A stretch of 51,377 nt of DNA from Halanaerobiaceae bacterium (GTDB lineage: Bacteria > Bacillota > Halanaerobiia > Halanaerobiales > Halarsenatibacteraceae), in NCBI GenBank assembly GCA_003553485.1, contig PWEJ01000055.1:1-51377 (forward strand), in the 5' to 3' direction. This document shows, one piece after another, positions 1-51,377 of the stretch (positions within the stretch are counted from its first letter, which is position 1; every line of letters starts with the position of its first letter). Made by a program: the position numbers and the translations under genes. The notes beneath the pieces were generated by a model. It worked only from the letters and a program-made list of their open reading frames with translations, did not search any database and had not been told where the DNA came from.

Positions 1-197
1 ACCAATTTTTCTCTTCGTTTTTTAAGTAAAGTAGGACAATAAAACTAGGGTATGTTGCCTTTATACCTGCAAAAAATAAAAGAGGTTAAATATTATATAG
101 TTTGCCCTAAATAAAGGATTTAAGTAATAGAAGGAGAAATTAACTATTAAACAGCAAATTCGTCACAGATTATCCATTTTTTTGGGGAGGAATTATT

Positions 198-2249
198 ATG
201 CGCTTATTTTTAATTATGATTATAGTTGCTGCTTTATTAATGGGAATAGTATATTTAGCAGCTGACTATATTTATCCCTATCCCGAAGAAGTAGCAGAAA
301 AATACCTGGAAAATTTACTCAACGAAAATTATAACAAAATGGCAGAATTGCATCATTCTAATTCAAAACAACCCTCCTCTGAGGATATAGCTCAGGCTAT
401 GAATAACTTTTCTGAAGCCTATGGTTTAAAAAATATTGAAATCAAATCATTAGAATTGCAAAAAGAAGGTTCAGGGGGAACGGCCTTATCCCAGAAAGCC
501 ACCTTTGAATTAGAGCTTAAATATAGTAGTGAGTTTTTTTCCCCGTTAAATTTTGTCCATTCTTTAGAGCTTGCCAGAGATTGGCAGTTTAGCAGAGAGG
601 GCTTCTCGAACTGGAAAATACACTGGCAGGACTTTTTCCCCTGGCCAGAATACGGCCTTACCGCCACCTTTGAACGCAATAAAATAATGCCTGCTCGCGG
701 TGACATTTATGACCGCCAGGGCAATATGTTAGCTGGAAAAGGGTCAATAGTCCATATCGGAGTGCAGCCAGGCCGGATCACAGAACCAGAATTGCTCTTT
801 GAAACTCTGGAGCAAGAGTTAGATCTCTCTAGAGATTTTATCAAAACAACCTATCAAGCACCAGGTATTCAGGAGCACTGGTTTGTCCCTTTAATTGCCG
901 TCAGTGAAGAAAGATATCAGGAATTAGATCCATTATTGCGCCCCATTCCAGGGATATTTTTTCAGCGTGAAGATAGCCGGACCTATCCCGCTGCCGAAGT
1001 AACTGGACATCTTACTGGCTATCTGGGAGAGATAACTGCTGAAATGATAGAAAGTTATCCAGAAAGAGATTACCAACCTGGAGAAAAGGTAGGGCGAAGT
1101 GGTCTGGAATTAGGCTTAGAAAAGGAACTTAGAGGTAAACCTGGTTATCAATTATTTGTCAGAACAGACACCAGTGGAGGGGAAAAGCAGGAGTTATTAA
1201 AAGAAAGTGCTGTAGCCGGAAAGGATTTTAATCTCACTTTGGATTTAGCTATGCAGACTTTAGCTTATGAAACTCTAGGTGATAAAGCAGGTTCATTGGT
1301 GGTATTAGATGCCGACAGTGGTGACATATTGACTCTGGCTTCCAATCCAGGTTTTGATCCTAATGAGTTTATTGCCGGAATTGATCATAGGCGGTGGGCT
1401 GAACTAAATAACGATCCAGAGCGCCCTCTTTTTAACCGCGCTGCCCAGGGAAGATATCCACCAGGCTCTACTTTTAAAGCCTTTACTGCTGCCACTGCCA
1501 TTGAGTTAGGTTATTTTACGCCGGAAAGCAATTTTGTGGATCAGGGTGAATTTATAGTTGAGGGCAATCGCATTAGGAACTTTGCCGGTGATGAATTTGG
1601 TCAGCATACTTTAAAAGAAGCTGTGAGCAAGTCGATAAATACCACCATGGCTCAGGTGGGACAGGAAATTGGTCCTAATAATATGAACGAATATTTCAGC
1701 AAACTCAAGCTTGACCAGAGGCCTGATTTAAGTTTCTCTGCCCACCCCGGGCAACTGGGAGCCCTGGAACAAAGTCAGGTTAATCTGGCCTGGTCAGCTA
1801 TTGGGCAGGCTGAAGTGCTTTTAACCCCCCTGCAAATGGCCCGTTTATTTGCTGTTTTTGCCAGCGGAGGTTATGGGGCTGAATTAAATATTGTCGCCTC
1901 GGAGGAAGCCCAGGAAAAAACTGCTGTTTTCCAGAATTCAACTATTAATGCTATGGATAAAATGCTAAAGGAAGTTATAACAGAAGGCACCGGCCATAGA
2001 GCAGCCTTGGATTTGACTTCTAGGGTTCAAAATGATATAAAGTTATACGGAAAGACAGGCACTGCAGAAGTTGGAGGCCAGAATCCCCATGCCTGGTTTG
2101 CTGGTTACCTGAGAGGTTTTCAGGATAGGGACCTAGCCTTTGCTATAATGTTAGAACAGGCCGGTGTTGGCGGCGAAGAAGCTGCTCCATTAGTCAATAA
2201 ATTTTTCTCTGACCTTTTAGCAGAGAAAATAAATAATAATGGTGATTAA
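198..2249 (+). CDS. Penicillin-binding protein, transpeptidase with MecA-like N-terminal domain
   Basis: Class B penicillin-binding protein that cross-links peptidoglycan outside the cytoplasmic membrane. One N-terminal membrane anchor (residues 4-22) is followed by an NTF2-like MecA_N-type region (about 27-150), a dimerisation domain starting at the PARGDIYDR motif, and a C-terminal transpeptidase domain. All three active-site motifs are visible: S424-T-F-K427, S479-I-N481 and K619-T-G. The 683-residue length suits the family. The ATG is preceded by GGGGAGG with good spacing. The MecA_N-type region recalls PBP2a/PBP3 proteins, but beta-lactam resistance cannot be inferred from sequence alone. 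The stop codon overlaps the start of the next small gene, so the two are probably translationally coupled. Confidence 0.93.
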   Translation: MRLFLIMIIVAALLMGIVYLAADYIYPYPEEVAEKYLENLLNENYNKMAELHHSNSKQPSSEDIAQAMNNFSEAYGLKNIEIKSLELQKEGSGGTALSQKATFELELKYSSEFFSPLNFVHSLELARDWQFSREGFSNWKIHWQDFFPWPEYGLTATFERNKIMPARGDIYDRQGNMLAGKGSIVHIGVQPGRITEPELLFETLEQELDLSRDFIKTTYQAPGIQEHWFVPLIAVSEERYQELDPLLRPIPGIFFQREDSRTYPAAEVTGHLTGYLGEITAEMIESYPERDYQPGEKVGRSGLELGLEKELRGKPGYQLFVRTDTSGGEKQELLKESAVAGKDFNLTLDLAMQTLAYETLGDKAGSLVVLDADSGDILTLASNPGFDPNEFIAGIDHRRWAELNNDPERPLFNRAAQGRYPPGSTFKAFTAATAIELGYFTPESNFVDQGEFIVEGNRIRNFAGDEFGQHTLKEAVSKSINTTMAQVGQEIGPNNMNEYFSKLKLDQRPDLSFSAHPGQLGALEQSQVNLAWSAIGQAEVLLTPLQMARLFAVFASGGYGAELNIVASEEAQEKTAVFQNSTINAMDKMLKEVITEGTGHRAALDLTSRVQNDIKLYGKTGTAEVGGQNPHAWFAGYLRGFQDRDLAFAIMLEQAGVGGEEAAPLVNKFFSDLLAEKINNNGD

Positions 2250-2487
2250 AATGTTAACAATAAAATGTGCTCGTTGTAAGACTAAAATAATGAAATACAA
2301 AAAGATAGGCCAGGGTAAAGTGATTAACTGCTATAAAGACCGCATTACTAGATTATATGATTATGAAACCAAAGATGATCTCTTGCAATGTGGTAACTGC
2401 CAGAATACCATTGGCGAAATTAAAGAAAAGTCAGTAAGTATGAAACAAGAGGCCTTTACCTATAGTGGCCATAAGATCAGAAAGTAA
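2239..2487 (+). CDS. Small protein with two CxxC motifs (zinc-ribbon-like)
   Basis: An 82-residue basic protein of unknown function. Two Cys pairs, CARC near residue 9 and CGNC near residue 51, are arranged like the knuckles of a zinc ribbon, so zinc binding is a reasonable guess. Its ATG lies 11 bases inside the end of the penicillin-binding protein gene; a second ATG four codons later (2251) would reduce the overlap to none. The coupling suggests co-expression with cell-wall synthesis but gives no function. I do not recognise a named family. Confidence 0.7.
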   Translation: MVIKMLTIKCARCKTKIMKYKKIGQGKVINCYKDRITRLYDYETKDDLLQCGNCQNTIGEIKEKSVSMKQEAFTYSGHKIRK

Positions 2488-2501
2488 GGCCTGTAATCTC
2501 T

Positions 2502-2864
2502 TTATTTAGCAGCAAATTTTTCTGTAAACTTTTTTGCCACCCACTGATGCCTGCTGGCTAAATAATCAATTATAATGCCGTATATAATTCCTGCTCCAAA
2601 ACTTACCGGGTCACCAAATTCAGTTGTGAGAAAATAAGCCAGGGAAACTAACAGACCCAATATCGCCCCTCTAAGAAGAGCAATCCTCCGTTTGTTATTG
2701 CTAGCCAGGCCAATTACTATGCCCATCAATAATCTGTTGTACCATAAAGCTATGAGCATAATCCAATTGCCAGCAAAACCCAGGCGAAAGCCAGCTCCAA
2801 AAATACAAATTACGCCTAAGATTGCTCCAAGTAAAGTAGCGGTTTTCATTCTAGCTGTTATCAT
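2502..2864 (-). CDS. Small integral membrane protein, unknown function
   Basis: A 120-residue hydrophobic protein with about three to four predicted membrane segments (approximately residues 9-28, 33-53, 66-84 and 88-103), Gly-rich helices and a basic C-terminal tail. No catalytic or transport motif is evident. The ATG is preceded by AGGGGAG, and a good promoter lies upstream at 2910-2939. It converges on the PBP/CxxC pair with only about 14 bases between the stop codons. Membrane location is well supported; function is unknown. Confidence 0.65.
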   Translation of the reverse strand: MITARMKTATLLGAILGVICIFGAGFRLGFAGNWIMLIALWYNRLLMGIVIGLASNNKRRIALLRGAILGLLVSLAYFLTTEFGDPVSFGAGIIYGIIIDYLASRHQWVAKKFTEKFAAK

Positions 2865-2909
2865 TTTTATTTCTCCCCTTTAAATCATTTTTATGTATTT
2901 TCGCTAGTT

Positions 2910-2939
2910 ATTATAACATCTTTAAGCTGTCGCTAACAA
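2910..2939 (-). promoter_or_regulatory. Predicted sigma-A promoter for the 120-residue membrane protein
   Basis: Read on the minus strand, TTGTTA and TATAAT are separated by 18 bases, and TGT directly before the -10 box makes it an extended -10. The downstream gene starts about 45 bases away. Confidence 0.5.
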
Positions 2940-2977
2940 GAGTAGGACAGCAAATTTACTGGAAAGGTAGATCTTAA

Positions 2978-3607
2978 ATGGCAGATTCCTATGAAGAAGA
3001 ATTGGTAAATGCAGTTCTCCATGGTATAGGTTTAGGATTGGCTATAGCTGCTGCTGGAGTTTTAATTGTCATGGCTTATCTTTATGGCGATGCAGGTCAT
3101 GTTATCTCCTATAGTATTTATGGCTCAACTTTAATAATTCTTTACCTCTCCTCTACCCTTTATCATAGTTTCAGGCAGGGAAAAGTAAAATATATTTTTA
3201 GAATAATAGACCATTCTGCTATTTACCTCTTGATTGCCGGGACCTATACCCCAATCTCCCTGGTTTCCTTAGAGGGATTTTGGGCCGATGTTATCTTCAT
3301 TGCTGTATGGGCTATCGCACTTTTAGGCATTGTATTGAATATCTTCTGGTTTGAAAAGATGAAAAAAATATCTCTCTTGCTTTATTTAATTATGGGTTGG
3401 CTCAGTATTCTGGTGATCAGAGATTTAATAGCTAGTCTTTCAATTACTAGTTTAATTTTTCTATTTATCGGAGGGTTTTTTTACACCTTTGGAACTCTAT
3501 TCTATATCAAAAAAGACTTAAAATATAACCACGCTATCTGGCATATATTCGTATTGGGCGGCAGTATCTTTCATTTCTTTACAGTCTTTTTAAATTTACT
3601 CACTTAG
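2978..3607 (+). CDS. Hemolysin III family membrane protein (YqfA/PAQR type)
   Basis: A 209-residue seven-helix membrane protein of the hemolysin III / PAQR superfamily. Supporting motifs are the N-terminal acidic stretch followed by NAVLHGIG, the segment STLYHSF after helix 2, the DHSAIYLLIAGTYTP motif in the middle, and HAIWHIFVLGGSIFHFF in the last helices. The His, Asp and Ser residues in these motifs form the presumed metal site of the superfamily. The name comes from a Bacillus cereus protein; bacterial members are better thought of as membrane-homeostasis proteins of uncertain reaction. The gene is monocistronic and ends only 8 bases before a convergent gene. Confidence 0.88.
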   Translation: MADSYEEELVNAVLHGIGLGLAIAAAGVLIVMAYLYGDAGHVISYSIYGSTLIILYLSSTLYHSFRQGKVKYIFRIIDHSAIYLLIAGTYTPISLVSLEGFWADVIFIAVWAIALLGIVLNIFWFEKMKKISLLLYLIMGWLSILVIRDLIASLSITSLIFLFIGGFFYTFGTLFYIKKDLKYNHAIWHIFVLGGSIFHFFTVFLNLLT

Positions 3608-3615
3608 ACTATTGG

Positions 3616-4347
3616 CTATTTGGTAGCAAACCAAAAAACTTTACAATAGCGCTTAAAACCCAAACTTTCTGCTAATCTCTGAGAGGGAAAATTGTCTATC
3701 ACTATATGAACATAGGGTTTCAAGCCAAATTCTATCGCTCTTTTAGTCAATTCTGTATTTACAGAGAGAGCTAAACCCTGGCGGCGATAATCTTTTTTGG
3801 TATAGGCAATCCCTAAAGAGCCATCTTCCCTCACTAAAGCCCAGGATAAAGGCTGATCTTTTTCATCTCTTACCACAGCTGTGGGGAAGTTATCTATACA
3901 TTTTTTTATATAGTCCAGGGAGTCAGGATTTCTATAAGTATAATGCTGGTCCACAATTTTAGCATCAGCAGGTTTTAGGTTATCAACTTCATGTTCGGGT
4001 TCTTGATAGGTAAAGTCGTCAGGATCTAAAAAATATAAAAAACACTTTTCCTGCCAATCTATCTCCCTTCTTCTAGCAATTGCCTCATAAGCTTCTTCCA
4101 TTACACCAGCAAACTTTTGCGGTTTATCCAATAGGTCAGCCAGCAAAATCTTTTCAGCCTCTTCATTATCGGCATAAAAGATATTCCAATCTCTTTTTTG
4201 CAGAACATATCCCTGAGGAGTTTCTCTGTTATCAACAAAAAGTTCATATTCGTCTATTAACTCGATGGTCCCCTTAATATTAAGGTGAATTATCTCGTCT
4301 TTAGCAAGCAGATTTGCTAATTTTTCTGGTTCAGTAATTTTTTTCAT
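3616..4347 (-). CDS. GNAT family N-acetyltransferase
   Basis: A 243-residue protein with a C-terminal GNAT fold. The acetyl-CoA loop is seen as DYRRQGLALSVNTEL (about residue 187), and strand/helix features near VHIVIDNFPSQRLAESLGF match the FR47-like subgroup. The N-terminal half (1-120) is an acidic region without a recognised signature. The ATG is preceded by GGGAGG at a suitable distance. It probably acetylates a small amine or an N-terminus in the cytoplasm; the substrate cannot be told. The next gene upstream on the same strand (TPR-like) ends 20 bases before this start, so they may share a transcript. Confidence 0.8.
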   Translation of the reverse strand: MKKITEPEKLANLLAKDEIIHLNIKGTIELIDEYELFVDNRETPQGYVLQKRDWNIFYADNEEAEKILLADLLDKPQKFAGVMEEAYEAIARRREIDWQEKCFLYFLDPDDFTYQEPEHEVDNLKPADAKIVDQHYTYRNPDSLDYIKKCIDNFPTAVVRDEKDQPLSWALVREDGSLGIAYTKKDYRRQGLALSVNTELTKRAIEFGLKPYVHIVIDNFPSQRLAESLGFKRYCKVFWFATK

Positions 4348-4367
4348 CGTTAATTACCTCCCAATTA

Positions 4368-5150
4368 TCAAAATTTTCTCAGGGGCATATCAGCAATCCA
4401 GGGACTTTCTGGAAATATCTCCCCCGCTGCAGCTCTCTTCTCCTCTACTTTTTCTTCTTCGCCAGCAGATTCATGGAGCTGAGCCAGGGAGTTTAAAACA
4501 GCAAAGGTGAAAAGAGGACGATCTTTTTCCTTTATTTCAGCAAATAAGGTTAAACCTTTATCTTTATCTCCTCCAGCAATCCCCGGTGCATTAACATAGA
4601 AGTTTGCTTTAAGGAGTTTGACCATTAAGTTTTCCGGGGCCAACTCTTCAGCCTTGTTCAAATATTGTTCAGCATTATTGGCATTTCTAATAATAAAAAA
4701 AGTGCTTCGATAATTAAATAAATAGCTTAATCCTTCAGCTGCTAATCTATTGGCCTGGGCTGTATTTTCTAATTCAATAGCCTTCTGTGCCAGTTCATAA
4801 CCATTAGCAAAATAATCCTCAGCAATATCATCACCAATAACCTCTTTAATCTCTCCTCGGAAAATTTCCAGTTCAGCTAAACGAAGGTAAGTTTCATAGT
4901 CACTGGAGTCAGCCAACTCTTTTTCCAATTCTTCTAATTCTAATAAAATTTCATCAGTATTACCCTGTTCATAAAACTCTCTGGCCAGGTCGTTTAACCA
5001 ACCTCGATACCTATTATCATCTATTTCATTATCTGCCTCTATTGCTGCCGATGAAAAAGTTACTATAAAACTAAGGATTAATAAAATCAGCATCAGTGAA
5101 GTTAAAAGTTTATATTTTGGCGCTAATAGGTTCCTGATTACTCTTCTCAT
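4368..5150 (-). CDS. Exported TPR-like protein (TRAP T-component-like)
   Basis: A 260-residue protein with an N-terminal hydrophobic segment (about residues 14-36, ending FSSAA) that is either a signal peptide or an anchor, followed by an all-helical, Glu-rich region resembling tetratricopeptide repeats. The segment NAPGIAGGDKDKGL resembles the conserved loop of TatT-type proteins associated with TRAP transporters, but no TRAP permease or binding protein is nearby, so this assignment is tentative. Probably periplasmic. The ATG follows GGGGGAG. Confidence 0.6.
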   Translation of the reverse strand: MRRVIRNLLAPKYKLLTSLMLILLILSFIVTFSSAAIEADNEIDDNRYRGWLNDLAREFYEQGNTDEILLELEELEKELADSSDYETYLRLAELEIFRGEIKEVIGDDIAEDYFANGYELAQKAIELENTAQANRLAAEGLSYLFNYRSTFFIIRNANNAEQYLNKAEELAPENLMVKLLKANFYVNAPGIAGGDKDKGLTLFAEIKEKDRPLFTFAVLNSLAQLHESAGEEEKVEEKRAAAGEIFPESPWIADMPLRKF

Positions 5151-5249
5151 AACAACTCCCCCAATTATAATTGTTAAATACCATTATAACATAAAAACAA
5201 AAATTTTTATTAAAAAAGGCTAATAACGATCTTATTTCCATAATTTAAC

Positions 5250-5278
5250 TTGCTATCTGATATAATTTAAGGTATTAT
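5250..5278 (+). promoter_or_regulatory. Possible promoter for the phospholipase C-like gene
   Basis: TTGCTA (5250-5255) and TATTAT (5273-5278) are 17 bases apart, about 38 bases upstream of the TTG start at 5316. The match is moderate and the surroundings are AT-rich. Confidence 0.35.
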
Positions 5279-5315
5279 ATTAAACAATAATAATTAAGAA
5301 AGTGGTGGATAAACC

Positions 5316-6176
5316 TTGCCTGATTTTTGGACTCATATTTTTGCCGGCCAAGAAATAATAAAAGATTCCAAACATGATTTTTTGCAGACTAATATTGAAC
5401 AGGAAAAGATTGCCTTTAACTTTGGCTGCCAGGGTCCTGATTTTCTCTTTTACAATTTTTCAAACCCCTGGCATGGGCCTATTTTAGCAAAAAAGCTGCA
5501 CAAAAGAAAGCCCAACCAGACATTTTCCCAATTAGTCAAATATGGGAATAATTGCTCTTCACAAACTTTAAGGGCTTATCTGCTTGGTTATCTCACCCAT
5601 TTTATGGTAGATAAGGAGCTACATCCCTTTGTCTTAGCTCGTTCGCCAAATTTTTCTATTCATAAAAGGCTAGAAAATGAAATAGACAGCCTATTGATAG
5701 AGCATTATTTAAAGATAAATCCCAAAGAAGTAGACACCTGGCAGCAGGTAGCTTTTAAGTCAGGGATTCCAGAAGATATTATTGCTTTTTTCACTGATTT
5801 TATTGCAGAGAATTATGAAATTTTTAATGGCCAAAAGGCTTTAATTAACTCTTATAATAACTTTAAAATGCTGCAAAATTTACTCAATGGCTCCGGTAAA
5901 GCTAGTAGAGTATTCTGGAAAGCGGCTAATTTAATCATCCCCTTCGAACTGACCAATTTAGTCTATGGAGAGGGCCCGAATATGCTCTGGCCTGAAGAAA
6001 AAAATATTTTCTTTCAGTATTTTGCTTCAACAACTTTTAAGGGTAGTCAAATTATAGATTTTATTGGTGACTACTGGTTGGGAAAAAAGAAAGAGAAGAG
6101 TCTGGATCTTTTTCTGCAAAATCAGGACTTCTCTGAACCCAAGGAAAAAGAAATTTTAGCCACCTTACCGGCTTAA
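5316..6176 (+). CDS. Zinc-dependent phospholipase C-like protein
   Basis: A 286-residue protein of the zinc-dependent phospholipase C family. The start reads MPDFWTHIFAGQEI, and conserved His/Asp positions occur in GCQGPDFLFY, NPWHGP and the central helix LLGYLTHFMVDKELHPFV, the usual His-rich metal-binding pattern. It starts with TTG, preceded by GTGGTGG. There is no signal peptide, as in many bacterial members whose substrates are unknown, so a cytoplasmic phosphoesterase is as likely as a true phospholipase. It is monocistronic and ends at a strong bidirectional terminator shared with the convergent peptide-transport operon. Confidence 0.8.
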   Translation: MPDFWTHIFAGQEIIKDSKHDFLQTNIEQEKIAFNFGCQGPDFLFYNFSNPWHGPILAKKLHKRKPNQTFSQLVKYGNNCSSQTLRAYLLGYLTHFMVDKELHPFVLARSPNFSIHKRLENEIDSLLIEHYLKINPKEVDTWQQVAFKSGIPEDIIAFFTDFIAENYEIFNGQKALINSYNNFKMLQNLLNGSGKASRVFWKAANLIIPFELTNLVYGEGPNMLWPEEKNIFFQYFASTTFKGSQIIDFIGDYWLGKKKEKSLDLFLQNQDFSEPKEKEILATLPA

Positions 6177-6183
6177 AGTTTTT

Positions 6184-6229
6184 TAAAATAATTAAGCGAG
6201 GGGACCATACCCCTCGCTTAATTATTTTA
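6184..6229. terminator. Bidirectional intrinsic terminator
   Basis: A perfect hairpin with stem core GCGAGGGG/CCCCTCGC, extended by an A/T-rich stem (AAAATAATTAA/TTAATTATTTT), lies between convergent genes 5316-6176 (+) and 6266-7882 (-). U-rich tails arise in both directions, so it should stop transcription from either side. Confidence 0.88.
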
Positions 6230-6265
6230 ATATTTTGGTAAAACTAATTAAATTTAGCTATCCGA

Positions 6266-7882
6266 CTACTCAACTATAACATCATTTAGATAGGGCAAAC
6301 CATGTTCTGATAAATATAATCCCGTTACATTATCACGATGGGCTAAATACTGATAATTGCTCCACAGGGGGATAATCCCATTATCTTCCCAGACTTGTTC
6401 TGATACTTCTCCCCAGAGCTCGGAAGCAAGTTCATCATCGGGTTCACTATCAGCTTCAGCTATTAAATCATCAACAGTGGTAGGAGTCCAGGGAGCATAA
6501 TTACCACCTTCGGTGAGATTTTGAGGCCAGATCCCACCTGGGTCCAGCCAGGTCCAGTTATTTAATATAACTTCAAACTCTCCCTCTTCCTGGCTATCAT
6601 CAATATAAGATTTTTCGTATTCTCTCAATTGAACATCAATGCCGATTTCCTCTAATTGCGCCTGGATTATGGGTCCTGATCTTCTTTCCACGGGATGTTC
6701 AGAATCGACCATCATTTCAAATTCTAAGGGTTCTCCATCCTGCATATATATTCCATCTTCACCCAGCTCCCAGCCAGATTCTTCTAATAATTCCTGGGCT
6801 CTTTCCGGATTATGCTGGAAATCCTGGCTTAACTGTTCTTCAGTTTCTTCGTGATGTCTCATCATAGCCGGACCAACTATACTAAAGACTGGCTTAATTA
6901 CTTCATTCAATCCCATCTGTAATTCTTCTCTATTTAAAGCATAGGCGATGGCTCTTCTAACATTGCCGTCATCAAAAGGCTCTACGGTATAGTTAATATC
7001 CAAATAGGCCACTGTCTCTTCTAAATACTCATGGACTTCAACTTCTGGATCCTCTTCTAATACTGGCAGCATTTCTGCTGGTACATCAGCAATTAAGTCA
7101 ACACCACCAGCCTGCAGTTCCTCAACCCTGGTAAAGTCTTCTGGTATAAATCTAACTCTGTAATCTGCAAAATGAAAGGCTTCATTATTGTCCACAAAGG
7201 GCAGGCTATCCTGATAATCATCGTGTCTAACCATATCTATGTGAGAGCCCTCTACCCATTCCTCTAATTTAAAGGGCCCACTGCCAACAGGCTCTCTGTC
7301 AAAGTCAGAGTCTCCCATCTCTTCAGCAACCTCCGTGTCTACAGGAGCATCATAGGCCGTCTGCATATTAACATAAATTCCCGGGAAGGGCTCGGCAAAC
7401 TCTAAAATTAACTTATCATCTTCTACATACTTATCTTCCAGGGGATCCCAATCAAAGCCATAGGGGCTTATTTCAATCCGCCTGGCTAAAGATTTTTTAT
7501 ACTCCTCTGCTGTAACAACTCTATCATTGTGAAAAGTTCTATCTTCAGAAAATGTCAGTTTAATTTCTAAGAGATCATCACTGGGTTCTATCTCCTCTAC
7601 AAAGCGGGGTAAAACTTCTTCATTTTCTAAACCCATGCTCATGGGAGGAGCAAAGAGCATGTCATGGATAAAACTATATACCGTTACTGTTTGCTGGGGG
7701 TCAAGGTTTCCTGGTTCTCCTGGCACGGCTACAACTAATTGTTCACTAGCTGGGGCTTTTTGAGCAAAGAGCAGCGAAAAAGACATCACTAAGATAAGTA
7801 AACCAATAACCAAAAAGTAGCTAGGTTGCTGTTTTTTAAAGCTCAATATTTCCACCTTCCTTTTAAGTATTTGATAGTCCAT
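6266..7882 (-). CDS. Peptide ABC transporter substrate-binding protein (SBP family 5)
   Basis: A 538-residue periplasmic binding protein of the DppA/OppA family. After the signal peptide comes the characteristic opening VAVPGEPGNLDPQ, then SGPFKLEEW, RRAIAYALNREEL and the QAQLEEIGIDVQL motif. The signal peptide (about residues 20-46, cleavage near APA) has no lipobox Cys, which suggests a free periplasmic protein. The mature chain is very acidic, as in halophiles. It is the last gene of the T-box-controlled operon after two permease genes. The ATG at 7882 lacks a clear ribosome site, whereas a TTG at 7846 preceded by AGGTGG would give a more typical signal peptide, so the protein may be 12 residues shorter. 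The substrate is probably a peptide. Confidence 0.88.
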   Translation of the reverse strand: MDYQILKRKVEILSFKKQQPSYFLVIGLLILVMSFSLLFAQKAPASEQLVVAVPGEPGNLDPQQTVTVYSFIHDMLFAPPMSMGLENEEVLPRFVEEIEPSDDLLEIKLTFSEDRTFHNDRVVTAEEYKKSLARRIEISPYGFDWDPLEDKYVEDDKLILEFAEPFPGIYVNMQTAYDAPVDTEVAEEMGDSDFDREPVGSGPFKLEEWVEGSHIDMVRHDDYQDSLPFVDNNEAFHFADYRVRFIPEDFTRVEELQAGGVDLIADVPAEMLPVLEEDPEVEVHEYLEETVAYLDINYTVEPFDDGNVRRAIAYALNREELQMGLNEVIKPVFSIVGPAMMRHHEETEEQLSQDFQHNPERAQELLEESGWELGEDGIYMQDGEPLEFEMMVDSEHPVERRSGPIIQAQLEEIGIDVQLREYEKSYIDDSQEEGEFEVILNNWTWLDPGGIWPQNLTEGGNYAPWTPTTVDDLIAEADSEPDDELASELWGEVSEQVWEDNGIIPLWSNYQYLAHRDNVTGLYLSEHGLPYLNDVIVE

Positions 7883-8006
7883 AGAAACTACAGTCAGCTT
7901 AATCTAAAAATATTAAAGACAGAGCCAGTAATGAAAAATGAGTTACTGCTTTAATCACCCCCTAAATAGTCTGGAGATATTTTTCAAATTGATTTAATCA
8001 TTTATT

Positions 8007-8849
8007 TTAATCCGGGAGGTTGGGGTCTAACACATCCCTTAAACCCACCCCAAAAAGATTAAAACCTAAGACAGTCCAGACCAGAGCTAAACCGGGAAAG
8101 ATTGACTGCCAGGGAGCTACCCTGATAAAATCCATCCCTTCATTTAGCATAACTCCCCAATCAGGAGCCGGTGGCTGAGAGCCTAATCCCAAAAAACCAA
8201 GAGCTGTAGAAGCTATAATAGCCTGTGGCAACTGCAGGGTTACTAAAACAATTATTGCCGATAATATATTTGGCAATAGGTGTTTTAAAACTAATCTCCC
8301 AGTTTTCATGCCCAATGCCTGAGCTGCCTCGATATATAATTTTTCTTTGGTTGATTTAGTCTTGGAGCGAACAACTCTAGCCAATTGAGGCCAGGAAATT
8401 AAAGAGAGAGCTATAATAACATTATTCAAACTGGGGCCTAATAACATAACAATGGCTAAAGCAAAGACTACTGGTGGTAAAGACCAGGTAACATCAGATA
8501 TGTAAGATATGAAGTTATCAATAAGGCCATCATTAAGGCCAGCTATCAATCCCAAGGAGACTCCTATTAAGGTTGAGATAGAAACAATCAACAATCCTAC
8601 CTGCAGGGCAAGTCGAGAACCATAAATAATCCGGGAAAAAAGACATCTACCATACTGGTCTGTACCAAAGGGGTGGTCTAAACTTGGACTCTCCAAAGTA
8701 TGGACTACATCCATCTCTCTATAGGATTGAAGGGCAATACTATCAGCAAAAACAGCAATAAAGATAACTGTCAAAATCATCATCAAGCCGAATAATAAAA
8801 ATTTATTACGATAAATTCTCGGCAAAAAATTCTTCAGGTTTTTGAGCAT
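8007..8849 (-). CDS. dppC: Peptide ABC transporter permease, DppC/OppC type
   Basis: A 280-residue inner-membrane permease. It has the OppC_N-type first helix (about residues 18-38), the periplasmic segment HPFGTDQYGRCLFSRIIYGSR that marks this subfamily, and the cytoplasmic EAA loop YIEAAQALGMKTGRLVLKHLLPN that contacts the ATPase. About six membrane segments are predicted. It follows the DppB-type gene after 57 bases and precedes the binding protein by about 124 bases. No ATPase gene is present in the operon, so it must use DppD/DppF-type ATPases encoded elsewhere. The symbol gives the subfamily, not a tested substrate. Confidence 0.9.
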   Translation of the reverse strand: MLKNLKNFLPRIYRNKFLLFGLMMILTVIFIAVFADSIALQSYREMDVVHTLESPSLDHPFGTDQYGRCLFSRIIYGSRLALQVGLLIVSISTLIGVSLGLIAGLNDGLIDNFISYISDVTWSLPPVVFALAIVMLLGPSLNNVIIALSLISWPQLARVVRSKTKSTKEKLYIEAAQALGMKTGRLVLKHLLPNILSAIIVLVTLQLPQAIIASTALGFLGLGSQPPAPDWGVMLNEGMDFIRVAPWQSIFPGLALVWTVLGFNLFGVGLRDVLDPNLPD

Positions 8850-8906
8850 GGAAAGTTAAACCTCCAGACTAAAAGAGCAATATTCTTGCAAAAATTTAAT
8901 TCAAAC

Positions 8907-9827
8907 TCAGTTATAACGGATTGTAGGATCAAGTATGGCACATATTATATCGCCAATTGTATTTGAGATCACCGTTATTATTGCAATTATAAATACTATA
9001 CCCTGGACAATAGGAAGGTCCTGGGCACTAATGGCCTGCCAGAGTAACCGCCCCATGCCAGGCCAGGCAAAAACACTTTCCACCACAACTGCCCCTCCAA
9101 TTAACCAGGGAATGGAAAGAAAGAAAACAACTGTTACTGGTATCAGAGCATTTCTAAGCACATGCTTGAGCATGACTGTCCTTTTTCTTAACCCCTTGGC
9201 ATAGGCAGTCCTAACATACTGCTCTTTTACAATTTCTAAAACTTCAGAGCGGGTTAGCCTCATGGTGGTGGCTATTAAGGGAAGGGCCAGGGCTAACATC
9301 GGTAAAGTTACAGAGAAAGGTCCGTCATATCCTGATACTGGGAAAATAGGGATCTGCACGGCAAACAATAGTATTAAAATTATACCCAGCCAAAAATCCG
9401 GTAAAGAGCGCAATATTACGGTAGTTACTACCAAAATTTTATCCAGCCAGCCTCCTCTTTTAAAACCCACCAGCAAGCCTATCATTACCCCCACAAAATA
9501 GCGAAAAATTAAGGCGGTTACAGTTAAATAGAGGGTGAAATGAAGGCGGGTTAAAATTAAATGACTCACTGGCTGGCGAGTCTGAATGGAAAACCCCAGA
9601 TCCCCCTGCAAAATGTTAGTAAACCAGTGGAAAAACTGCTCATGGGGAGGCCGATCAAGCCCCCACCTTTCTCTTAAAACCTCAACTTCCTCCGCTGGCA
9701 TTCTGGGATCAGCAATCATTCTTACCGGGTCTCCCGGCATTGCATAAACTATAGCAAAGATCAACACTGAAACTGTAATAATTGTTAATACTCCCCAGAG
9801 CAATCTTCGAATTATGTATTGTGACAT
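8907..9827 (-). CDS. dppB: Peptide ABC transporter permease, DppB/OppB type
   Basis: A permease of about 306 residues starting MSQYIIRRLLWGVLTIITVSVL. Family signatures are AMPGDPVRMIADPRM after the first helix, DLGFSIQTRQPV in the first loop and the EAA motif YVRTAYAKGLRKRTVMLKHVLRNALIPV. Six membrane segments are expected. I place the start at the ATG at 9827 because AGGAGAG lies just upstream; the open frame continues to 9929, but that extension runs through the T-box terminator hairpin and is not coding. First gene of the peptide transport operon. Confidence 0.9.
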   Translation of the reverse strand: MSQYIIRRLLWGVLTIITVSVLIFAIVYAMPGDPVRMIADPRMPAEEVEVLRERWGLDRPPHEQFFHWFTNILQGDLGFSIQTRQPVSHLILTRLHFTLYLTVTALIFRYFVGVMIGLLVGFKRGGWLDKILVVTTVILRSLPDFWLGIILILLFAVQIPIFPVSGYDGPFSVTLPMLALALPLIATTMRLTRSEVLEIVKEQYVRTAYAKGLRKRTVMLKHVLRNALIPVTVVFFLSIPWLIGGAVVVESVFAWPGMGRLLWQAISAQDLPIVQGIVFIIAIITVISNTIGDIICAILDPTIRYN

Positions 9828-9850
9828 CTGCTCTCCTCTCCTTTTAAAAA

Positions 9851-10133
9851 GCAAAAACCGTCTCCCACTATACCCCATAGTAAGAGACGGAAATTTCCGC
9901 GGTACCACTCTCTTTAGCAAAATGCTCACTTTCTACCATTAACGCTGGTCATACGACTTTTCCTAAAGTTAGGCTTTCATTTTCAGAAAAGTATCTCCCA
10001 GGTGCGTTTCCACAGAAAACTGGGCCAGGCTTTCAACTACCCCGGCTCGCTTAGCCAGTTAACTGCTTACTACTCCTGCTCATAGATTTTCTAAGCTGAT
10101 TTCTTTGTTTTAGTTTGTTAAATTAGTAAAACT
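9851..10133 (-). promoter_or_regulatory. T-box riboswitch leader of the peptide transport operon
   Basis: On the minus strand this leader contains the T-box core GTGGTACCGCGG (about 9897-9908), a Stem I with AGTA, an AGCGAGCC-type distal bulge and a GTTGAAAG-like apical loop, then a terminator hairpin. T-boxes read the charging state of one tRNA by pairing with its anticodon in the specifier loop and with its CCA end at the T-box. The specifier strand reads GGAAACGCACC: taking the triplet followed by the conserved A gives CGC (Arg, 10004-10006); the overlapping ACG (Thr, 10005-10007) is the alternative. The operon is therefore probably induced when one amino acid runs short. Confidence 0.9.
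9853..9890 (-). terminator. T-box expression-platform terminator
   Basis: A 33-base hairpin with arms CCGTCTC and GAGACGG extended through the middle, followed on the minus strand by a T-run, just downstream of the T-box core and 25-60 bases before the permease start. It competes with the antiterminator formed by the T-box sequence. Confidence 0.85.
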
Positions 10134-10139
10134 GACATT

Positions 10140-10168
10140 ATTATAACTCATATAACCTATTGATGCAA
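10140..10168 (-). promoter_or_regulatory. Predicted promoter of the T-box peptide transport operon
   Basis: On the minus strand TTGCAT and TATAAT are separated by exactly 17 bases. Transcription would begin near 10133, directly ahead of Stem I of the T-box leader. Confidence 0.65.
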
Positions 10169-10271
10169 GGGAGAAAAAATAAGTCTTACTTGTTTTAATC
10201 TTTTGTCAGTTACTTTTTCCTCATCGAAGATTTGAAAATAAGAATAACAATATTGCTAGAAAAAAATCTTC

Positions 10272-10601
10272 TTAATAATTTTTCAGGCCTCTAACAATAA
10301 ATCTATGAGAACTCCCCGTGCTCACCAATTTAATGGTAATTCCCTCTTCAGGGTCTTCAGCACTGAAAAATTTCTGCACATAAACATCTATCTCTCCCAG
10401 CTCTTCTTTTTTAAACATATCGAAGGTATCTTCCTGGGGACTTTTGACCCGTACCACGGGCGCAAAGGTTACCCCGCTTCATCCTCCACCCCTTTGCTCC
10501 AGCATTATGGTAAGGGCTTCAACATTCCTATCCTTTAGATAATCTTCTGCCTCTTTAGTTAAATTGACTTTATACTGAGAAAGTTCCTTTTCCGTCTTCA
10601 T
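10272..10601 (-). CDS. HesB/IscA-like selenoprotein (UGA-encoded selenocysteine at residue 41)
   Basis: A 109-residue protein that reads through an in-frame TGA at 10479-10481. The gene starts at ATG 10601 after a perfect AGGAGG. The first 40 residues end in EQRGGG, codon 41 is TGA, and the frame continues SGVTFAPVV to a TAA. GG-Sec-SG aligns with the GGCSG motif of HesB/IscA iron-sulfur scaffold or carrier proteins, so selenocysteine replaces the first conserved Cys. This fits the HesB-like (seleno)protein family that I recall from other anaerobic Firmicutes. A bacterial SECIS-like hairpin follows the TGA. The C-terminal Cys pair of typical IscA is absent, so a canonical cluster-carrier role is doubtful. 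An automated caller would see only a 61-residue fragment. Confidence 0.87.
10448..10460 (-). promoter_or_regulatory. Bacterial SECIS apical hairpin
   Basis: On the minus strand the sequence CCCGTGGTACGGG forms a five-base-pair stem (CCCGU/ACGGG) with loop GGU, beginning 18 bases after the TGA. A GGU-type loop at about this distance from UGA is what SelB recognises in known bacterial SECIS elements. Confidence 0.78.
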
Positions 10602-10763
10602 TCTTTTAACCTCCTGTTATAATTTATAATTCAATCTGTAATAATCTCTTTGTCAGTCCAATTATAACATCCAGATTGAACAAAATATGTGGAGCAGTTA
10701 ACAGTTTTTAGATTCTAATATTGTTCTATTGCTTCAACCACTATTATTAAAGCTAAGTTCAAT

Positions 10764-10792
10764 TTGTTTATCTTGATATTATAGTATATAAT
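10764..10792 (+). promoter_or_regulatory. Predicted promoter of the MFS transporter gene
   Basis: TTGTTT (10764-10769) and a perfect TATAAT (10787-10792) lie 17 bases apart. The start point would be near 10799, giving a short leader before the GGGGAGGAG ribosome site at 10812-10820. Confidence 0.6.
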
Positions 10793-10825
10793 GGGACAGA
10801 AACATGATTTTGGGGAGGAGTTAAT

Positions 10826-11956
10826 ATCACATTCTCTTTTAAAGCTTTTTATTTAACTTATTATATATACATTGCTGCCATCTCTTATATAAATATTTAT
10901 TTTTCCAGTATCGGAATATCCGCCAGTAGAATAGGGTATATGACTTCCACAGCCAGAGCAGTCTCCATCTTAGTACTTCCTCTTTGGGGAATCGCCGCTG
11001 ATTATTTTGGAGCCACCAAAAAAGTGCTATTATTAGCCTTAACAGGCACCATTGTTTTTTTGCTTGCCTTTCTCACCACTGAACTTTATGGCCTGATTTT
11101 TATTTTATTGGTCTTTTTAATAATTTTTGAAGGTCCCATTGTTTCTTTATCAGATTCTCTTGTTTTAAACCAACTGGGGGATGAAAGTGACCACTATGGA
11201 AAAGTTAGAATGTGGGGCTCTTTAGGTTATATGCTGGCCGTTACTCCTATTGGCTTATTTATTGAGCATACTACAGCTCGCAGTTTATTTTATATCTCGG
11301 CAGTGGTTTTACTGTTAGCTTTTTACAAAGCCTTTAAACTGCCTGGAGATAGTGATAAAATTAAGGTAGCTAATATTGCTGACTTCAAGGTGATATTCAA
11401 AAATAAAGAGCTCCTATTATTTTTGATCTTTACTTTTTTCATTCAAACCCCTTTAATGGCTAATTTCACCTTTTTCCCCATTTTCTTTAAAGCCCAGGGT
11501 GGGGGAGAGACTCTATTTGGTTTAGCGATGTTAATTGCTGCCTCCAGTGAATTTTTTGTCTTTCAAAAATCAACCTTCTTTTTTCGCAAATTTAATCTGG
11601 CTACCATATTATTAATCTCATCCCTGGCTTTTTCTGTACGCTGGGCTTTTTTAGGTTTTTTCCCGGTTATCCTTGTCCTGCTCTTGAGCCAATTATTCCA
11701 TAGCCTCTCCTTTGCCCTTTTCCATGTAACTGCAGTCAACTATATCTCCAGACTAGTTGGGGCTGATTTTCAGGCCACCGGGCAAAATTTATTTGCCTCC
11801 ACTATAGCTATTAGCAGTGTTACGGGAAGTTTGTTGGGGGGGATAGTCTATGATTATTTAGGGGGTACCAATTTATATCTCCTGGGTAGTTTGATATCCT
11901 TAATGGCAGGTTTAGGTTACTATCTTTATCAGAGAAAAACTTCCCTGCCCCATTAA
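10826..11956 (+). CDS. MFS transporter, MFS_1-like, probable non-canonical AUC start
   Basis: A major facilitator of 376 residues if read from ATC at 10826, with about 11-12 membrane helices and the loop-2 motif GIAADYFGATKK. The first in-frame ATG (10940) falls in the middle of conserved N-terminal sequence: the 38 codons upstream translate to a normal first helix ending YINIYFSSIGISASRIGY. Between the in-frame stop TGA (10805-10807) and this ATG there is no ATG, GTG or TTG. A strong GGAGG (10814-10818) sits 7 bases before ATC. Overall similarity is to sugar/nucleoside symporter-like MFS proteins; the substrate is unknown. Confidence 0.8.
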   Translation: MTFSFKAFYLTYYIYIAAISYINIYFSSIGISASRIGYMTSTARAVSILVLPLWGIAADYFGATKKVLLLALTGTIVFLLAFLTTELYGLIFILLVFLIIFEGPIVSLSDSLVLNQLGDESDHYGKVRMWGSLGYMLAVTPIGLFIEHTTARSLFYISAVVLLLAFYKAFKLPGDSDKIKVANIADFKVIFKNKELLLFLIFTFFIQTPLMANFTFFPIFFKAQGGGETLFGLAMLIAASSEFFVFQKSTFFFRKFNLATILLISSLAFSVRWAFLGFFPVILVLLLSQLFHSLSFALFHVTAVNYISRLVGADFQATGQNLFASTIAISSVTGSLLGGIVYDYLGGTNLYLLGSLISLMAGLGYYLYQRKTSLPH

Positions 11957-12012
11957 GTAGATATTTTAAAGCGAAATCCAGAAGAGAATTAACTTTTATT
12001 AGGTGATAGATA

Positions 12013-13812
12013 ATGGAAAGAGATCAATTTATGGTGATAAACAGAGAAGATATGAGAGCAAGAGGCTGGCAGCAGCTGGACTTTATAATAGTTTCAGGTG
12101 ATGCCTATATTGACCATCCCTCCTTTGGGGTTGCCATCATAGCCAGGGTTTTAGAAAATGCAGGCTACAAAGTTGGAATCATTGCCCAGCCAGACTGGCG
12201 CAGTGTTAGAGATTTTAAAAAACTGGGGGAGCCCAGGTATGGTTTTTTAGTGACCTCGGGCAATTTAGATTCGATGGTAAATCACTATAGTGTTAATAAG
12301 AACAAAAGGAAGAAGGATGTCTATGCGCCTAACGGCCAGCCTGGGCAAAGACCTGATAGGGCTGTAATTGTTTACTGTAATAGACTTAAAGAGGCCTATA
12401 ATAAACCACTGATCATTGGGGGAATAGAAGCCAGCCTGCGAAGATTTGCTCATTATGATTTTTGGGATGATAGGGTTAGACGTTCAATTTTGTTCGATAG
12501 CAGGGCGGATTTATTGGTCTACGGCATGGGGGAAAGACAGATACTGGCCATAGCAGAAAATCTCGCTGCAGGCCTGGACATTAATTTTATTAGACATATC
12601 CCGGGAACCTGCTATATCATTAAAAATCTCGATGATGTCTATGGATATAAAGAAATTGACTCCTATGAAGAGGTAGCCAGGAATAAAAAGAAATACGCGA
12701 GAAGTTTTATGACCCAGCTTAAGGAGCAAAACCCCTTTCAGGGGAAAATTTTAGCTCAAAAACACCGGGATAGATATTTGATTCAAAATCCCCCGGCCAA
12801 ACCTCTAGAACAGGAAATGATGGATCATATCTACTCTCTGCCCTATCAAAGAGATTATCACCCAATTTATCGCCCTCAAGGTGGGGTGCCAGCCATCAAA
12901 GAGATCAAATTTAGTATCACCAGTTCCCGGGGCTGTTATGGCGGATGTTCCTTCTGTGCTTTGACCTTTCACCAGGGCCAGAATGTGGTCAGTCGCAGTA
13001 AAAAATCTATTATTGAAGAAGCTCAAAAGATTATTGCTGATGATGATTTCAAGGGATATATCCATGATGTAGGAGGACCAACGGCAAATTTCCGGCAGCC
13101 AGCCTGCTCCAAACAAAAAAGAAAGGGACCCTGCGCTGATAAAGAGTGCCTCTATCCCAATCCCTGTAATAACTTAAAGGTCGACCACCAGGAGTATTTA
13201 GATATATTGCGAGCTTTACGTAATTTGCCTGAAGTTAAAAAGGTCTTTATCAGATCAGGGCTCCGCTATGACTATATAATGGCCGACAGTGACGATACTT
13301 TCTTTAAAGAACTCTGTCGCCATCATGTAAGTGGATTATTAAAAGTAGCTCCTGAACATGCTAACGAAAAGGTGCTCTCTTTAATGAAAAAACCTGATAT
13401 TGCCGTATTTGAAGCTTTCCGCAAGAAATTTTATCGCTACAATGATAAAATAGACAAAGAGCAGTATCTAATCCCCTATTTGATCTCCAGCCACCCGGGC
13501 AGCACCTTAGAAGCAGCAATTGAATTGGCCGAATATCTCAGAGATATAAATCATCATCCTGAGCAGGTGCAGGATTTTTATCCAACTCCAGGCACTTTAT
13601 CCACCACCATGTATTACACCGAGCTTAATCCCATAACCCAGGAGCAGATTTATGTGCCTAAAAGCAAAGAAGCAAGAAAAAACCAGCGAGCTCTTTTGCA
13701 ATATAAGTTCCCTCAGAATTATCACCGGGTTTATAAAGCTTTAAAAAAGGCAGGCAGAGATGATCTCATTGGTGACCATGAAAAGGCTTTAATCCCTGCC
13801 AAAAAAGGTTAG
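12013..13812 (+). CDS. ygiQ: YgiQ family radical SAM protein
   Basis: A 599-residue UPF0313/YgiQ-type radical SAM protein. The [4Fe-4S] motif is C308-x3-C312-x2-C315 within [10 protein letters not shown]. The N-terminal region carries family motifs such as [13 protein letters not shown] and [21 protein letters not shown], with DVGGPTANF and the Cys-rich [14 protein letters not shown] segment in the centre. The reaction is not established for this family. The ATG follows AGGTGATA, 56 bases after the MFS gene, so the two may be cotranscribed. The C-terminus reads QKFPQNY-like sequence and a basic tail, normal for the family. Confidence 0.93.
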
Positions 13813-13834
13813 CTTAACTTTTATGTTAAATTCT

Positions 13835-14479
13835 TTAGCGGGCCTGACCATAGGTTTTAAATTCTTCCTTCATTTTTGTCATTTCCTCTTCTGAAAGTAT
13901 TACCGGCTCACCAATTGATCTGGCCCGATAATAGGTCTCGGCTACAAATTCCAATTCTTCAGCGGTGTTAAAGGCATTCTCCAGACAATCTCCTCCCGTC
14001 AGAAGACCATGATTGGCCAGTAACACCCCATAACGATCCTCCATTGCTTTATAGGCATTATGGGCTAATTCTTCTGTACCAAAAGTGGCATAATCTGCAC
14101 ATCTAACATCTTTCCCTGCCAGGGCTATCATATAATGGGCTGCAGGTAAGGTCTCTCTTAAAAGAGAAATAGTAGTAGCATAAACAGAATGACAGTGAAC
14201 TATAGCTTTTATATCCTGGCGCTTTTCATAAAAAATTCTATGCATCTCATATTCACTGGAGGGCTTTCTCCTTCCTTCAACTATATTACCCTGCAAATCC
14301 ATAACCACAATATCTTCTAATCCAATATCATGGTAATCAAGACCGCTGGGACTGATAGCCAGTAGCTTTTTAGCTGGCCTATAAATACTGAGATTGCCGC
14401 CAGTTCCTTTAGTCAGACCACTTTCCAGTAACTTTTTGCCATATTTAACTATTTTGCTTCTTGCTAATTCTAATTTCAT
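13835..14479 (-). CDS. Class II aldolase/adducin family protein (L-fuculose-phosphate aldolase-like)
   Basis: A 214-residue zinc aldolase. Signatures are GLTKGTGGNLSIY (substrate phosphate loop), SPSGLDYHDI, the catalytic Glu in SSEYEMHR, the zinc ligands in IVHCHSVYAT, and the second His motif in LLANHGLL. This matches fuculose-1-phosphate or related ketose-phosphate aldolases; the exact sugar cannot be assigned. I use the ATG at 14479 because GGAGG lies 5 bases upstream; an in-frame ATG at 14491 overlaps that site. The gene stands alone with its own promoter and converges with ygiQ. Confidence 0.87.
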   Translation of the reverse strand: MKLELARSKIVKYGKKLLESGLTKGTGGNLSIYRPAKKLLAISPSGLDYHDIGLEDIVVMDLQGNIVEGRRKPSSEYEMHRIFYEKRQDIKAIVHCHSVYATTISLLRETLPAAHYMIALAGKDVRCADYATFGTEELAHNAYKAMEDRYGVLLANHGLLTGGDCLENAFNTAEELEFVAETYYRARSIGEPVILSEEEMTKMKEEFKTYGQAR

Positions 14480-14529
14480 AGTTACCTCCAAAAGATTTAT
14501 TAATATTAAAGCTATATTAAATCACTCTT

Positions 14530-14558
14530 ATTATAACCTTAATAAAGTTAATTAACAA
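14530..14558 (-). promoter_or_regulatory. Predicted promoter of the class II aldolase gene
   Basis: On the minus strand TTGTTA and TATAAT are separated by 17 bases, about 50 bases upstream of the aldolase ATG. Confidence 0.6.
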
Positions 14559-14600
14559 ATTTGTCGGCCAGAAAAAACTCTCATTTGCTACTCTATTAGC

Positions 14601-14631
14601 AAGCCCCCCTGACCAGATTGCAGGGGGGCTT
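14601..14631. terminator. Probable terminator after the cobU operon
   Basis: A perfect hairpin with arms AGCCCCCCTG and CAGGGGGGCT and a 9-base loop lies between the end of cobU and the aldolase promoter. The U-tract is weak on both strands, so the terminator role is inferred from position and stem strength. Confidence 0.5.
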
Positions 14632-14667
14632 TGAATATATAAAGAAGGCCTTATAAATTTGCTTGAG

Positions 14668-15270
14668 TTAGGGTAAATTGATTTTTGAAGTGCTGATTTT
14701 ATCAATATCTATCATATTACCGGCCACTACAAGATACTTCTGCTGAGCTTTTTCGGCCAGCCACTGATTTATCCAGCCATTTAAATCGCGGAAAAGCCGC
14801 CCCAGGGAATTAGGTGGCACTACTCCCTGACCAACCTCATTGCTGACGGCAATTATCAGATAATCATTATCAGCTGCAATCTCTAAGAGGGTTTCTAGTT
14901 CCTCTATGATCTCAGTTTTTATTTCATTAAGGGCTAGCTTTTCTTTCTTTTCTGGATTATCATTATCCTGCCAGTCTAAAAGCCAGTTAGTCACCAGCAG
15001 AGTTACACAGTCTAAAATAATAGTTGAAGCTGGTTTTAAGGCAGCATCTTTGATAGCTGCAGCGAGATGTAAAGGTTCTTCCACAGTCTGCCAGTTATCA
15101 GGTCGTCTATCTTGATGGATGGTTATTCTTTCTTCCATCTCACTATCACCGGCCCGGGCCGTCGCCAGGTAACAGACCTGGGACCCGACTTCTTCCTCTC
15201 TTTTCCGGGCAATCCTTTCAGCCCAGCTGGATTTGCCGCTTCTAGCACCACCAGTCAATAATACCAGCAT
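14668..15270 (-). CDS. cobU: Adenosylcobinamide kinase / guanylyltransferase
   Basis: A 200-residue bifunctional enzyme that phosphorylates adenosylcobinamide and attaches GMP, a late step of cobalamin assembly and salvage. The N-terminal P-loop reads LLTGGARSGKSSWAERIA; YLATARAGDSEMEERI, the catalytic-region IHQDRRPDNWQTVEEP, DCVTLLVTNWL and VSNEVGQGVVPPNSLGRLFRD are all standard CobU motifs. The ATG overlaps the BtuF-like gene's stop (TAATG), so it is translationally coupled and lies under the same cobalamin riboswitch. CobS and CobT are not in the window. Confidence 0.94.
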   Translation of the reverse strand: MLVLLTGGARSGKSSWAERIARKREEEVGSQVCYLATARAGDSEMEERITIHQDRRPDNWQTVEEPLHLAAAIKDAALKPASTIILDCVTLLVTNWLLDWQDNDNPEKKEKLALNEIKTEIIEELETLLEIAADNDYLIIAVSNEVGQGVVPPNSLGRLFRDLNGWINQWLAEKAQQKYLVVAGNMIDIDKISTSKINLP

Positions 15271-16250
15271 TATATTTCCGCCAATTCCTCAGCCAGTTCA
15301 GGGTATACAGCTTTGGTCAGTTCAATCAGACCATCGATGATTCGCGGAGAAGGTCTATTAACTTTATCTTCGTCAATTAGATAAACCCGCTCTTCCTGCA
15401 CAGCAGTCAGAGCCTCGTAATTCTCTCTCTCTGCGATCTCAGCAAAGAGTTCCTCAGCGTCCATACCAGGGTCATGGGGGCTGGTTATATAAACATCTGG
15501 ATCTTCTAATATTAGAGTTTCCTGGTCAAACATGGGCCAGCCTTCTCCAGCCTGACCTCCTAAATTTTCAGCTCCAATAATATTTAAAAGATCTTCTATA
15601 TAAGTATTTGTGCCGGCTGTGGTTAAGGGATCATGCCAGATCTCATAGAAAACCAGGGGAGTTATATCATCTTTAGTTTCAGTAAGTTCTAAAATCTGGT
15701 TAAGTCTATCTTCCATCTTCTCAGCAGTATTTTCAGCAACAGTCTGCTTGCCTGTTAGCCTGCCTACTTTATCAATTAGTTCAAAGGTGAAATCTAAATT
15801 AGTGGGATCTTCAAAGCCTGCCACCTCTAACCCCAGATCCTGAAGGGTTTCAATTTCGTCAATAGGATTGATTCCGGTGGCCACTACTAGATCAGGATCC
15901 TTTTCCACGATAGCCTCTATATTGGGCTCAGTAATGGAGCCTATCGTCTCTACCTCCATCGCTTCAGGTGGATAATCGCAATAGGTCGTGACTCCTACTA
16001 TATTATCACCTAAATCCAGGGCAAATAATAACTCTGTAATGCTTGGCGCTAGAGAAACTATTCTTTCAGGAGTTTCAGAAAAATTTAACTCGGTATCAAA
16101 ATCATCGGTTACTGCCTCTGGAGTATCAGCCTGTAATATTCCTGCTGATAAGATAAATATCATGAGAGTAAGAGCAAGGGTGATAAAAGAAACTCGTTTA
16201 ATTTTCCTTACTAAACTTTTTCTGAGCAAAGAATGTTCTTTGGTCATCAT
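15270..16250 (-). CDS. btuF: Cobalamin/corrinoid ABC transporter substrate-binding protein (BtuF-like)
   Basis: A 326-residue periplasmic binding protein of the iron/B12 class (PF01497-type). After a signal peptide (about residues 17-42, ending ILQA) the fold opens with RIVSLAPSITELLFALDLGDNIVGVTTYCDYPPEA, a strong BtuF signature, and later has GQAGEGWPMFDQETLI. No lipobox Cys is visible. Its position downstream of a cobalamin riboswitch and coupling to cobU make a corrinoid the likely ligand. No BtuC or BtuD gene follows, so permease and ATPase must be elsewhere. The ATG at 16250 follows GGAGG. Confidence 0.9.
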   Translation of the reverse strand: MMTKEHSLLRKSLVRKIKRVSFITLALTLMIFILSAGILQADTPEAVTDDFDTELNFSETPERIVSLAPSITELLFALDLGDNIVGVTTYCDYPPEAMEVETIGSITEPNIEAIVEKDPDLVVATGINPIDEIETLQDLGLEVAGFEDPTNLDFTFELIDKVGRLTGKQTVAENTAEKMEDRLNQILELTETKDDITPLVFYEIWHDPLTTAGTNTYIEDLLNIIGAENLGGQAGEGWPMFDQETLILEDPDVYITSPHDPGMDAEELFAEIAERENYEALTAVQEERVYLIDEDKVNRPSPRIIDGLIELTKAVYPELAEELAEI

Positions 16251-16286
16251 TCAAATTACCTCCTAATGGTAGATTTAAAAGTTATT

Positions 16287-16373
16287 TTAACTCCGTCCTT
16301 TCCAGTAAATGTAAAGGGCTATTCCAATAAAGACAAAACCGGCTAAAATTAAGAGTATATTAGAAAAATCCAT
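16287..16373 (-). CDS. 28-residue single-span membrane peptide in the cobalamin operon
   Basis: A short gene encoding 28 residues: MDFSN, then a hydrophobic stretch of about 18 residues containing two Gly, ending YWKGRS. The ATG is preceded by GGGGAGGAG with 7-base spacing, the best ribosome site in the leader. It lies downstream of the riboswitch hairpins and 37 bases before btuF, so it should be co-regulated with cobalamin uptake. The positive-inside rule puts the C-terminal WKGRS in the cytoplasm. Function unknown; a small subunit or stabiliser of a B12 importer is a guess. Confidence 0.55.
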   Translation of the reverse strand: MDFSNILLILAGFVFIGIALYIYWKGRS

Positions 16374-16487
16374 TATTACTCCTCCCCTTAGTTTAAAGAG
16401 CAGAGATATTAAATAAAATCCCCAGTACTTTAAATTCTAGCTCTTTCTATCAATTCCTTTAAAAATAACTGGAAAAAAAGAAATCTT

Positions 16488-16517
16488 CCGGCCACAGGAG
16501 GCCAGGCCTGTAGCCGG
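16488..16517 (-). terminator. Second hairpin in the cobalamin leader
   Basis: An 11-base-pair stem (CCGGCTACAGG/CCTGTGGCCGG on the minus strand, with one G-U pair) and an 8-base loop, followed after a few bases by TTTCTTTTTTT. It looks like an intrinsic terminator in tandem with the one at 16539-16567, still upstream of the first gene. Confidence 0.55.
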
Positions 16518-16538
16518 TGGGAGGGTGAAAAAATTAAA

Positions 16539-16567
16539 AACCCCGTCTATAGCCACAAGACGGGGTT
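16539..16567 (-). terminator. Intrinsic terminator downstream of the cobalamin riboswitch
   Basis: Arms AACCCCGTCT and AGACGGGGTT enclose a 9-base loop, followed on the minus strand by TTTTTAATTTTTT. It lies about 170 bases after the aptamer and before any gene, so it is the likely site of cobalamin-dependent termination. Confidence 0.8.
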
Positions 16568-16735
16568 AATTGCAAGTTAGTTAGCTTAAAAGCCCAGGCA
16601 TAATGCAAATATTTCCAGCGATTAATTTAGAAAGATAAACAACTTATCACCAAAAATAGATTATTCTTCTTAACTTTTAAGCTAGAACAATATAACCCTA
16701 CCCTCTTGCCGCCGAAGGTATGGTAGGTACATTCT

Positions 16736-16900
16736 CAGGCAGGTCTCCTGACTTCTGGCATTAACAGCTCTACCTTCCCTGCTTATAGCAAGTGGCTTAA
16801 AGGAGCTGATTTAGCCAGTAACAGTGGCGGGCCCGTCCAGGATTTTCACCTGATTCCCTATTCTCTCTCAGCCGTAACTGAGAGCACCTGAAAACGTATT
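16736..16900 (-). promoter_or_regulatory. Cobalamin riboswitch
   Basis: Read on the minus strand, the aptamer runs from the P1/P2 region CAGGTGCTCTCAG, through GGGAATCAGGTG and ATCCTGGACGGGCCCGCCACTG (core with the GCCACTG B12 box, here near 16822-16831) to the closing AGTCAGGAGACCTGCC. These are the conserved elements of the AdoCbl-type riboswitch. It controls, in order, a 28-residue membrane peptide, BtuF and CobU. A possible promoter (TATAAT-like) lies near 16950. About 470 bases separate the aptamer from btuF; this space holds two terminator-like hairpins and the small gene. Confidence 0.94.
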
Positions 16901-17028
16901 TTTACTTAAAGAAACCAATATATAATTTTAAATAAATCTCTTAGGCTTATTATATTGTTTCTATAAAAGTGGTGAATGTCCTTCTTTTAAGTTCAATTTT
17001 TTGGGGAAATTTTATTAAACTCCTTTGC

Positions 17029-17778
17029 TTAGGCAAATTCATCTCTCTCTGGTACTGGAGGTGGTTCTATTTTATGCCTATTCCTTTCCTGCAAACCTTC
17101 GATTTTCTTTTCCAGCTCTGAGTCAATATTTTGCCCTAATATATAACGGTCAAGTTTATCATAACTTAACCCCAGCTCTGCTTCATCTGTTTGCCCTTCC
17201 CATAAACCGGCCGAGGGTTTGCGTTCAATTATTTTCTCAGGAATCCCTAAATATCTGGCTACCTCCCGCACTTCAGTTTTCACCAGTCGACCCAGGGGAG
17301 CTATATCGATTCCTCCATCACCAAATTTAGTGAAATATCCTGTGGTCAATTCACTCCAGTTGTCAGTTCCTACCACTAAGTAATCTTTCTTATTTGCTAT
17401 ATAATACAATTCTGTCATTCTGAGACGGGGTTTAATATTGGCAGCAGCAATTTTGTCCTCCTGAGGAAATACCTTTAATAATTTTTCCAAAAGTTTGTTA
17501 TAGACAGAATCAAGCTCAACTTCTTCATAATCAATGCCTATTTCTTCAGCGGCTAAAATGGCATCATTCCTATCTTCTGGATTGCTTTCACAGGGCATTA
17601 TCATTCCCAGAGAATTCTCTCCACATGCCCTTTTAAGCAAGGCCGCTGTTACCGAGGAATCAATTCCTCCACTTAATCCCACTACTCCTCCAGCTTTATT
17701 GGCCTGTGATATTCTCTCTGCCAGCCAGTCTGTAAGATAAGCAACGGTCTTTTCACAATCTAACTCCTCTTTTGCCAC
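17029..17778 (-). CDS. nadE: NAD(+) synthetase (ammonia-dependent type)
   Basis: A 249-residue enzyme that amidates nicotinic acid adenine dinucleotide to NAD. Visible motifs are the PP-loop VVGLSGGIDSSVTAALL, GTDNWSELTTGYFTKFGDGGIDIAPLGRLVKTEV, and RKPSAGLWEGQTDEAELGLSYD. There is no glutaminase domain, so ammonia is the nitrogen source. I choose the GTG at 17778 because AAGGAGG precedes it by 8 bases; the ATG at 17835 would overlap the upstream gene by 32 bases. It starts 25 bases after the pseudokinase gene and is probably in its operon. Confidence 0.93.
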   Translation of the reverse strand: MAKEELDCEKTVAYLTDWLAERISQANKAGGVVGLSGGIDSSVTAALLKRACGENSLGMIMPCESNPEDRNDAILAAEEIGIDYEEVELDSVYNKLLEKLLKVFPQEDKIAAANIKPRLRMTELYYIANKKDYLVVGTDNWSELTTGYFTKFGDGGIDIAPLGRLVKTEVREVARYLGIPEKIIERKPSAGLWEGQTDEAELGLSYDKLDRYILGQNIDSELEKKIEGLQERNRHKIEPPPVPERDEFA

Positions 17779-17803
17779 TCTATTTTCCTCCTTTACCCTG
17801 TAC

Positions 17804-19240
17804 TTAAATGTTATTTTCAGTCTCTGCAAATTCACCAGTTATCAAATCGGCAATAAAACCACTTACCTTGCTGATCTGCCAGCGTTCTTCAGAGATCTTC
17901 AACTGCACTTTGTCTCTTGCCTCCCATTCAGTTCTCCCTTCTTCGGTATTGGCAAAGAAAATATATTGTGCTTTATATAATCTTTTTTCTGCCTTTTCTT
18001 CCTTAAGCTCTAATTTTAAATCTTCCACCCCAAATAAGGCAGCCAATTCTTCTTCCAGTTCATCCTCCTCTGCCAGATCCTCCGGGGCAGCTTCTTCAGC
18101 CGGTTCCATTTCATAAAATTGGCGCATCGTCTCCATTACATGGGATTCAGAGACCATTCTTCTTAAATTTCCTAAATCAACTTCAGCAGTGTCATCTAAG
18201 AGCATGACATTTTTCTCATCAATGGCCTGATAAAAATAAGTGACTACCTCTTCTGAACTATGGTTAGCGGTGATATGCTCCTCTCTACCTGTAGTAAAAA
18301 TCATCAGTGGTATTAAAAGAAGTACTAATGCTGCCACTAACAGCATATGCCAGCGCCTTTTTACAGTGAGTTTTAACTTCTGTTTGTAATTGAAAAGCTT
18401 AACTCGACGAGATTTTTTTCTCTTCAGGGGCTTATAGGTTGCCGGTGCTAATGTGAGCTCTGGAGTAGAAAGTTCTGCTAGTTTATTTTGCAGCTCAGCA
18501 AAATCAGGTCGCTCTGCTGGATTGTGGGCTAAACAAAGGTCAACAAGGGCACCTAATTCTGGAGCTAAATCGGGACGCAAATCACATAACTCGAGCTTGC
18601 TGGCGCTGATAACTCTATCAACGACTTCAGATTTATCCTGGCCATGATAGGGTGGTTTCTCTGCCAGCCAGTAATAGATAATCACCCCAAGTGAAAATAC
18701 CAGGGATTTTTCTCGGTTAATAGTTTCTCCAGTTATCAGCTCGGGAGCGCGAAAATATTCTTCACTTAAGTGTTGTTCATCGCCGGCATATTTAGTAAAA
18801 AGCTCGGCCAGTTCTGGTGGTATCAACTTGATTTCTACAGGATTGTTTTCCCTATCTTTATGGGCTGAAAACCTCAGTTGATCCAGAGTTAGCATTTCCC
18901 AGCCCAGCTCATCAGCCTCTATTTCTTGTAAGGATACAAGCAAGGCTCTCCACCAGTCAAGAACCTTGGAAGGCGAAGGAACAAAGTCAAGCTCACTGAA
19001 TTGCTTACCCCAGCCAGCTGTCTCTGTTAAAATATAATAACCAGAGCCAGATTTATATAATTTAACAGGTTTAATAAAGGTAGCAGTGGGGTCCCGGGGA
19101 TAACATGAAATTATGTCATTTACTTCTTTTCTTATTTCATTGATAACTTGAGAACGTGGTTTTCTTTCTGCAAACAGATCTCGTCCATAATATTTTTTCT
19201 GCTCAATGTTAAACTCTTGCAAAGAACTTTGTTTACCCAT
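17804..19240 (-). CDS. Membrane pseudokinase with extracytoplasmic NTF2-like domain
   Basis: A 478-residue protein. The N-terminal 265 residues resemble a Ser/Thr protein kinase: YFRAPELITGE matches the APE segment, SLVFSLGVIIYYWLAEKPPYHG matches subdomain IX, and NPAERPDFAEL matches subdomain XI. The catalytic loop HRD and the DFG motif are missing (LTLDQLRFS and VEIKLIPPEL lie where they should be), so it is probably catalytically dead. A basic stretch and one membrane helix (about 298-316) follow, then an acidic NTF2-like domain outside the membrane. The start at 19240 follows AAGGAG; an upstream ATG at 19264 overlaps that site. It may be a sensor or scaffold; coupling to nadE is unexplained. 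Confidence 0.75.
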   Translation of the reverse strand: MGKQSSLQEFNIEQKKYYGRDLFAERKPRSQVINEIRKEVNDIISCYPRDPTATFIKPVKLYKSGSGYYILTETAGWGKQFSELDFVPSPSKVLDWWRALLVSLQEIEADELGWEMLTLDQLRFSAHKDRENNPVEIKLIPPELAELFTKYAGDEQHLSEEYFRAPELITGETINREKSLVFSLGVIIYYWLAEKPPYHGQDKSEVVDRVISASKLELCDLRPDLAPELGALVDLCLAHNPAERPDFAELQNKLAELSTPELTLAPATYKPLKRKKSRRVKLFNYKQKLKLTVKRRWHMLLVAALVLLLIPLMIFTTGREEHITANHSSEEVVTYFYQAIDEKNVMLLDDTAEVDLGNLRRMVSESHVMETMRQFYEMEPAEEAAPEDLAEEDELEEELAALFGVEDLKLELKEEKAEKRLYKAQYIFFANTEEGRTEWEARDKVQLKISEERWQISKVSGFIADLITGEFAETENNI

Positions 19241-19303
19241 AGCTGTTACTCCTTCTGCTGGCATTTTGAGTTATGTTTATTAAGCAGTCTTTATCTTCTA
19301 ATA

Positions 19304-20956
19304 TCAATGCTGGCTATATATTCGGGCCTCGTAGGGAGCCAGGGGTGGAATTTTATCACTAGCATGGTCCTCTTTTACCATTACATTGCTCATTATAAAC
19401 TCCAGGTTTTTACTATAATGGTCATCTAAAAACACCTGTATAGTGTTAGAAAAGTTTAAGACTACCAAAAAAGTTCTATCCTTTCCTTTTCGCCAATAGG
19501 CAAATATATCTTCATCATCAGCTGCCGACTGCATAAAATAACCCCTTATCAAAGCAGGATTATTTTTTCTGAAACTGATGAGGTCTCGATAATATTGTAA
19601 AACAGAGTTTTCCTTTTCTTTCTCCTGGTCTACATTAACTTCTTGATAGTTATCATTGAGTTTAAGCCAGGGAGTTCCAGAAGTAAAGCCAGCTCCCCTA
19701 GAGCTATTCCATTGCATGGGAGAACGCCCATTGTCCCGTCCCCGGGTAGATATCAGCTCCAGAGCTTCCTGGGGATCACCACCATTTTCAATAAAACTAT
19801 TATAAAAATTGCGCGATTCAACATCAACGACCTCTGAAATATCAGTAAAGTTTAAATTAGTCATGCCTATCTCCTGTCCTTGATAAATAAAGGGAGTGAC
19901 AGGCAGGGTGAGCAGCATAGTAGCAAGCATTTTTGCCGATCTTTCCCTATACTTACCCCCTTTAGCAAAGCGCTCCACTGAACGAGGCTGGTCATGATTT
20001 TCCAAGTAAAAAGCATTCCAGCCCTCAGGGGCAAGGGTTCTCAACCACTTCTCTATCACCTGCTTAAAGGAGACCAGGGAAAATTCCTTGCCAGTCCACT
20101 TATCCTTTCTTTGGTCCAGGGAAACATGGTCAAAATGAATCAGCAGATCCAAAGCCTTCTCGGTGTCAGCAATCAGGCTTTTATAATACTGGGGTTCTCC
20201 TCCTATCACTTCACCAATTTTAACCATATCATAATTTTTAAATACCTCTTGATTCATTTCTTTAAGATAATCAGTCAGCTTAGGCCCATTAACAAAATAG
20301 GGGCTGCCATCGGTGTAACCGCTGGATTTCTTTTCTCCTTCAGGATACCCTTCTGCCTTTGATAATAAATTAATTACATCAAGTCTAAAACCATCGACAC
20401 CTTTATCAAGCCAGAATTTCATGATTTCATAAACTTCCTGCCTGACTCTTGGATTTTCCCAGTTCAAATCTGGTTGTTCCTCATGGAAAAGATGAAGATA
20501 ATATTCTTCTCTTGCTTCATCAAAACTCCAGGTGGGACCCCCAAAAAATGATTCCCAGTTATTTGGTTTGTCAGTTTCCCAGTGATAAAAATCAGCAAAG
20601 GGTCCCCTGGAGTTCTCTCGTGATTTTTGAAACCACTTATGTTGTGATGAAGTATGATTAACTACCATATCAAGGATTAATCGGATATCACGGCGATGAA
20701 GTTCTTCCATCAGAGTATGAAAATCTGCCATATCTCCAAACTCAGGCTTTATCTTGCGATAATTACTAATATCATATCCATTATCAAAATCCGGTGAGGC
20801 AAAAATCGGACTAAGCCATACCATATCTATACCCAAATAATCTAAATAATCAACCTGTGATATTATGCCTGGGAGATCTCCGACACCATTTCCAGTGCTA
20901 TCTTTAAAGCTTTTTGGATATATCTGATATAAAATTCCCTCTTTCCACCATTCCAA
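19304..20956 (-). CDS. Alpha-glucosidase, GH13 (oligo-1,6-glucosidase / trehalose-6-phosphate hydrolase type)
   Basis: A 550-residue cytoplasmic GH13 enzyme. It opens WWKEGILYQIYPKSFKDS and carries the four conserved regions: DMVVNHTS (about 96-103), GFRLDVIN with nucleophile D193, the acid/base E249 in KIGEV, and NHDQPR with D322. The Val after the catalytic Glu region and length match oligo-1,6-glucosidases and alpha-glucosidases; trehalose-6-phosphate hydrolase is an alternative. The start is TTG (20956) after AAAGGAGG. It lies 68 bases downstream of pgi on the same strand and fits sugar breakdown toward glucose-6-phosphate. Confidence 0.92.
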   Translation of the reverse strand: MEWWKEGILYQIYPKSFKDSTGNGVGDLPGIISQVDYLDYLGIDMVWLSPIFASPDFDNGYDISNYRKIKPEFGDMADFHTLMEELHRRDIRLILDMVVNHTSSQHKWFQKSRENSRGPFADFYHWETDKPNNWESFFGGPTWSFDEAREEYYLHLFHEEQPDLNWENPRVRQEVYEIMKFWLDKGVDGFRLDVINLLSKAEGYPEGEKKSSGYTDGSPYFVNGPKLTDYLKEMNQEVFKNYDMVKIGEVIGGEPQYYKSLIADTEKALDLLIHFDHVSLDQRKDKWTGKEFSLVSFKQVIEKWLRTLAPEGWNAFYLENHDQPRSVERFAKGGKYRERSAKMLATMLLTLPVTPFIYQGQEIGMTNLNFTDISEVVDVESRNFYNSFIENGGDPQEALELISTRGRDNGRSPMQWNSSRGAGFTSGTPWLKLNDNYQEVNVDQEKEKENSVLQYYRDLISFRKNNPALIRGYFMQSAADDEDIFAYWRKGKDRTFLVVLNFSNTIQVFLDDHYSKNLEFIMSNVMVKEDHASDKIPPLAPYEARIYSQH

Positions 20957-21024
20957 TTATTTTGGCCTCCTTTCATAAGAGCCCCGATACCAGTCTTGTT
21001 TTTAACAATTAAAGAATATAGTTA

Positions 21025-22455
21025 TTAAAGTATCATATCTTGATCTGGATCAGGCCAATCTAAAAATTCTTCCTTTTTTTCCTCATAACCATCTCTACCC
21101 AGGATGCCATAGGCAAACTTCTTGCCCAATTCAACACCGGGCTGATTATAGGTATCGATATTAAAGAGTTCTCCCACAAAGGCCGTTTCCATTTCCAGCA
21201 GGTAAAATAATTGTCCTAAAGTATAAGCAGAAATCTCCGGTAATTTAATGGTAGCATTGGCTCTACCCCTTTTGGTTAATGCCCTTTCGGTGGCCTTTTT
21301 CTCTGTATTCAACAGTTTACCTAAAGAATGGCCTCCAAGATAATTCAATCCATCTAAATCCTGATAGATTTTTGGTATTTCTATATCAACAGACATTTCT
21401 GCTACCTCAATGAAGGTGATTATTTTATCATAGGGGCCTTCCATATATAATTGAACCTGAGAATGTTGGTCAGTAGCTCCCAGGGCTTTAATTGGGGTGG
21501 GACCTACATTTACTGTTTCGCCCTGCCGATTTACTTTTTTCCCCAGGGATTCAGCCCAGAGCTGCCTATACCAGTCAGCTACATCTTTTAAGGCGTGGCT
21601 ATAGGGCATCATAACAGACATCCTTTTCCCTTTATTATAGGCCAGATATTGCAAAGCCCCATGTAAGTAGGCCGGGTTATCCCAGATTTCTTCGCTCTGA
21701 CAGCGATGGGCCATCCTGGCAGCTCCGGCTAAAAGCTCAGAAATATTCACACCGGTAAAGGCAGCAGATACCATCCCCACCGGAGTTAGCACTGAAAAAC
21801 GCCCTCCAACGTCTTTAGGAATATGAAAGCAGGGATAGCCTTCCCGCTCAGCTATTTCCTTTAAATAGCCAGAATCACTGCTAGTTATAGCTATGAAATG
21901 CTCAGCAAGATTATCTTCGCCAACCTCTTTAGCCACGGCTTCTCTAGCCAGCAAATATAAACTCATGGTTTCTGCTGTGCTGCCGGATTTAGAGGTGACA
22001 TTAAAGATTGTCTTTTCCAGGTCTAATATTTCCAGTAGGCTAACAAATCTTTCCGGGTCTACATTATCAGGAACAAAAAGGCGCGGGTAACCCTGGCGGG
22101 CTTTCTCATTCATATTATAATAGGGGTCATTTAAAGCTGTCTGGACAGCTATATTGCCAAGAGCTGAACCCCCGATTCCTAAGACCACATAGTTATCATA
22201 GTCTTTAGCTCTCTCACTGGCCAGTTTCTTTATTTCGGCCACAACCTCATCCTGCTCGAAGGGCAATTTCATAAAACCAGGTTTATTACTCCTTATCCGA
22301 TGATGCGCCTTACGAGCTTCATCCTGCAGGTCATCAATCCAGTTTCTTTTCATTCCCTGTTCCTGACCTAACCTTTCTGCAAACATATTATTGACATCAA
22401 GGGTAATATCCTGTCTTACCGTCTTATTTTGAGCTTGCTCAACTTTTTTTTGCAT
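21025..22455 (-). CDS. pgi: Glucose-6-phosphate isomerase
   Basis: A 476-residue enzyme interconverting glucose-6-phosphate and fructose-6-phosphate. Typical motifs are VVLGIGGSALGN, FNVTSKSGSTAETM (phosphate site), the Glu-containing SLGKKVNRQG segment, PIKALGATDQHSQVQLYMEGP and the C-terminal TYNQPGVELGKKFAYG. Its length and the GATDQHS variant suit the shorter Firmicutes/Thermotoga form. The ATG follows a weak GGTGGTG. It sits between the GH13 gene and pseudouridine catabolism genes on the same strand. Confidence 0.95.
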   Translation of the reverse strand: MQKKVEQAQNKTVRQDITLDVNNMFAERLGQEQGMKRNWIDDLQDEARKAHHRIRSNKPGFMKLPFEQDEVVAEIKKLASERAKDYDNYVVLGIGGSALGNIAVQTALNDPYYNMNEKARQGYPRLFVPDNVDPERFVSLLEILDLEKTIFNVTSKSGSTAETMSLYLLAREAVAKEVGEDNLAEHFIAITSSDSGYLKEIAEREGYPCFHIPKDVGGRFSVLTPVGMVSAAFTGVNISELLAGAARMAHRCQSEEIWDNPAYLHGALQYLAYNKGKRMSVMMPYSHALKDVADWYRQLWAESLGKKVNRQGETVNVGPTPIKALGATDQHSQVQLYMEGPYDKIITFIEVAEMSVDIEIPKIYQDLDGLNYLGGHSLGKLLNTEKKATERALTKRGRANATIKLPEISAYTLGQLFYLLEMETAFVGELFNIDTYNQPGVELGKKFAYGILGRDGYEEKKEEFLDWPDPDQDMIL

Positions 22456-22493
22456 ATTATCACCACCAAAAATTTTTTACCTAACAAATATTA

Positions 22494-23411
22494 TTATAAA
22501 ACAGCCATATTTTGATAAGAAAGAGCTAGCCGGGCTCCTAACCTGGCATTATTTTTCAGCAGTTCAATATTGACTTTTAAACTCTCCCCGGCAGAAATCT
22601 CTTTAATCCTATCCAACAAAAAAGGAGTTAAAGAAAATCCAGAAATCTCCTGCTCTCTGGCTTCAGCTACGGCTTTTTTGATCTCTGGTTCTATCTGAGA
22701 ATAGGGTATTTCAAATTCTTCGGGAATGGGATTAACCACCAGTATCCCATTGTTTAACTTCAATTCATTGCGAGCTCTGACTATTTTAGCTATATCTTGA
22801 GGTGTATCAACTCTGGTCTTTAATTTTATGCCACTAGAGCTGGAGTAGAAGGCTGGAAACTCGGAAGTGCGGTAGCCTATGATTGGTACACCCTCCGTCT
22901 CTAATTTTTCCAAAGTTAACTCTAAATCAAGGATAGCTTTTGCTCCTGCGGAAATCACTGTAATTGGAGTCCGGCCAAGCTCTGTTAAATCAGCCGAGAT
23001 ATCAAAGTTGTTTTCTCCTCCTCGATGAACTCCACCAATTCCTCCGGTGACAAAAAACTCAATTCCGGCCCTGTGAGCTATTATCATAGTTGCAGCAACG
23101 GTGGTTGAACCGTATTTTCCCTGGGCCACTACCTGAGGTAAGTCTCTTCGGCTAACCTTTTCCACCTTTTCCTCTTGGGCTAAAAGCTCAATTTCTTCTT
23201 TACTAATACCAACTTTTATTTTGCCCCCCAATATGGCTATAGTTGCCGGCACAGCACCTAAAGTGGTAATAATTTCTTCTAGTTCTTTAGCTGTTTTAAT
23301 ATTTTCTGGATAGGGCATGCCGTGGGTTATAACTGTGGATTCCAGAGCCACAACGGGACGGTTTTCATATTTTGCTTCTTTAACTTTATCGGAAATTATC
23401 AAGGATTTCAC
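22494..23411 (-). CDS. psuG: Pseudouridine-5'-phosphate glycosidase
   Basis: A 305-residue enzyme that splits pseudouridine 5'-phosphate to uracil and ribose-5-phosphate. Motifs include VALESTVITHGMPYPEN, ATIAILGGKIKVGI, the central GGIGGVHRG and SAGAKAILDLELTLEKLET, and GYRTSEFPAFYSSSSG, all standard for the family. The start is GTG (23411) with GGGAGG eight bases upstream. It begins 5 bases after the stop of the PfkB kinase, which supplies its substrate, so this is a two-gene pathway unit for recycling pseudouridine from RNA. Confidence 0.95.
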   Translation of the reverse strand: MKSLIISDKVKEAKYENRPVVALESTVITHGMPYPENIKTAKELEEIITTLGAVPATIAILGGKIKVGISKEEIELLAQEEKVEKVSRRDLPQVVAQGKYGSTTVAATMIIAHRAGIEFFVTGGIGGVHRGGENNFDISADLTELGRTPITVISAGAKAILDLELTLEKLETEGVPIIGYRTSEFPAFYSSSSGIKLKTRVDTPQDIAKIVRARNELKLNNGILVVNPIPEEFEIPYSQIEPEIKKAVAEAREQEISGFSLTPFLLDRIKEISAGESLKVNIELLKNNARLGARLALSYQNMAVL

Positions 23412-23416
23412 TAAAT

Positions 23417-24373
23417 TTACCTCCCATGCTGAACCGCTTTGATTTTACTGGCTAAATTTTCCACCACTGTATCCGAAGATTTAATGGTCATAAGAGCAGC
23501 ATATTGCCCGTATTCCACCGCTTTTTCTGGTTTTAGGCTGTGATAGATGCCATGGATAAAACCTGCCGTCAAAGCATCTCCTGCCCCGGTAGTCTCAGTT
23601 ATCTCCTCGACAATTTTAATAGGAACTGGCTGATAAAAAGTCTTCAGCGGGCTGGAATAAATCACCCCCTGGCTTCCTAAACTAACCACTAAAGTTGTCC
23701 GGGGCGATTTATCTTCTCTTTTTGCTGCTATCAATTGAGATAATTTTTGATAATCTCCCTCTGCTCCAGGCTTTTTTAAATCATAGAGAAAGCAAAATTC
23801 AGCCAGATTAGGTGTTAAATAATCTATCTGAGGTAAAAATTCTTTAATTTTACCAGCTTTCTCTAAAGAAACAGGGTCAACCACTATCCTTGCTGTTAAT
23901 TCAGCTTTAAAAAGCCAGGATAATGTCTCCAGGGTTAGATTAGTATCAAGAAAAATCAACCCTGCTTTGGCCAATAATTCTCGCCGCTCCTGTAATCTCT
24001 GACCGGTAATCTCTTTAATTATTTCCATATCAGCAATACCAGCTAATAATTCCCCTTTTTCATCTAGTACTGCTAAATAAGTTCCTGTTTTATATTTATC
24101 GCTCTGGATAATAAATTCCAGATTGACAGCTCTCTTTCCTGTTTTTTTTAATATTTTCTTTCCCGCTGGGTCTTTCCCCACAGCCGAGATTAAAAAAACC
24201 CTATTGTTCAACTCAGCTAAGACTGAGGCTAAATTGCAGCCCACTCCTCCAGGGGAGCTAATCACTTTTCCAGGATTAGAGGTGCCCCTGATCAATTCAC
24301 CTTCACTATAACCTTTGATATCTAAATTAGCTCCTCCAATAACTACAATATAACTATTTTCCTCAATAATCAA
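23417..24373 (-). CDS. psuK: PfkB family kinase, probable pseudouridine kinase
   Basis: A 318-residue ribokinase-family sugar kinase. The opening YIVVIGGANLDIKGYSEGELIRGTSNPG matches pseudouridine kinases, and the C-terminal ETTGAGDALTAGFIHGIYH contains the anion-hole and catalytic Asp (GAGD). Adjacent psuG gives the substrate assignment: it should phosphorylate pseudouridine. The start is TTG (24373) preceded by GGGAGG. No transporter gene accompanies the pair. Confidence 0.9.
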   Translation of the reverse strand: MIIEENSYIVVIGGANLDIKGYSEGELIRGTSNPGKVISSPGGVGCNLASVLAELNNRVFLISAVGKDPAGKKILKKTGKRAVNLEFIIQSDKYKTGTYLAVLDEKGELLAGIADMEIIKEITGQRLQERRELLAKAGLIFLDTNLTLETLSWLFKAELTARIVVDPVSLEKAGKIKEFLPQIDYLTPNLAEFCFLYDLKKPGAEGDYQKLSQLIAAKREDKSPRTTLVVSLGSQGVIYSSPLKTFYQPVPIKIVEEITETTGAGDALTAGFIHGIYHSLKPEKAVEYGQYAALMTIKSSDTVVENLASKIKAVQHGR

Positions 24374-24461
24374 GTTCTCCTCCCTTTTAAATGAGTCATC
24401 GGCAATTAAATATTATTTTTTTCTATTTAATAGTAAATATTTGATAGAGCTCATATAAAAA

Positions 24462-24495
24462 TACCCCGATCACTTTTTAAAGCCCGACCGGGGTA
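24462..24495 (-). terminator. Intrinsic terminator of the rubrerythrin/superoxide reductase operon
   Basis: Arms TACCCCG and CGGGGTA with a loop of about 20 bases, followed on the minus strand by TTTTTATAT, about 50 bases after the superoxide reductase stop. Confidence 0.75.
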
Positions 24496-24545
24496 ATATC
24501 TGTTACAGAGATTATATATAGTACCTTGAAATCTTTCGATTGATA

Positions 24546-24899
24546 TTATTCTACTGTAATTTCCTGACAGGCTTCCCATTGACCATGCAGATTACAGCTT
24601 TCAAAGGCCCGCAGAGTAGTGGACTCTTCCAATTTAATCTTAAAGGTTACCTCAGCCTTTGCTTCGGGATTAAAATCTGCTCTAGCCAGCTGAAAATAGT
24701 CAGCATAAAGAGCCACATACTGAATAAAGTGCCCTTCCTCCATGGGATGTTCAATTTCCTCTCCCATTCTTAAGGTGACATCAAAGTATTCGCCCTTCTT
24801 TACCTTTTCTGGAAGGTCAACAAAGTAAGGCACATGCTTTTTCTCCAGAGTCGTCTTATCATTAGGATCTTGAATCTTCTTAACTTCATATTTAGCCAT
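24546..24899 (-). CDS. Superoxide reductase (desulfoferrodoxin/neelaredoxin family)
   Basis: A 117-residue non-heme iron enzyme that reduces superoxide to peroxide without making oxygen. The Fe(His)4(Cys) ligands are visible as H22 in EKKHVPY, H51 and H57 in EHPMEEGHFIQ, and C102 and H105 in CNLHGQW. There is no N-terminal desulforedoxin domain, so it is the one-iron form. It is the second gene of an operon with rubrerythrin, 70 bases downstream, which would remove the peroxide produced. A typical oxygen-defence pair of strict anaerobes. Confidence 0.93.
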   Translation of the reverse strand: MAKYEVKKIQDPNDKTTLEKKHVPYFVDLPEKVKKGEYFDVTLRMGEEIEHPMEEGHFIQYVALYADYFQLARADFNPEAKAEVTFKIKLEESTTLRAFESCNLHGQWEACQEITVE

Positions 24900-24969
24900 T
24901 TTTTTTATCCCCCTTGATTAAGATAATAAATTAAGCTGTTCAGTTAAACCCTGTGGCGCCAACTAAAGC

Positions 24970-25524
24970 TTACTCGAAAGCCTTGAATATTTCCTCTTCT
25001 TCTCCACATATCGGACAGTAGTCAGGTACCTCATCCTTAACAGTAAAACCACATTCCTGGCAGACATGAATAGATTCCACAGCAAAGTCCTGCTCTTGTT
25101 CCACCGCTTCTTTTGCTTCGGCAAAAATTTTAGCATGAGCTTTTTCGGCCTCTAAAGCATAGTGAAAGCTTTTAATGGCATCGTTCTCCTTTTGATTTTT
25201 AGCTACCTGAGAGAAAGCTGGATACATCTGTTCAACCTCATGATTCTCACCAGCAATAGCACCAGCAAGATTTTCGGCAGTACTACCAATACCAAAACCG
25301 GCTCCTGCTGCTACTAAAAAATCTCCCTTTACGTTTTCCAGGGCTCTAAAGTGATTACCGGCATGTACCTGCTCGGCAAAAGCTACCGCCTTAAAAAGAA
25401 GAGCTACTTTTTCATAACCCTCTTCAGCAGCTACATCACCCCAGACCTGGTAACGCTGAAAGGCCTGGCTCTCGCCACCAAAAGCATAACGTAGGTTTTC
25501 GGCTGTCATATCATTTTTTACCAT
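24970..25524 (-). CDS. rbr: Rubrerythrin
   Basis: A 184-residue peroxide reductase. Residues 1-145 are a ferritin-like four-helix bundle with the di-iron Glu/His residues (for example EAEKAHAKIF), and the C-terminus is a rubredoxin-like iron site with CQECGF and CPICG. The domain order (di-iron then rubredoxin) is that of classical rubrerythrin. It is the first gene of the operon with superoxide reductase and sits under a near-consensus promoter at 25619-25647. Confidence 0.95.
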   Translation of the reverse strand: MVKNDMTAENLRYAFGGESQAFQRYQVWGDVAAEEGYEKVALLFKAVAFAEQVHAGNHFRALENVKGDFLVAAGAGFGIGSTAENLAGAIAGENHEVEQMYPAFSQVAKNQKENDAIKSFHYALEAEKAHAKIFAEAKEAVEQEQDFAVESIHVCQECGFTVKDEVPDYCPICGEEEEIFKAFE

Positions 25525-25618
25525 ATTTTAATCTCCTCTCTATCTGTTTTATACCTGCCTGAACTAACGGCAAATTGGAATTATTTTTATCTTTAGACAA
25601 AAAATTTACTTTAAAATT

Positions 25619-25647
25619 ATAATACCACCTGCCAATTTTTTTGTCAA
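25619..25647 (-). promoter_or_regulatory. Strong promoter of the rubrerythrin operon
   Basis: On the minus strand a perfect TTGACA is followed after 17 bases by TATTAT. The leader to the rubrerythrin ATG would be about 85-90 bases. Confidence 0.72.
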
Positions 25648-25660
25648 GCAATAACTATTA

Positions 25661-28069
25661 CTAGTAAAAAAGCTCAATTTTGTGGTTCTGAAACGCCGGT
25701 AACTGGATCTCAAATTCTCCTGCCTGATATTGATACTGGCCAGCAGGAATTTTATTTTTGTTAACCTCCAATTGAACCGGCGCTGCTGGTAAAGCTTTAA
25801 TTTTAACTGTCAGATAATCACCTGCTTTTTGATAATTCTGCTCCTCATAATTTATTATTATTTCCAGGCTATCACTTTTTTGCTTCAGCTTATAATTTAT
25901 TAAATTATATTTACCCTCCTGATAGTCATAGGAAATCCCATCATCCTGGTATATCAGGCCTGCTTTTTCGGCCTCTCTTTGACCGGGATAAATATTTAAA
26001 ATTAAATTGTCCTGCTGAAAACTGGAAGAGTTCTCAGTTGCTGAACTCAGATATAGTGAATTTTCTGCTACAAAAATCGGTAATTTTTCCAGAGGAGCCT
26101 TGACCAGATAACTTTCCTGTCCCTCATAATATTTGCCACTCCAGAAATCATACCAGCCAGTTCCTGGCAAGTAAACCCTTCTTTCCTGACAATCAGGTCT
26201 TACTATGGGCGCCACCATCAGGGAATCACCTAACATAACCTGATCTGATAGATTATGAGTTTTTGTATCTTCTGGAAAATTTAACACCAGAGGTCTAAAA
26301 ACTGGCCAGCCCTGCTGGGACTGCAGATAAAAAGAGTTATAAATCTCTGGCAATAACTGATAACGGAGTTTTATATACCTTTTAATGATTGAGGTATAGG
26401 GTTCTCCAAAAGCCCAGGGCTCCTGGGGCCTGGTATCCAGGGAGGTATGATTGCGGAAAAAGGGGTAAAAAACACCTAATTGAGTCCAGCGAGTTAGTAG
26501 TTCAGCACTGGTATCTCCAGTAAAACCCCCTACATCAGCACCAGCAAAGCCCAGGCCACTTAAACCCATATTAGCTATCATGGGCATACTGGTCTCCATA
26601 TCCCGCCAAAAGCTTCTATTATCTCCTGTCCAGGCGGCAGCATATCTCTGAATGCCAGCAAAGCCAGCTCTGGTTAAGACAAAGGGCCTTTCCTGTTGGT
26701 AATCCTTTATGGCAGAGTTAGTAGCCTTAGCTTCTTCTAAAGCATAAAGGTTATGGAATCTTTTATGGGAACCTGGGTCACCGTCATTTTCATGTTCAAC
26801 ATCTTCATCAATGGTCATTTTTTCATTGAAGGCTGCCGGCTCATTCATATCGTTCCAAAAACCTCTAATGCACTGCTGTAAGAATTGCCGGTGTAGTTCC
26901 TTCCACCACCGGCGTACTTTTTCCCGGGTGAAGTCAGGAAAGGCCGTCATTCCCGGCCAGACTTCCTCTCGATAGGGCCGGCCATCTAAATAGCGACAGA
27001 AAAAGTCCTGCTTCTGACCCTGACGATAAACCTCATATTCTGGATCAATCTTAACGCCTGGATCGACTATTGTCACTAAGTTTATATCCTGTTCCTGTAA
27101 ATCTGCTGATAATCTTTCCGGAGCAGGAAAGCGGTCTTCATCCCAGGTAAATACTCGATAACCCTCCATATAATGAATATCAAGATGGATGGCAGCACAG
27201 GGAATATCCTTTTTCTGGAAGGTATCGGCTAGTTCTCTTACCTCATCCTCAGGATAATAACTATAACGCGACTGATGATAACCTAAAGACCAGCCCGGGG
27301 GCAGAGGAGTTCTTCCGGTGAGCCAGGTAAAAGTTTTTATTACATCTTTCATATCCGGTCCTGCTAACCAGTAGTAATCTAAATTACCTCCCTCAGAATG
27401 GTAAAAAAGCTCACCCTCGTTACTATGACCAATATCAAAATGTGATCTATAGCTATTATCAAAATATATGCCATAGCTTTCTTCTGGAGTAAAGCCAATA
27501 TAAAAAGGCAGGGAAATATAGAGAGGATCAGTGGAAGGCACATGAGGATCATAGGCATCTGTATTCCACATGGTATAACTTCGCCCTCTTTTATCTAAAT
27601 ATCCCGTCTTTTCTCCTAAACCATATATTCTCTCATCTGTCCGCAGTTTTTTGTAACAACAGACTTTATTTTTTGACCAGCCAGCAGCTTTACCTGGAAC
27701 ATCAACTTGAACAGGCTCATCTTCATCAGTAAAAAAAGAAAGGGTCAAAGGTGATAAGTTGATCTCCACCTGACTTTTTTGCCCTGCTACTCTAATAGGT
27801 TTTTGCTCGACTTGATATTTAAGCTCAAAGGGCAGGGGAGTAAGGGGCTCCTGGTTTACCGCTGGAGAAGTATCGTTAGTAAAATTCTTCTCATCAGCAA
27901 ATATAACTCTCACCACTCCAGAACGATACCAGAGCAACTCCAAAATGTGATTTTTAAAGATGATTTTAATACCCCTGGCAGTCTTTTCTATCTCTTGCGG
28001 CTCAGTGGGAAAATGAAAACTACTTTTCTGGTTAGACTGTTTTTCCGGTTTTATCTCGGCACTATTCAC
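25661..28069 (-). CDS. Alpha-glucosidase, GH31 family
   Basis: An intracellular GH31 glycoside hydrolase of about 802 residues. The N-terminal beta-sandwich with YGLGEKTGYLDKRG leads to a TIM barrel with WNDMNEP (nucleophile D407) and TGDNRSFW (acid/base D483), followed by a C-terminal beta domain. This pattern fits alpha-glucosidases that release glucose from maltose-like substrates; alpha-xylosidase is less likely. I place the start at GTG 28069, nine bases after GGAG; the TTG at 28078 abuts that site. No signal peptide. It follows the DUF4438 gene by 39 bases on the same strand. Confidence 0.92.
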   Translation of the reverse strand: MNSAEIKPEKQSNQKSSFHFPTEPQEIEKTARGIKIIFKNHILELLWYRSGVVRVIFADEKNFTNDTSPAVNQEPLTPLPFELKYQVEQKPIRVAGQKSQVEINLSPLTLSFFTDEDEPVQVDVPGKAAGWSKNKVCCYKKLRTDERIYGLGEKTGYLDKRGRSYTMWNTDAYDPHVPSTDPLYISLPFYIGFTPEESYGIYFDNSYRSHFDIGHSNEGELFYHSEGGNLDYYWLAGPDMKDVIKTFTWLTGRTPLPPGWSLGYHQSRYSYYPEDEVRELADTFQKKDIPCAAIHLDIHYMEGYRVFTWDEDRFPAPERLSADLQEQDINLVTIVDPGVKIDPEYEVYRQGQKQDFFCRYLDGRPYREEVWPGMTAFPDFTREKVRRWWKELHRQFLQQCIRGFWNDMNEPAAFNEKMTIDEDVEHENDGDPGSHKRFHNLYALEEAKATNSAIKDYQQERPFVLTRAGFAGIQRYAAAWTGDNRSFWRDMETSMPMIANMGLSGLGFAGADVGGFTGDTSAELLTRWTQLGVFYPFFRNHTSLDTRPQEPWAFGEPYTSIIKRYIKLRYQLLPEIYNSFYLQSQQGWPVFRPLVLNFPEDTKTHNLSDQVMLGDSLMVAPIVRPDCQERRVYLPGTGWYDFWSGKYYEGQESYLVKAPLEKLPIFVAENSLYLSSATENSSSFQQDNLILNIYPGQREAEKAGLIYQDDGISYDYQEGKYNLINYKLKQKSDSLEIIINYEEQNYQKAGDYLTVKIKALPAAPVQLEVNKNKIPAGQYQYQAGEFEIQLPAFQNHKIELFY

Positions 28070-28108
28070 AAAAATCAACTCCAGTTTATTTGAAAAATAT
28101 TAACAGAT

Positions 28109-28984
28109 TTATCTGAGATCCAGATAATTAACTAAATTTGCTTCCTCTACCAGCTCAGGTTTAATAGTATCTTTTTTAGAGGTCATTATAGTTGTCACAC
28201 CTGGACCATGTCCCATGATTATGCAGTCAGAATGAGAGATAACTCCAATGCTACCAGCTCCAGAGATATATTCCCGGCCATAGGTATTATCACAATCAGC
28301 CAGATAAACAAAGTCTCCTAAACGCAGATCAGTCAAGTTATGCCTGGCAAGTTCTTCCTTATCACCGGTGGTAATATCATAATCACCCATGGCAGCAGTA
28401 GAAGAGCCTATACCTGAGCCCATGAGATGACCTGGCACAATAGCTGCCACTGGCACCTTTAGTTTGTTTTCTTCCTTATCTTCTTCAATATCTAATTTAT
28501 CAAACAAATCCGGGTCCAGGTTAAAAACTCTAAGTTCAGGATATTCTTCAAGTTCAAAGCCCTGTCCCCAGGCCTTTACCAGGATTGAATCTCCTATCTT
28601 CATCTTCTCCATATCTGCAGGAGAAAAATCAACCAGAACATGGTTTATCCCACCATGCAATCCGGTTACTACGCCTTTAGCACCTTCTGCTTCTCCACTT
28701 ACAACTTGGGCTTCATTTCCAATACAGGCTAATAACCCAAGGCCATAATTTTCATTATTCTTCGATTTATCAGTGATTTTCATGCTAACAGCAGGTTCTA
28801 TATGGTCGCCGGCCCAGCCCATGGCTGAGTCACCAACTCTGACATTATAAGTAATACCACCAGTGCCTGGTAGGTTCCTTCCTTTACCCTCTCTATCCAA
28901 GCGATAGGGCAGTCTACCAGCTTTGGGATGAGAAATTTCTCCCTGTACTGATTGTTTAACTGTGTAATCTTTATTTGTTTTCAT
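28109..28984 (-). CDS. DUF4438 family protein
   Basis: A 291-residue protein of unknown function that I recognise as DUF4438, a family known from Thermotoga and anaerobic Firmicutes. Features are PYRLDREGKGRNLPGTGGITYNVRVGD near the N-terminus, LLACIGNEAQVVSGEAEGAKGVVTGLHGGINHV in the middle and VISHSDCIIMGHGPGVTTIMT near the end. The Gly- and Asp-rich motifs suggest a compact beta protein. No membrane segment or signal peptide. It lies between a methionine sulfoxide reductase and a GH31 gene, which does not indicate a role. Confidence 0.82.
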   Translation of the reverse strand: MKTNKDYTVKQSVQGEISHPKAGRLPYRLDREGKGRNLPGTGGITYNVRVGDSAMGWAGDHIEPAVSMKITDKSKNNENYGLGLLACIGNEAQVVSGEAEGAKGVVTGLHGGINHVLVDFSPADMEKMKIGDSILVKAWGQGFELEEYPELRVFNLDPDLFDKLDIEEDKEENKLKVPVAAIVPGHLMGSGIGSSTAAMGDYDITTGDKEELARHNLTDLRLGDFVYLADCDNTYGREYISGAGSIGVISHSDCIIMGHGPGVTTIMTSKKDTIKPELVEEANLVNYLDLR

Positions 28985-29002
28985 TGCTATATCATCCTTT
29001 TT

Positions 29003-29488
29003 TTATTTTATAAAAAAATCTTTAAAATCGGAATTAGTCACAAGTTCCTTTAAGGCCTTAACTAAAAGTTGCTGATCCTCTTCGGAAAAGCGAGCCCTGA
29101 TGGGACTATCCACATCTAATACACCAATTATTTTCTGATCCAGCCAGATAGGTATCACCAGTTCTGATTCGGAAGCACAATCACAGACAATATGCCCGGG
29201 AAATTCGTGGACATTATCGACTCGTTGAATCTCTTCCTCGGCCACCGCCGTTCCACATACTCCATCGCCTACTTCAATTTTACTAACAGCAGGCAGCCCC
29301 TGGAAGGGACCCAGTTGTAAAATATTTTTATCTTTCCGCAAGAGATAAAAACCCACCCAATTAATTTTAGGAAATTTTTGATAAATTAAAGCGGAAAAAT
29401 TAGCCATATTGCTCAGCCAATCCGATTCAGAAGAAATTTTTTCTTTTAAAGCAGTCAGAAAATCTTCCCTGAAGTCAGTTGCAGCCAT
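29003..29488 (-). CDS. GAF-domain free-methionine-(R)-sulfoxide reductase
   Basis: A 161-residue GAF-domain enzyme of the fRMsr (YebR) type that reduces free methionine-R-sulfoxide. The family pattern NWVGFYLLRKD, LGPFQGLPA, GDGVCGTAV and HIVCDCASESELVIP is present, including the three catalytic/resolving Cys positions (one in GVCGTA, two around IVCDC). Start at ATG 29488, which follows AAGGAGG; the frame extends to 29536 without a ribosome site. It belongs with the oxygen-stress genes nearby. Confidence 0.88.
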   Translation of the reverse strand: MAATDFREDFLTALKEKISSESDWLSNMANFSALIYQKFPKINWVGFYLLRKDKNILQLGPFQGLPAVSKIEVGDGVCGTAVAEEEIQRVDNVHEFPGHIVCDCASESELVIPIWLDQKIIGVLDVDSPIRARFSEEDQQLLVKALKELVTNSDFKDFFIK

Positions 29489-29621
29489 TTTATGCTCCTC
29501 CTTCCCTTTACCTATATTTCGCAACCATTCTACCATAAATTTAATTTAGCTGCAAAAAATTATCTCTGCAGGAATTTATCTGTTGAGCGAGAATTAAATA
29601 AATGAAGGAGGTATTAATGCT

Positions 29622-30002
29622 ATGGCTAATAAAAAAAATAACGAATTTAACCTAAATAAGGAAAAGCTGCAGAATAATCTTCATAATTATACTGAAGATT
29701 TTGTGTTGGAAAAGATGGAAGAGATTCTTAAAGATAAAGATGATTTTGATGACTTTTGTACCTGCGATAATTGCCTGTTGGATATTGCTTCTTATACTTT
29801 AAATCGTATTCCAGCCAAGTATATAGCCAGCCCCCAGGGTAGTCTGCATGCCAAATTAATCGAATTTGAGCATCAAGTAAATGTGGATATCGTTTCAGTA
29901 GTTACAAGAGCTATTAGAATAATATCCAAAAACCCTCGCCACGGTGAAGAGGAGAGTTTTCAATCTGAAGAGGATTATCAAAATCAACCGCCCAAAAAAT
30001 AG
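29622..30002 (+). CDS. ComFB-like late competence family protein
   Basis: A 126-residue protein with a ComFB domain: NYTEDFVLEKMEEIL, the Cys-containing FCTCDNCLLDIASYTLNRIPAKYI and HQVNVDIVSVVTRAI. ComFB in Bacillus lies in the comF operon; related proteins have been proposed to sense cyclic dinucleotides, but the role here is unknown. The three Cys may bind zinc. It is the only plus-strand gene between 14 and 51 kb, is monocistronic, has AAGGAGG upstream and a clear terminator downstream. Confidence 0.85.
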   Translation: MANKKNNEFNLNKEKLQNNLHNYTEDFVLEKMEEILKDKDDFDDFCTCDNCLLDIASYTLNRIPAKYIASPQGSLHAKLIEFEHQVNVDIVSVVTRAIRIISKNPRHGEEESFQSEEDYQNQPPKK

Positions 30003-30023
30003 ACCTTCCTTCTACTATAAACT

Positions 30024-30054
30024 AGCTGGAAGCCAATCTTACTGGCTTCCAGCT
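30024..30054 (+). terminator. Intrinsic terminator after the comFB-like gene
   Basis: A perfect 12-base-pair hairpin (AGCTGGAAGCCA/TGGCTTCCAGCT) with a 7-base loop followed by TTTATTT. It also faces the end of the RACo gene on the other strand and may serve both. Confidence 0.8.
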
Positions 30055-30107
30055 TTATTTGAATAAAATTTCCTTCTCTTTTCTCAAGCAGAATTTATTA
30101 AAAATTG

Positions 30108-31937
30108 CTAGAATGACATCTGTTTGGTGAACTCTTCCTGAAACTTAATATTACTGGATAACTCTAAATAGCTGGTTTTCTCCTGTAAACTCTTTGCTTT
30201 TTCAGTTAATGCTTTATTTAAAAGCATCATCCTCGCTCCAGCCCCAGCTCCATTACCAGCCTGTTTAATTCTATCACTAACCTCGCCAGGGACCATGCCA
30301 ATTTTGGCCGCCATCTCAGGGTCTAGATAATTGGCAAAACCCCCTACCAGATAAACTTTTCCAACTTCATCATAGGAAATTTCTGCCTCATCCAGCAAAA
30401 TTTCAACACCGGCCCTGATGGAACCTTTAGCCAGCTGCAATTGTCTAATGTCTTTTTGGGTGAGATAAATTTCTCTGCCTCCCTGCCCCTCCTCACTGGA
30501 AAACAGCTCTAAAGCCTTAACTTCATCTAATTCCAGATATTTATCCTGCCAATAGGAAGGCATATCAGCAGGTTTAGCCAGGGCGCCAGAATCTGTGATT
30601 ACTCCTACCTCCAACAGGCCGCCAATTAAGTCTAATAAACCAGAACCACAAATCCCCCGGGGTTTTTCGCCTTTAATGGTGGAAAACTCAAAGTCATCTT
30701 CGGCAATGGTAAAACTATCGACTGCCCCAGGTAAAGCCGCCATACCGGCACTTATATTACCTCCCTCAAAGGAGGGGCCGGCAGCTACTGAACAGGCATG
30801 TAACTCTTTTTCATTGCCTAAAGCTATCTCACCATTAGTGCCTATATCTATCAATATTTGGTATTCAGAGGCAGATCCCACTCCTGTGGCCAGCATATCT
30901 GCTATAATATCAGCACCTACATAACCTGATATTGAAGGTAAAAGCTCTATTTCCCCTAGATTATTCATAGAAATAGCCAGATCCTGTGGTCTAAAGGTTA
31001 ATTGTTCACTAAAGAGAGGTACAAAGGGAGAGCGGGCAATTTTCTCTGCATTTTTACCCAGTAAAGTGTGAAGCATAATGGTATTACCAGCTAGAGAAAG
31101 GCGATAAATATCTTCAACCTCTGCCCCGATACTGGCTGCTGTAGCTGCCAGGCCTTCATTTAGTCCTGCAACTAAAACTTCCTGTAATTCCTCAATACCT
31201 TCAGGATTTCCTTGAGTATATTGGACTCTAGTTATTACATCAGCCCCAAACTTCTTTTGCGGATTATAGGCAGAATCTACTGCAAGCTGCCTGCCTGTCT
31301 CCAAATCCAGCAAGTAAAATACCAGGGTAGTGGTCCCAATATCAACAGCAGCTCCCAGTAGCTTGGCCGGTTTAGTGGCAGAAGTTAATTTGACTATTCT
31401 ATCCTCATTAATTATTCCAGCAAAGGAGCCCCACTCCTTATTCTGCGAGCTATTTTTATTCTGGGCCACCAGATTTTCCAGTTGGTCTAAAGCTTTATAT
31501 TCAATATCATTAGCTGGGACATTGGCCAGTATTCTAGTTAAATAACTGCGCTGGTCATTTAGTTCTGGCTCATTAATATCCAGATTTATCTGCTGCCAGC
31601 CAGGATTTAAGGAGCAGCTAACTTCCTCTTCACCGGTAAGGATATTTATATCCCCGCCTTCTTCAATTTTAACCTCAATATTATCTTCCACCTGATGGAG
31701 GCAGGCTAAACGGACTCCCTCTTCCAGCTCTTTAGAGCTTAAAAGTTCCTGGTCCTGTTCTTTAGCAGCTGGAGCTGGCTTTAATAAAACACGGCACTTA
31801 CCACAAAGACCCTGACCGCCACAATAATTTGGTAGATAAAAACCACTTTCATTAATTACTTTTATCAATTCTTCACCGGCCTCAACCTGATGGGTTTCTT
31901 TTTTGTCAGATTGAATAATACAAACCTGATAACTCAA
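30108..31937 (-). CDS. RACo-type reductive activator of corrinoid proteins (2Fe-2S, ASKHA, DUF4445)
   Basis: A 609-residue activator that uses ATP to drive reduction of inactive Co(II) corrinoid back to Co(I). The N-terminal ferredoxin domain has [2Fe-2S] ligands C39, C45, C48 and C79 (CGGQGLCGKC). A linker leads to the actin-like ATPase with AVDIGTTTLVFYLL (about 192-206), NPQKKFGADVITRV, YQILIDIGTNGEIALG and the C-terminal LVGGFANYLDPEMAAKIGMVP. The single N-terminal 2Fe-2S domain is the RACo layout rather than RamA with C-terminal 4Fe-4S clusters. It starts with TTG (31937). It lies after the fhs terminator, so it probably has its own promoter, but serves the corrinoid methyltransferases of the island. 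Confidence 0.92.
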   Translation of the reverse strand: MSYQVCIIQSDKKETHQVEAGEELIKVINESGFYLPNYCGGQGLCGKCRVLLKPAPAAKEQDQELLSSKELEEGVRLACLHQVEDNIEVKIEEGGDINILTGEEEVSCSLNPGWQQINLDINEPELNDQRSYLTRILANVPANDIEYKALDQLENLVAQNKNSSQNKEWGSFAGIINEDRIVKLTSATKPAKLLGAAVDIGTTTLVFYLLDLETGRQLAVDSAYNPQKKFGADVITRVQYTQGNPEGIEELQEVLVAGLNEGLAATAASIGAEVEDIYRLSLAGNTIMLHTLLGKNAEKIARSPFVPLFSEQLTFRPQDLAISMNNLGEIELLPSISGYVGADIIADMLATGVGSASEYQILIDIGTNGEIALGNEKELHACSVAAGPSFEGGNISAGMAALPGAVDSFTIAEDDFEFSTIKGEKPRGICGSGLLDLIGGLLEVGVITDSGALAKPADMPSYWQDKYLELDEVKALELFSSEEGQGGREIYLTQKDIRQLQLAKGSIRAGVEILLDEAEISYDEVGKVYLVGGFANYLDPEMAAKIGMVPGEVSDRIKQAGNGAGAGARMMLLNKALTEKAKSLQEKTSYLELSSNIKFQEEFTKQMSF

Positions 31938-31987
31938 CTATTTCACCTTCCTTTTTAGGGCTAATAAATAATTTTTTGTTTTAGCTG

Positions 31988-32038
31988 TTGTTATATATTT
32001 TAACAAAATAATCAGAAGATTTTTGTCAAATAGTTGAC
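31988..32038. repeat. Two inverted repeats in the RACo promoter region
   Basis: TTGTTA-N7-TAACAA (31988-32006) and GTCAA-N4-TTGAC (32025-32038) are perfect palindromic half-site pairs 18 bases apart, about 50-100 bases upstream of the RACo start. On the minus strand TTGACA (32024-32029) could be a -35 box, but no good -10 lies at 17 bases. They may be operators. Confidence 0.4.
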
Positions 32039-32061
32039 GAAAGAGCAAATTACTATTAAAA

Positions 32062-32084
32062 CCGGGCAGCTAATTGCTGCCCGG
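32062..32084 (-). terminator. Intrinsic terminator downstream of fhs
   Basis: A perfect hairpin with arms CCGGGCAGC and GCTGCCCGG, followed on the minus strand by TTTTAAT, about 75 bases past the fhs stop. It ends the long C1 operon ahead of the RACo gene. Confidence 0.82.
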
Positions 32085-32158
32085 TAGTTAATAGTGTTCT
32101 TTATAATTTCACTGGCCTTATTTGTGGTTCTAAAAGTTTAGCTAGCTTTAACTATCTT

Positions 32159-33823
32159 TTAAAATAAACCACTAATTTTTCCATCGGCATCAATATCAAT
32201 TTCTTCTGCTGCAGGAACCTTAGGCAGTCCTGGCATGGTGAGCACCGGTCCTGTCAGAGCAACCAGGAATCCAGCACCAGCAGATACATTGATCTCTCTT
32301 ACGGTAACAGTAAAGCCACTTGGTCTACCCTTAAGTGCAGGGTTATCAGAGATGGAGCTTTGGGTTTTGGCCATGCAGATTGGTAGTTCGTCATAACCAT
32401 AGTCTTTGTACTTTTCTATCTGTTTTTTAGCCTGATCACTAAATTCTACTCCATCGGCGCCATATACTTCTTTGGCAATGGTCTCTATCTTATCTTCAAT
32501 GCTATCTTCTAATTCATAGAGGAATTCAAAGTCTGCTTCTCCTTTTTCAAGGATAGCAAGAACTTCCTCGGCTAATTCTTCGCCACCTTCTCCTCCTTTA
32601 GCAAAGACTTCAGAAAGGGCTACATTAACGCCCATTTCCTCGCAGCGTTCTCTAACCAGTTCTAACTCAGCTTCAGTATCATCAGGGAAACGATTTATAG
32701 CAACTACTAAAGGCAGGTTAAATTTCTTGATATTTTCAATATGCTTCTCTAGATTTTCGATACCATCACCTAAGGCCTCTAGGTCTTCTTCTTGTAGATC
32801 TTCAAAGTCTTTTCCACCGTGCATTTTTAGAGCTCTTACTGTAGCCACTAAGACAACAGCTTTAGGATCAAGATCGGCATAGCGTGATTTTATATTAAAG
32901 AACTTCTCTGCTCCCAGGTCGGCACCAAAACCAGCTTCGGTAACAGTAATATCACTAATAGACATGGCCATCTTGGTTGCCATTACACTATTACAACCAT
33001 GGGCTATATTAGCAAAGGGGCCACCATGGATAAAGGCCGGAGTATTTTCTAGAGTCTGGACCAGATTAGGCTTGATAGCCTGCTTTAAGAGCGCTGTCAT
33101 AGCACCCTCTACTTCAAGGTCGCCAGCCTTTATGGGTTCGTCATCTTTTGTATAGCCTACAACTATATTAGCTATCATCTCTTTTAATTCACTGATGCTA
33201 TTGGCCAGGCAAAGAATAGCCATTATCTCAGAAGCTACAGTGATCATGAAGGTATCTTCTCGAGGTACACCATGGGCATTGCCACCTAAACCAACTACGA
33301 TATTTCTTAAAGCTCTATCATTCATATCCACAACTCTAGGCCAGCTGACCTGAGTAGTATCAAAGCCCAGCTCATTCCCTTGCTTGATATGATTATCAAC
33401 GGCTGCTGAAAGCAGATTATGAGCTACTCCAATGGCATGAATGTCACCAGTGAAATGAAGATTTATATCTTCCATAGGTACTACCTGGGAATAACCGCCA
33501 CCAGCTGCTCCACCTTTAACTCCCATGGTGGGGCCTAAAGAGGGCTCTCTAAGGGCTATGGCAGCATTTTCTCCCAGGCGATTTAAAGCCTGACCAAGAC
33601 CTACTGTAGTGGTTGTTTTACCTTCTCCAGCAGGAGTAGGAGTCATAGCGGTAACTAAAATCAGATCAGAGTCCTGGTCCATCTTATCCAGAACATCTAG
33701 ATTAACCTTGGCCTTATACTTTCCATATTGTTCAATGTCATCATACTCCAGTCCTGCCTCTTCGGCAATTTCCGTAATCAACTTCATGTCTGCATCTTGG
33801 GCAATTTCAATATCACTTCTCAT
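32159..33823 (-). CDS. fhs: Formate-tetrahydrofolate ligase
   Basis: A 554-residue cytoplasmic enzyme that reversibly makes 10-formyl-THF from formate, THF and ATP. The P-loop is [20 protein letters not shown], followed by [23 protein letters not shown], the [15 protein letters not shown] motif and the C-terminal [12 protein letters not shown], all conserved. In a methylotrophic setting it would run toward formate and ATP. It is the last gene of the island operon, 72 bases after the MttB-family gene, with AAGGAGG before the ATG. FolD and cyclohydrolase genes, needed between MetF and Fhs, are not in the window. Confidence 0.97.
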
Positions 33824-33895
33824 ATTAATTCCTCCTTTAAAAGATTTTGGTGATTTAAGCTAATGATTCTCTGAGAAAATTTATTTTTCTGGGTT

Positions 33896-35317
33896 TTAAG
33901 CAAGTCCATCAATATAGTTCTCTAAATCTTGTTTAATTCCTGCTGATAATTCTGGGGGAGTAAAGTTTTCTAATACCTGCTGACACTTTTCATGAGCTCT
34001 ATCAGCAGTATTATACTGGTCGCGGTCACTAAAATATCTTTCCCTAACACTTAAAGTTGGTATTCTCATATCTTTCATATGTCGGTAGGTATGCTCACTG
34101 GCTATGAAATTGCCACCACTGCCAACTTCATTAATAACTTCTTCTGCTAGCAGTTCCTCATCTACCTCTAAACCTGAGAAGACATTATTGACTACTCCCA
34201 AAATTTCTTCATCAATGATGAATTTCTCATAAGACATAGACATATAATTTTCCAATAGACCAGCTGAATGTAACATGAAATTAAATCCACTATTAATGGC
34301 AGAATAGATATTTAGCATTGCCTCATAACCGGCTTGAGCATCTGGAAATAAAGAATCAGTCAAAGCTCCTCCCCCTCGAGAGGGCACTCCATATTTTCTG
34401 GCTATCTGGGCGGTGCCATTGAACATCTTAGCAGTTTCAGGACTTCCTAGGGCTAAATCTCCCGTTTTTAAATCAACCACACTGGAAGCTGAACCATAAA
34501 CTACAGGAGCTCCCGGGTTAATGATCTGGGTTAGGCAGATTCCAGTTAAAATCTCGGCATTTTGCTGTACCAGTGAAGCAGGTAGTGTAGTGGGTGAGGT
34601 GGTACCTGTCATGCTTAAAGAAGCTATAACTACAGCCTGATGGTTTTCAGCATAAACCGTTAGAGCATCACTCATGCGCTCATCAAATTGCAGGGGACTA
34701 TTGGTATTAATCAGAGAAATCAACACTACATTTTCCTCTACAAATTGCTCGCTTTCAAAAACAATGGCTGCCATATCGAGACATTCCCTGGCTTTTTTAG
34801 CTCCCATAGCACTTCCCATGAGACATTTGTCGCTTAGAGTTACAGCTGTATGGAGCATTTTCCCATGTCTTACTCTATCATCCAGATCAGTGGGTTCGAC
34901 CAGCACCCCGCCCACTACATCGATATTTTCACTCCACTGGGCCAGTTTAGTGAACCTCTCATAATCAGCAAATTTAGAATTGCGTCTCTCTCCTTTTTTA
35001 TAATCCATAACAAAGGGTGAGCCGTATCCCGGTGAGAGCACCGTGTTTTTGCCACCTACTACAACATTGTTTTCCGGGTTGCGGGCTTTGAGCTCAAATT
35101 TCTCTGGGGCCATCTCGGTATATTTAAAGACCTCTTCTTCAGTCAGATGAACATGGCCCTCTTCCACCCTTACACCCGCCTTACGGAAGTGTTCTCTAGC
35201 CTCCTCCGATAAAACTTCAACCCCGGTCTCCTGTAAAATTCTCATAGTAGCTTTATGAATTTCATCTAAGGCCTCAGCTGTAAAAACATCGTCACCAACT
35301 TTTTTTCTGGTTATCAT
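33896..35317 (-). CDS. MttB-family methyltransferase 1 (non-pyrrolysine; glycine betaine type likely)
   Basis: A 473-residue methyltransferase of the trimethylamine/quaternary-amine MttB superfamily. Motifs include EETGVEVLSEEAREHFRKAGV at the N-terminus, SPGYGSPFVMDY, the central VYGSASSVVDLKTGDLALGSPETA and the C-terminal PTLSVRERYFSDRDQY. There is no in-frame TAG, so it lacks pyrrolysine and belongs with MtgB-like enzymes that demethylate glycine betaine, proline betaine or carnitine. It would transfer the methyl to a corrinoid protein. It sits between flxA and fhs and is clearly diverged from the second copy at 49794-51242. Substrate not determinable by eye. Confidence 0.9.
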   Translation of the reverse strand: MITRKKVGDDVFTAEALDEIHKATMRILQETGVEVLSEEAREHFRKAGVRVEEGHVHLTEEEVFKYTEMAPEKFELKARNPENNVVVGGKNTVLSPGYGSPFVMDYKKGERRNSKFADYERFTKLAQWSENIDVVGGVLVEPTDLDDRVRHGKMLHTAVTLSDKCLMGSAMGAKKARECLDMAAIVFESEQFVEENVVLISLINTNSPLQFDERMSDALTVYAENHQAVVIASLSMTGTTSPTTLPASLVQQNAEILTGICLTQIINPGAPVVYGSASSVVDLKTGDLALGSPETAKMFNGTAQIARKYGVPSRGGGALTDSLFPDAQAGYEAMLNIYSAINSGFNFMLHSAGLLENYMSMSYEKFIIDEEILGVVNNVFSGLEVDEELLAEEVINEVGSGGNFIASEHTYRHMKDMRIPTLSVRERYFSDRDQYNTADRAHEKCQQVLENFTPPELSAGIKQDLENYIDGLA

Positions 35318-35347
35318 CAGTAGTCCCCCCCTAAAATTATCTCTTAA

Positions 35348-36193
35348 CTAAAATTCATCTGGCATCTCCAACAATTCCTGATAGCTATAAACAGGACCAT
35401 CTTTGCAAACATAACGATGACCAATATTGCACTTGCCACATTTGCCTAAACCACAGGACATTCTCATCTCCAGGGTAGTTATGATATCTTCAGGGTCAAT
35501 GCCTAGATTAACTAGTTCGTTGGTGACTGCTTTAATCATTATTGGAGGACCACAGGTATAGTATACTGTATTTTCTGTCTGGCATTCCAGTTCATCTGCA
35601 ATTAAATCATGAGGAAATCCAACACAATGATCCCAGCCCTCACAGGGACGATCGATGGTATATTTAATAGTAGTATCTGGAGAGTCTTCCCATCTCTGTT
35701 GCTCATAATCATAGAGCATGTCATCAGGTGATCTAAAAGCCTGTAACATCTGTACTCGACCAAATTCCTCTCTCAAGTCCGGATGAAGGACATAATCTAT
35801 TAAAGAACGGAGTGGAGCCAATCCAATACCACCACTGATAAAAACAACATCCTTACCTTTGGTCTCTTCAACTGGAAAACTGTTGCCATAAGGACCTCTA
35901 ATACCAACTATATCTCCCTCTTCATGCTCATGAAGAGCAGCAGTAACTTTTCCGGTCTTTTTCACTGATACAATTATTTCATTGCAATCAGAGGTTGGTG
36001 CACAGGCCAGCCCAAAGGGAGCTTCCCCAACCCCATATACAGTCAGCATTAAAAATTGACCAGGTTTAAAGTCCATCATTGGCTTTTCATCAGCAAAACG
36101 GAGATGAAAGGTCTTGATGTTTAAGTTAATTCCAGTTTCCTGTACTACTTTAGTTATTTCTGCTTTCCTTGGCAGATAGTTGTCAACCTTCAT
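35348..36193 (-). CDS. flxA: FlxA-like FAD/NAD(P)H-binding oxidoreductase subunit
   Basis: A 281-residue flavoprotein of the AsrB/PyrK/FlxA type. The FAD-binding barrel includes FKPGQFLMLTVYGVGEAPFGLA, the NAD-binding half has VFISGGIGLAPLRSLIDYV and the terminal CGPPIMIKAVTNEL, and a [2Fe-2S] site is seen as C-x4-C-x2-C-x7-C in SCGLGKCGKCNIGHRYVC. It should exchange electrons between NAD(H) and the iron-sulfur subunits. It overlaps the preceding FlxB gene by 11 bases. Known FlxABCD-HdrABC complexes of sulfate reducers have this subunit as NADH entry point. Confidence 0.88.
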   Translation of the reverse strand: MKVDNYLPRKAEITKVVQETGINLNIKTFHLRFADEKPMMDFKPGQFLMLTVYGVGEAPFGLACAPTSDCNEIIVSVKKTGKVTAALHEHEEGDIVGIRGPYGNSFPVEETKGKDVVFISGGIGLAPLRSLIDYVLHPDLREEFGRVQMLQAFRSPDDMLYDYEQQRWEDSPDTTIKYTIDRPCEGWDHCVGFPHDLIADELECQTENTVYYTCGPPIMIKAVTNELVNLGIDPEDIITTLEMRMSCGLGKCGKCNIGHRYVCKDGPVYSYQELLEMPDEF

Positions 36194-37247
36194 TACCCTT
36201 CACCCCTTCTCCTACAATTGAGTTTTCAAAATGAGCAATCACCTTTCTAATATCAAGATTTACCGGGCATTTGCTGACACAGCGCCCACAGCCTACACAG
36301 CCAGGCTCACCTTGATAATTTTTAGGGTGATATGAAAATTTATGCATCAAACGCTGACGCCAGCGTTGTTCTTGGCTTTCGCGAGGATTATGTCCTGAAG
36401 CATGTTCTGTAAAGAGTGAAAACATGCAGGAATCCCAGGCTCTATTTTTTTCCACATCCTCCCAGAAGAATTTGAAACAGAAACAGGTTGGGCAATAAAA
36501 GGTACAGACTCCACAACCCAGGCAGCTGGCGGTGACTTCCTCCCAATTTACCGAGCTAAAAGCTTCTTTTTCTGGAAAGGGAAGCTCAGATTTAATTGTA
36601 AAGTCATCTTCCTTAAAAGCTTCCTGTCTTTCATTTATTAAAGCCTCTAAATCCTCATCAGTACCATCAGCTAAATTTTCTATTTTTTCCAATATGCCCA
36701 TTTCTTTTAGTTTATCTTCGTCATTTATTTTAAGGAAGAAGCCCTCCTCTTTTTGATAAAGCATCAAAGGTACATTATCATTATCGACAGGATTGACCCC
36801 GACCTCCTGACAAAAGGAGTTATCTGCTTTTTCGGAGCAGGAATAACCGATAATGATGCTATTTTCCCGCCTTTGCTGATAAAAAGGGTCAATATAATCA
36901 TTTTCAATAAAAACATCGTCAAATAGCTCGATACCTGCTATATCGCAACTTCTTACCCCGAGAAAAATTCTAGGTTGATCCTGCCAGTCCGCTGGTTCGC
37001 AATCAGCTCCAGCAGTTTCCTCTCCTAGTTTATCATCGCGGGGAAGAAAATATTCTTTAGGTGATGCATCGGGCTGGTCAGTAAGATATATAGAACTGAG
37101 CTGTTCATCATTTTTTACAGGTTGGTATAATACCTTCATCAATCTCCCCTGCTTAACTTTGAAGGGGGCAATCACCAGGAATTCCTGCCGGAGCTCCTTG
37201 AGCAATGCTTTCAAGTCCTGGTTCGTTAGTTTTTTAATCATTGGCAA
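36183..37247 (-). CDS. flxB: FlxB-like 4Fe-4S electron-transfer subunit (AsrA/hydrogenase beta type)
   Basis: A 354-residue iron-sulfur protein. The N-terminal two thirds match the AsrA/sulfhydrogenase beta fold (FLPRDD, IFLGVRSCDIAGIELFDDVF), and two clusters are seen: CLGCGVCTFYCPTC and CVGCGRCVSKCPV. It probably carries electrons between FlxA and FlxC/FlxD in the cytoplasm. The start at TTG 37247 has GGAGG six bases upstream; an ATG two codons on is possible. It lies 13 bases after flxC and overlaps flxA. Confidence 0.86.
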   Translation of the reverse strand: MPMIKKLTNQDLKALLKELRQEFLVIAPFKVKQGRLMKVLYQPVKNDEQLSSIYLTDQPDASPKEYFLPRDDKLGEETAGADCEPADWQDQPRIFLGVRSCDIAGIELFDDVFIENDYIDPFYQQRRENSIIIGYSCSEKADNSFCQEVGVNPVDNDNVPLMLYQKEEGFFLKINDEDKLKEMGILEKIENLADGTDEDLEALINERQEAFKEDDFTIKSELPFPEKEAFSSVNWEEVTASCLGCGVCTFYCPTCFCFKFFWEDVEKNRAWDSCMFSLFTEHASGHNPRESQEQRWRQRLMHKFSYHPKNYQGEPGCVGCGRCVSKCPVNLDIRKVIAHFENSIVGEGVKGNEG

Positions 37248-37260
37248 TCTTCACCTCCCA

Positions 37261-38124
37261 TTACAGAAATCCAGGTTCGCTATCTTCTTTACTAAAGTCC
37301 GATAAAAGTGGTGGCTGCTCCGGTGAAATTCCCGGACGAAAATCATAAAGTTCTTCTGCTTTATGATAAAGATGAGTGGTCATGGAACGCATATCAATCC
37401 CTTCTGGACAGGCCATTTCACAGGCTCCACAGTTCACACAACGTCCAGGCATATGCATCGTTCTCATTAGATGAAATATCATATCTTTATCAGCAGAACT
37501 GCCTTCTTCTACCCATTCTGGCTGATTGCTTTCGACATAGCAATGGTCACAGTAACATACAGGACAGGCATCACGACAGGCATAACATTGCGTACAGCGG
37601 GCAAATTCCTGACTATAATGTTCTTTTCTTTCAGCAGGAGTCATATCTTCCAGCAGGTATTTAACCCCTTTAAGCTCTGCGGCTAATTCTGCTGAAGATA
37701 TTTCCTCCCCTACCTGATAATCAGAAATCACCGGATTTCTGGTATCACATTCATCACAGGCTGTATTATCTTTAAGCCCTGGACAGCCATTGATACCGAT
37801 GATAACTAAGTTCTTTCGGTCAATGATATCTTCAGAGAGATAATAAGCTATGGCTCTGGTATCACAGGGTTTTGCCACTACAGCCTGCTTTTTCTCTTTA
37901 TACTCCAACAGATACTTGGAGAGCATAGGAGTAGCATCCTCTGTAAAAACCATTCGCTGGGCTTGTTCAGCTTTTTTTATAATAACAGGCTCCGTCAAGC
38001 CTGAAAATTCTCCCTGAGCAAAGCCAAGCAATTGGTCAACATCCTCTTCTGCTAAAACTTTTTTCGCTACTTCCTTTATTTCAGCAGATAAATCTTTATA
38101 AGAATTCTCCATCTTCAATTTCAC
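37261..38124 (-). CDS. flxC: FlxC-like iron-sulfur subunit with FrhB-like N-terminal domain
   Basis: A 287-residue protein. The first half, with VVAKPCDTRAIAYYLSED and NLVIIGINGCPG, resembles the FrhB/FdhB domain that binds flavin; the second half holds clusters CTQCYACRDACPVCYC and CVNCGACEMACPEG, plus a CDECDTR Cys pair. It would link FlxB to FlxD/HdrA. The annotated start (GTG 38124) overlaps flxD by 29 bases; ATG 38112 is an alternative. Part of the uninterrupted hdrC-hdrA-flxDCBA block. Confidence 0.84.
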   Translation of the reverse strand: MKLKMENSYKDLSAEIKEVAKKVLAEEDVDQLLGFAQGEFSGLTEPVIIKKAEQAQRMVFTEDATPMLSKYLLEYKEKKQAVVAKPCDTRAIAYYLSEDIIDRKNLVIIGINGCPGLKDNTACDECDTRNPVISDYQVGEEISSAELAAELKGVKYLLEDMTPAERKEHYSQEFARCTQCYACRDACPVCYCDHCYVESNQPEWVEEGSSADKDMIFHLMRTMHMPGRCVNCGACEMACPEGIDMRSMTTHLYHKAEELYDFRPGISPEQPPLLSDFSKEDSEPGFL

Positions 38125-38599
38125 CTACCTCCATACCATCAGCAAAACCTGGTTCAGTGAGAAAACCCTGCCAGGGTCCAACTGATTCAACTCTATCAAC
38201 TACCTGTTTTACAATTTTAGCGAAACGTCTCCCCTCTGCTGCTGAACACCAGGTGAAATTTAGTCTCTCTGGTTCTACTCCGGAAAATTCTAACAGTTCT
38301 TTTAACATAGTGAATCTCCGGCGAGCATAATAATTTCCATCAATATAATGACAGTCTCCTGGATGGCAACCAGATACTAATATTCCATCTGCCCCTCTGT
38401 CCAGCGCCTTGATGACTAACAGAGGATTAAGTCGCCCTGTACAGGGGATTCTGATCGTCCTAATATTAGAGGGATATTGTAATCTACTGCTACCAGCCAG
38501 ATCTGCAGCTGCATAACTACACCAGTTGCAAAGAAAGGCTATAATCTTTGGTTCAAATTCCTCTTCTTTATTTTGCGCTTCTTGCTGGGCGGTGGCCAT
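38096..38599 (-). CDS. flxD: MvhD/FlxD-type hydrogenase iron-sulfur subunit
   Basis: A 167-residue [2Fe-2S] protein of the MvhD family, the adaptor between an electron donor module and HdrA. The Cys pattern is clear in FLCNWCSYAAAD, IPCTGRLNPLLV and SGCHPGDCHYIDGNYYARRR. Its ATG directly abuts the HdrA stop codon. In methanogens MvhD couples hydrogenase to Hdr; no hydrogenase is present here and Flx genes follow, so the electron source should be NAD(H). Confidence 0.93.
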   Translation of the reverse strand: MATAQQEAQNKEEEFEPKIIAFLCNWCSYAAADLAGSSRLQYPSNIRTIRIPCTGRLNPLLVIKALDRGADGILVSGCHPGDCHYIDGNYYARRRFTMLKELLEFSGVEPERLNFTWCSAAEGRRFAKIVKQVVDRVESVGPWQGFLTEPGFADGMEVGEIEDGEFL

Positions 38600-41500
38600 T
38601 TACACCCCTCCTGTCTTAGCAAACTCGCTATCATCCTTAGCAAGTAAGGTCTCAATTTCATCAATTATTTGTTGATTCAAAAATCCATTTAGATCTACGG
38701 CATGGGGACGACAGACACCTGTGCAATTCCCACAGCCTTTACAGAGAACTCTATTAACCTCTGCCACATTCTCTTCTTCATTAACTTCAATGGCTTTATA
38801 GGCACATACTCGTTCACAATCTCCACATGCGATACAGAGCTCTTCATCAACTTCAGCTACTGTAGCCTGAGTAAGGAGATACTCTTTGGATAAAATTGAG
38901 GCCGCTCTTCCAGCTGCTGCTCTGCTTTGAGCTAAAGTTTCTGAAAGGTTCTTGGGCCCATGAGCCAGGCCAGCTAGAAAGATACCATCAGTGGCTGAAT
39001 CCACGGGACGCAATTTAACATGAGCTTCTAAGAAGAATTGATCTTCATTTAAGGGCGTTTTAAGCATCTGACTTAAGGTTAGATTATCCTCCCGCGGTAA
39101 AATTGCAGCCGCCAGAACCAGTAAATCTGGCTTTGCAGTGATCATCTTGCCACTGAGCGGTTCCTCATATTTTAAGGTCAACTCATCTCCCTTTCGAGAG
39201 ACTTCCGGCTTATTATCAACTTCATAGCGGCTGAAGTTGATACCCAGATCTCTTGCTTTACGGTATAAGTCTTCGTAGTAGCCATAGCTTCTCATTTCCC
39301 GATAAAGTATGGTAATATCTTTATCTGGGTGATTTTCCTTTATATGGACCGCATTTCTTAAAGCCTGGCTACAGCAGATTCTACTGCAATAGGGGCGGTC
39401 CTCTTCTCTAGAACCAACACATTGGATCATATAGATTTCTTCACAATCATCCCTGACAAGAGATTGATTTTCAGAGCTCAATTCCTCTTCCAATTCCAGC
39501 TGGGTTATTACCTGCTCTGAATCTTGATAACTATATTCTAAGGGCTCAAATTCCTGTCCCCCGGTAGCGACAATAACGACGCCGCCTTCAATTTCAACTA
39601 AATCCTTATCACTTCTTACCTCTTTTGGCACTGGAGGTATTAGCTCTAATTTGTAGTTTCCAACAAAACCAGTTATGTCTTTTATTTCATGGCCGGCGTA
39701 AATATCTATGAGCTCATGCCCCTTTACCTCTGCTATCAAACGGTCTAGATGAGGCTTAACTGGCCTGCCTTCAAGACTGTGTTTCAGGCTGGTAGCATGA
39801 CCCCCTAACTCTTCTTCCCGCTCCACTAAGGAAACCGGGAAACCTAAGTTGGCAAGTTCCCTGGCGGCATTTAAACCAGCTGCACCGCCACCAACAACCA
39901 GAGCTCGAGCAATATTATCAACTTCTCCTCTTTCTAGAGGAAGTGCATTTTTGACCCTGGCTACCCCGGCTCTAATCAATTCAAAGGCTTTCCAGGTAGC
40001 CTTCTCTGGCTCTTCCTTGTGAACCCAGGAACCCTGGTCGCGGATATTGGTCATCTCCAGCAGATAGGGATTAAGTCCAGCTTCAGCAATAGCATCCATA
40101 AAGAGCGGTTCATGAGTTCTGGGAGTACAGGAAGCAACCACTATTCTGTTAAGGTTATGCTCTTTAATCCGCTCTCCAATTAAATCCTGACTATCGGAAG
40201 AACATAAATATTTAACGTCTTCTGCATGTTCTACAAAGGGAATGCCAGCAGCTTTTTCCTTGACTTCTTCCACATCGATGACACCAGCAATATTTGTGCC
40301 ACAATGGCAAACAAAGACACCCACTCGAGTTCTTTCATTCTGGGTTACTCTAAATTCCTGGTCACCGGCTGCTTCTACTCCCATATCTTTAACATCCAGA
40401 ACGGCATGCTGACCTGCCAGAGCTGCTGCTCCACTGGCATCCATTACCGATTCCGGTATATCGCGAGGCCCATTAACTACTCCACAGCCAAAGATGCCTG
40501 GCCGACTTGTACTTAAGGGGTTAAATTCATCCATATCAACAAAGCCATATTTATTGGTCCGGACTTTTAACTTTTGTAAGGAGTCAGTTACCTGCTGAGT
40601 AGGCTCTAGACCACTGGCTAAAACTACCATGTCATATTCTTGTTCACAATAGCCATTATCATCATCGGTAGCCTTCAACTTTAAATCACCAGGATTAGAG
40701 CCAGGCTCTATCTCAGATACGCGGGAACGGATAAAGTTCACACCCTCTGTTTCCTGGGCCCGGTTATAATAACGCTCAAACCCCTTACCAAAGGTTCTAA
40801 TGTCCATATAATAGAGGTCGACATTGACGTCTTTAATATGCTCTTTGGTTATAAGAGCATGCTTGATAGAATAGGTGCAGCAGACTGAAGAACAATAATT
40901 TTTATCCGTCCTTCTATCCCTGGAGCCACTGCAATGGATAAAGGCAATATTCTCAACCTCTTCCCCATCAGTCTGACGGATTACATGGCCATCAGTAGGT
41001 CCAGCTGCATTTAGAATACGTTCATACTCCAAACTGGTCACAACATTGGGATGCTTTTTATAGCCATAATCACTGACTAAATCACCGGAGAAACCTTCAT
41101 AGCCCGCTGCATAAATAATGGATGCAGCCTGAACGACAAATTTTTTCTCCTTTTGTTTATATTCAATAGCATCAAAGTTGCAGATTTTTTCACAGACCCC
41201 ACACTTATCTTCATTGATTTTTAAGCATTCGCTGGCATCAATGGCCGCTACATTGGGAACAGCCTGGGGTTGATATTTATGGATTGCCCCATATTCAGAC
41301 ATACCCATATTATACTCATCGGAAATACTAACCGGACATTTATCGAGACAATCACCACAGCCAGTACACTTTTCTTCATCTACATAGCGCGGTCTCTTTT
41401 TTAGGCGGACCCTAAAATTCCCAGGCTCACCTTCAACATTTATCAGTTCAGTCATGGTATACGTGGTAACATTTTCGTGGTTATAACAAGAAGTGATTTT

Positions 41501-41689
41501 AGGCGCAAGTATACAGGTAGAACAGTCATTGGTGGGAAAAGTTTTGTCCAGTTGGGCCATCCGCCCTCCCAGGCTGGGACTTTTCTCAATTAGATATACC
41601 GGGATACCCATTTCAGCTAAATCCGTTGCTGCCTGGATGCCCGCAATTCCACCGCCGACAACGACTACTGGATCAGGCATCTTAATCAC
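38600..41689 (-). CDS. hdrA: HdrA, double-length electron-bifurcating flavoprotein subunit
   Basis: A 1029-residue HdrA-like protein with two HdrA units in tandem. The first has FAD motif VVVGGGIAGIQAATDLAEMG, the Cys segment CSTCILAPKIT and two early clusters (CTGCGDCLDKCPV, CGVCEKICNFDAI). A second FAD motif appears near residue 595 (VVGGGAAGLNAARELA), and two ferredoxin clusters close the chain (CIACGDCERVCAYKAI, CKGCGNCTGVCRPHAV). HdrA holds the bifurcating FAD and reduces ferredoxin. Long HdrA of this type is known from acetogens beside MetF. It overlaps hdrC by 8 bases. Confidence 0.94.
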   Translation of the reverse strand: MIKMPDPVVVVGGGIAGIQAATDLAEMGIPVYLIEKSPSLGGRMAQLDKTFPTNDCSTCILAPKITSCYNHENVTTYTMTELINVEGEPGNFRVRLKKRPRYVDEEKCTGCGDCLDKCPVSISDEYNMGMSEYGAIHKYQPQAVPNVAAIDASECLKINEDKCGVCEKICNFDAIEYKQKEKKFVVQAASIIYAAGYEGFSGDLVSDYGYKKHPNVVTSLEYERILNAAGPTDGHVIRQTDGEEVENIAFIHCSGSRDRRTDKNYCSSVCCTYSIKHALITKEHIKDVNVDLYYMDIRTFGKGFERYYNRAQETEGVNFIRSRVSEIEPGSNPGDLKLKATDDDNGYCEQEYDMVVLASGLEPTQQVTDSLQKLKVRTNKYGFVDMDEFNPLSTSRPGIFGCGVVNGPRDIPESVMDASGAAALAGQHAVLDVKDMGVEAAGDQEFRVTQNERTRVGVFVCHCGTNIAGVIDVEEVKEKAAGIPFVEHAEDVKYLCSSDSQDLIGERIKEHNLNRIVVASCTPRTHEPLFMDAIAEAGLNPYLLEMTNIRDQGSWVHKEEPEKATWKAFELIRAGVARVKNALPLERGEVDNIARALVVGGGAAGLNAARELANLGFPVSLVEREEELGGHATSLKHSLEGRPVKPHLDRLIAEVKGHELIDIYAGHEIKDITGFVGNYKLELIPPVPKEVRSDKDLVEIEGGVVIVATGGQEFEPLEYSYQDSEQVITQLELEEELSSENQSLVRDDCEEIYMIQCVGSREEDRPYCSRICCSQALRNAVHIKENHPDKDITILYREMRSYGYYEDLYRKARDLGINFSRYEVDNKPEVSRKGDELTLKYEEPLSGKMITAKPDLLVLAAAILPREDNLTLSQMLKTPLNEDQFFLEAHVKLRPVDSATDGIFLAGLAHGPKNLSETLAQSRAAAGRAASILSKEYLLTQATVAEVDEELCIACGDCERVCAYKAIEVNEEENVAEVNRVLCKGCGNCTGVCRPHAVDLNGFLNQQIIDEIETLLAKDDSEFAKTGGV

Positions 41690-42110
41690 CTCCTGCTTTC
41701 AAACTAAAATCTTCAAAATCTTTATCTCCTGCTAATACCTCTTCTAATATTTCTAGCCTGTAACGCAGAACCTCTTTATCATAATCATCAAGTCTTTCTT
41801 CCAGGTCTTCAGCAAAATGACCCTCTTCAACGGCAAGCTCCCGTAATACTCTAACAATATCTGCAAATCTCACATTCTGTGGGCAAGCTGATACACATCT
41901 CCGGCATTGAATGCACTGCCAGATCTCTTCTCCTGACAGAACCTCCTCAGAAAAACCTAACAAAGACTTTTTAATTATTAGCCGGGGATTAAAATCTTCT
42001 ACCTGTTCACTGACCGGACAGGTTGCCGTACAGCTGCCACAACTATAACAGAGGCTTAAATTCTCTCCCCCTGGTCTATTTTTGATAGTCTGTTTGAAAT
42101 CCTTATTCAT
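41682..42110 (-). CDS. hdrC: HdrC-like 4Fe-4S subunit
   Basis: A 142-residue protein with two [4Fe-4S] motifs, CYSCGSCTATCP and CIQCRRCVSACP, separated by the usual helical linker, as in heterodisulfide reductase subunit C. It wires HdrA to a partner that normally is HdrB. No HdrB is encoded in this window; the adjacent upstream gene is metF (7 bases away), which suggests that HdrC here passes electrons to or from MetFV. Confidence 0.92.
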   Translation of the reverse strand: MNKDFKQTIKNRPGGENLSLCYSCGSCTATCPVSEQVEDFNPRLIIKKSLLGFSEEVLSGEEIWQCIQCRRCVSACPQNVRFADIVRVLRELAVEEGHFAEDLEERLDDYDKEVLRYRLEILEEVLAGDKDFEDFSLKAGGD

Positions 42111-42117
42111 TTTCTTC

Positions 42118-43041
42118 TTACACCTCCGGTCGTGGATATAAATTGGCTTTTTCTACAACTACCGGGGTTATTTCTTCCCAGGCAACTGGCATCAGGTGTA
42201 CTCCTCTAACGCCTTCTATTTCCTTAACGTGATTAATAATATCTACTGCCATCTGAACCCCTTCAGCCTTCTTATCATCAGCAGCTTCCATGCGTTCTAT
42301 GGTGTAATCCGGTACATCCATACCAGCAACAAATTTTTTCATCATTTTTAATGCTTTTACTGAACGAGTTGGAAGTATTCCAGCCATGATATGGCACTTT
42401 TCATGGAGCCCTCTCTTCCTAACCTCTTCCATCCAATAGTCAAACTTCTCCAGATTGTAAATACATTGAGTCTGAATAAACTTCATGCCAGCTTCAATTT
42501 TCTTCTCAAGTTTCATCATATGCATTTCAAAGGGGTCAGCAAAGGGGTTATGAGCACCACCATAATATAACTCAGGAGGCTCGGTTTTTAACTCATTACC
42601 ATTAATCAATTTCCCCTCTTCTGTCATCTGTTGACAGGCTTTGATAATGCTCACAGAATCTAAATCAAATACATTCTTGGCATCTTCATCGTTACCAAAG
42701 CATTGATGGTCACCTGTTAGACATAATACATTGCGGAGACCCAAAGCACTGGCTCCTAATAAATCACTTTGAATGCCAATTCTGTTTCTATCTCTACCGG
42801 TAACCTGGATTATCATCTCCAGGCCCTCTTCCATTGCTATCTTAGCTGCAGCAATACTAGACATTCTTATTATGGCCGTTTGATTATCAGTGATATTGAC
42901 TGCATCGACATAGCCCTTCAAATCATCGCATTTTTCCCGAATAAATTCTGGGTCAGCTCCAATAGGCGGACCCATTTCACTACAAACAACAAATTCTCCT
43001 TCTTCCAGCAACTGTTCCAGCTTAGATGTGTATTCAGCCAT
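42118..43041 (-). CDS. metF: Methylenetetrahydrofolate reductase, MetF
   Basis: A 307-residue FAD/FMN enzyme of the acetogen MetF type, interconverting methylene-THF and methyl-THF. The active-site Glu is in VCSEMGPPIGADPE, followed by NITDNQTAIIRMSS, LCLTGDHQCFG and FIQTQCIYNLEKFDYWM. There is no NADH domain, so it needs partners: MetV directly upstream and HdrC directly downstream. In methylotrophic growth it would oxidise methyl-THF. Confidence 0.95.
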   Translation of the reverse strand: MAEYTSKLEQLLEEGEFVVCSEMGPPIGADPEFIREKCDDLKGYVDAVNITDNQTAIIRMSSIAAAKIAMEEGLEMIIQVTGRDRNRIGIQSDLLGASALGLRNVLCLTGDHQCFGNDEDAKNVFDLDSVSIIKACQQMTEEGKLINGNELKTEPPELYYGGAHNPFADPFEMHMMKLEKKIEAGMKFIQTQCIYNLEKFDYWMEEVRKRGLHEKCHIMAGILPTRSVKALKMMKKFVAGMDVPDYTIERMEAADDKKAEGVQMAVDIINHVKEIEGVRGVHLMPVAWEEITPVVVEKANLYPRPEV

Positions 43042-43055
43042 TACCTATTCTCCTT

Positions 43056-43730
43056 TCACTCACTGAAGAACTCCGGATTTTTGTGACTCCGGACGCCGCC
43101 ATCTCTATAAGTAGACCAATCCTTTGGCCCCTCATATTCGAGCAACCGGTCCAGCTGCCCTGTGTCTTCAGCTCTATTGTAGATCAGTTCCCAACCACAA
43201 TCAATTTCGTCATCTACTTCACACTTGCCATCCTGGGAACCACCACAGGGTCCATGAATCAAACTTTTTGAGCAGCGGGCTACCGGACAAACACCGGCAA
43301 AATCATCCAGGATACAATCTCCACAACCCAAGCACATTTCTTCCCATTCACCTACGTCGGCATTACGCCCGTAAAAAGTTGTGTTTACGCCCGGTAAGAT
43401 TATTTTTTCTGGATGTTTGATTCCCAGATGTTGAACTCCCACACCACAAGCCAGAGAAAGAACAACATCATGTCCCTCTATTGATAGTTCTTCAGTCTCA
43501 ATAAATTCATCATCACACTGCCTTTTTATGGTGGTAGCATTTACTCTCACATCTTGCCCTTGACTACTATAGTAAAGTTCAAGTAAATCCCGGAGAGAGT
43601 TAGCTTCTCTTTCTCCCCCGGCCAGGCTAACCGAAACACAGGTGCCGCAACCAATGATAAGCAAACTCTCAATGTCCTCTGGTAGCATTTCTTTTATTTC
43701 AGCCACATCTTTTAGTTTTCCTACAATCAT
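43056..43730 (-). CDS. metV: MetV, zinc/iron-sulfur partner of MetF
   Basis: A 224-residue MetV-type protein (methylene-THF reductase C-terminal family). Visible are IGCGTCVSVSLAGG near the N-terminus, CGVGVQHLG, and the Cys-rich C-terminal half with CLGCGDCILDDFAGVCPVARCSKSLIHGPCGGS, consistent with iron-sulfur and zinc binding. MetV bridges MetF to its electron partners in acetogens. It overlaps the preceding gene by 4 bases (ATGA) and precedes metF by 14 bases. Confidence 0.93.
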   Translation of the reverse strand: MIVGKLKDVAEIKEMLPEDIESLLIIGCGTCVSVSLAGGEREANSLRDLLELYYSSQGQDVRVNATTIKRQCDDEFIETEELSIEGHDVVLSLACGVGVQHLGIKHPEKIILPGVNTTFYGRNADVGEWEEMCLGCGDCILDDFAGVCPVARCSKSLIHGPCGGSQDGKCEVDDEIDCGWELIYNRAEDTGQLDRLLEYEGPKDWSTYRDGGVRSHKNPEFFSE

Positions 43731-45094
43731 TGCAGAACCTCCCCCTTCCAGTCAGCTAGATAAGCGGATAAATCTGTAGCCATCCGGGGAGACAACCTGT
43801 GATAATTTACCCTGTCGGGATCGAGGTCTAGCTTTTCCAGATCTTCTTTAGCAGTATTAACAACCTGTTCACATCTATCATGTCCTGTGAGATGCTTACA
43901 GGATTCAGAAATGCAGCCCAGGATTAATAAATCTGATTTATGGTTTGCCAACCTCTGATAGATCTCTTCTTTTTTTACTGTGCTTACACAGGGAACTTCA
44001 GTAACTACTGTATCGGCAAAGGGATCAGTTTCTGCTTTTTCTCGAGCAAGAGCTGCAGAATTTTCACAGATAATTACCTGTCTCTCATCCTTAGGTTGCT
44101 GTTCATCTTCTCCACTGCGGGAAATAGCCCCCATAGGACAACGGCTAATGCAAAGATTACAGGCTTGACAGGCTAAGGGCATAATCTTCATAGAATTCAA
44201 TTCCTCATCACGCTGAATTGCTCCATGAGGACAGAGACGATAACAGGTATAACAAACAACACATTTCTGATCATCAACGGTCCTTTCCTCTTCATCAATC
44301 TCCTCTACCCCGGTTAAGTTCCGTTTAACTTCCTGCAGGGTATATTGAATTTCCTCCTGTTCATAGGTTAAAGAGTTAGGACCTCGTGCTCCAGCAAGGA
44401 GATAAACACCTCGCTTGCCACTTAAAGTCGGCTGCAGGTAGATATTATCGACCTGCAAATAACCTTCTGGTCCCCTGGTAATATTGAAAATTCTGGCCAG
44501 TTTATCCAGTTTCGCTGCCGGCTTTAGCTCTGGAGCTACAGTGAGCTCTCCGGTTAATTCTAGTTTAATATCTTCTCGTTGATAACTTACCTTGCCCTTA
44601 TCCGTTATTTCCAGGTCACCTAAATCATGCTTGAGAAAAATGACCTCTTTTTCCCTGGCCTTCTCATAAAGTTCATCATTGTTATCCATAAATCTCATGG
44701 CCTGATAGAAATAGTAAACCTCTCTAGCTGGATTGGACTCTTTTACCTCAAGGGCTAGTTCTAACCCTTCCTTGCTCAGTGCTGCAGCTGATAAATCTTG
44801 ATAATCCTGCACAATGATTAATGGTTCTTCTTCCTCTGCTAAATTAGCCTCTGCCTCCAGCAGAGAAGTACAACAGTCAACAGGTAATTCCTCCTGATGT
44901 TTTAAGTTAATGACAATATTGCTGGCCCTGACTTGCTTAAGATCATCTTCTGCCTGAAAACTCAGGGTAAAATCGCCAATTTCACCCCGGCATTCTGTCA
45001 GGGCAGAGACAGGTATGGTAACCTGGGAAAGCTCATCATCTGGCAGAGCTTGGCCAATGTAAGCAACATCGTATTGTTCAATTGACCCTGACAT
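43727..45094 (-). CDS. Fusion: HdrA-like half, two 4Fe-4S clusters, MvhD-like domain
   Basis: A 455-residue protein with unusual layout. Residues 1-245 resemble the later part of an HdrA FAD fold (VYYFYQAMRFMDNNDELYEKARE, LDKLARIFNITRGPEGYLQV, YLLAGARGPNSL) but lack the GxGxxG FAD start. Then come two clusters, CVVCYTCYRLCP and CQACNLCISRCP, and a C-terminal MvhD-like domain with EVPCVSTVKKEEI and LGCISESCKHLTGHDRC. It is encoded next to a stand-alone HdrA-type flavoprotein, and together the two look like a split HdrA joined to an MvhD. ATG after AAAGGAGG. Confidence 0.82.
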   Translation of the reverse strand: MSGSIEQYDVAYIGQALPDDELSQVTIPVSALTECRGEIGDFTLSFQAEDDLKQVRASNIVINLKHQEELPVDCCTSLLEAEANLAEEEEPLIIVQDYQDLSAAALSKEGLELALEVKESNPAREVYYFYQAMRFMDNNDELYEKAREKEVIFLKHDLGDLEITDKGKVSYQREDIKLELTGELTVAPELKPAAKLDKLARIFNITRGPEGYLQVDNIYLQPTLSGKRGVYLLAGARGPNSLTYEQEEIQYTLQEVKRNLTGVEEIDEEERTVDDQKCVVCYTCYRLCPHGAIQRDEELNSMKIMPLACQACNLCISRCPMGAISRSGEDEQQPKDERQVIICENSAALAREKAETDPFADTVVTEVPCVSTVKKEEIYQRLANHKSDLLILGCISESCKHLTGHDRCEQVVNTAKEDLEKLDLDPDRVNYHRLSPRMATDLSAYLADWKGEVLQ

Positions 45095-45132
45095 TAAAAA
45101 ACCTCCTTTTTATATAACACTTTACCACTTCC

Positions 45133-46179
45133 CTAAACTTTAGCTTTGGAGAGTTTATTTTCCAGTAATTTATAGGCAACTGTTTTGCTTTCTGCCATTG
45201 TCGTTGCTATATCACCTGGGCTGGTGATGGTCCCGGCCAGATATATTCCACTTTCTGCTGGAGACCAGATTGTTCTTAAGAAACCATCTTCATTCTCCTG
45301 CAAGTTAAAGATTCTAGCCCAGCGTTCATGGTTTGAACCGGGATGAATACCTTCAGAAAGAACCAACAGATCAGTTTCCAGGGTGGCCATCTTACCCCTT
45401 TGTTGGTCCTCGTAGTGTAAAATAAGAGAATCTTTTTCTTTTTCTAATCTTAAAGGCTTACAGTTATAATAGTCAATCTCTCTTTCTTTTAGATCTTCCC
45501 GGGATAGGTTAACTAAAAAACCTGCCTCCTGCATATCGATAAAGAACATACTTAGATCCATCTCGGGAAAATTATTTCTTAAGACTCTAGCTATCCGATA
45601 ATTATAGCCACAGCAAACTTTGGAACAATAACGGGCCTTTTCCTGTAAACTGCGAGAGCCATTACACTGTAAAAATACAGCTGATTCCGGTTCAAAACCA
45701 AGGTCAAATTTCAGGTTCTGACCGGTAAGCTGATCCTGTCGGCCCTCCAGCATATCCTCAAAATCACTGGCCCAAATTATTCGCTCATCCCGAAAGATCT
45801 CCGGGGTACCAGTCTCCAGCTCAGACCAGCGGGTATGTCCCGTTGCTAATATTACCTCAGAGATATCCGGTTGCTGTTCTTCAAGCTCCCCAGAAGAAGT
45901 TATTAGAGTAAAGCCCTCATCTTCTTTCAGACAATCAATAACAGTCGTGTCAAACAAAACCTCAATATTCTCCTCCTGATGAACTTGATTAAAAACAGAG
46001 TCCACCAGACAGAGATTGCAGCGGGTACATAAACTATCTGCTTTACAACCATAGTTTTTTATGTTCCCGCCCAGGCTATCCTCTTTTTCAATAAGCAATA
46101 CCTGCTGCCCAGCTGCCGCTAATTCCGCTGCAGCTGTACAGCCCGCTATGCCACCTCCTATAACAGCTATTCTAGACAT
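45133..46179 (-). CDS. HdrA-like FAD-binding protein without ferredoxin domains
   Basis: A 348-residue flavoprotein matching one HdrA unit. It begins IAVIGGGIAGCTAAAELAAAGQQVLLIEKEDSLGG, has an HdrA-type Cys segment CTRCNLCLVDSV, the NGSRSLQEKARYCSKVCCGYNY motif and the terminal GIYLAGTITSPGDIATTMAESK. The extra N- and C-terminal ferredoxin domains of full HdrA are absent and are instead found on the next gene. Probably the FAD-carrying half of a second HdrA complex. The start follows a weak ribosome site. Confidence 0.85.
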   Translation of the reverse strand: MSRIAVIGGGIAGCTAAAELAAAGQQVLLIEKEDSLGGNIKNYGCKADSLCTRCNLCLVDSVFNQVHQEENIEVLFDTTVIDCLKEDEGFTLITSSGELEEQQPDISEVILATGHTRWSELETGTPEIFRDERIIWASDFEDMLEGRQDQLTGQNLKFDLGFEPESAVFLQCNGSRSLQEKARYCSKVCCGYNYRIARVLRNNFPEMDLSMFFIDMQEAGFLVNLSREDLKEREIDYYNCKPLRLEKEKDSLILHYEDQQRGKMATLETDLLVLSEGIHPGSNHERWARIFNLQENEDGFLRTIWSPAESGIYLAGTITSPGDIATTMAESKTVAYKLLENKLSKAKV

Positions 46180-46199
46180 TTTATTCGCCCCTTTATTGA

Positions 46200-46994
46200 T
46201 TAATCCAATTCTCCTGCACGTGATGCTTTGAGATAATTCATAGCATGTTGATCCTGGTCAGTTAGAACCTCTGCTGCTTTAACAAGCTTCATCATGTGTT
46301 CATCTAAGGGATCGATAATAGCTGAATCCATGCCCCGACTGATGCCCATGACTATAAAGGCCTGATTTAAAAGAGAACGATGGGGAAGTCCAAAGGATAT
46401 ATTGCTTAAACCACAGGTTATATGAATATCCTCATTGTAATTGGCCAGGGTCTCGATAGCTTCTAAAATCTGCAGGCCAACGCTACCATCTACACTGATT
46501 GGATTGATGATGGGGTCAACGAAAATATTTTCAGCTGGAACTCCATCTTCAATCAATTTGTCAACTAGCTTCTTGCCATAATTAATTCTATCTTCAGCAT
46601 TGTCAGGCATTCCATCGTCACTCATGCAAAGAGCTACAACCTTAGCATCAAATTCTTTAACTATAGGAAGAACGTCAGCATATCTTTCTTCTTCCAAAGT
46701 TATCGAATTGATCATAGGCTTGCCTTCATGTTTTTCGGCTGCTGCTTTTAACGCTTCGGCGCTGGGACTATCTAAAGCTAGTGGTTTTTCAACAACATCC
46801 TGAACTACCTCAACTAACCACAATAAGTGATCAATTTCTTCTTCCACAAAGGCCCCGGCATTGACATCTATAAAGTCAGCACCTGCTTTTTCCTGTTTCA
46901 AAGCCACGTCTTGAATAAATTCCTTGTCTCTTTCGGCAATTTTTTCTTTGATTTCATCTCTAGTAGAATTAATCAATTCTCCTATTACTAACAT
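46200..46994 (-). CDS. Methyltetrahydrofolate:corrinoid methyltransferase (AcsE/MtgA type)
   Basis: A 264-residue pterin-binding TIM-barrel enzyme. Motifs include VIGELINSTRDEI, GADFIDVNAGAF, PLALDSPSAEALKAA, INSITLEE, DPIINPISVDGSVG and ITCGLSNISFGLPHRSLLNQAF, which match both AcsE of acetogens and MtgA of glycine-betaine users. It should move the methyl group between the methylated corrinoid protein and THF. I use ATG 46994 because AGGAGG lies 9 bases upstream; the TTG at 47003 touches that site. Genes for the CO-dehydrogenase corrinoid protein are not present, so an MtgA role with the MttB proteins is more likely here. Confidence 0.92.
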   Translation of the reverse strand: MLVIGELINSTRDEIKEKIAERDKEFIQDVALKQEKAGADFIDVNAGAFVEEEIDHLLWLVEVVQDVVEKPLALDSPSAEALKAAAEKHEGKPMINSITLEEERYADVLPIVKEFDAKVVALCMSDDGMPDNAEDRINYGKKLVDKLIEDGVPAENIFVDPIINPISVDGSVGLQILEAIETLANYNEDIHITCGLSNISFGLPHRSLLNQAFIVMGISRGMDSAIIDPLDEHMMKLVKAAEVLTDQDQHAMNYLKASRAGELD

Positions 46995-47020
46995 AATTAA
47001 CAACCTCCTGTAATTTTATT

Positions 47021-47674
47021 TTATACCAGATTAGAGCGCAAAATTATTCTTCCTGGTGGAAAATGACCCAGCTCCGGGTCTTCTTTACCAGCTAACAATT
47101 TTTTTAGCAATTTTGGTGACCCTTCTTCTTCCATATATTCTAAATTAACAAAATCAGCTATCTTCCGGGCCCTTTCTCTGTATTCTTCTAGTTTTTCATC
47201 GGCAAGCCAGGTGTTAATGAAGACCAAACGGGTATAATTTCTATATTCCATCTCAATTGTTTCCCTGGCCATCTCTTCCCCTACAACTTCCACATAATTT
47301 TTATATTCACTTAAGGGGTCACCTTCAAATTCAATCCAGCCTCGGGATAAATATATCGTCCCTGGAGAAGATTTAAACTCTTTCATATAATCCTCAGCCG
47401 AGCCTAAAAGTATTGAAATACAGTCATGGGCTCTGGGAATAATCAAAGTCGCTTTTTCAGCATTAAGTCCTGAGGTTCCATGGGAACATAAGCCGTATCC
47501 CAGTCTAATGGTACGAAAACCCTCTTCTTCACTTTCATCTATGGCTTCCTGAAGAGTATTATTTAATTTATCTGGAGTCCGATGGAGGCCATATTCCATA
47601 AACTGGCATTCCATTGCCGGGTCTAAAGCTTCTATTTCAGGTTTTATGGTGGAACAGGCAATTATTTTGTCCAT
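47021..47674 (-). CDS. DUF1638 family protein
   Basis: A 217-residue protein that I recognise as DUF1638, a family often found beside corrinoid methyltransferase genes in methylotrophic archaea and bacteria. The start reads KIIACSTIKPEIEAL, followed by GYGLCSHGTSGL and IPRAHDCISILLGS; the Cys and His in these motifs could bind a metal or a cobalamin. No membrane segment. It lies 26 bases before the methyltransferase start and 12 bases after the hydantoinase-like gene, so it is in the island operon. Reaction unknown. Confidence 0.85.
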   Translation of the reverse strand: MDKIIACSTIKPEIEALDPAMECQFMEYGLHRTPDKLNNTLQEAIDESEEEGFRTIRLGYGLCSHGTSGLNAEKATLIIPRAHDCISILLGSAEDYMKEFKSSPGTIYLSRGWIEFEGDPLSEYKNYVEVVGEEMARETIEMEYRNYTRLVFINTWLADEKLEEYRERARKIADFVNLEYMEEEGSPKLLKKLLAGKEDPELGHFPPGRIILRSNLV

Positions 47675-47686
47675 TTCCTTCTCTCC

Positions 47687-49663
47687 TTATTCACTCCAGG
47701 GCTTACCAATAGCAGAAAATTCCAGTTTAGTTTCAATAAATATTTCATCATCTTCTCTTGAAGTTGATAATTTTCCGTACTTATCTTCTCTCTCCAGCTC
47801 AATTTTTAAATCTTTGCCTCCAGCCTCTTGCCCTCTTTTAAGGATATACTCTCTCCCCAGTTTTTCAGCCTTGGCTATAGCCTCTTCCAGGTCCTTAAAA
47901 CCCAACCTCTCTTCCGGGGCATGGACCACATAACCAGCCCCCACTTCATCTGGTCGGATAATAATAGTCGCCCGCTCAATGATTTTACCCATAACTGTAC
48001 CTACAGCATTGGCTACCTCTGCTGCTGGAGGAAGTTTTAACTCCGCCTTCAATAGCCGAGCTATATCAGGAAAATAAGCTCGAACTGGAGCACCTACTCC
48101 TACCAAAGGTTTTTTAAGTTCAAGGCTAAAATTCAAGAAATCTCCTTCATTACTTACCAGTAACCTTTCCAGGAGATATTCTGTCTCCTTAGCTGAAAAA
48201 TCTATCTGGGCACCTTCCTGTTCCAGGGCTGCTTCTAAAACCAGACGGGCGATACGATAATAGATTAAAAACAATACTTCCTCGGCCAATTCTTCAGGCT
48301 CATTTTTGCGTCTCTCAGCCATTATTTTCAAAGCCAGGGTAGCTGCTTCCTGGCTCCAGTCTGTATAATCACCGCGCCAGTGCAAAAGGTCTGTAGGAGT
48401 TAAAGAAGCCCGATGCAAACAACCAGTCTCCACTAATTTTTCCCAGGGCAATAGCTCACTATCTATTTCTAAGATTTTAGCGAGTTTCCAGATGGTATGG
48501 GGCTTTTCTTTTATCACCTCTAAGACCTTTTTCTGGATTCTAGAGAGAGAAAATTTCTCTGGGTCCCTGATATGTACCAGGGCACTAACTGGTTGGTAAG
48601 TTAAGGGGAAAGGTTGGAATCTTTCGATCTGTTTTATCTCTTCCAATAAATGAGGGTATTTAGTGGTGGCCCAGGAGATAGGAAATACCCTCTGAGGACC
48701 AAGGTCGAGTTCTCCTTCAGATGAAACTTTTATTAAGCTGTCTCCGCCTAAACCTATAGTCCTAATATCTGCTGCTTTAATTCTGGTATGCCATCCACCT
48801 ACTCTAGCACCCTGGGGGTTAATCCGGGGAGAACCCTCCTGCAAAATCGCTAAATCAGTAGTAGTACCACCCATATCGACTATAACTCCATCCTGAATAC
48901 CAGCTAACTGGCGGGCTCCAACTACGCTAGCTGCTGGACCGGATAGAGAGGTCTCCACCGGGCGTATGCGAGCTTCTTTTTCGCTGATTAGACTTCCATC
49001 ACCTCTTACTACCATTAGAGGAGCCTCAATCTCCTTTGCTGCCAACATCTTGCTGACACTATCAATAAGGTCTGTAATAAGAGGTAACAGCCTGGCATTA
49101 AAAATTGCAGTAGTAACTCTCTCATAAAATCCTAAATCAGAGCTCAACTGATGAGCTGCTACTACTGGATAACCTGTTTTTTCAGCAATGATTTGAGCAG
49201 CTTTCTTTTCTTGAATTGGATTTCTCACACTTAGATAACCACAAACTGCAAAGGCGTCAACCTTAGGGGTTAAAGCCTGAGCTGCCTCAATGATTTCTTT
49301 TTCTTCTATAGGTTCTTTGATTTCACCCTTTATAGTGCAGCCTCCCTTTACCACCTGCTGGTGGCGGGTAGGAAGATCTTCTTCGGGGTCAAATCCTAAC
49401 ATTATAGCCCCGACCTCAGCACCCTGACCCTCAACAATCGCATTGGTGGCCAGGGTGGTAGAGAGCGAGACTAATTTGATGTCATCTGCCTTTACTTTTT
49501 TTACAGCGAGAAGATCTGTCAGGCAATTGCCTATTGCCTCAGTTAAATCACTGCGAGTGGTTATCGTTTTGGTGCTTGCTATTATTTTCTCATTTGTTAG
49601 ATTAATTACTACTCCATCTGTAAAGGTTCCTCCAGTATCTATGCCTAGAGCCAATTTTGCCAT
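47687..49663 (-). CDS. Hydantoinase/oxoprolinase-like ASKHA ATPase
   Basis: A 658-residue protein with a Hydant_A_N-type actin-like ATPase: LALGIDTGGTFTDGVVINL at the N-terminus, LVSLSTTLATNAIVEGQG, then DMGGTTTDLAILQEGSPRI with GLGGDSLIKVS. The C-terminal third is less conserved and ends without a HyuB partner gene. Classical hydantoinases and oxoprolinases need a B subunit, which is missing here, so a role as an ATP-driven activase or methyltransferase partner is more plausible in this setting; this is inference. Start at ATG 49663 after GGGAGG; a GTG at 49684 is possible. Confidence 0.82.
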   Translation of the reverse strand: MAKLALGIDTGGTFTDGVVINLTNEKIIASTKTITTRSDLTEAIGNCLTDLLAVKKVKADDIKLVSLSTTLATNAIVEGQGAEVGAIMLGFDPEEDLPTRHQQVVKGGCTIKGEIKEPIEEKEIIEAAQALTPKVDAFAVCGYLSVRNPIQEKKAAQIIAEKTGYPVVAAHQLSSDLGFYERVTTAIFNARLLPLITDLIDSVSKMLAAKEIEAPLMVVRGDGSLISEKEARIRPVETSLSGPAASVVGARQLAGIQDGVIVDMGGTTTDLAILQEGSPRINPQGARVGGWHTRIKAADIRTIGLGGDSLIKVSSEGELDLGPQRVFPISWATTKYPHLLEEIKQIERFQPFPLTYQPVSALVHIRDPEKFSLSRIQKKVLEVIKEKPHTIWKLAKILEIDSELLPWEKLVETGCLHRASLTPTDLLHWRGDYTDWSQEAATLALKIMAERRKNEPEELAEEVLFLIYYRIARLVLEAALEQEGAQIDFSAKETEYLLERLLVSNEGDFLNFSLELKKPLVGVGAPVRAYFPDIARLLKAELKLPPAAEVANAVGTVMGKIIERATIIIRPDEVGAGYVVHAPEERLGFKDLEEAIAKAEKLGREYILKRGQEAGGKDLKIELEREDKYGKLSTSREDDEIFIETKLEFSAIGKPWSE

Positions 49664-49793
49664 CTTCCCGCCTCCCTCAATCACGGAACCAACAAATTCT
49701 AAATTAGCCAGTAACTGAATTTTTTGCTAGTAAAAATCTTTAACCACTAATATGAACTATTAAAGATAAAGCACCTAAATTCCTGCAAAAAAG

Positions 49794-51242
49794 TTACATT
49801 TTGCTTTCAGCTTTTTTTACTATATCATCGAGCTTCTTAACGACATCATCGGGCAGTGGTTCCGGTTCATAGTTCTCTAAAATATCTTTGACTTTTTCAT
49901 TGGCTCGTTCGAAGAGAGTCTTTTCTCCCTCCATCTCCCAGTTGTCATAGAAAACTCGCTGGAAGAGTTCTGGATACCAGGTTTCTTCTTTGAAATATTT
50001 CATGGTGTGTTCTTCTCCCAGGAAGTGACCACCGGGGCCTACTTTATCAATTATATCCGTTGCCAGGGTGTCATCGTTGACTTCAATTCCCCTGACTATT
50101 CTGCGAGCAAAGCCGATAAGTTCATCAGAAATTACCAGATTTTCCAAAGAAGCAGCATTACCATGTTCAATATAACCCACATCATGATTTAGATTAGCTC
50201 CAGATTGAGCCGTCATCACAATAGAGAGTGCATCTTCAATAGCAGCCTGCTCGTCTACAACCTTGGAATCTGAACATCCACAGGTACCAAACATCGGTAT
50301 ATCTAAATAATTTGAGACGTCAGCCAGGCCAGCCTGCATCAGATGAAATTCCGGTGCTCCATAGGAGAAGATAGTAGTATTCATGTCCATGATGGTGAAA
50401 ACTCCACCCATAATAAAGGGATTACCGGCATTAGTCTGCTGATTTAATACTAATCCACTTAAACTCTCTGCTAAACCTGTGGCCATTGCCCCAGCCAGAG
50501 TAGCCGGCACAGTTCCACCAGCCATTATACAGGGCGTATAGACAACTGGCAATGATTTTTTCCCGGCCAGCACCAATTTTTGAGCTGCATCCTCAGCATG
50601 TTGCAGCGGTGAAATTGGTTCAGCATAAAGAGTCATAAAGGGATTATTTTTCAGCTCATCCTCTCCTCCTACTACAACTTCACACATTTCAATGATATCA
50701 GCATATCCTTCTACATCATTGGCTGTTATGACTATTGGCTTGGAAGTATTCAAAACCATAGCCTGGAATTGGTGACGATCATAAACAGGTTGTGGGACAT
50801 CCTGCACAATACCCAAAGACATTACAAAGTCTAGATTTTCTAGAGAATCAATGGTTTTAGTGGCCATGGAAACAGTTTCTTTGCTAGCAGTTATCCTGTC
50901 TCCACTGTAGGGATCTATGAATTTAGGAGTATCTGAGCCAGTTCCAAAGTAAGCATTATTACCGGTCAATTCCATGACTCTTTCTCGTGTTCGGCTGTTA
51001 CTCAAGGTTACCTTACTGGGAGCTGAAGATATAGCCTGATCAACCAGACGGGCTGGTATTTTGACTCTATTATCTTCAACAAAGCAGCCGGCATTTTCCA
51101 TTATCTCTAAAGCTTCTTCATCATGATAAACTACACCGGTACTTTCCAAAATCTCCATTGAAGCTTCCAGTATCTTTTTTATCTGATCTTCAGATAAAAC
51201 TTCTAATACTGTTCCAGAATTTACTTTATAACTGCTTTTCAT
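49794..51242 (-). CDS. MttB-family methyltransferase 2 (non-pyrrolysine)
   Basis: A 482-residue MttB-superfamily methyltransferase. It has ILESTGVVYHDEEALEIMENAGC, FGTGSDTPKFIDPYSGDR, PLQHAEDAAQKLVLAGKKSLPVVYTPC and GCSDSKVVDEQAAIEDALSI, the usual family motifs. No in-frame TAG is present, so no pyrrolysine. It is immediately downstream of a corrinoid protein gene (21-base gap), the standard pairing for quaternary amine methyltransferases such as MtgB. Its relation to copy 1 is distant, suggesting different substrates. Confidence 0.92.
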   Translation of the reverse strand: MKSSYKVNSGTVLEVLSEDQIKKILEASMEILESTGVVYHDEEALEIMENAGCFVEDNRVKIPARLVDQAISSAPSKVTLSNSRTRERVMELTGNNAYFGTGSDTPKFIDPYSGDRITASKETVSMATKTIDSLENLDFVMSLGIVQDVPQPVYDRHQFQAMVLNTSKPIVITANDVEGYADIIEMCEVVVGGEDELKNNPFMTLYAEPISPLQHAEDAAQKLVLAGKKSLPVVYTPCIMAGGTVPATLAGAMATGLAESLSGLVLNQQTNAGNPFIMGGVFTIMDMNTTIFSYGAPEFHLMQAGLADVSNYLDIPMFGTCGCSDSKVVDEQAAIEDALSIVMTAQSGANLNHDVGYIEHGNAASLENLVISDELIGFARRIVRGIEVNDDTLATDIIDKVGPGGHFLGEEHTMKYFKEETWYPELFQRVFYDNWEMEGEKTLFERANEKVKDILENYEPEPLPDDVVKKLDDIVKKAESKM

Positions 51243-51262
51243 GATTTACCCCCCTGACCTAT

Positions 51263-51377
51263 TTATTCTTCTAGAAGTTCAAAGGCAAGATCCTTTGCAG
51301 AAGCAGCATCTGGTGCCCAGCCATCTGCTCCAATCTCATCAGCAAATTCTTTAGTTACCGGTGCTCCACCGACTATA
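51263..51377 (-). CDS. Corrinoid-binding protein, C-terminal end (cut by window edge)
   Basis: The last 37 codons of a cobalamin-binding protein of the MtbC/MttC/MtgC type: IVGGAPVTKEFADEIGAD, then GWAPDAASA and a short helix to the TAA at 51263. The GGAPVT...F...IGAD...DA pattern forms part of the B12-binding Rossmann domain near the lower-ligand site. The N-terminal helical domain and DxHxxG motif lie outside the window. It is the methyl acceptor expected for the adjacent MttB protein. Confidence 0.88.
   Translation of the reverse strand, partial: IVGGAPVTKEFADEIGADGWAPDAASAKDLAFELLEE

Follow-up and report, generated by a model that had tools for sequence, protein, structure and literature searches.

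A predicted cysteine-free member of selenoprotein family NF041239 with a predicted A-type carrier fold in a Halanaerobiaceae bacterium

Introduction

The A-type carriers IscA, SufA and ErpA (PF01521, TIGR00049) have a C-terminal CxC, and as the ligand test for such a carrier we took three Cys residues, one in the GG-C-SG turn and the others in the CxC. The IscA fold is also found in DsrR of Allochromatium vinosum (PDB 2k4z), which has a role in sulphur oxidation, is not a selenoprotein and is not known to have the cluster Cys; DsrR is a possible precedent for use of the fold outside cluster carriage. In the HesB-like family TIGR01911, selenocysteine (Sec) occupies the position of the first Cys of the HesB motif, and the fold class is that of the protein described below. 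A 2026 review keeps TIGR01911, with the motif UxGP, separate from NF041239, which it lists as a predicted selenoprotein, a 'hypothetical protein predicted in Moorella thermoacetica', with the motif CxxU (PMC13188914). NF041239 is already catalogued as a selenoprotein family, and the protein described here is a new divergent member of it.

Genes interrupted by UGA are split or missed by routine annotation, and the gene that we describe is one of them. It lies in a stretch of 51,377 nucleotides (nt) from a Halanaerobiaceae bacterium (contig PWEJ01000055.1), which we call the window and whose host genome is a 2.84-Mb draft of 172 contigs that is 98% complete. For comparison we sampled 398 genomes across the phylum and collected profile matches to NF041239.

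Results

Read-through translation of the minus strand from position 10601 to position 10272 gave a gene of 109 codons in which the UGA at 10481–10479 is the sole interruption. The gene comprises 40 codons including the ATG start codon (10601–10599), the TGA, 68 more codons and a TAA stop codon (10274–10272), and it is preceded by the Shine–Dalgarno sequence AGGAGG (10610–10615, minus strand) with an 8-nt spacer to the ATG. The product begins MKTEKELSQ and ends RGLKNY, and the UGA, which is the same codon as the TGA of relatives, would place Sec at residue 41 within a GGG-Sec-SG turn (LEQRGGGUSGVTFAPVV). A first-pass annotation of this DNA had joined the two half-frames around the TGA into a 109-residue protein with an AGGAGG site; this holds, and the strand, which had been left unstated, is the minus strand. 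A plus-strand reading of 10272–10601 was rejected because no open gene lies there. A scan for consensus promoters revealed no convincing promoter immediately 5′ of the gene.

The read-through protein scored 51.6 bits on NCBIfam NF041239, whose cut-off is 40 (E 7.5e-14), the match covering residues 11–105 and positions 2–90 of the 91 in the profile. TIGR01911 (cut-off 66.35 bits) was not listed for the protein by hmmscan, a TIGR01911 search of the whole window genome at E 0.001 gave no match, and just 4 NF041239 members produced weak cross-hits to that model. Judged by profile match, the window protein is a member of NF041239 (the CC/Se motif family, Moor_selen_rel) and not of the classical TIGR01911. 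A search of genome contigs for related loci with the window protein as the single query gave no match. The window TGA falls in the column in which other members show TGA or Cys, and the protein shares with Moorella-type members, besides a score above the cut-off, a similar length, the Sec column and the distance of the hairpin from the UGA. It differs from the listed CxxU motif in having Gly in place of the −3 Cys; indeed, the sequence reads RGGGU, with Gly at both −3 and −1, and the CxxU/CC motif is absent. That motif is a published label that is not strictly defining and is absent from some members passing NF041239: of the 50 Sec members examined, 23 lack Cys at all three of the positions −3, −1 and +1.

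Across the phylum sample, an NF041239 match was found in 90 of 398 genomes, 87 of which are Sec-decoding, and a TGA-bearing member in 78. The gene selB is present in 76 of these 78 genomes, an association (table [[76,2],[190,130]]) for which Fisher's test gave p = 6e-13, uncorrected for relatedness. Within the taxonomic family of the window, the gene occurs in five of eight genomes, with one TGA per match, and the members found there (L047–L052) carry the TGA at the window's codon. More widely, the aligned TGAs share one column, in which most phylum members have TGA, and the Cys forms are mostly CC with the second C in that Sec column. Three long-branch paralogs (L061, L089 and L090) have neither Sec nor Cys there; in L061 and L089 the active column reads GTAGG, and their genomes also hold a Sec copy. 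Another locus (L064, minus strand) holds tandem paralogs at 1401–1685 and 1700–1990, a CU (Sec) copy and a CC (Cys) copy, which form a natural Sec/Cys pair. The family tree rests on too small a number of alignment columns for a reliable count of Sec/Cys exchanges.

Pairwise codon comparison revealed purifying selection upstream and downstream of the UGA alike. In the downstream part, dN/dS was 0.04–0.22 in all eight pairs, the comparison of the window with L047 giving 0.22 with synonymous sites near saturation, and these uniformly low values indicate that the second half of the gene is translated.

The first-pass annotation had also pointed to a hairpin, CCCGU-GGU-ACGGG, 18 bases after the UGA. 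This core is present, and one G–U pair extends its stem to the predicted bacterial SECIS hairpin GCCCGU-GGU-ACGGGU (10461–10447, minus strand), with 6 bp and a 3-nt apical loop, GGU, whose first base is G and which starts 23 nt after the UGA. These values lie within the loop, stem and spacing limits of a bacterial SECIS model that specifies a loop of 3–9 nt with G in the first two positions, a stem of 4–16 bp and a distance of 16–37 nt from the UGA (PMC13188914). The same model sets an energy limit of at most −7.5 kcal/mol (PMC13188914), of which the bare 15-mer falls narrowly short at −7.3 kcal/mol and beyond which the 61-nt stretch lies at −18.5 kcal/mol. Taken as a single sequence the hairpin is weak: the 61-nt fold has a z of −0.4, which is not significant, and of the 1897 TGAs on both strands of the window, 64 are followed at a comparable distance by a hairpin at least as stable as −6 kcal/mol, so the case must rest on comparison.

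Six distinct hairpins of the window group (window, L047, L048, L050, L051 and L052) served for this comparison. Their stem is maintained by compensatory, two-sided exchanges (UA to CG; UA to AU and CG), 92.9% of cells are paired, and the covariation score is 0.438 versus 0.221 for shuffled sequences; none of 500 shuffles reached 0.438, and slid registers gave 0–0.16. In the relatives within the group the loop, GGU or GGC, starts 23 nt after the UGA, or 20 nt after it in members shorter by one codon, whereas Moorella-type members have a 7-nt loop and a different 3′ arm at an equal distance from the UGA. Together, the TGA at the same codon, the two-sided purifying selection and the covariation of the hairpin provide decisive comparative evidence for the observation.

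The host genome contains the genes for decoding Sec. All of them lie on one contig, C66 (L092 and L093), where selD (381 bits), tRNA-Sec (selC; 70.7 bits, with which the ARAGORN call of tRNA-SeC concurs), selA (590 bits) and selB (360 bits) lie within approximately 30 kb. The selenoprotein reading of the first-pass annotation is upheld by the presence of selA, selB, selC and selD, with both selB and selC on this contig, and by homologs with Sec or Cys in this position rather than a stop with no Cys or Sec version. Next to selA on the contig are grdX and sarcosine reductase genes of the GrdG/GrdF type. Further UGA-bearing frames are found in the genome: a sarcosine/glycine reductase selenoprotein B frame (grdF-like) on C66 ends at TGA, selD has its own in-frame TGA, and grdA, on another contig, has one TGA. 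Downstream of both the SelD and the GrdF-like UGA lies a 7-bp stem with a 3-base loop; the loops begin at distances of 20 and 18 nt, an architecture shared with the window gene. Six long open reading frames (ORFs) in the window terminate at TGA, which indicates that UGA is an ordinary stop elsewhere in the window. As judged from sequence, Sec insertion at the UGA in the window organism is very likely.

A second recoding system was also noted. An MttB-type methyltransferase ORF of the window (49794–51242, minus strand) has no in-frame TAG, and a match to Rfam PYLIS_3 (pyrrolysine insertion element, 39.3 bits) lies within its DNA at 50177–50276. Because pylS is present on contig C157 (276 bits), the organism probably decodes both Sec and pyrrolysine.

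An AlphaFold2 model of the window protein, made with 51 family members, had a pLDDT of 91 and a pTM of 0.80. The top Foldseek matches of the model were SufA, IscA and AQ_1857 (E 4–6e-4), and realignment gave Z 7.8–8.2 to E. coli IscA, SufA and [2Fe-2S]-bound IscA, the highest value, 8.2, being shared by SufA and the cluster-bound IscA; Z 8.2 is a modest value, and the first unrelated chain scored 2.6. The ten best structural matches of the predicted model (Z 4.9–8.2) are all IscA/SufA-type or annotated Fe–S biosynthesis chains, and DsrR gave Z 6.6. A sequence search of the PDB returned no relevant match, leaving the fold comparison alone informative. At the profile level, PF01521 is touched by 16 of 51 members and IscA, SufA or ErpA models by others, with weak E-values; the window protein itself scores 14.3 bits against PF01521, below the gathering score of 26.3.

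The confident model thus predicts an A-type carrier (IscA/SufA/HesB) fold for the window protein. The protein and the A-type carriers have the G-G-[CU]-[SA]-G motif in common, and at the sequence level its GGG-U-SG turn presumably resembles the first-Cys motif of IscA; in contrast to the carriers, it is without the C-terminal CxC. The designation HesB/IscA-like in the first-pass annotation agrees with the fold (Z 8.2 and weak but consistent profile matches), whereas by sequence the protein belongs with NF041239 rather than TIGR01911. We found no statement of an IscA-type fold for NF041239 in the literature examined, and it may be noted elsewhere.

The window protein has zero Cys, and 10 of the 50 Sec members, the window protein included, are Cys-free. 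Among these 50, Cys occurs at −3 in 16, at +1 in nine, at +3 in seven and at −1 in two, and the C-terminal CxC is missing in nearly all family members. Set against the three-Cys ligand test, the window protein has Sec at the first site and no further Cys; the earlier suggestion that it is not an ordinary cluster carrier fits this lack of Cys, which does not prove it.

Analysis of gene neighbourhoods revealed a thioredoxin or a thioredoxin–thioredoxin reductase (Trx–TrxR) fusion beside or near the family gene at 18 of the loci compared, which represent five taxonomic families (f20, f44, f48, f54 and f95). In f20 the thioredoxin gene is often co-directional with the family gene and some tens of bases downstream of it; in f44 and f95 the distance is approximately 900 bases, with a divergent gene in between, and the neighbour protein in f48 is a weak thioredoxin match. 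Thioredoxin adjoins the family gene at L016, L020–L022, L025, L027, L029–L031, L034 and L040; the fusion, whose TrxR part matches TIGR01292 with 369 bits, is found at L044 and L045.

The window gene is isolated: a divergent MFS transporter gene lies on one side of it and a peptide/nickel-type ABC transporter operon with a T-box leader on the other. For this gene and its nearest relatives we recognised no thioredoxin neighbour and no neighbour in common. The T-box leader (9880–10092, minus strand), with a terminator-like hairpin at 9858–9890, lies just downstream of the selenoprotein gene and upstream of the ABC operon. Elsewhere in the window, a cobalamin riboswitch (16721–16906, minus strand, 119.7 bits) lies upstream of a substrate-binding-protein-like ORF (15270–16250).

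Discussion

We consider it highly probable that this NF041239 protein has an IscA fold and receives Sec at its UGA. In the mechanism that we propose, SelB and Sec-tRNA(Sec) would read the UGA at 10481–10479 as selenocysteine, directed by the hairpin at 10461–10447, and would yield a product of A-type carrier fold with Sec in the GGG-U-SG turn and with neither the C-terminal CxC nor any Cys. This product would act as a mono-selenol redox protein, the selenol of which would react with an oxidant or a small substrate (peroxide, polysulphide or disulphide), and the oxidised Sec would then be reduced by the thioredoxin system. Because there is no resolving Cys, an intramolecular selenenylsulphide is impossible, and oxidised Sec would have to be reduced by another molecule or else serve as a ligand. 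The thioredoxin neighbours in other lineages favour a thioredoxin-coupled selenol/thiol redox role over ordinary cluster carriage; since none was recognised beside the window gene or its nearest relatives, the proposed redox partner is taken over from remote members of the family. A thioredoxin-linked redox function is plausible, if somewhat short of probable.

The absence of a PF01521 carrier from the 98% complete genome keeps Fe–S or metal handling as the main rival to this redox role. In this rival, Sec would take the place of the first Cys ligand and the protein would bind Fe or [2Fe-2S] as a dimer, standing in for the missing A-type carriers, which would suit both the IscA/SufA fold of the predicted model and the location of Sec in a motif like that around the first Cys of IscA (GGG-C-SG). 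However, many anaerobic Firmicutes live without A-type carriers, the protein has no C-terminal CxC and zero Cys, and the recurrent partner is thioredoxin, a redox protein, with no isc or suf genes recognised in the sampled, partly annotated neighbourhoods. We regard such handling as rather unlikely.

A role in selenium or sulphur trafficking or sensing, in which the selenol would bind persulphide, selenide or a metal(loid) and pass it on or signal, seems to us distinctly improbable. It would accord with the single chalcogen residue of the window protein and with the near-restriction of the family to Sec-decoding genomes (87/90), but such restriction is expected of any selenoprotein, Cys-only members exist, and no selenium-metabolism neighbour was recognised. 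That the UGA is an ordinary stop, in a pseudogene, through misreading of TGC or TGT as TGA or under genome-wide reassignment of UGA, is hardly credible: one interrupted frame in a draft assembly might suggest it, but the sequence-error and pseudogene readings are ruled out because independent genomes, both within the taxonomic family and in the wider phylum, have TGA at this codon and because purifying selection acts downstream of it, and the six window ORFs that end in TGA speak against reassignment.

NF041239 comes in CxxU, UC, CU and U-only versions, so that the 'CC/Se' motif is not invariant, and with the window gene a family listed as hypothetical gains a divergent branch without Cys. This family is now given a predicted fold, that of the A-type carriers, and a recurrent neighbour, thioredoxin, which make its function testable. 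Tentatively, the CC/Se family may be an A-type-fold branch in which the cluster-ligand site has turned into a thioredoxin-coupled selenol redox centre, with the window group, having one Sec and no Cys, as its minimal form. If this is true, the window group would represent a novel type of redox protein that relies on a single selenol and does not have the thioredoxin fold.
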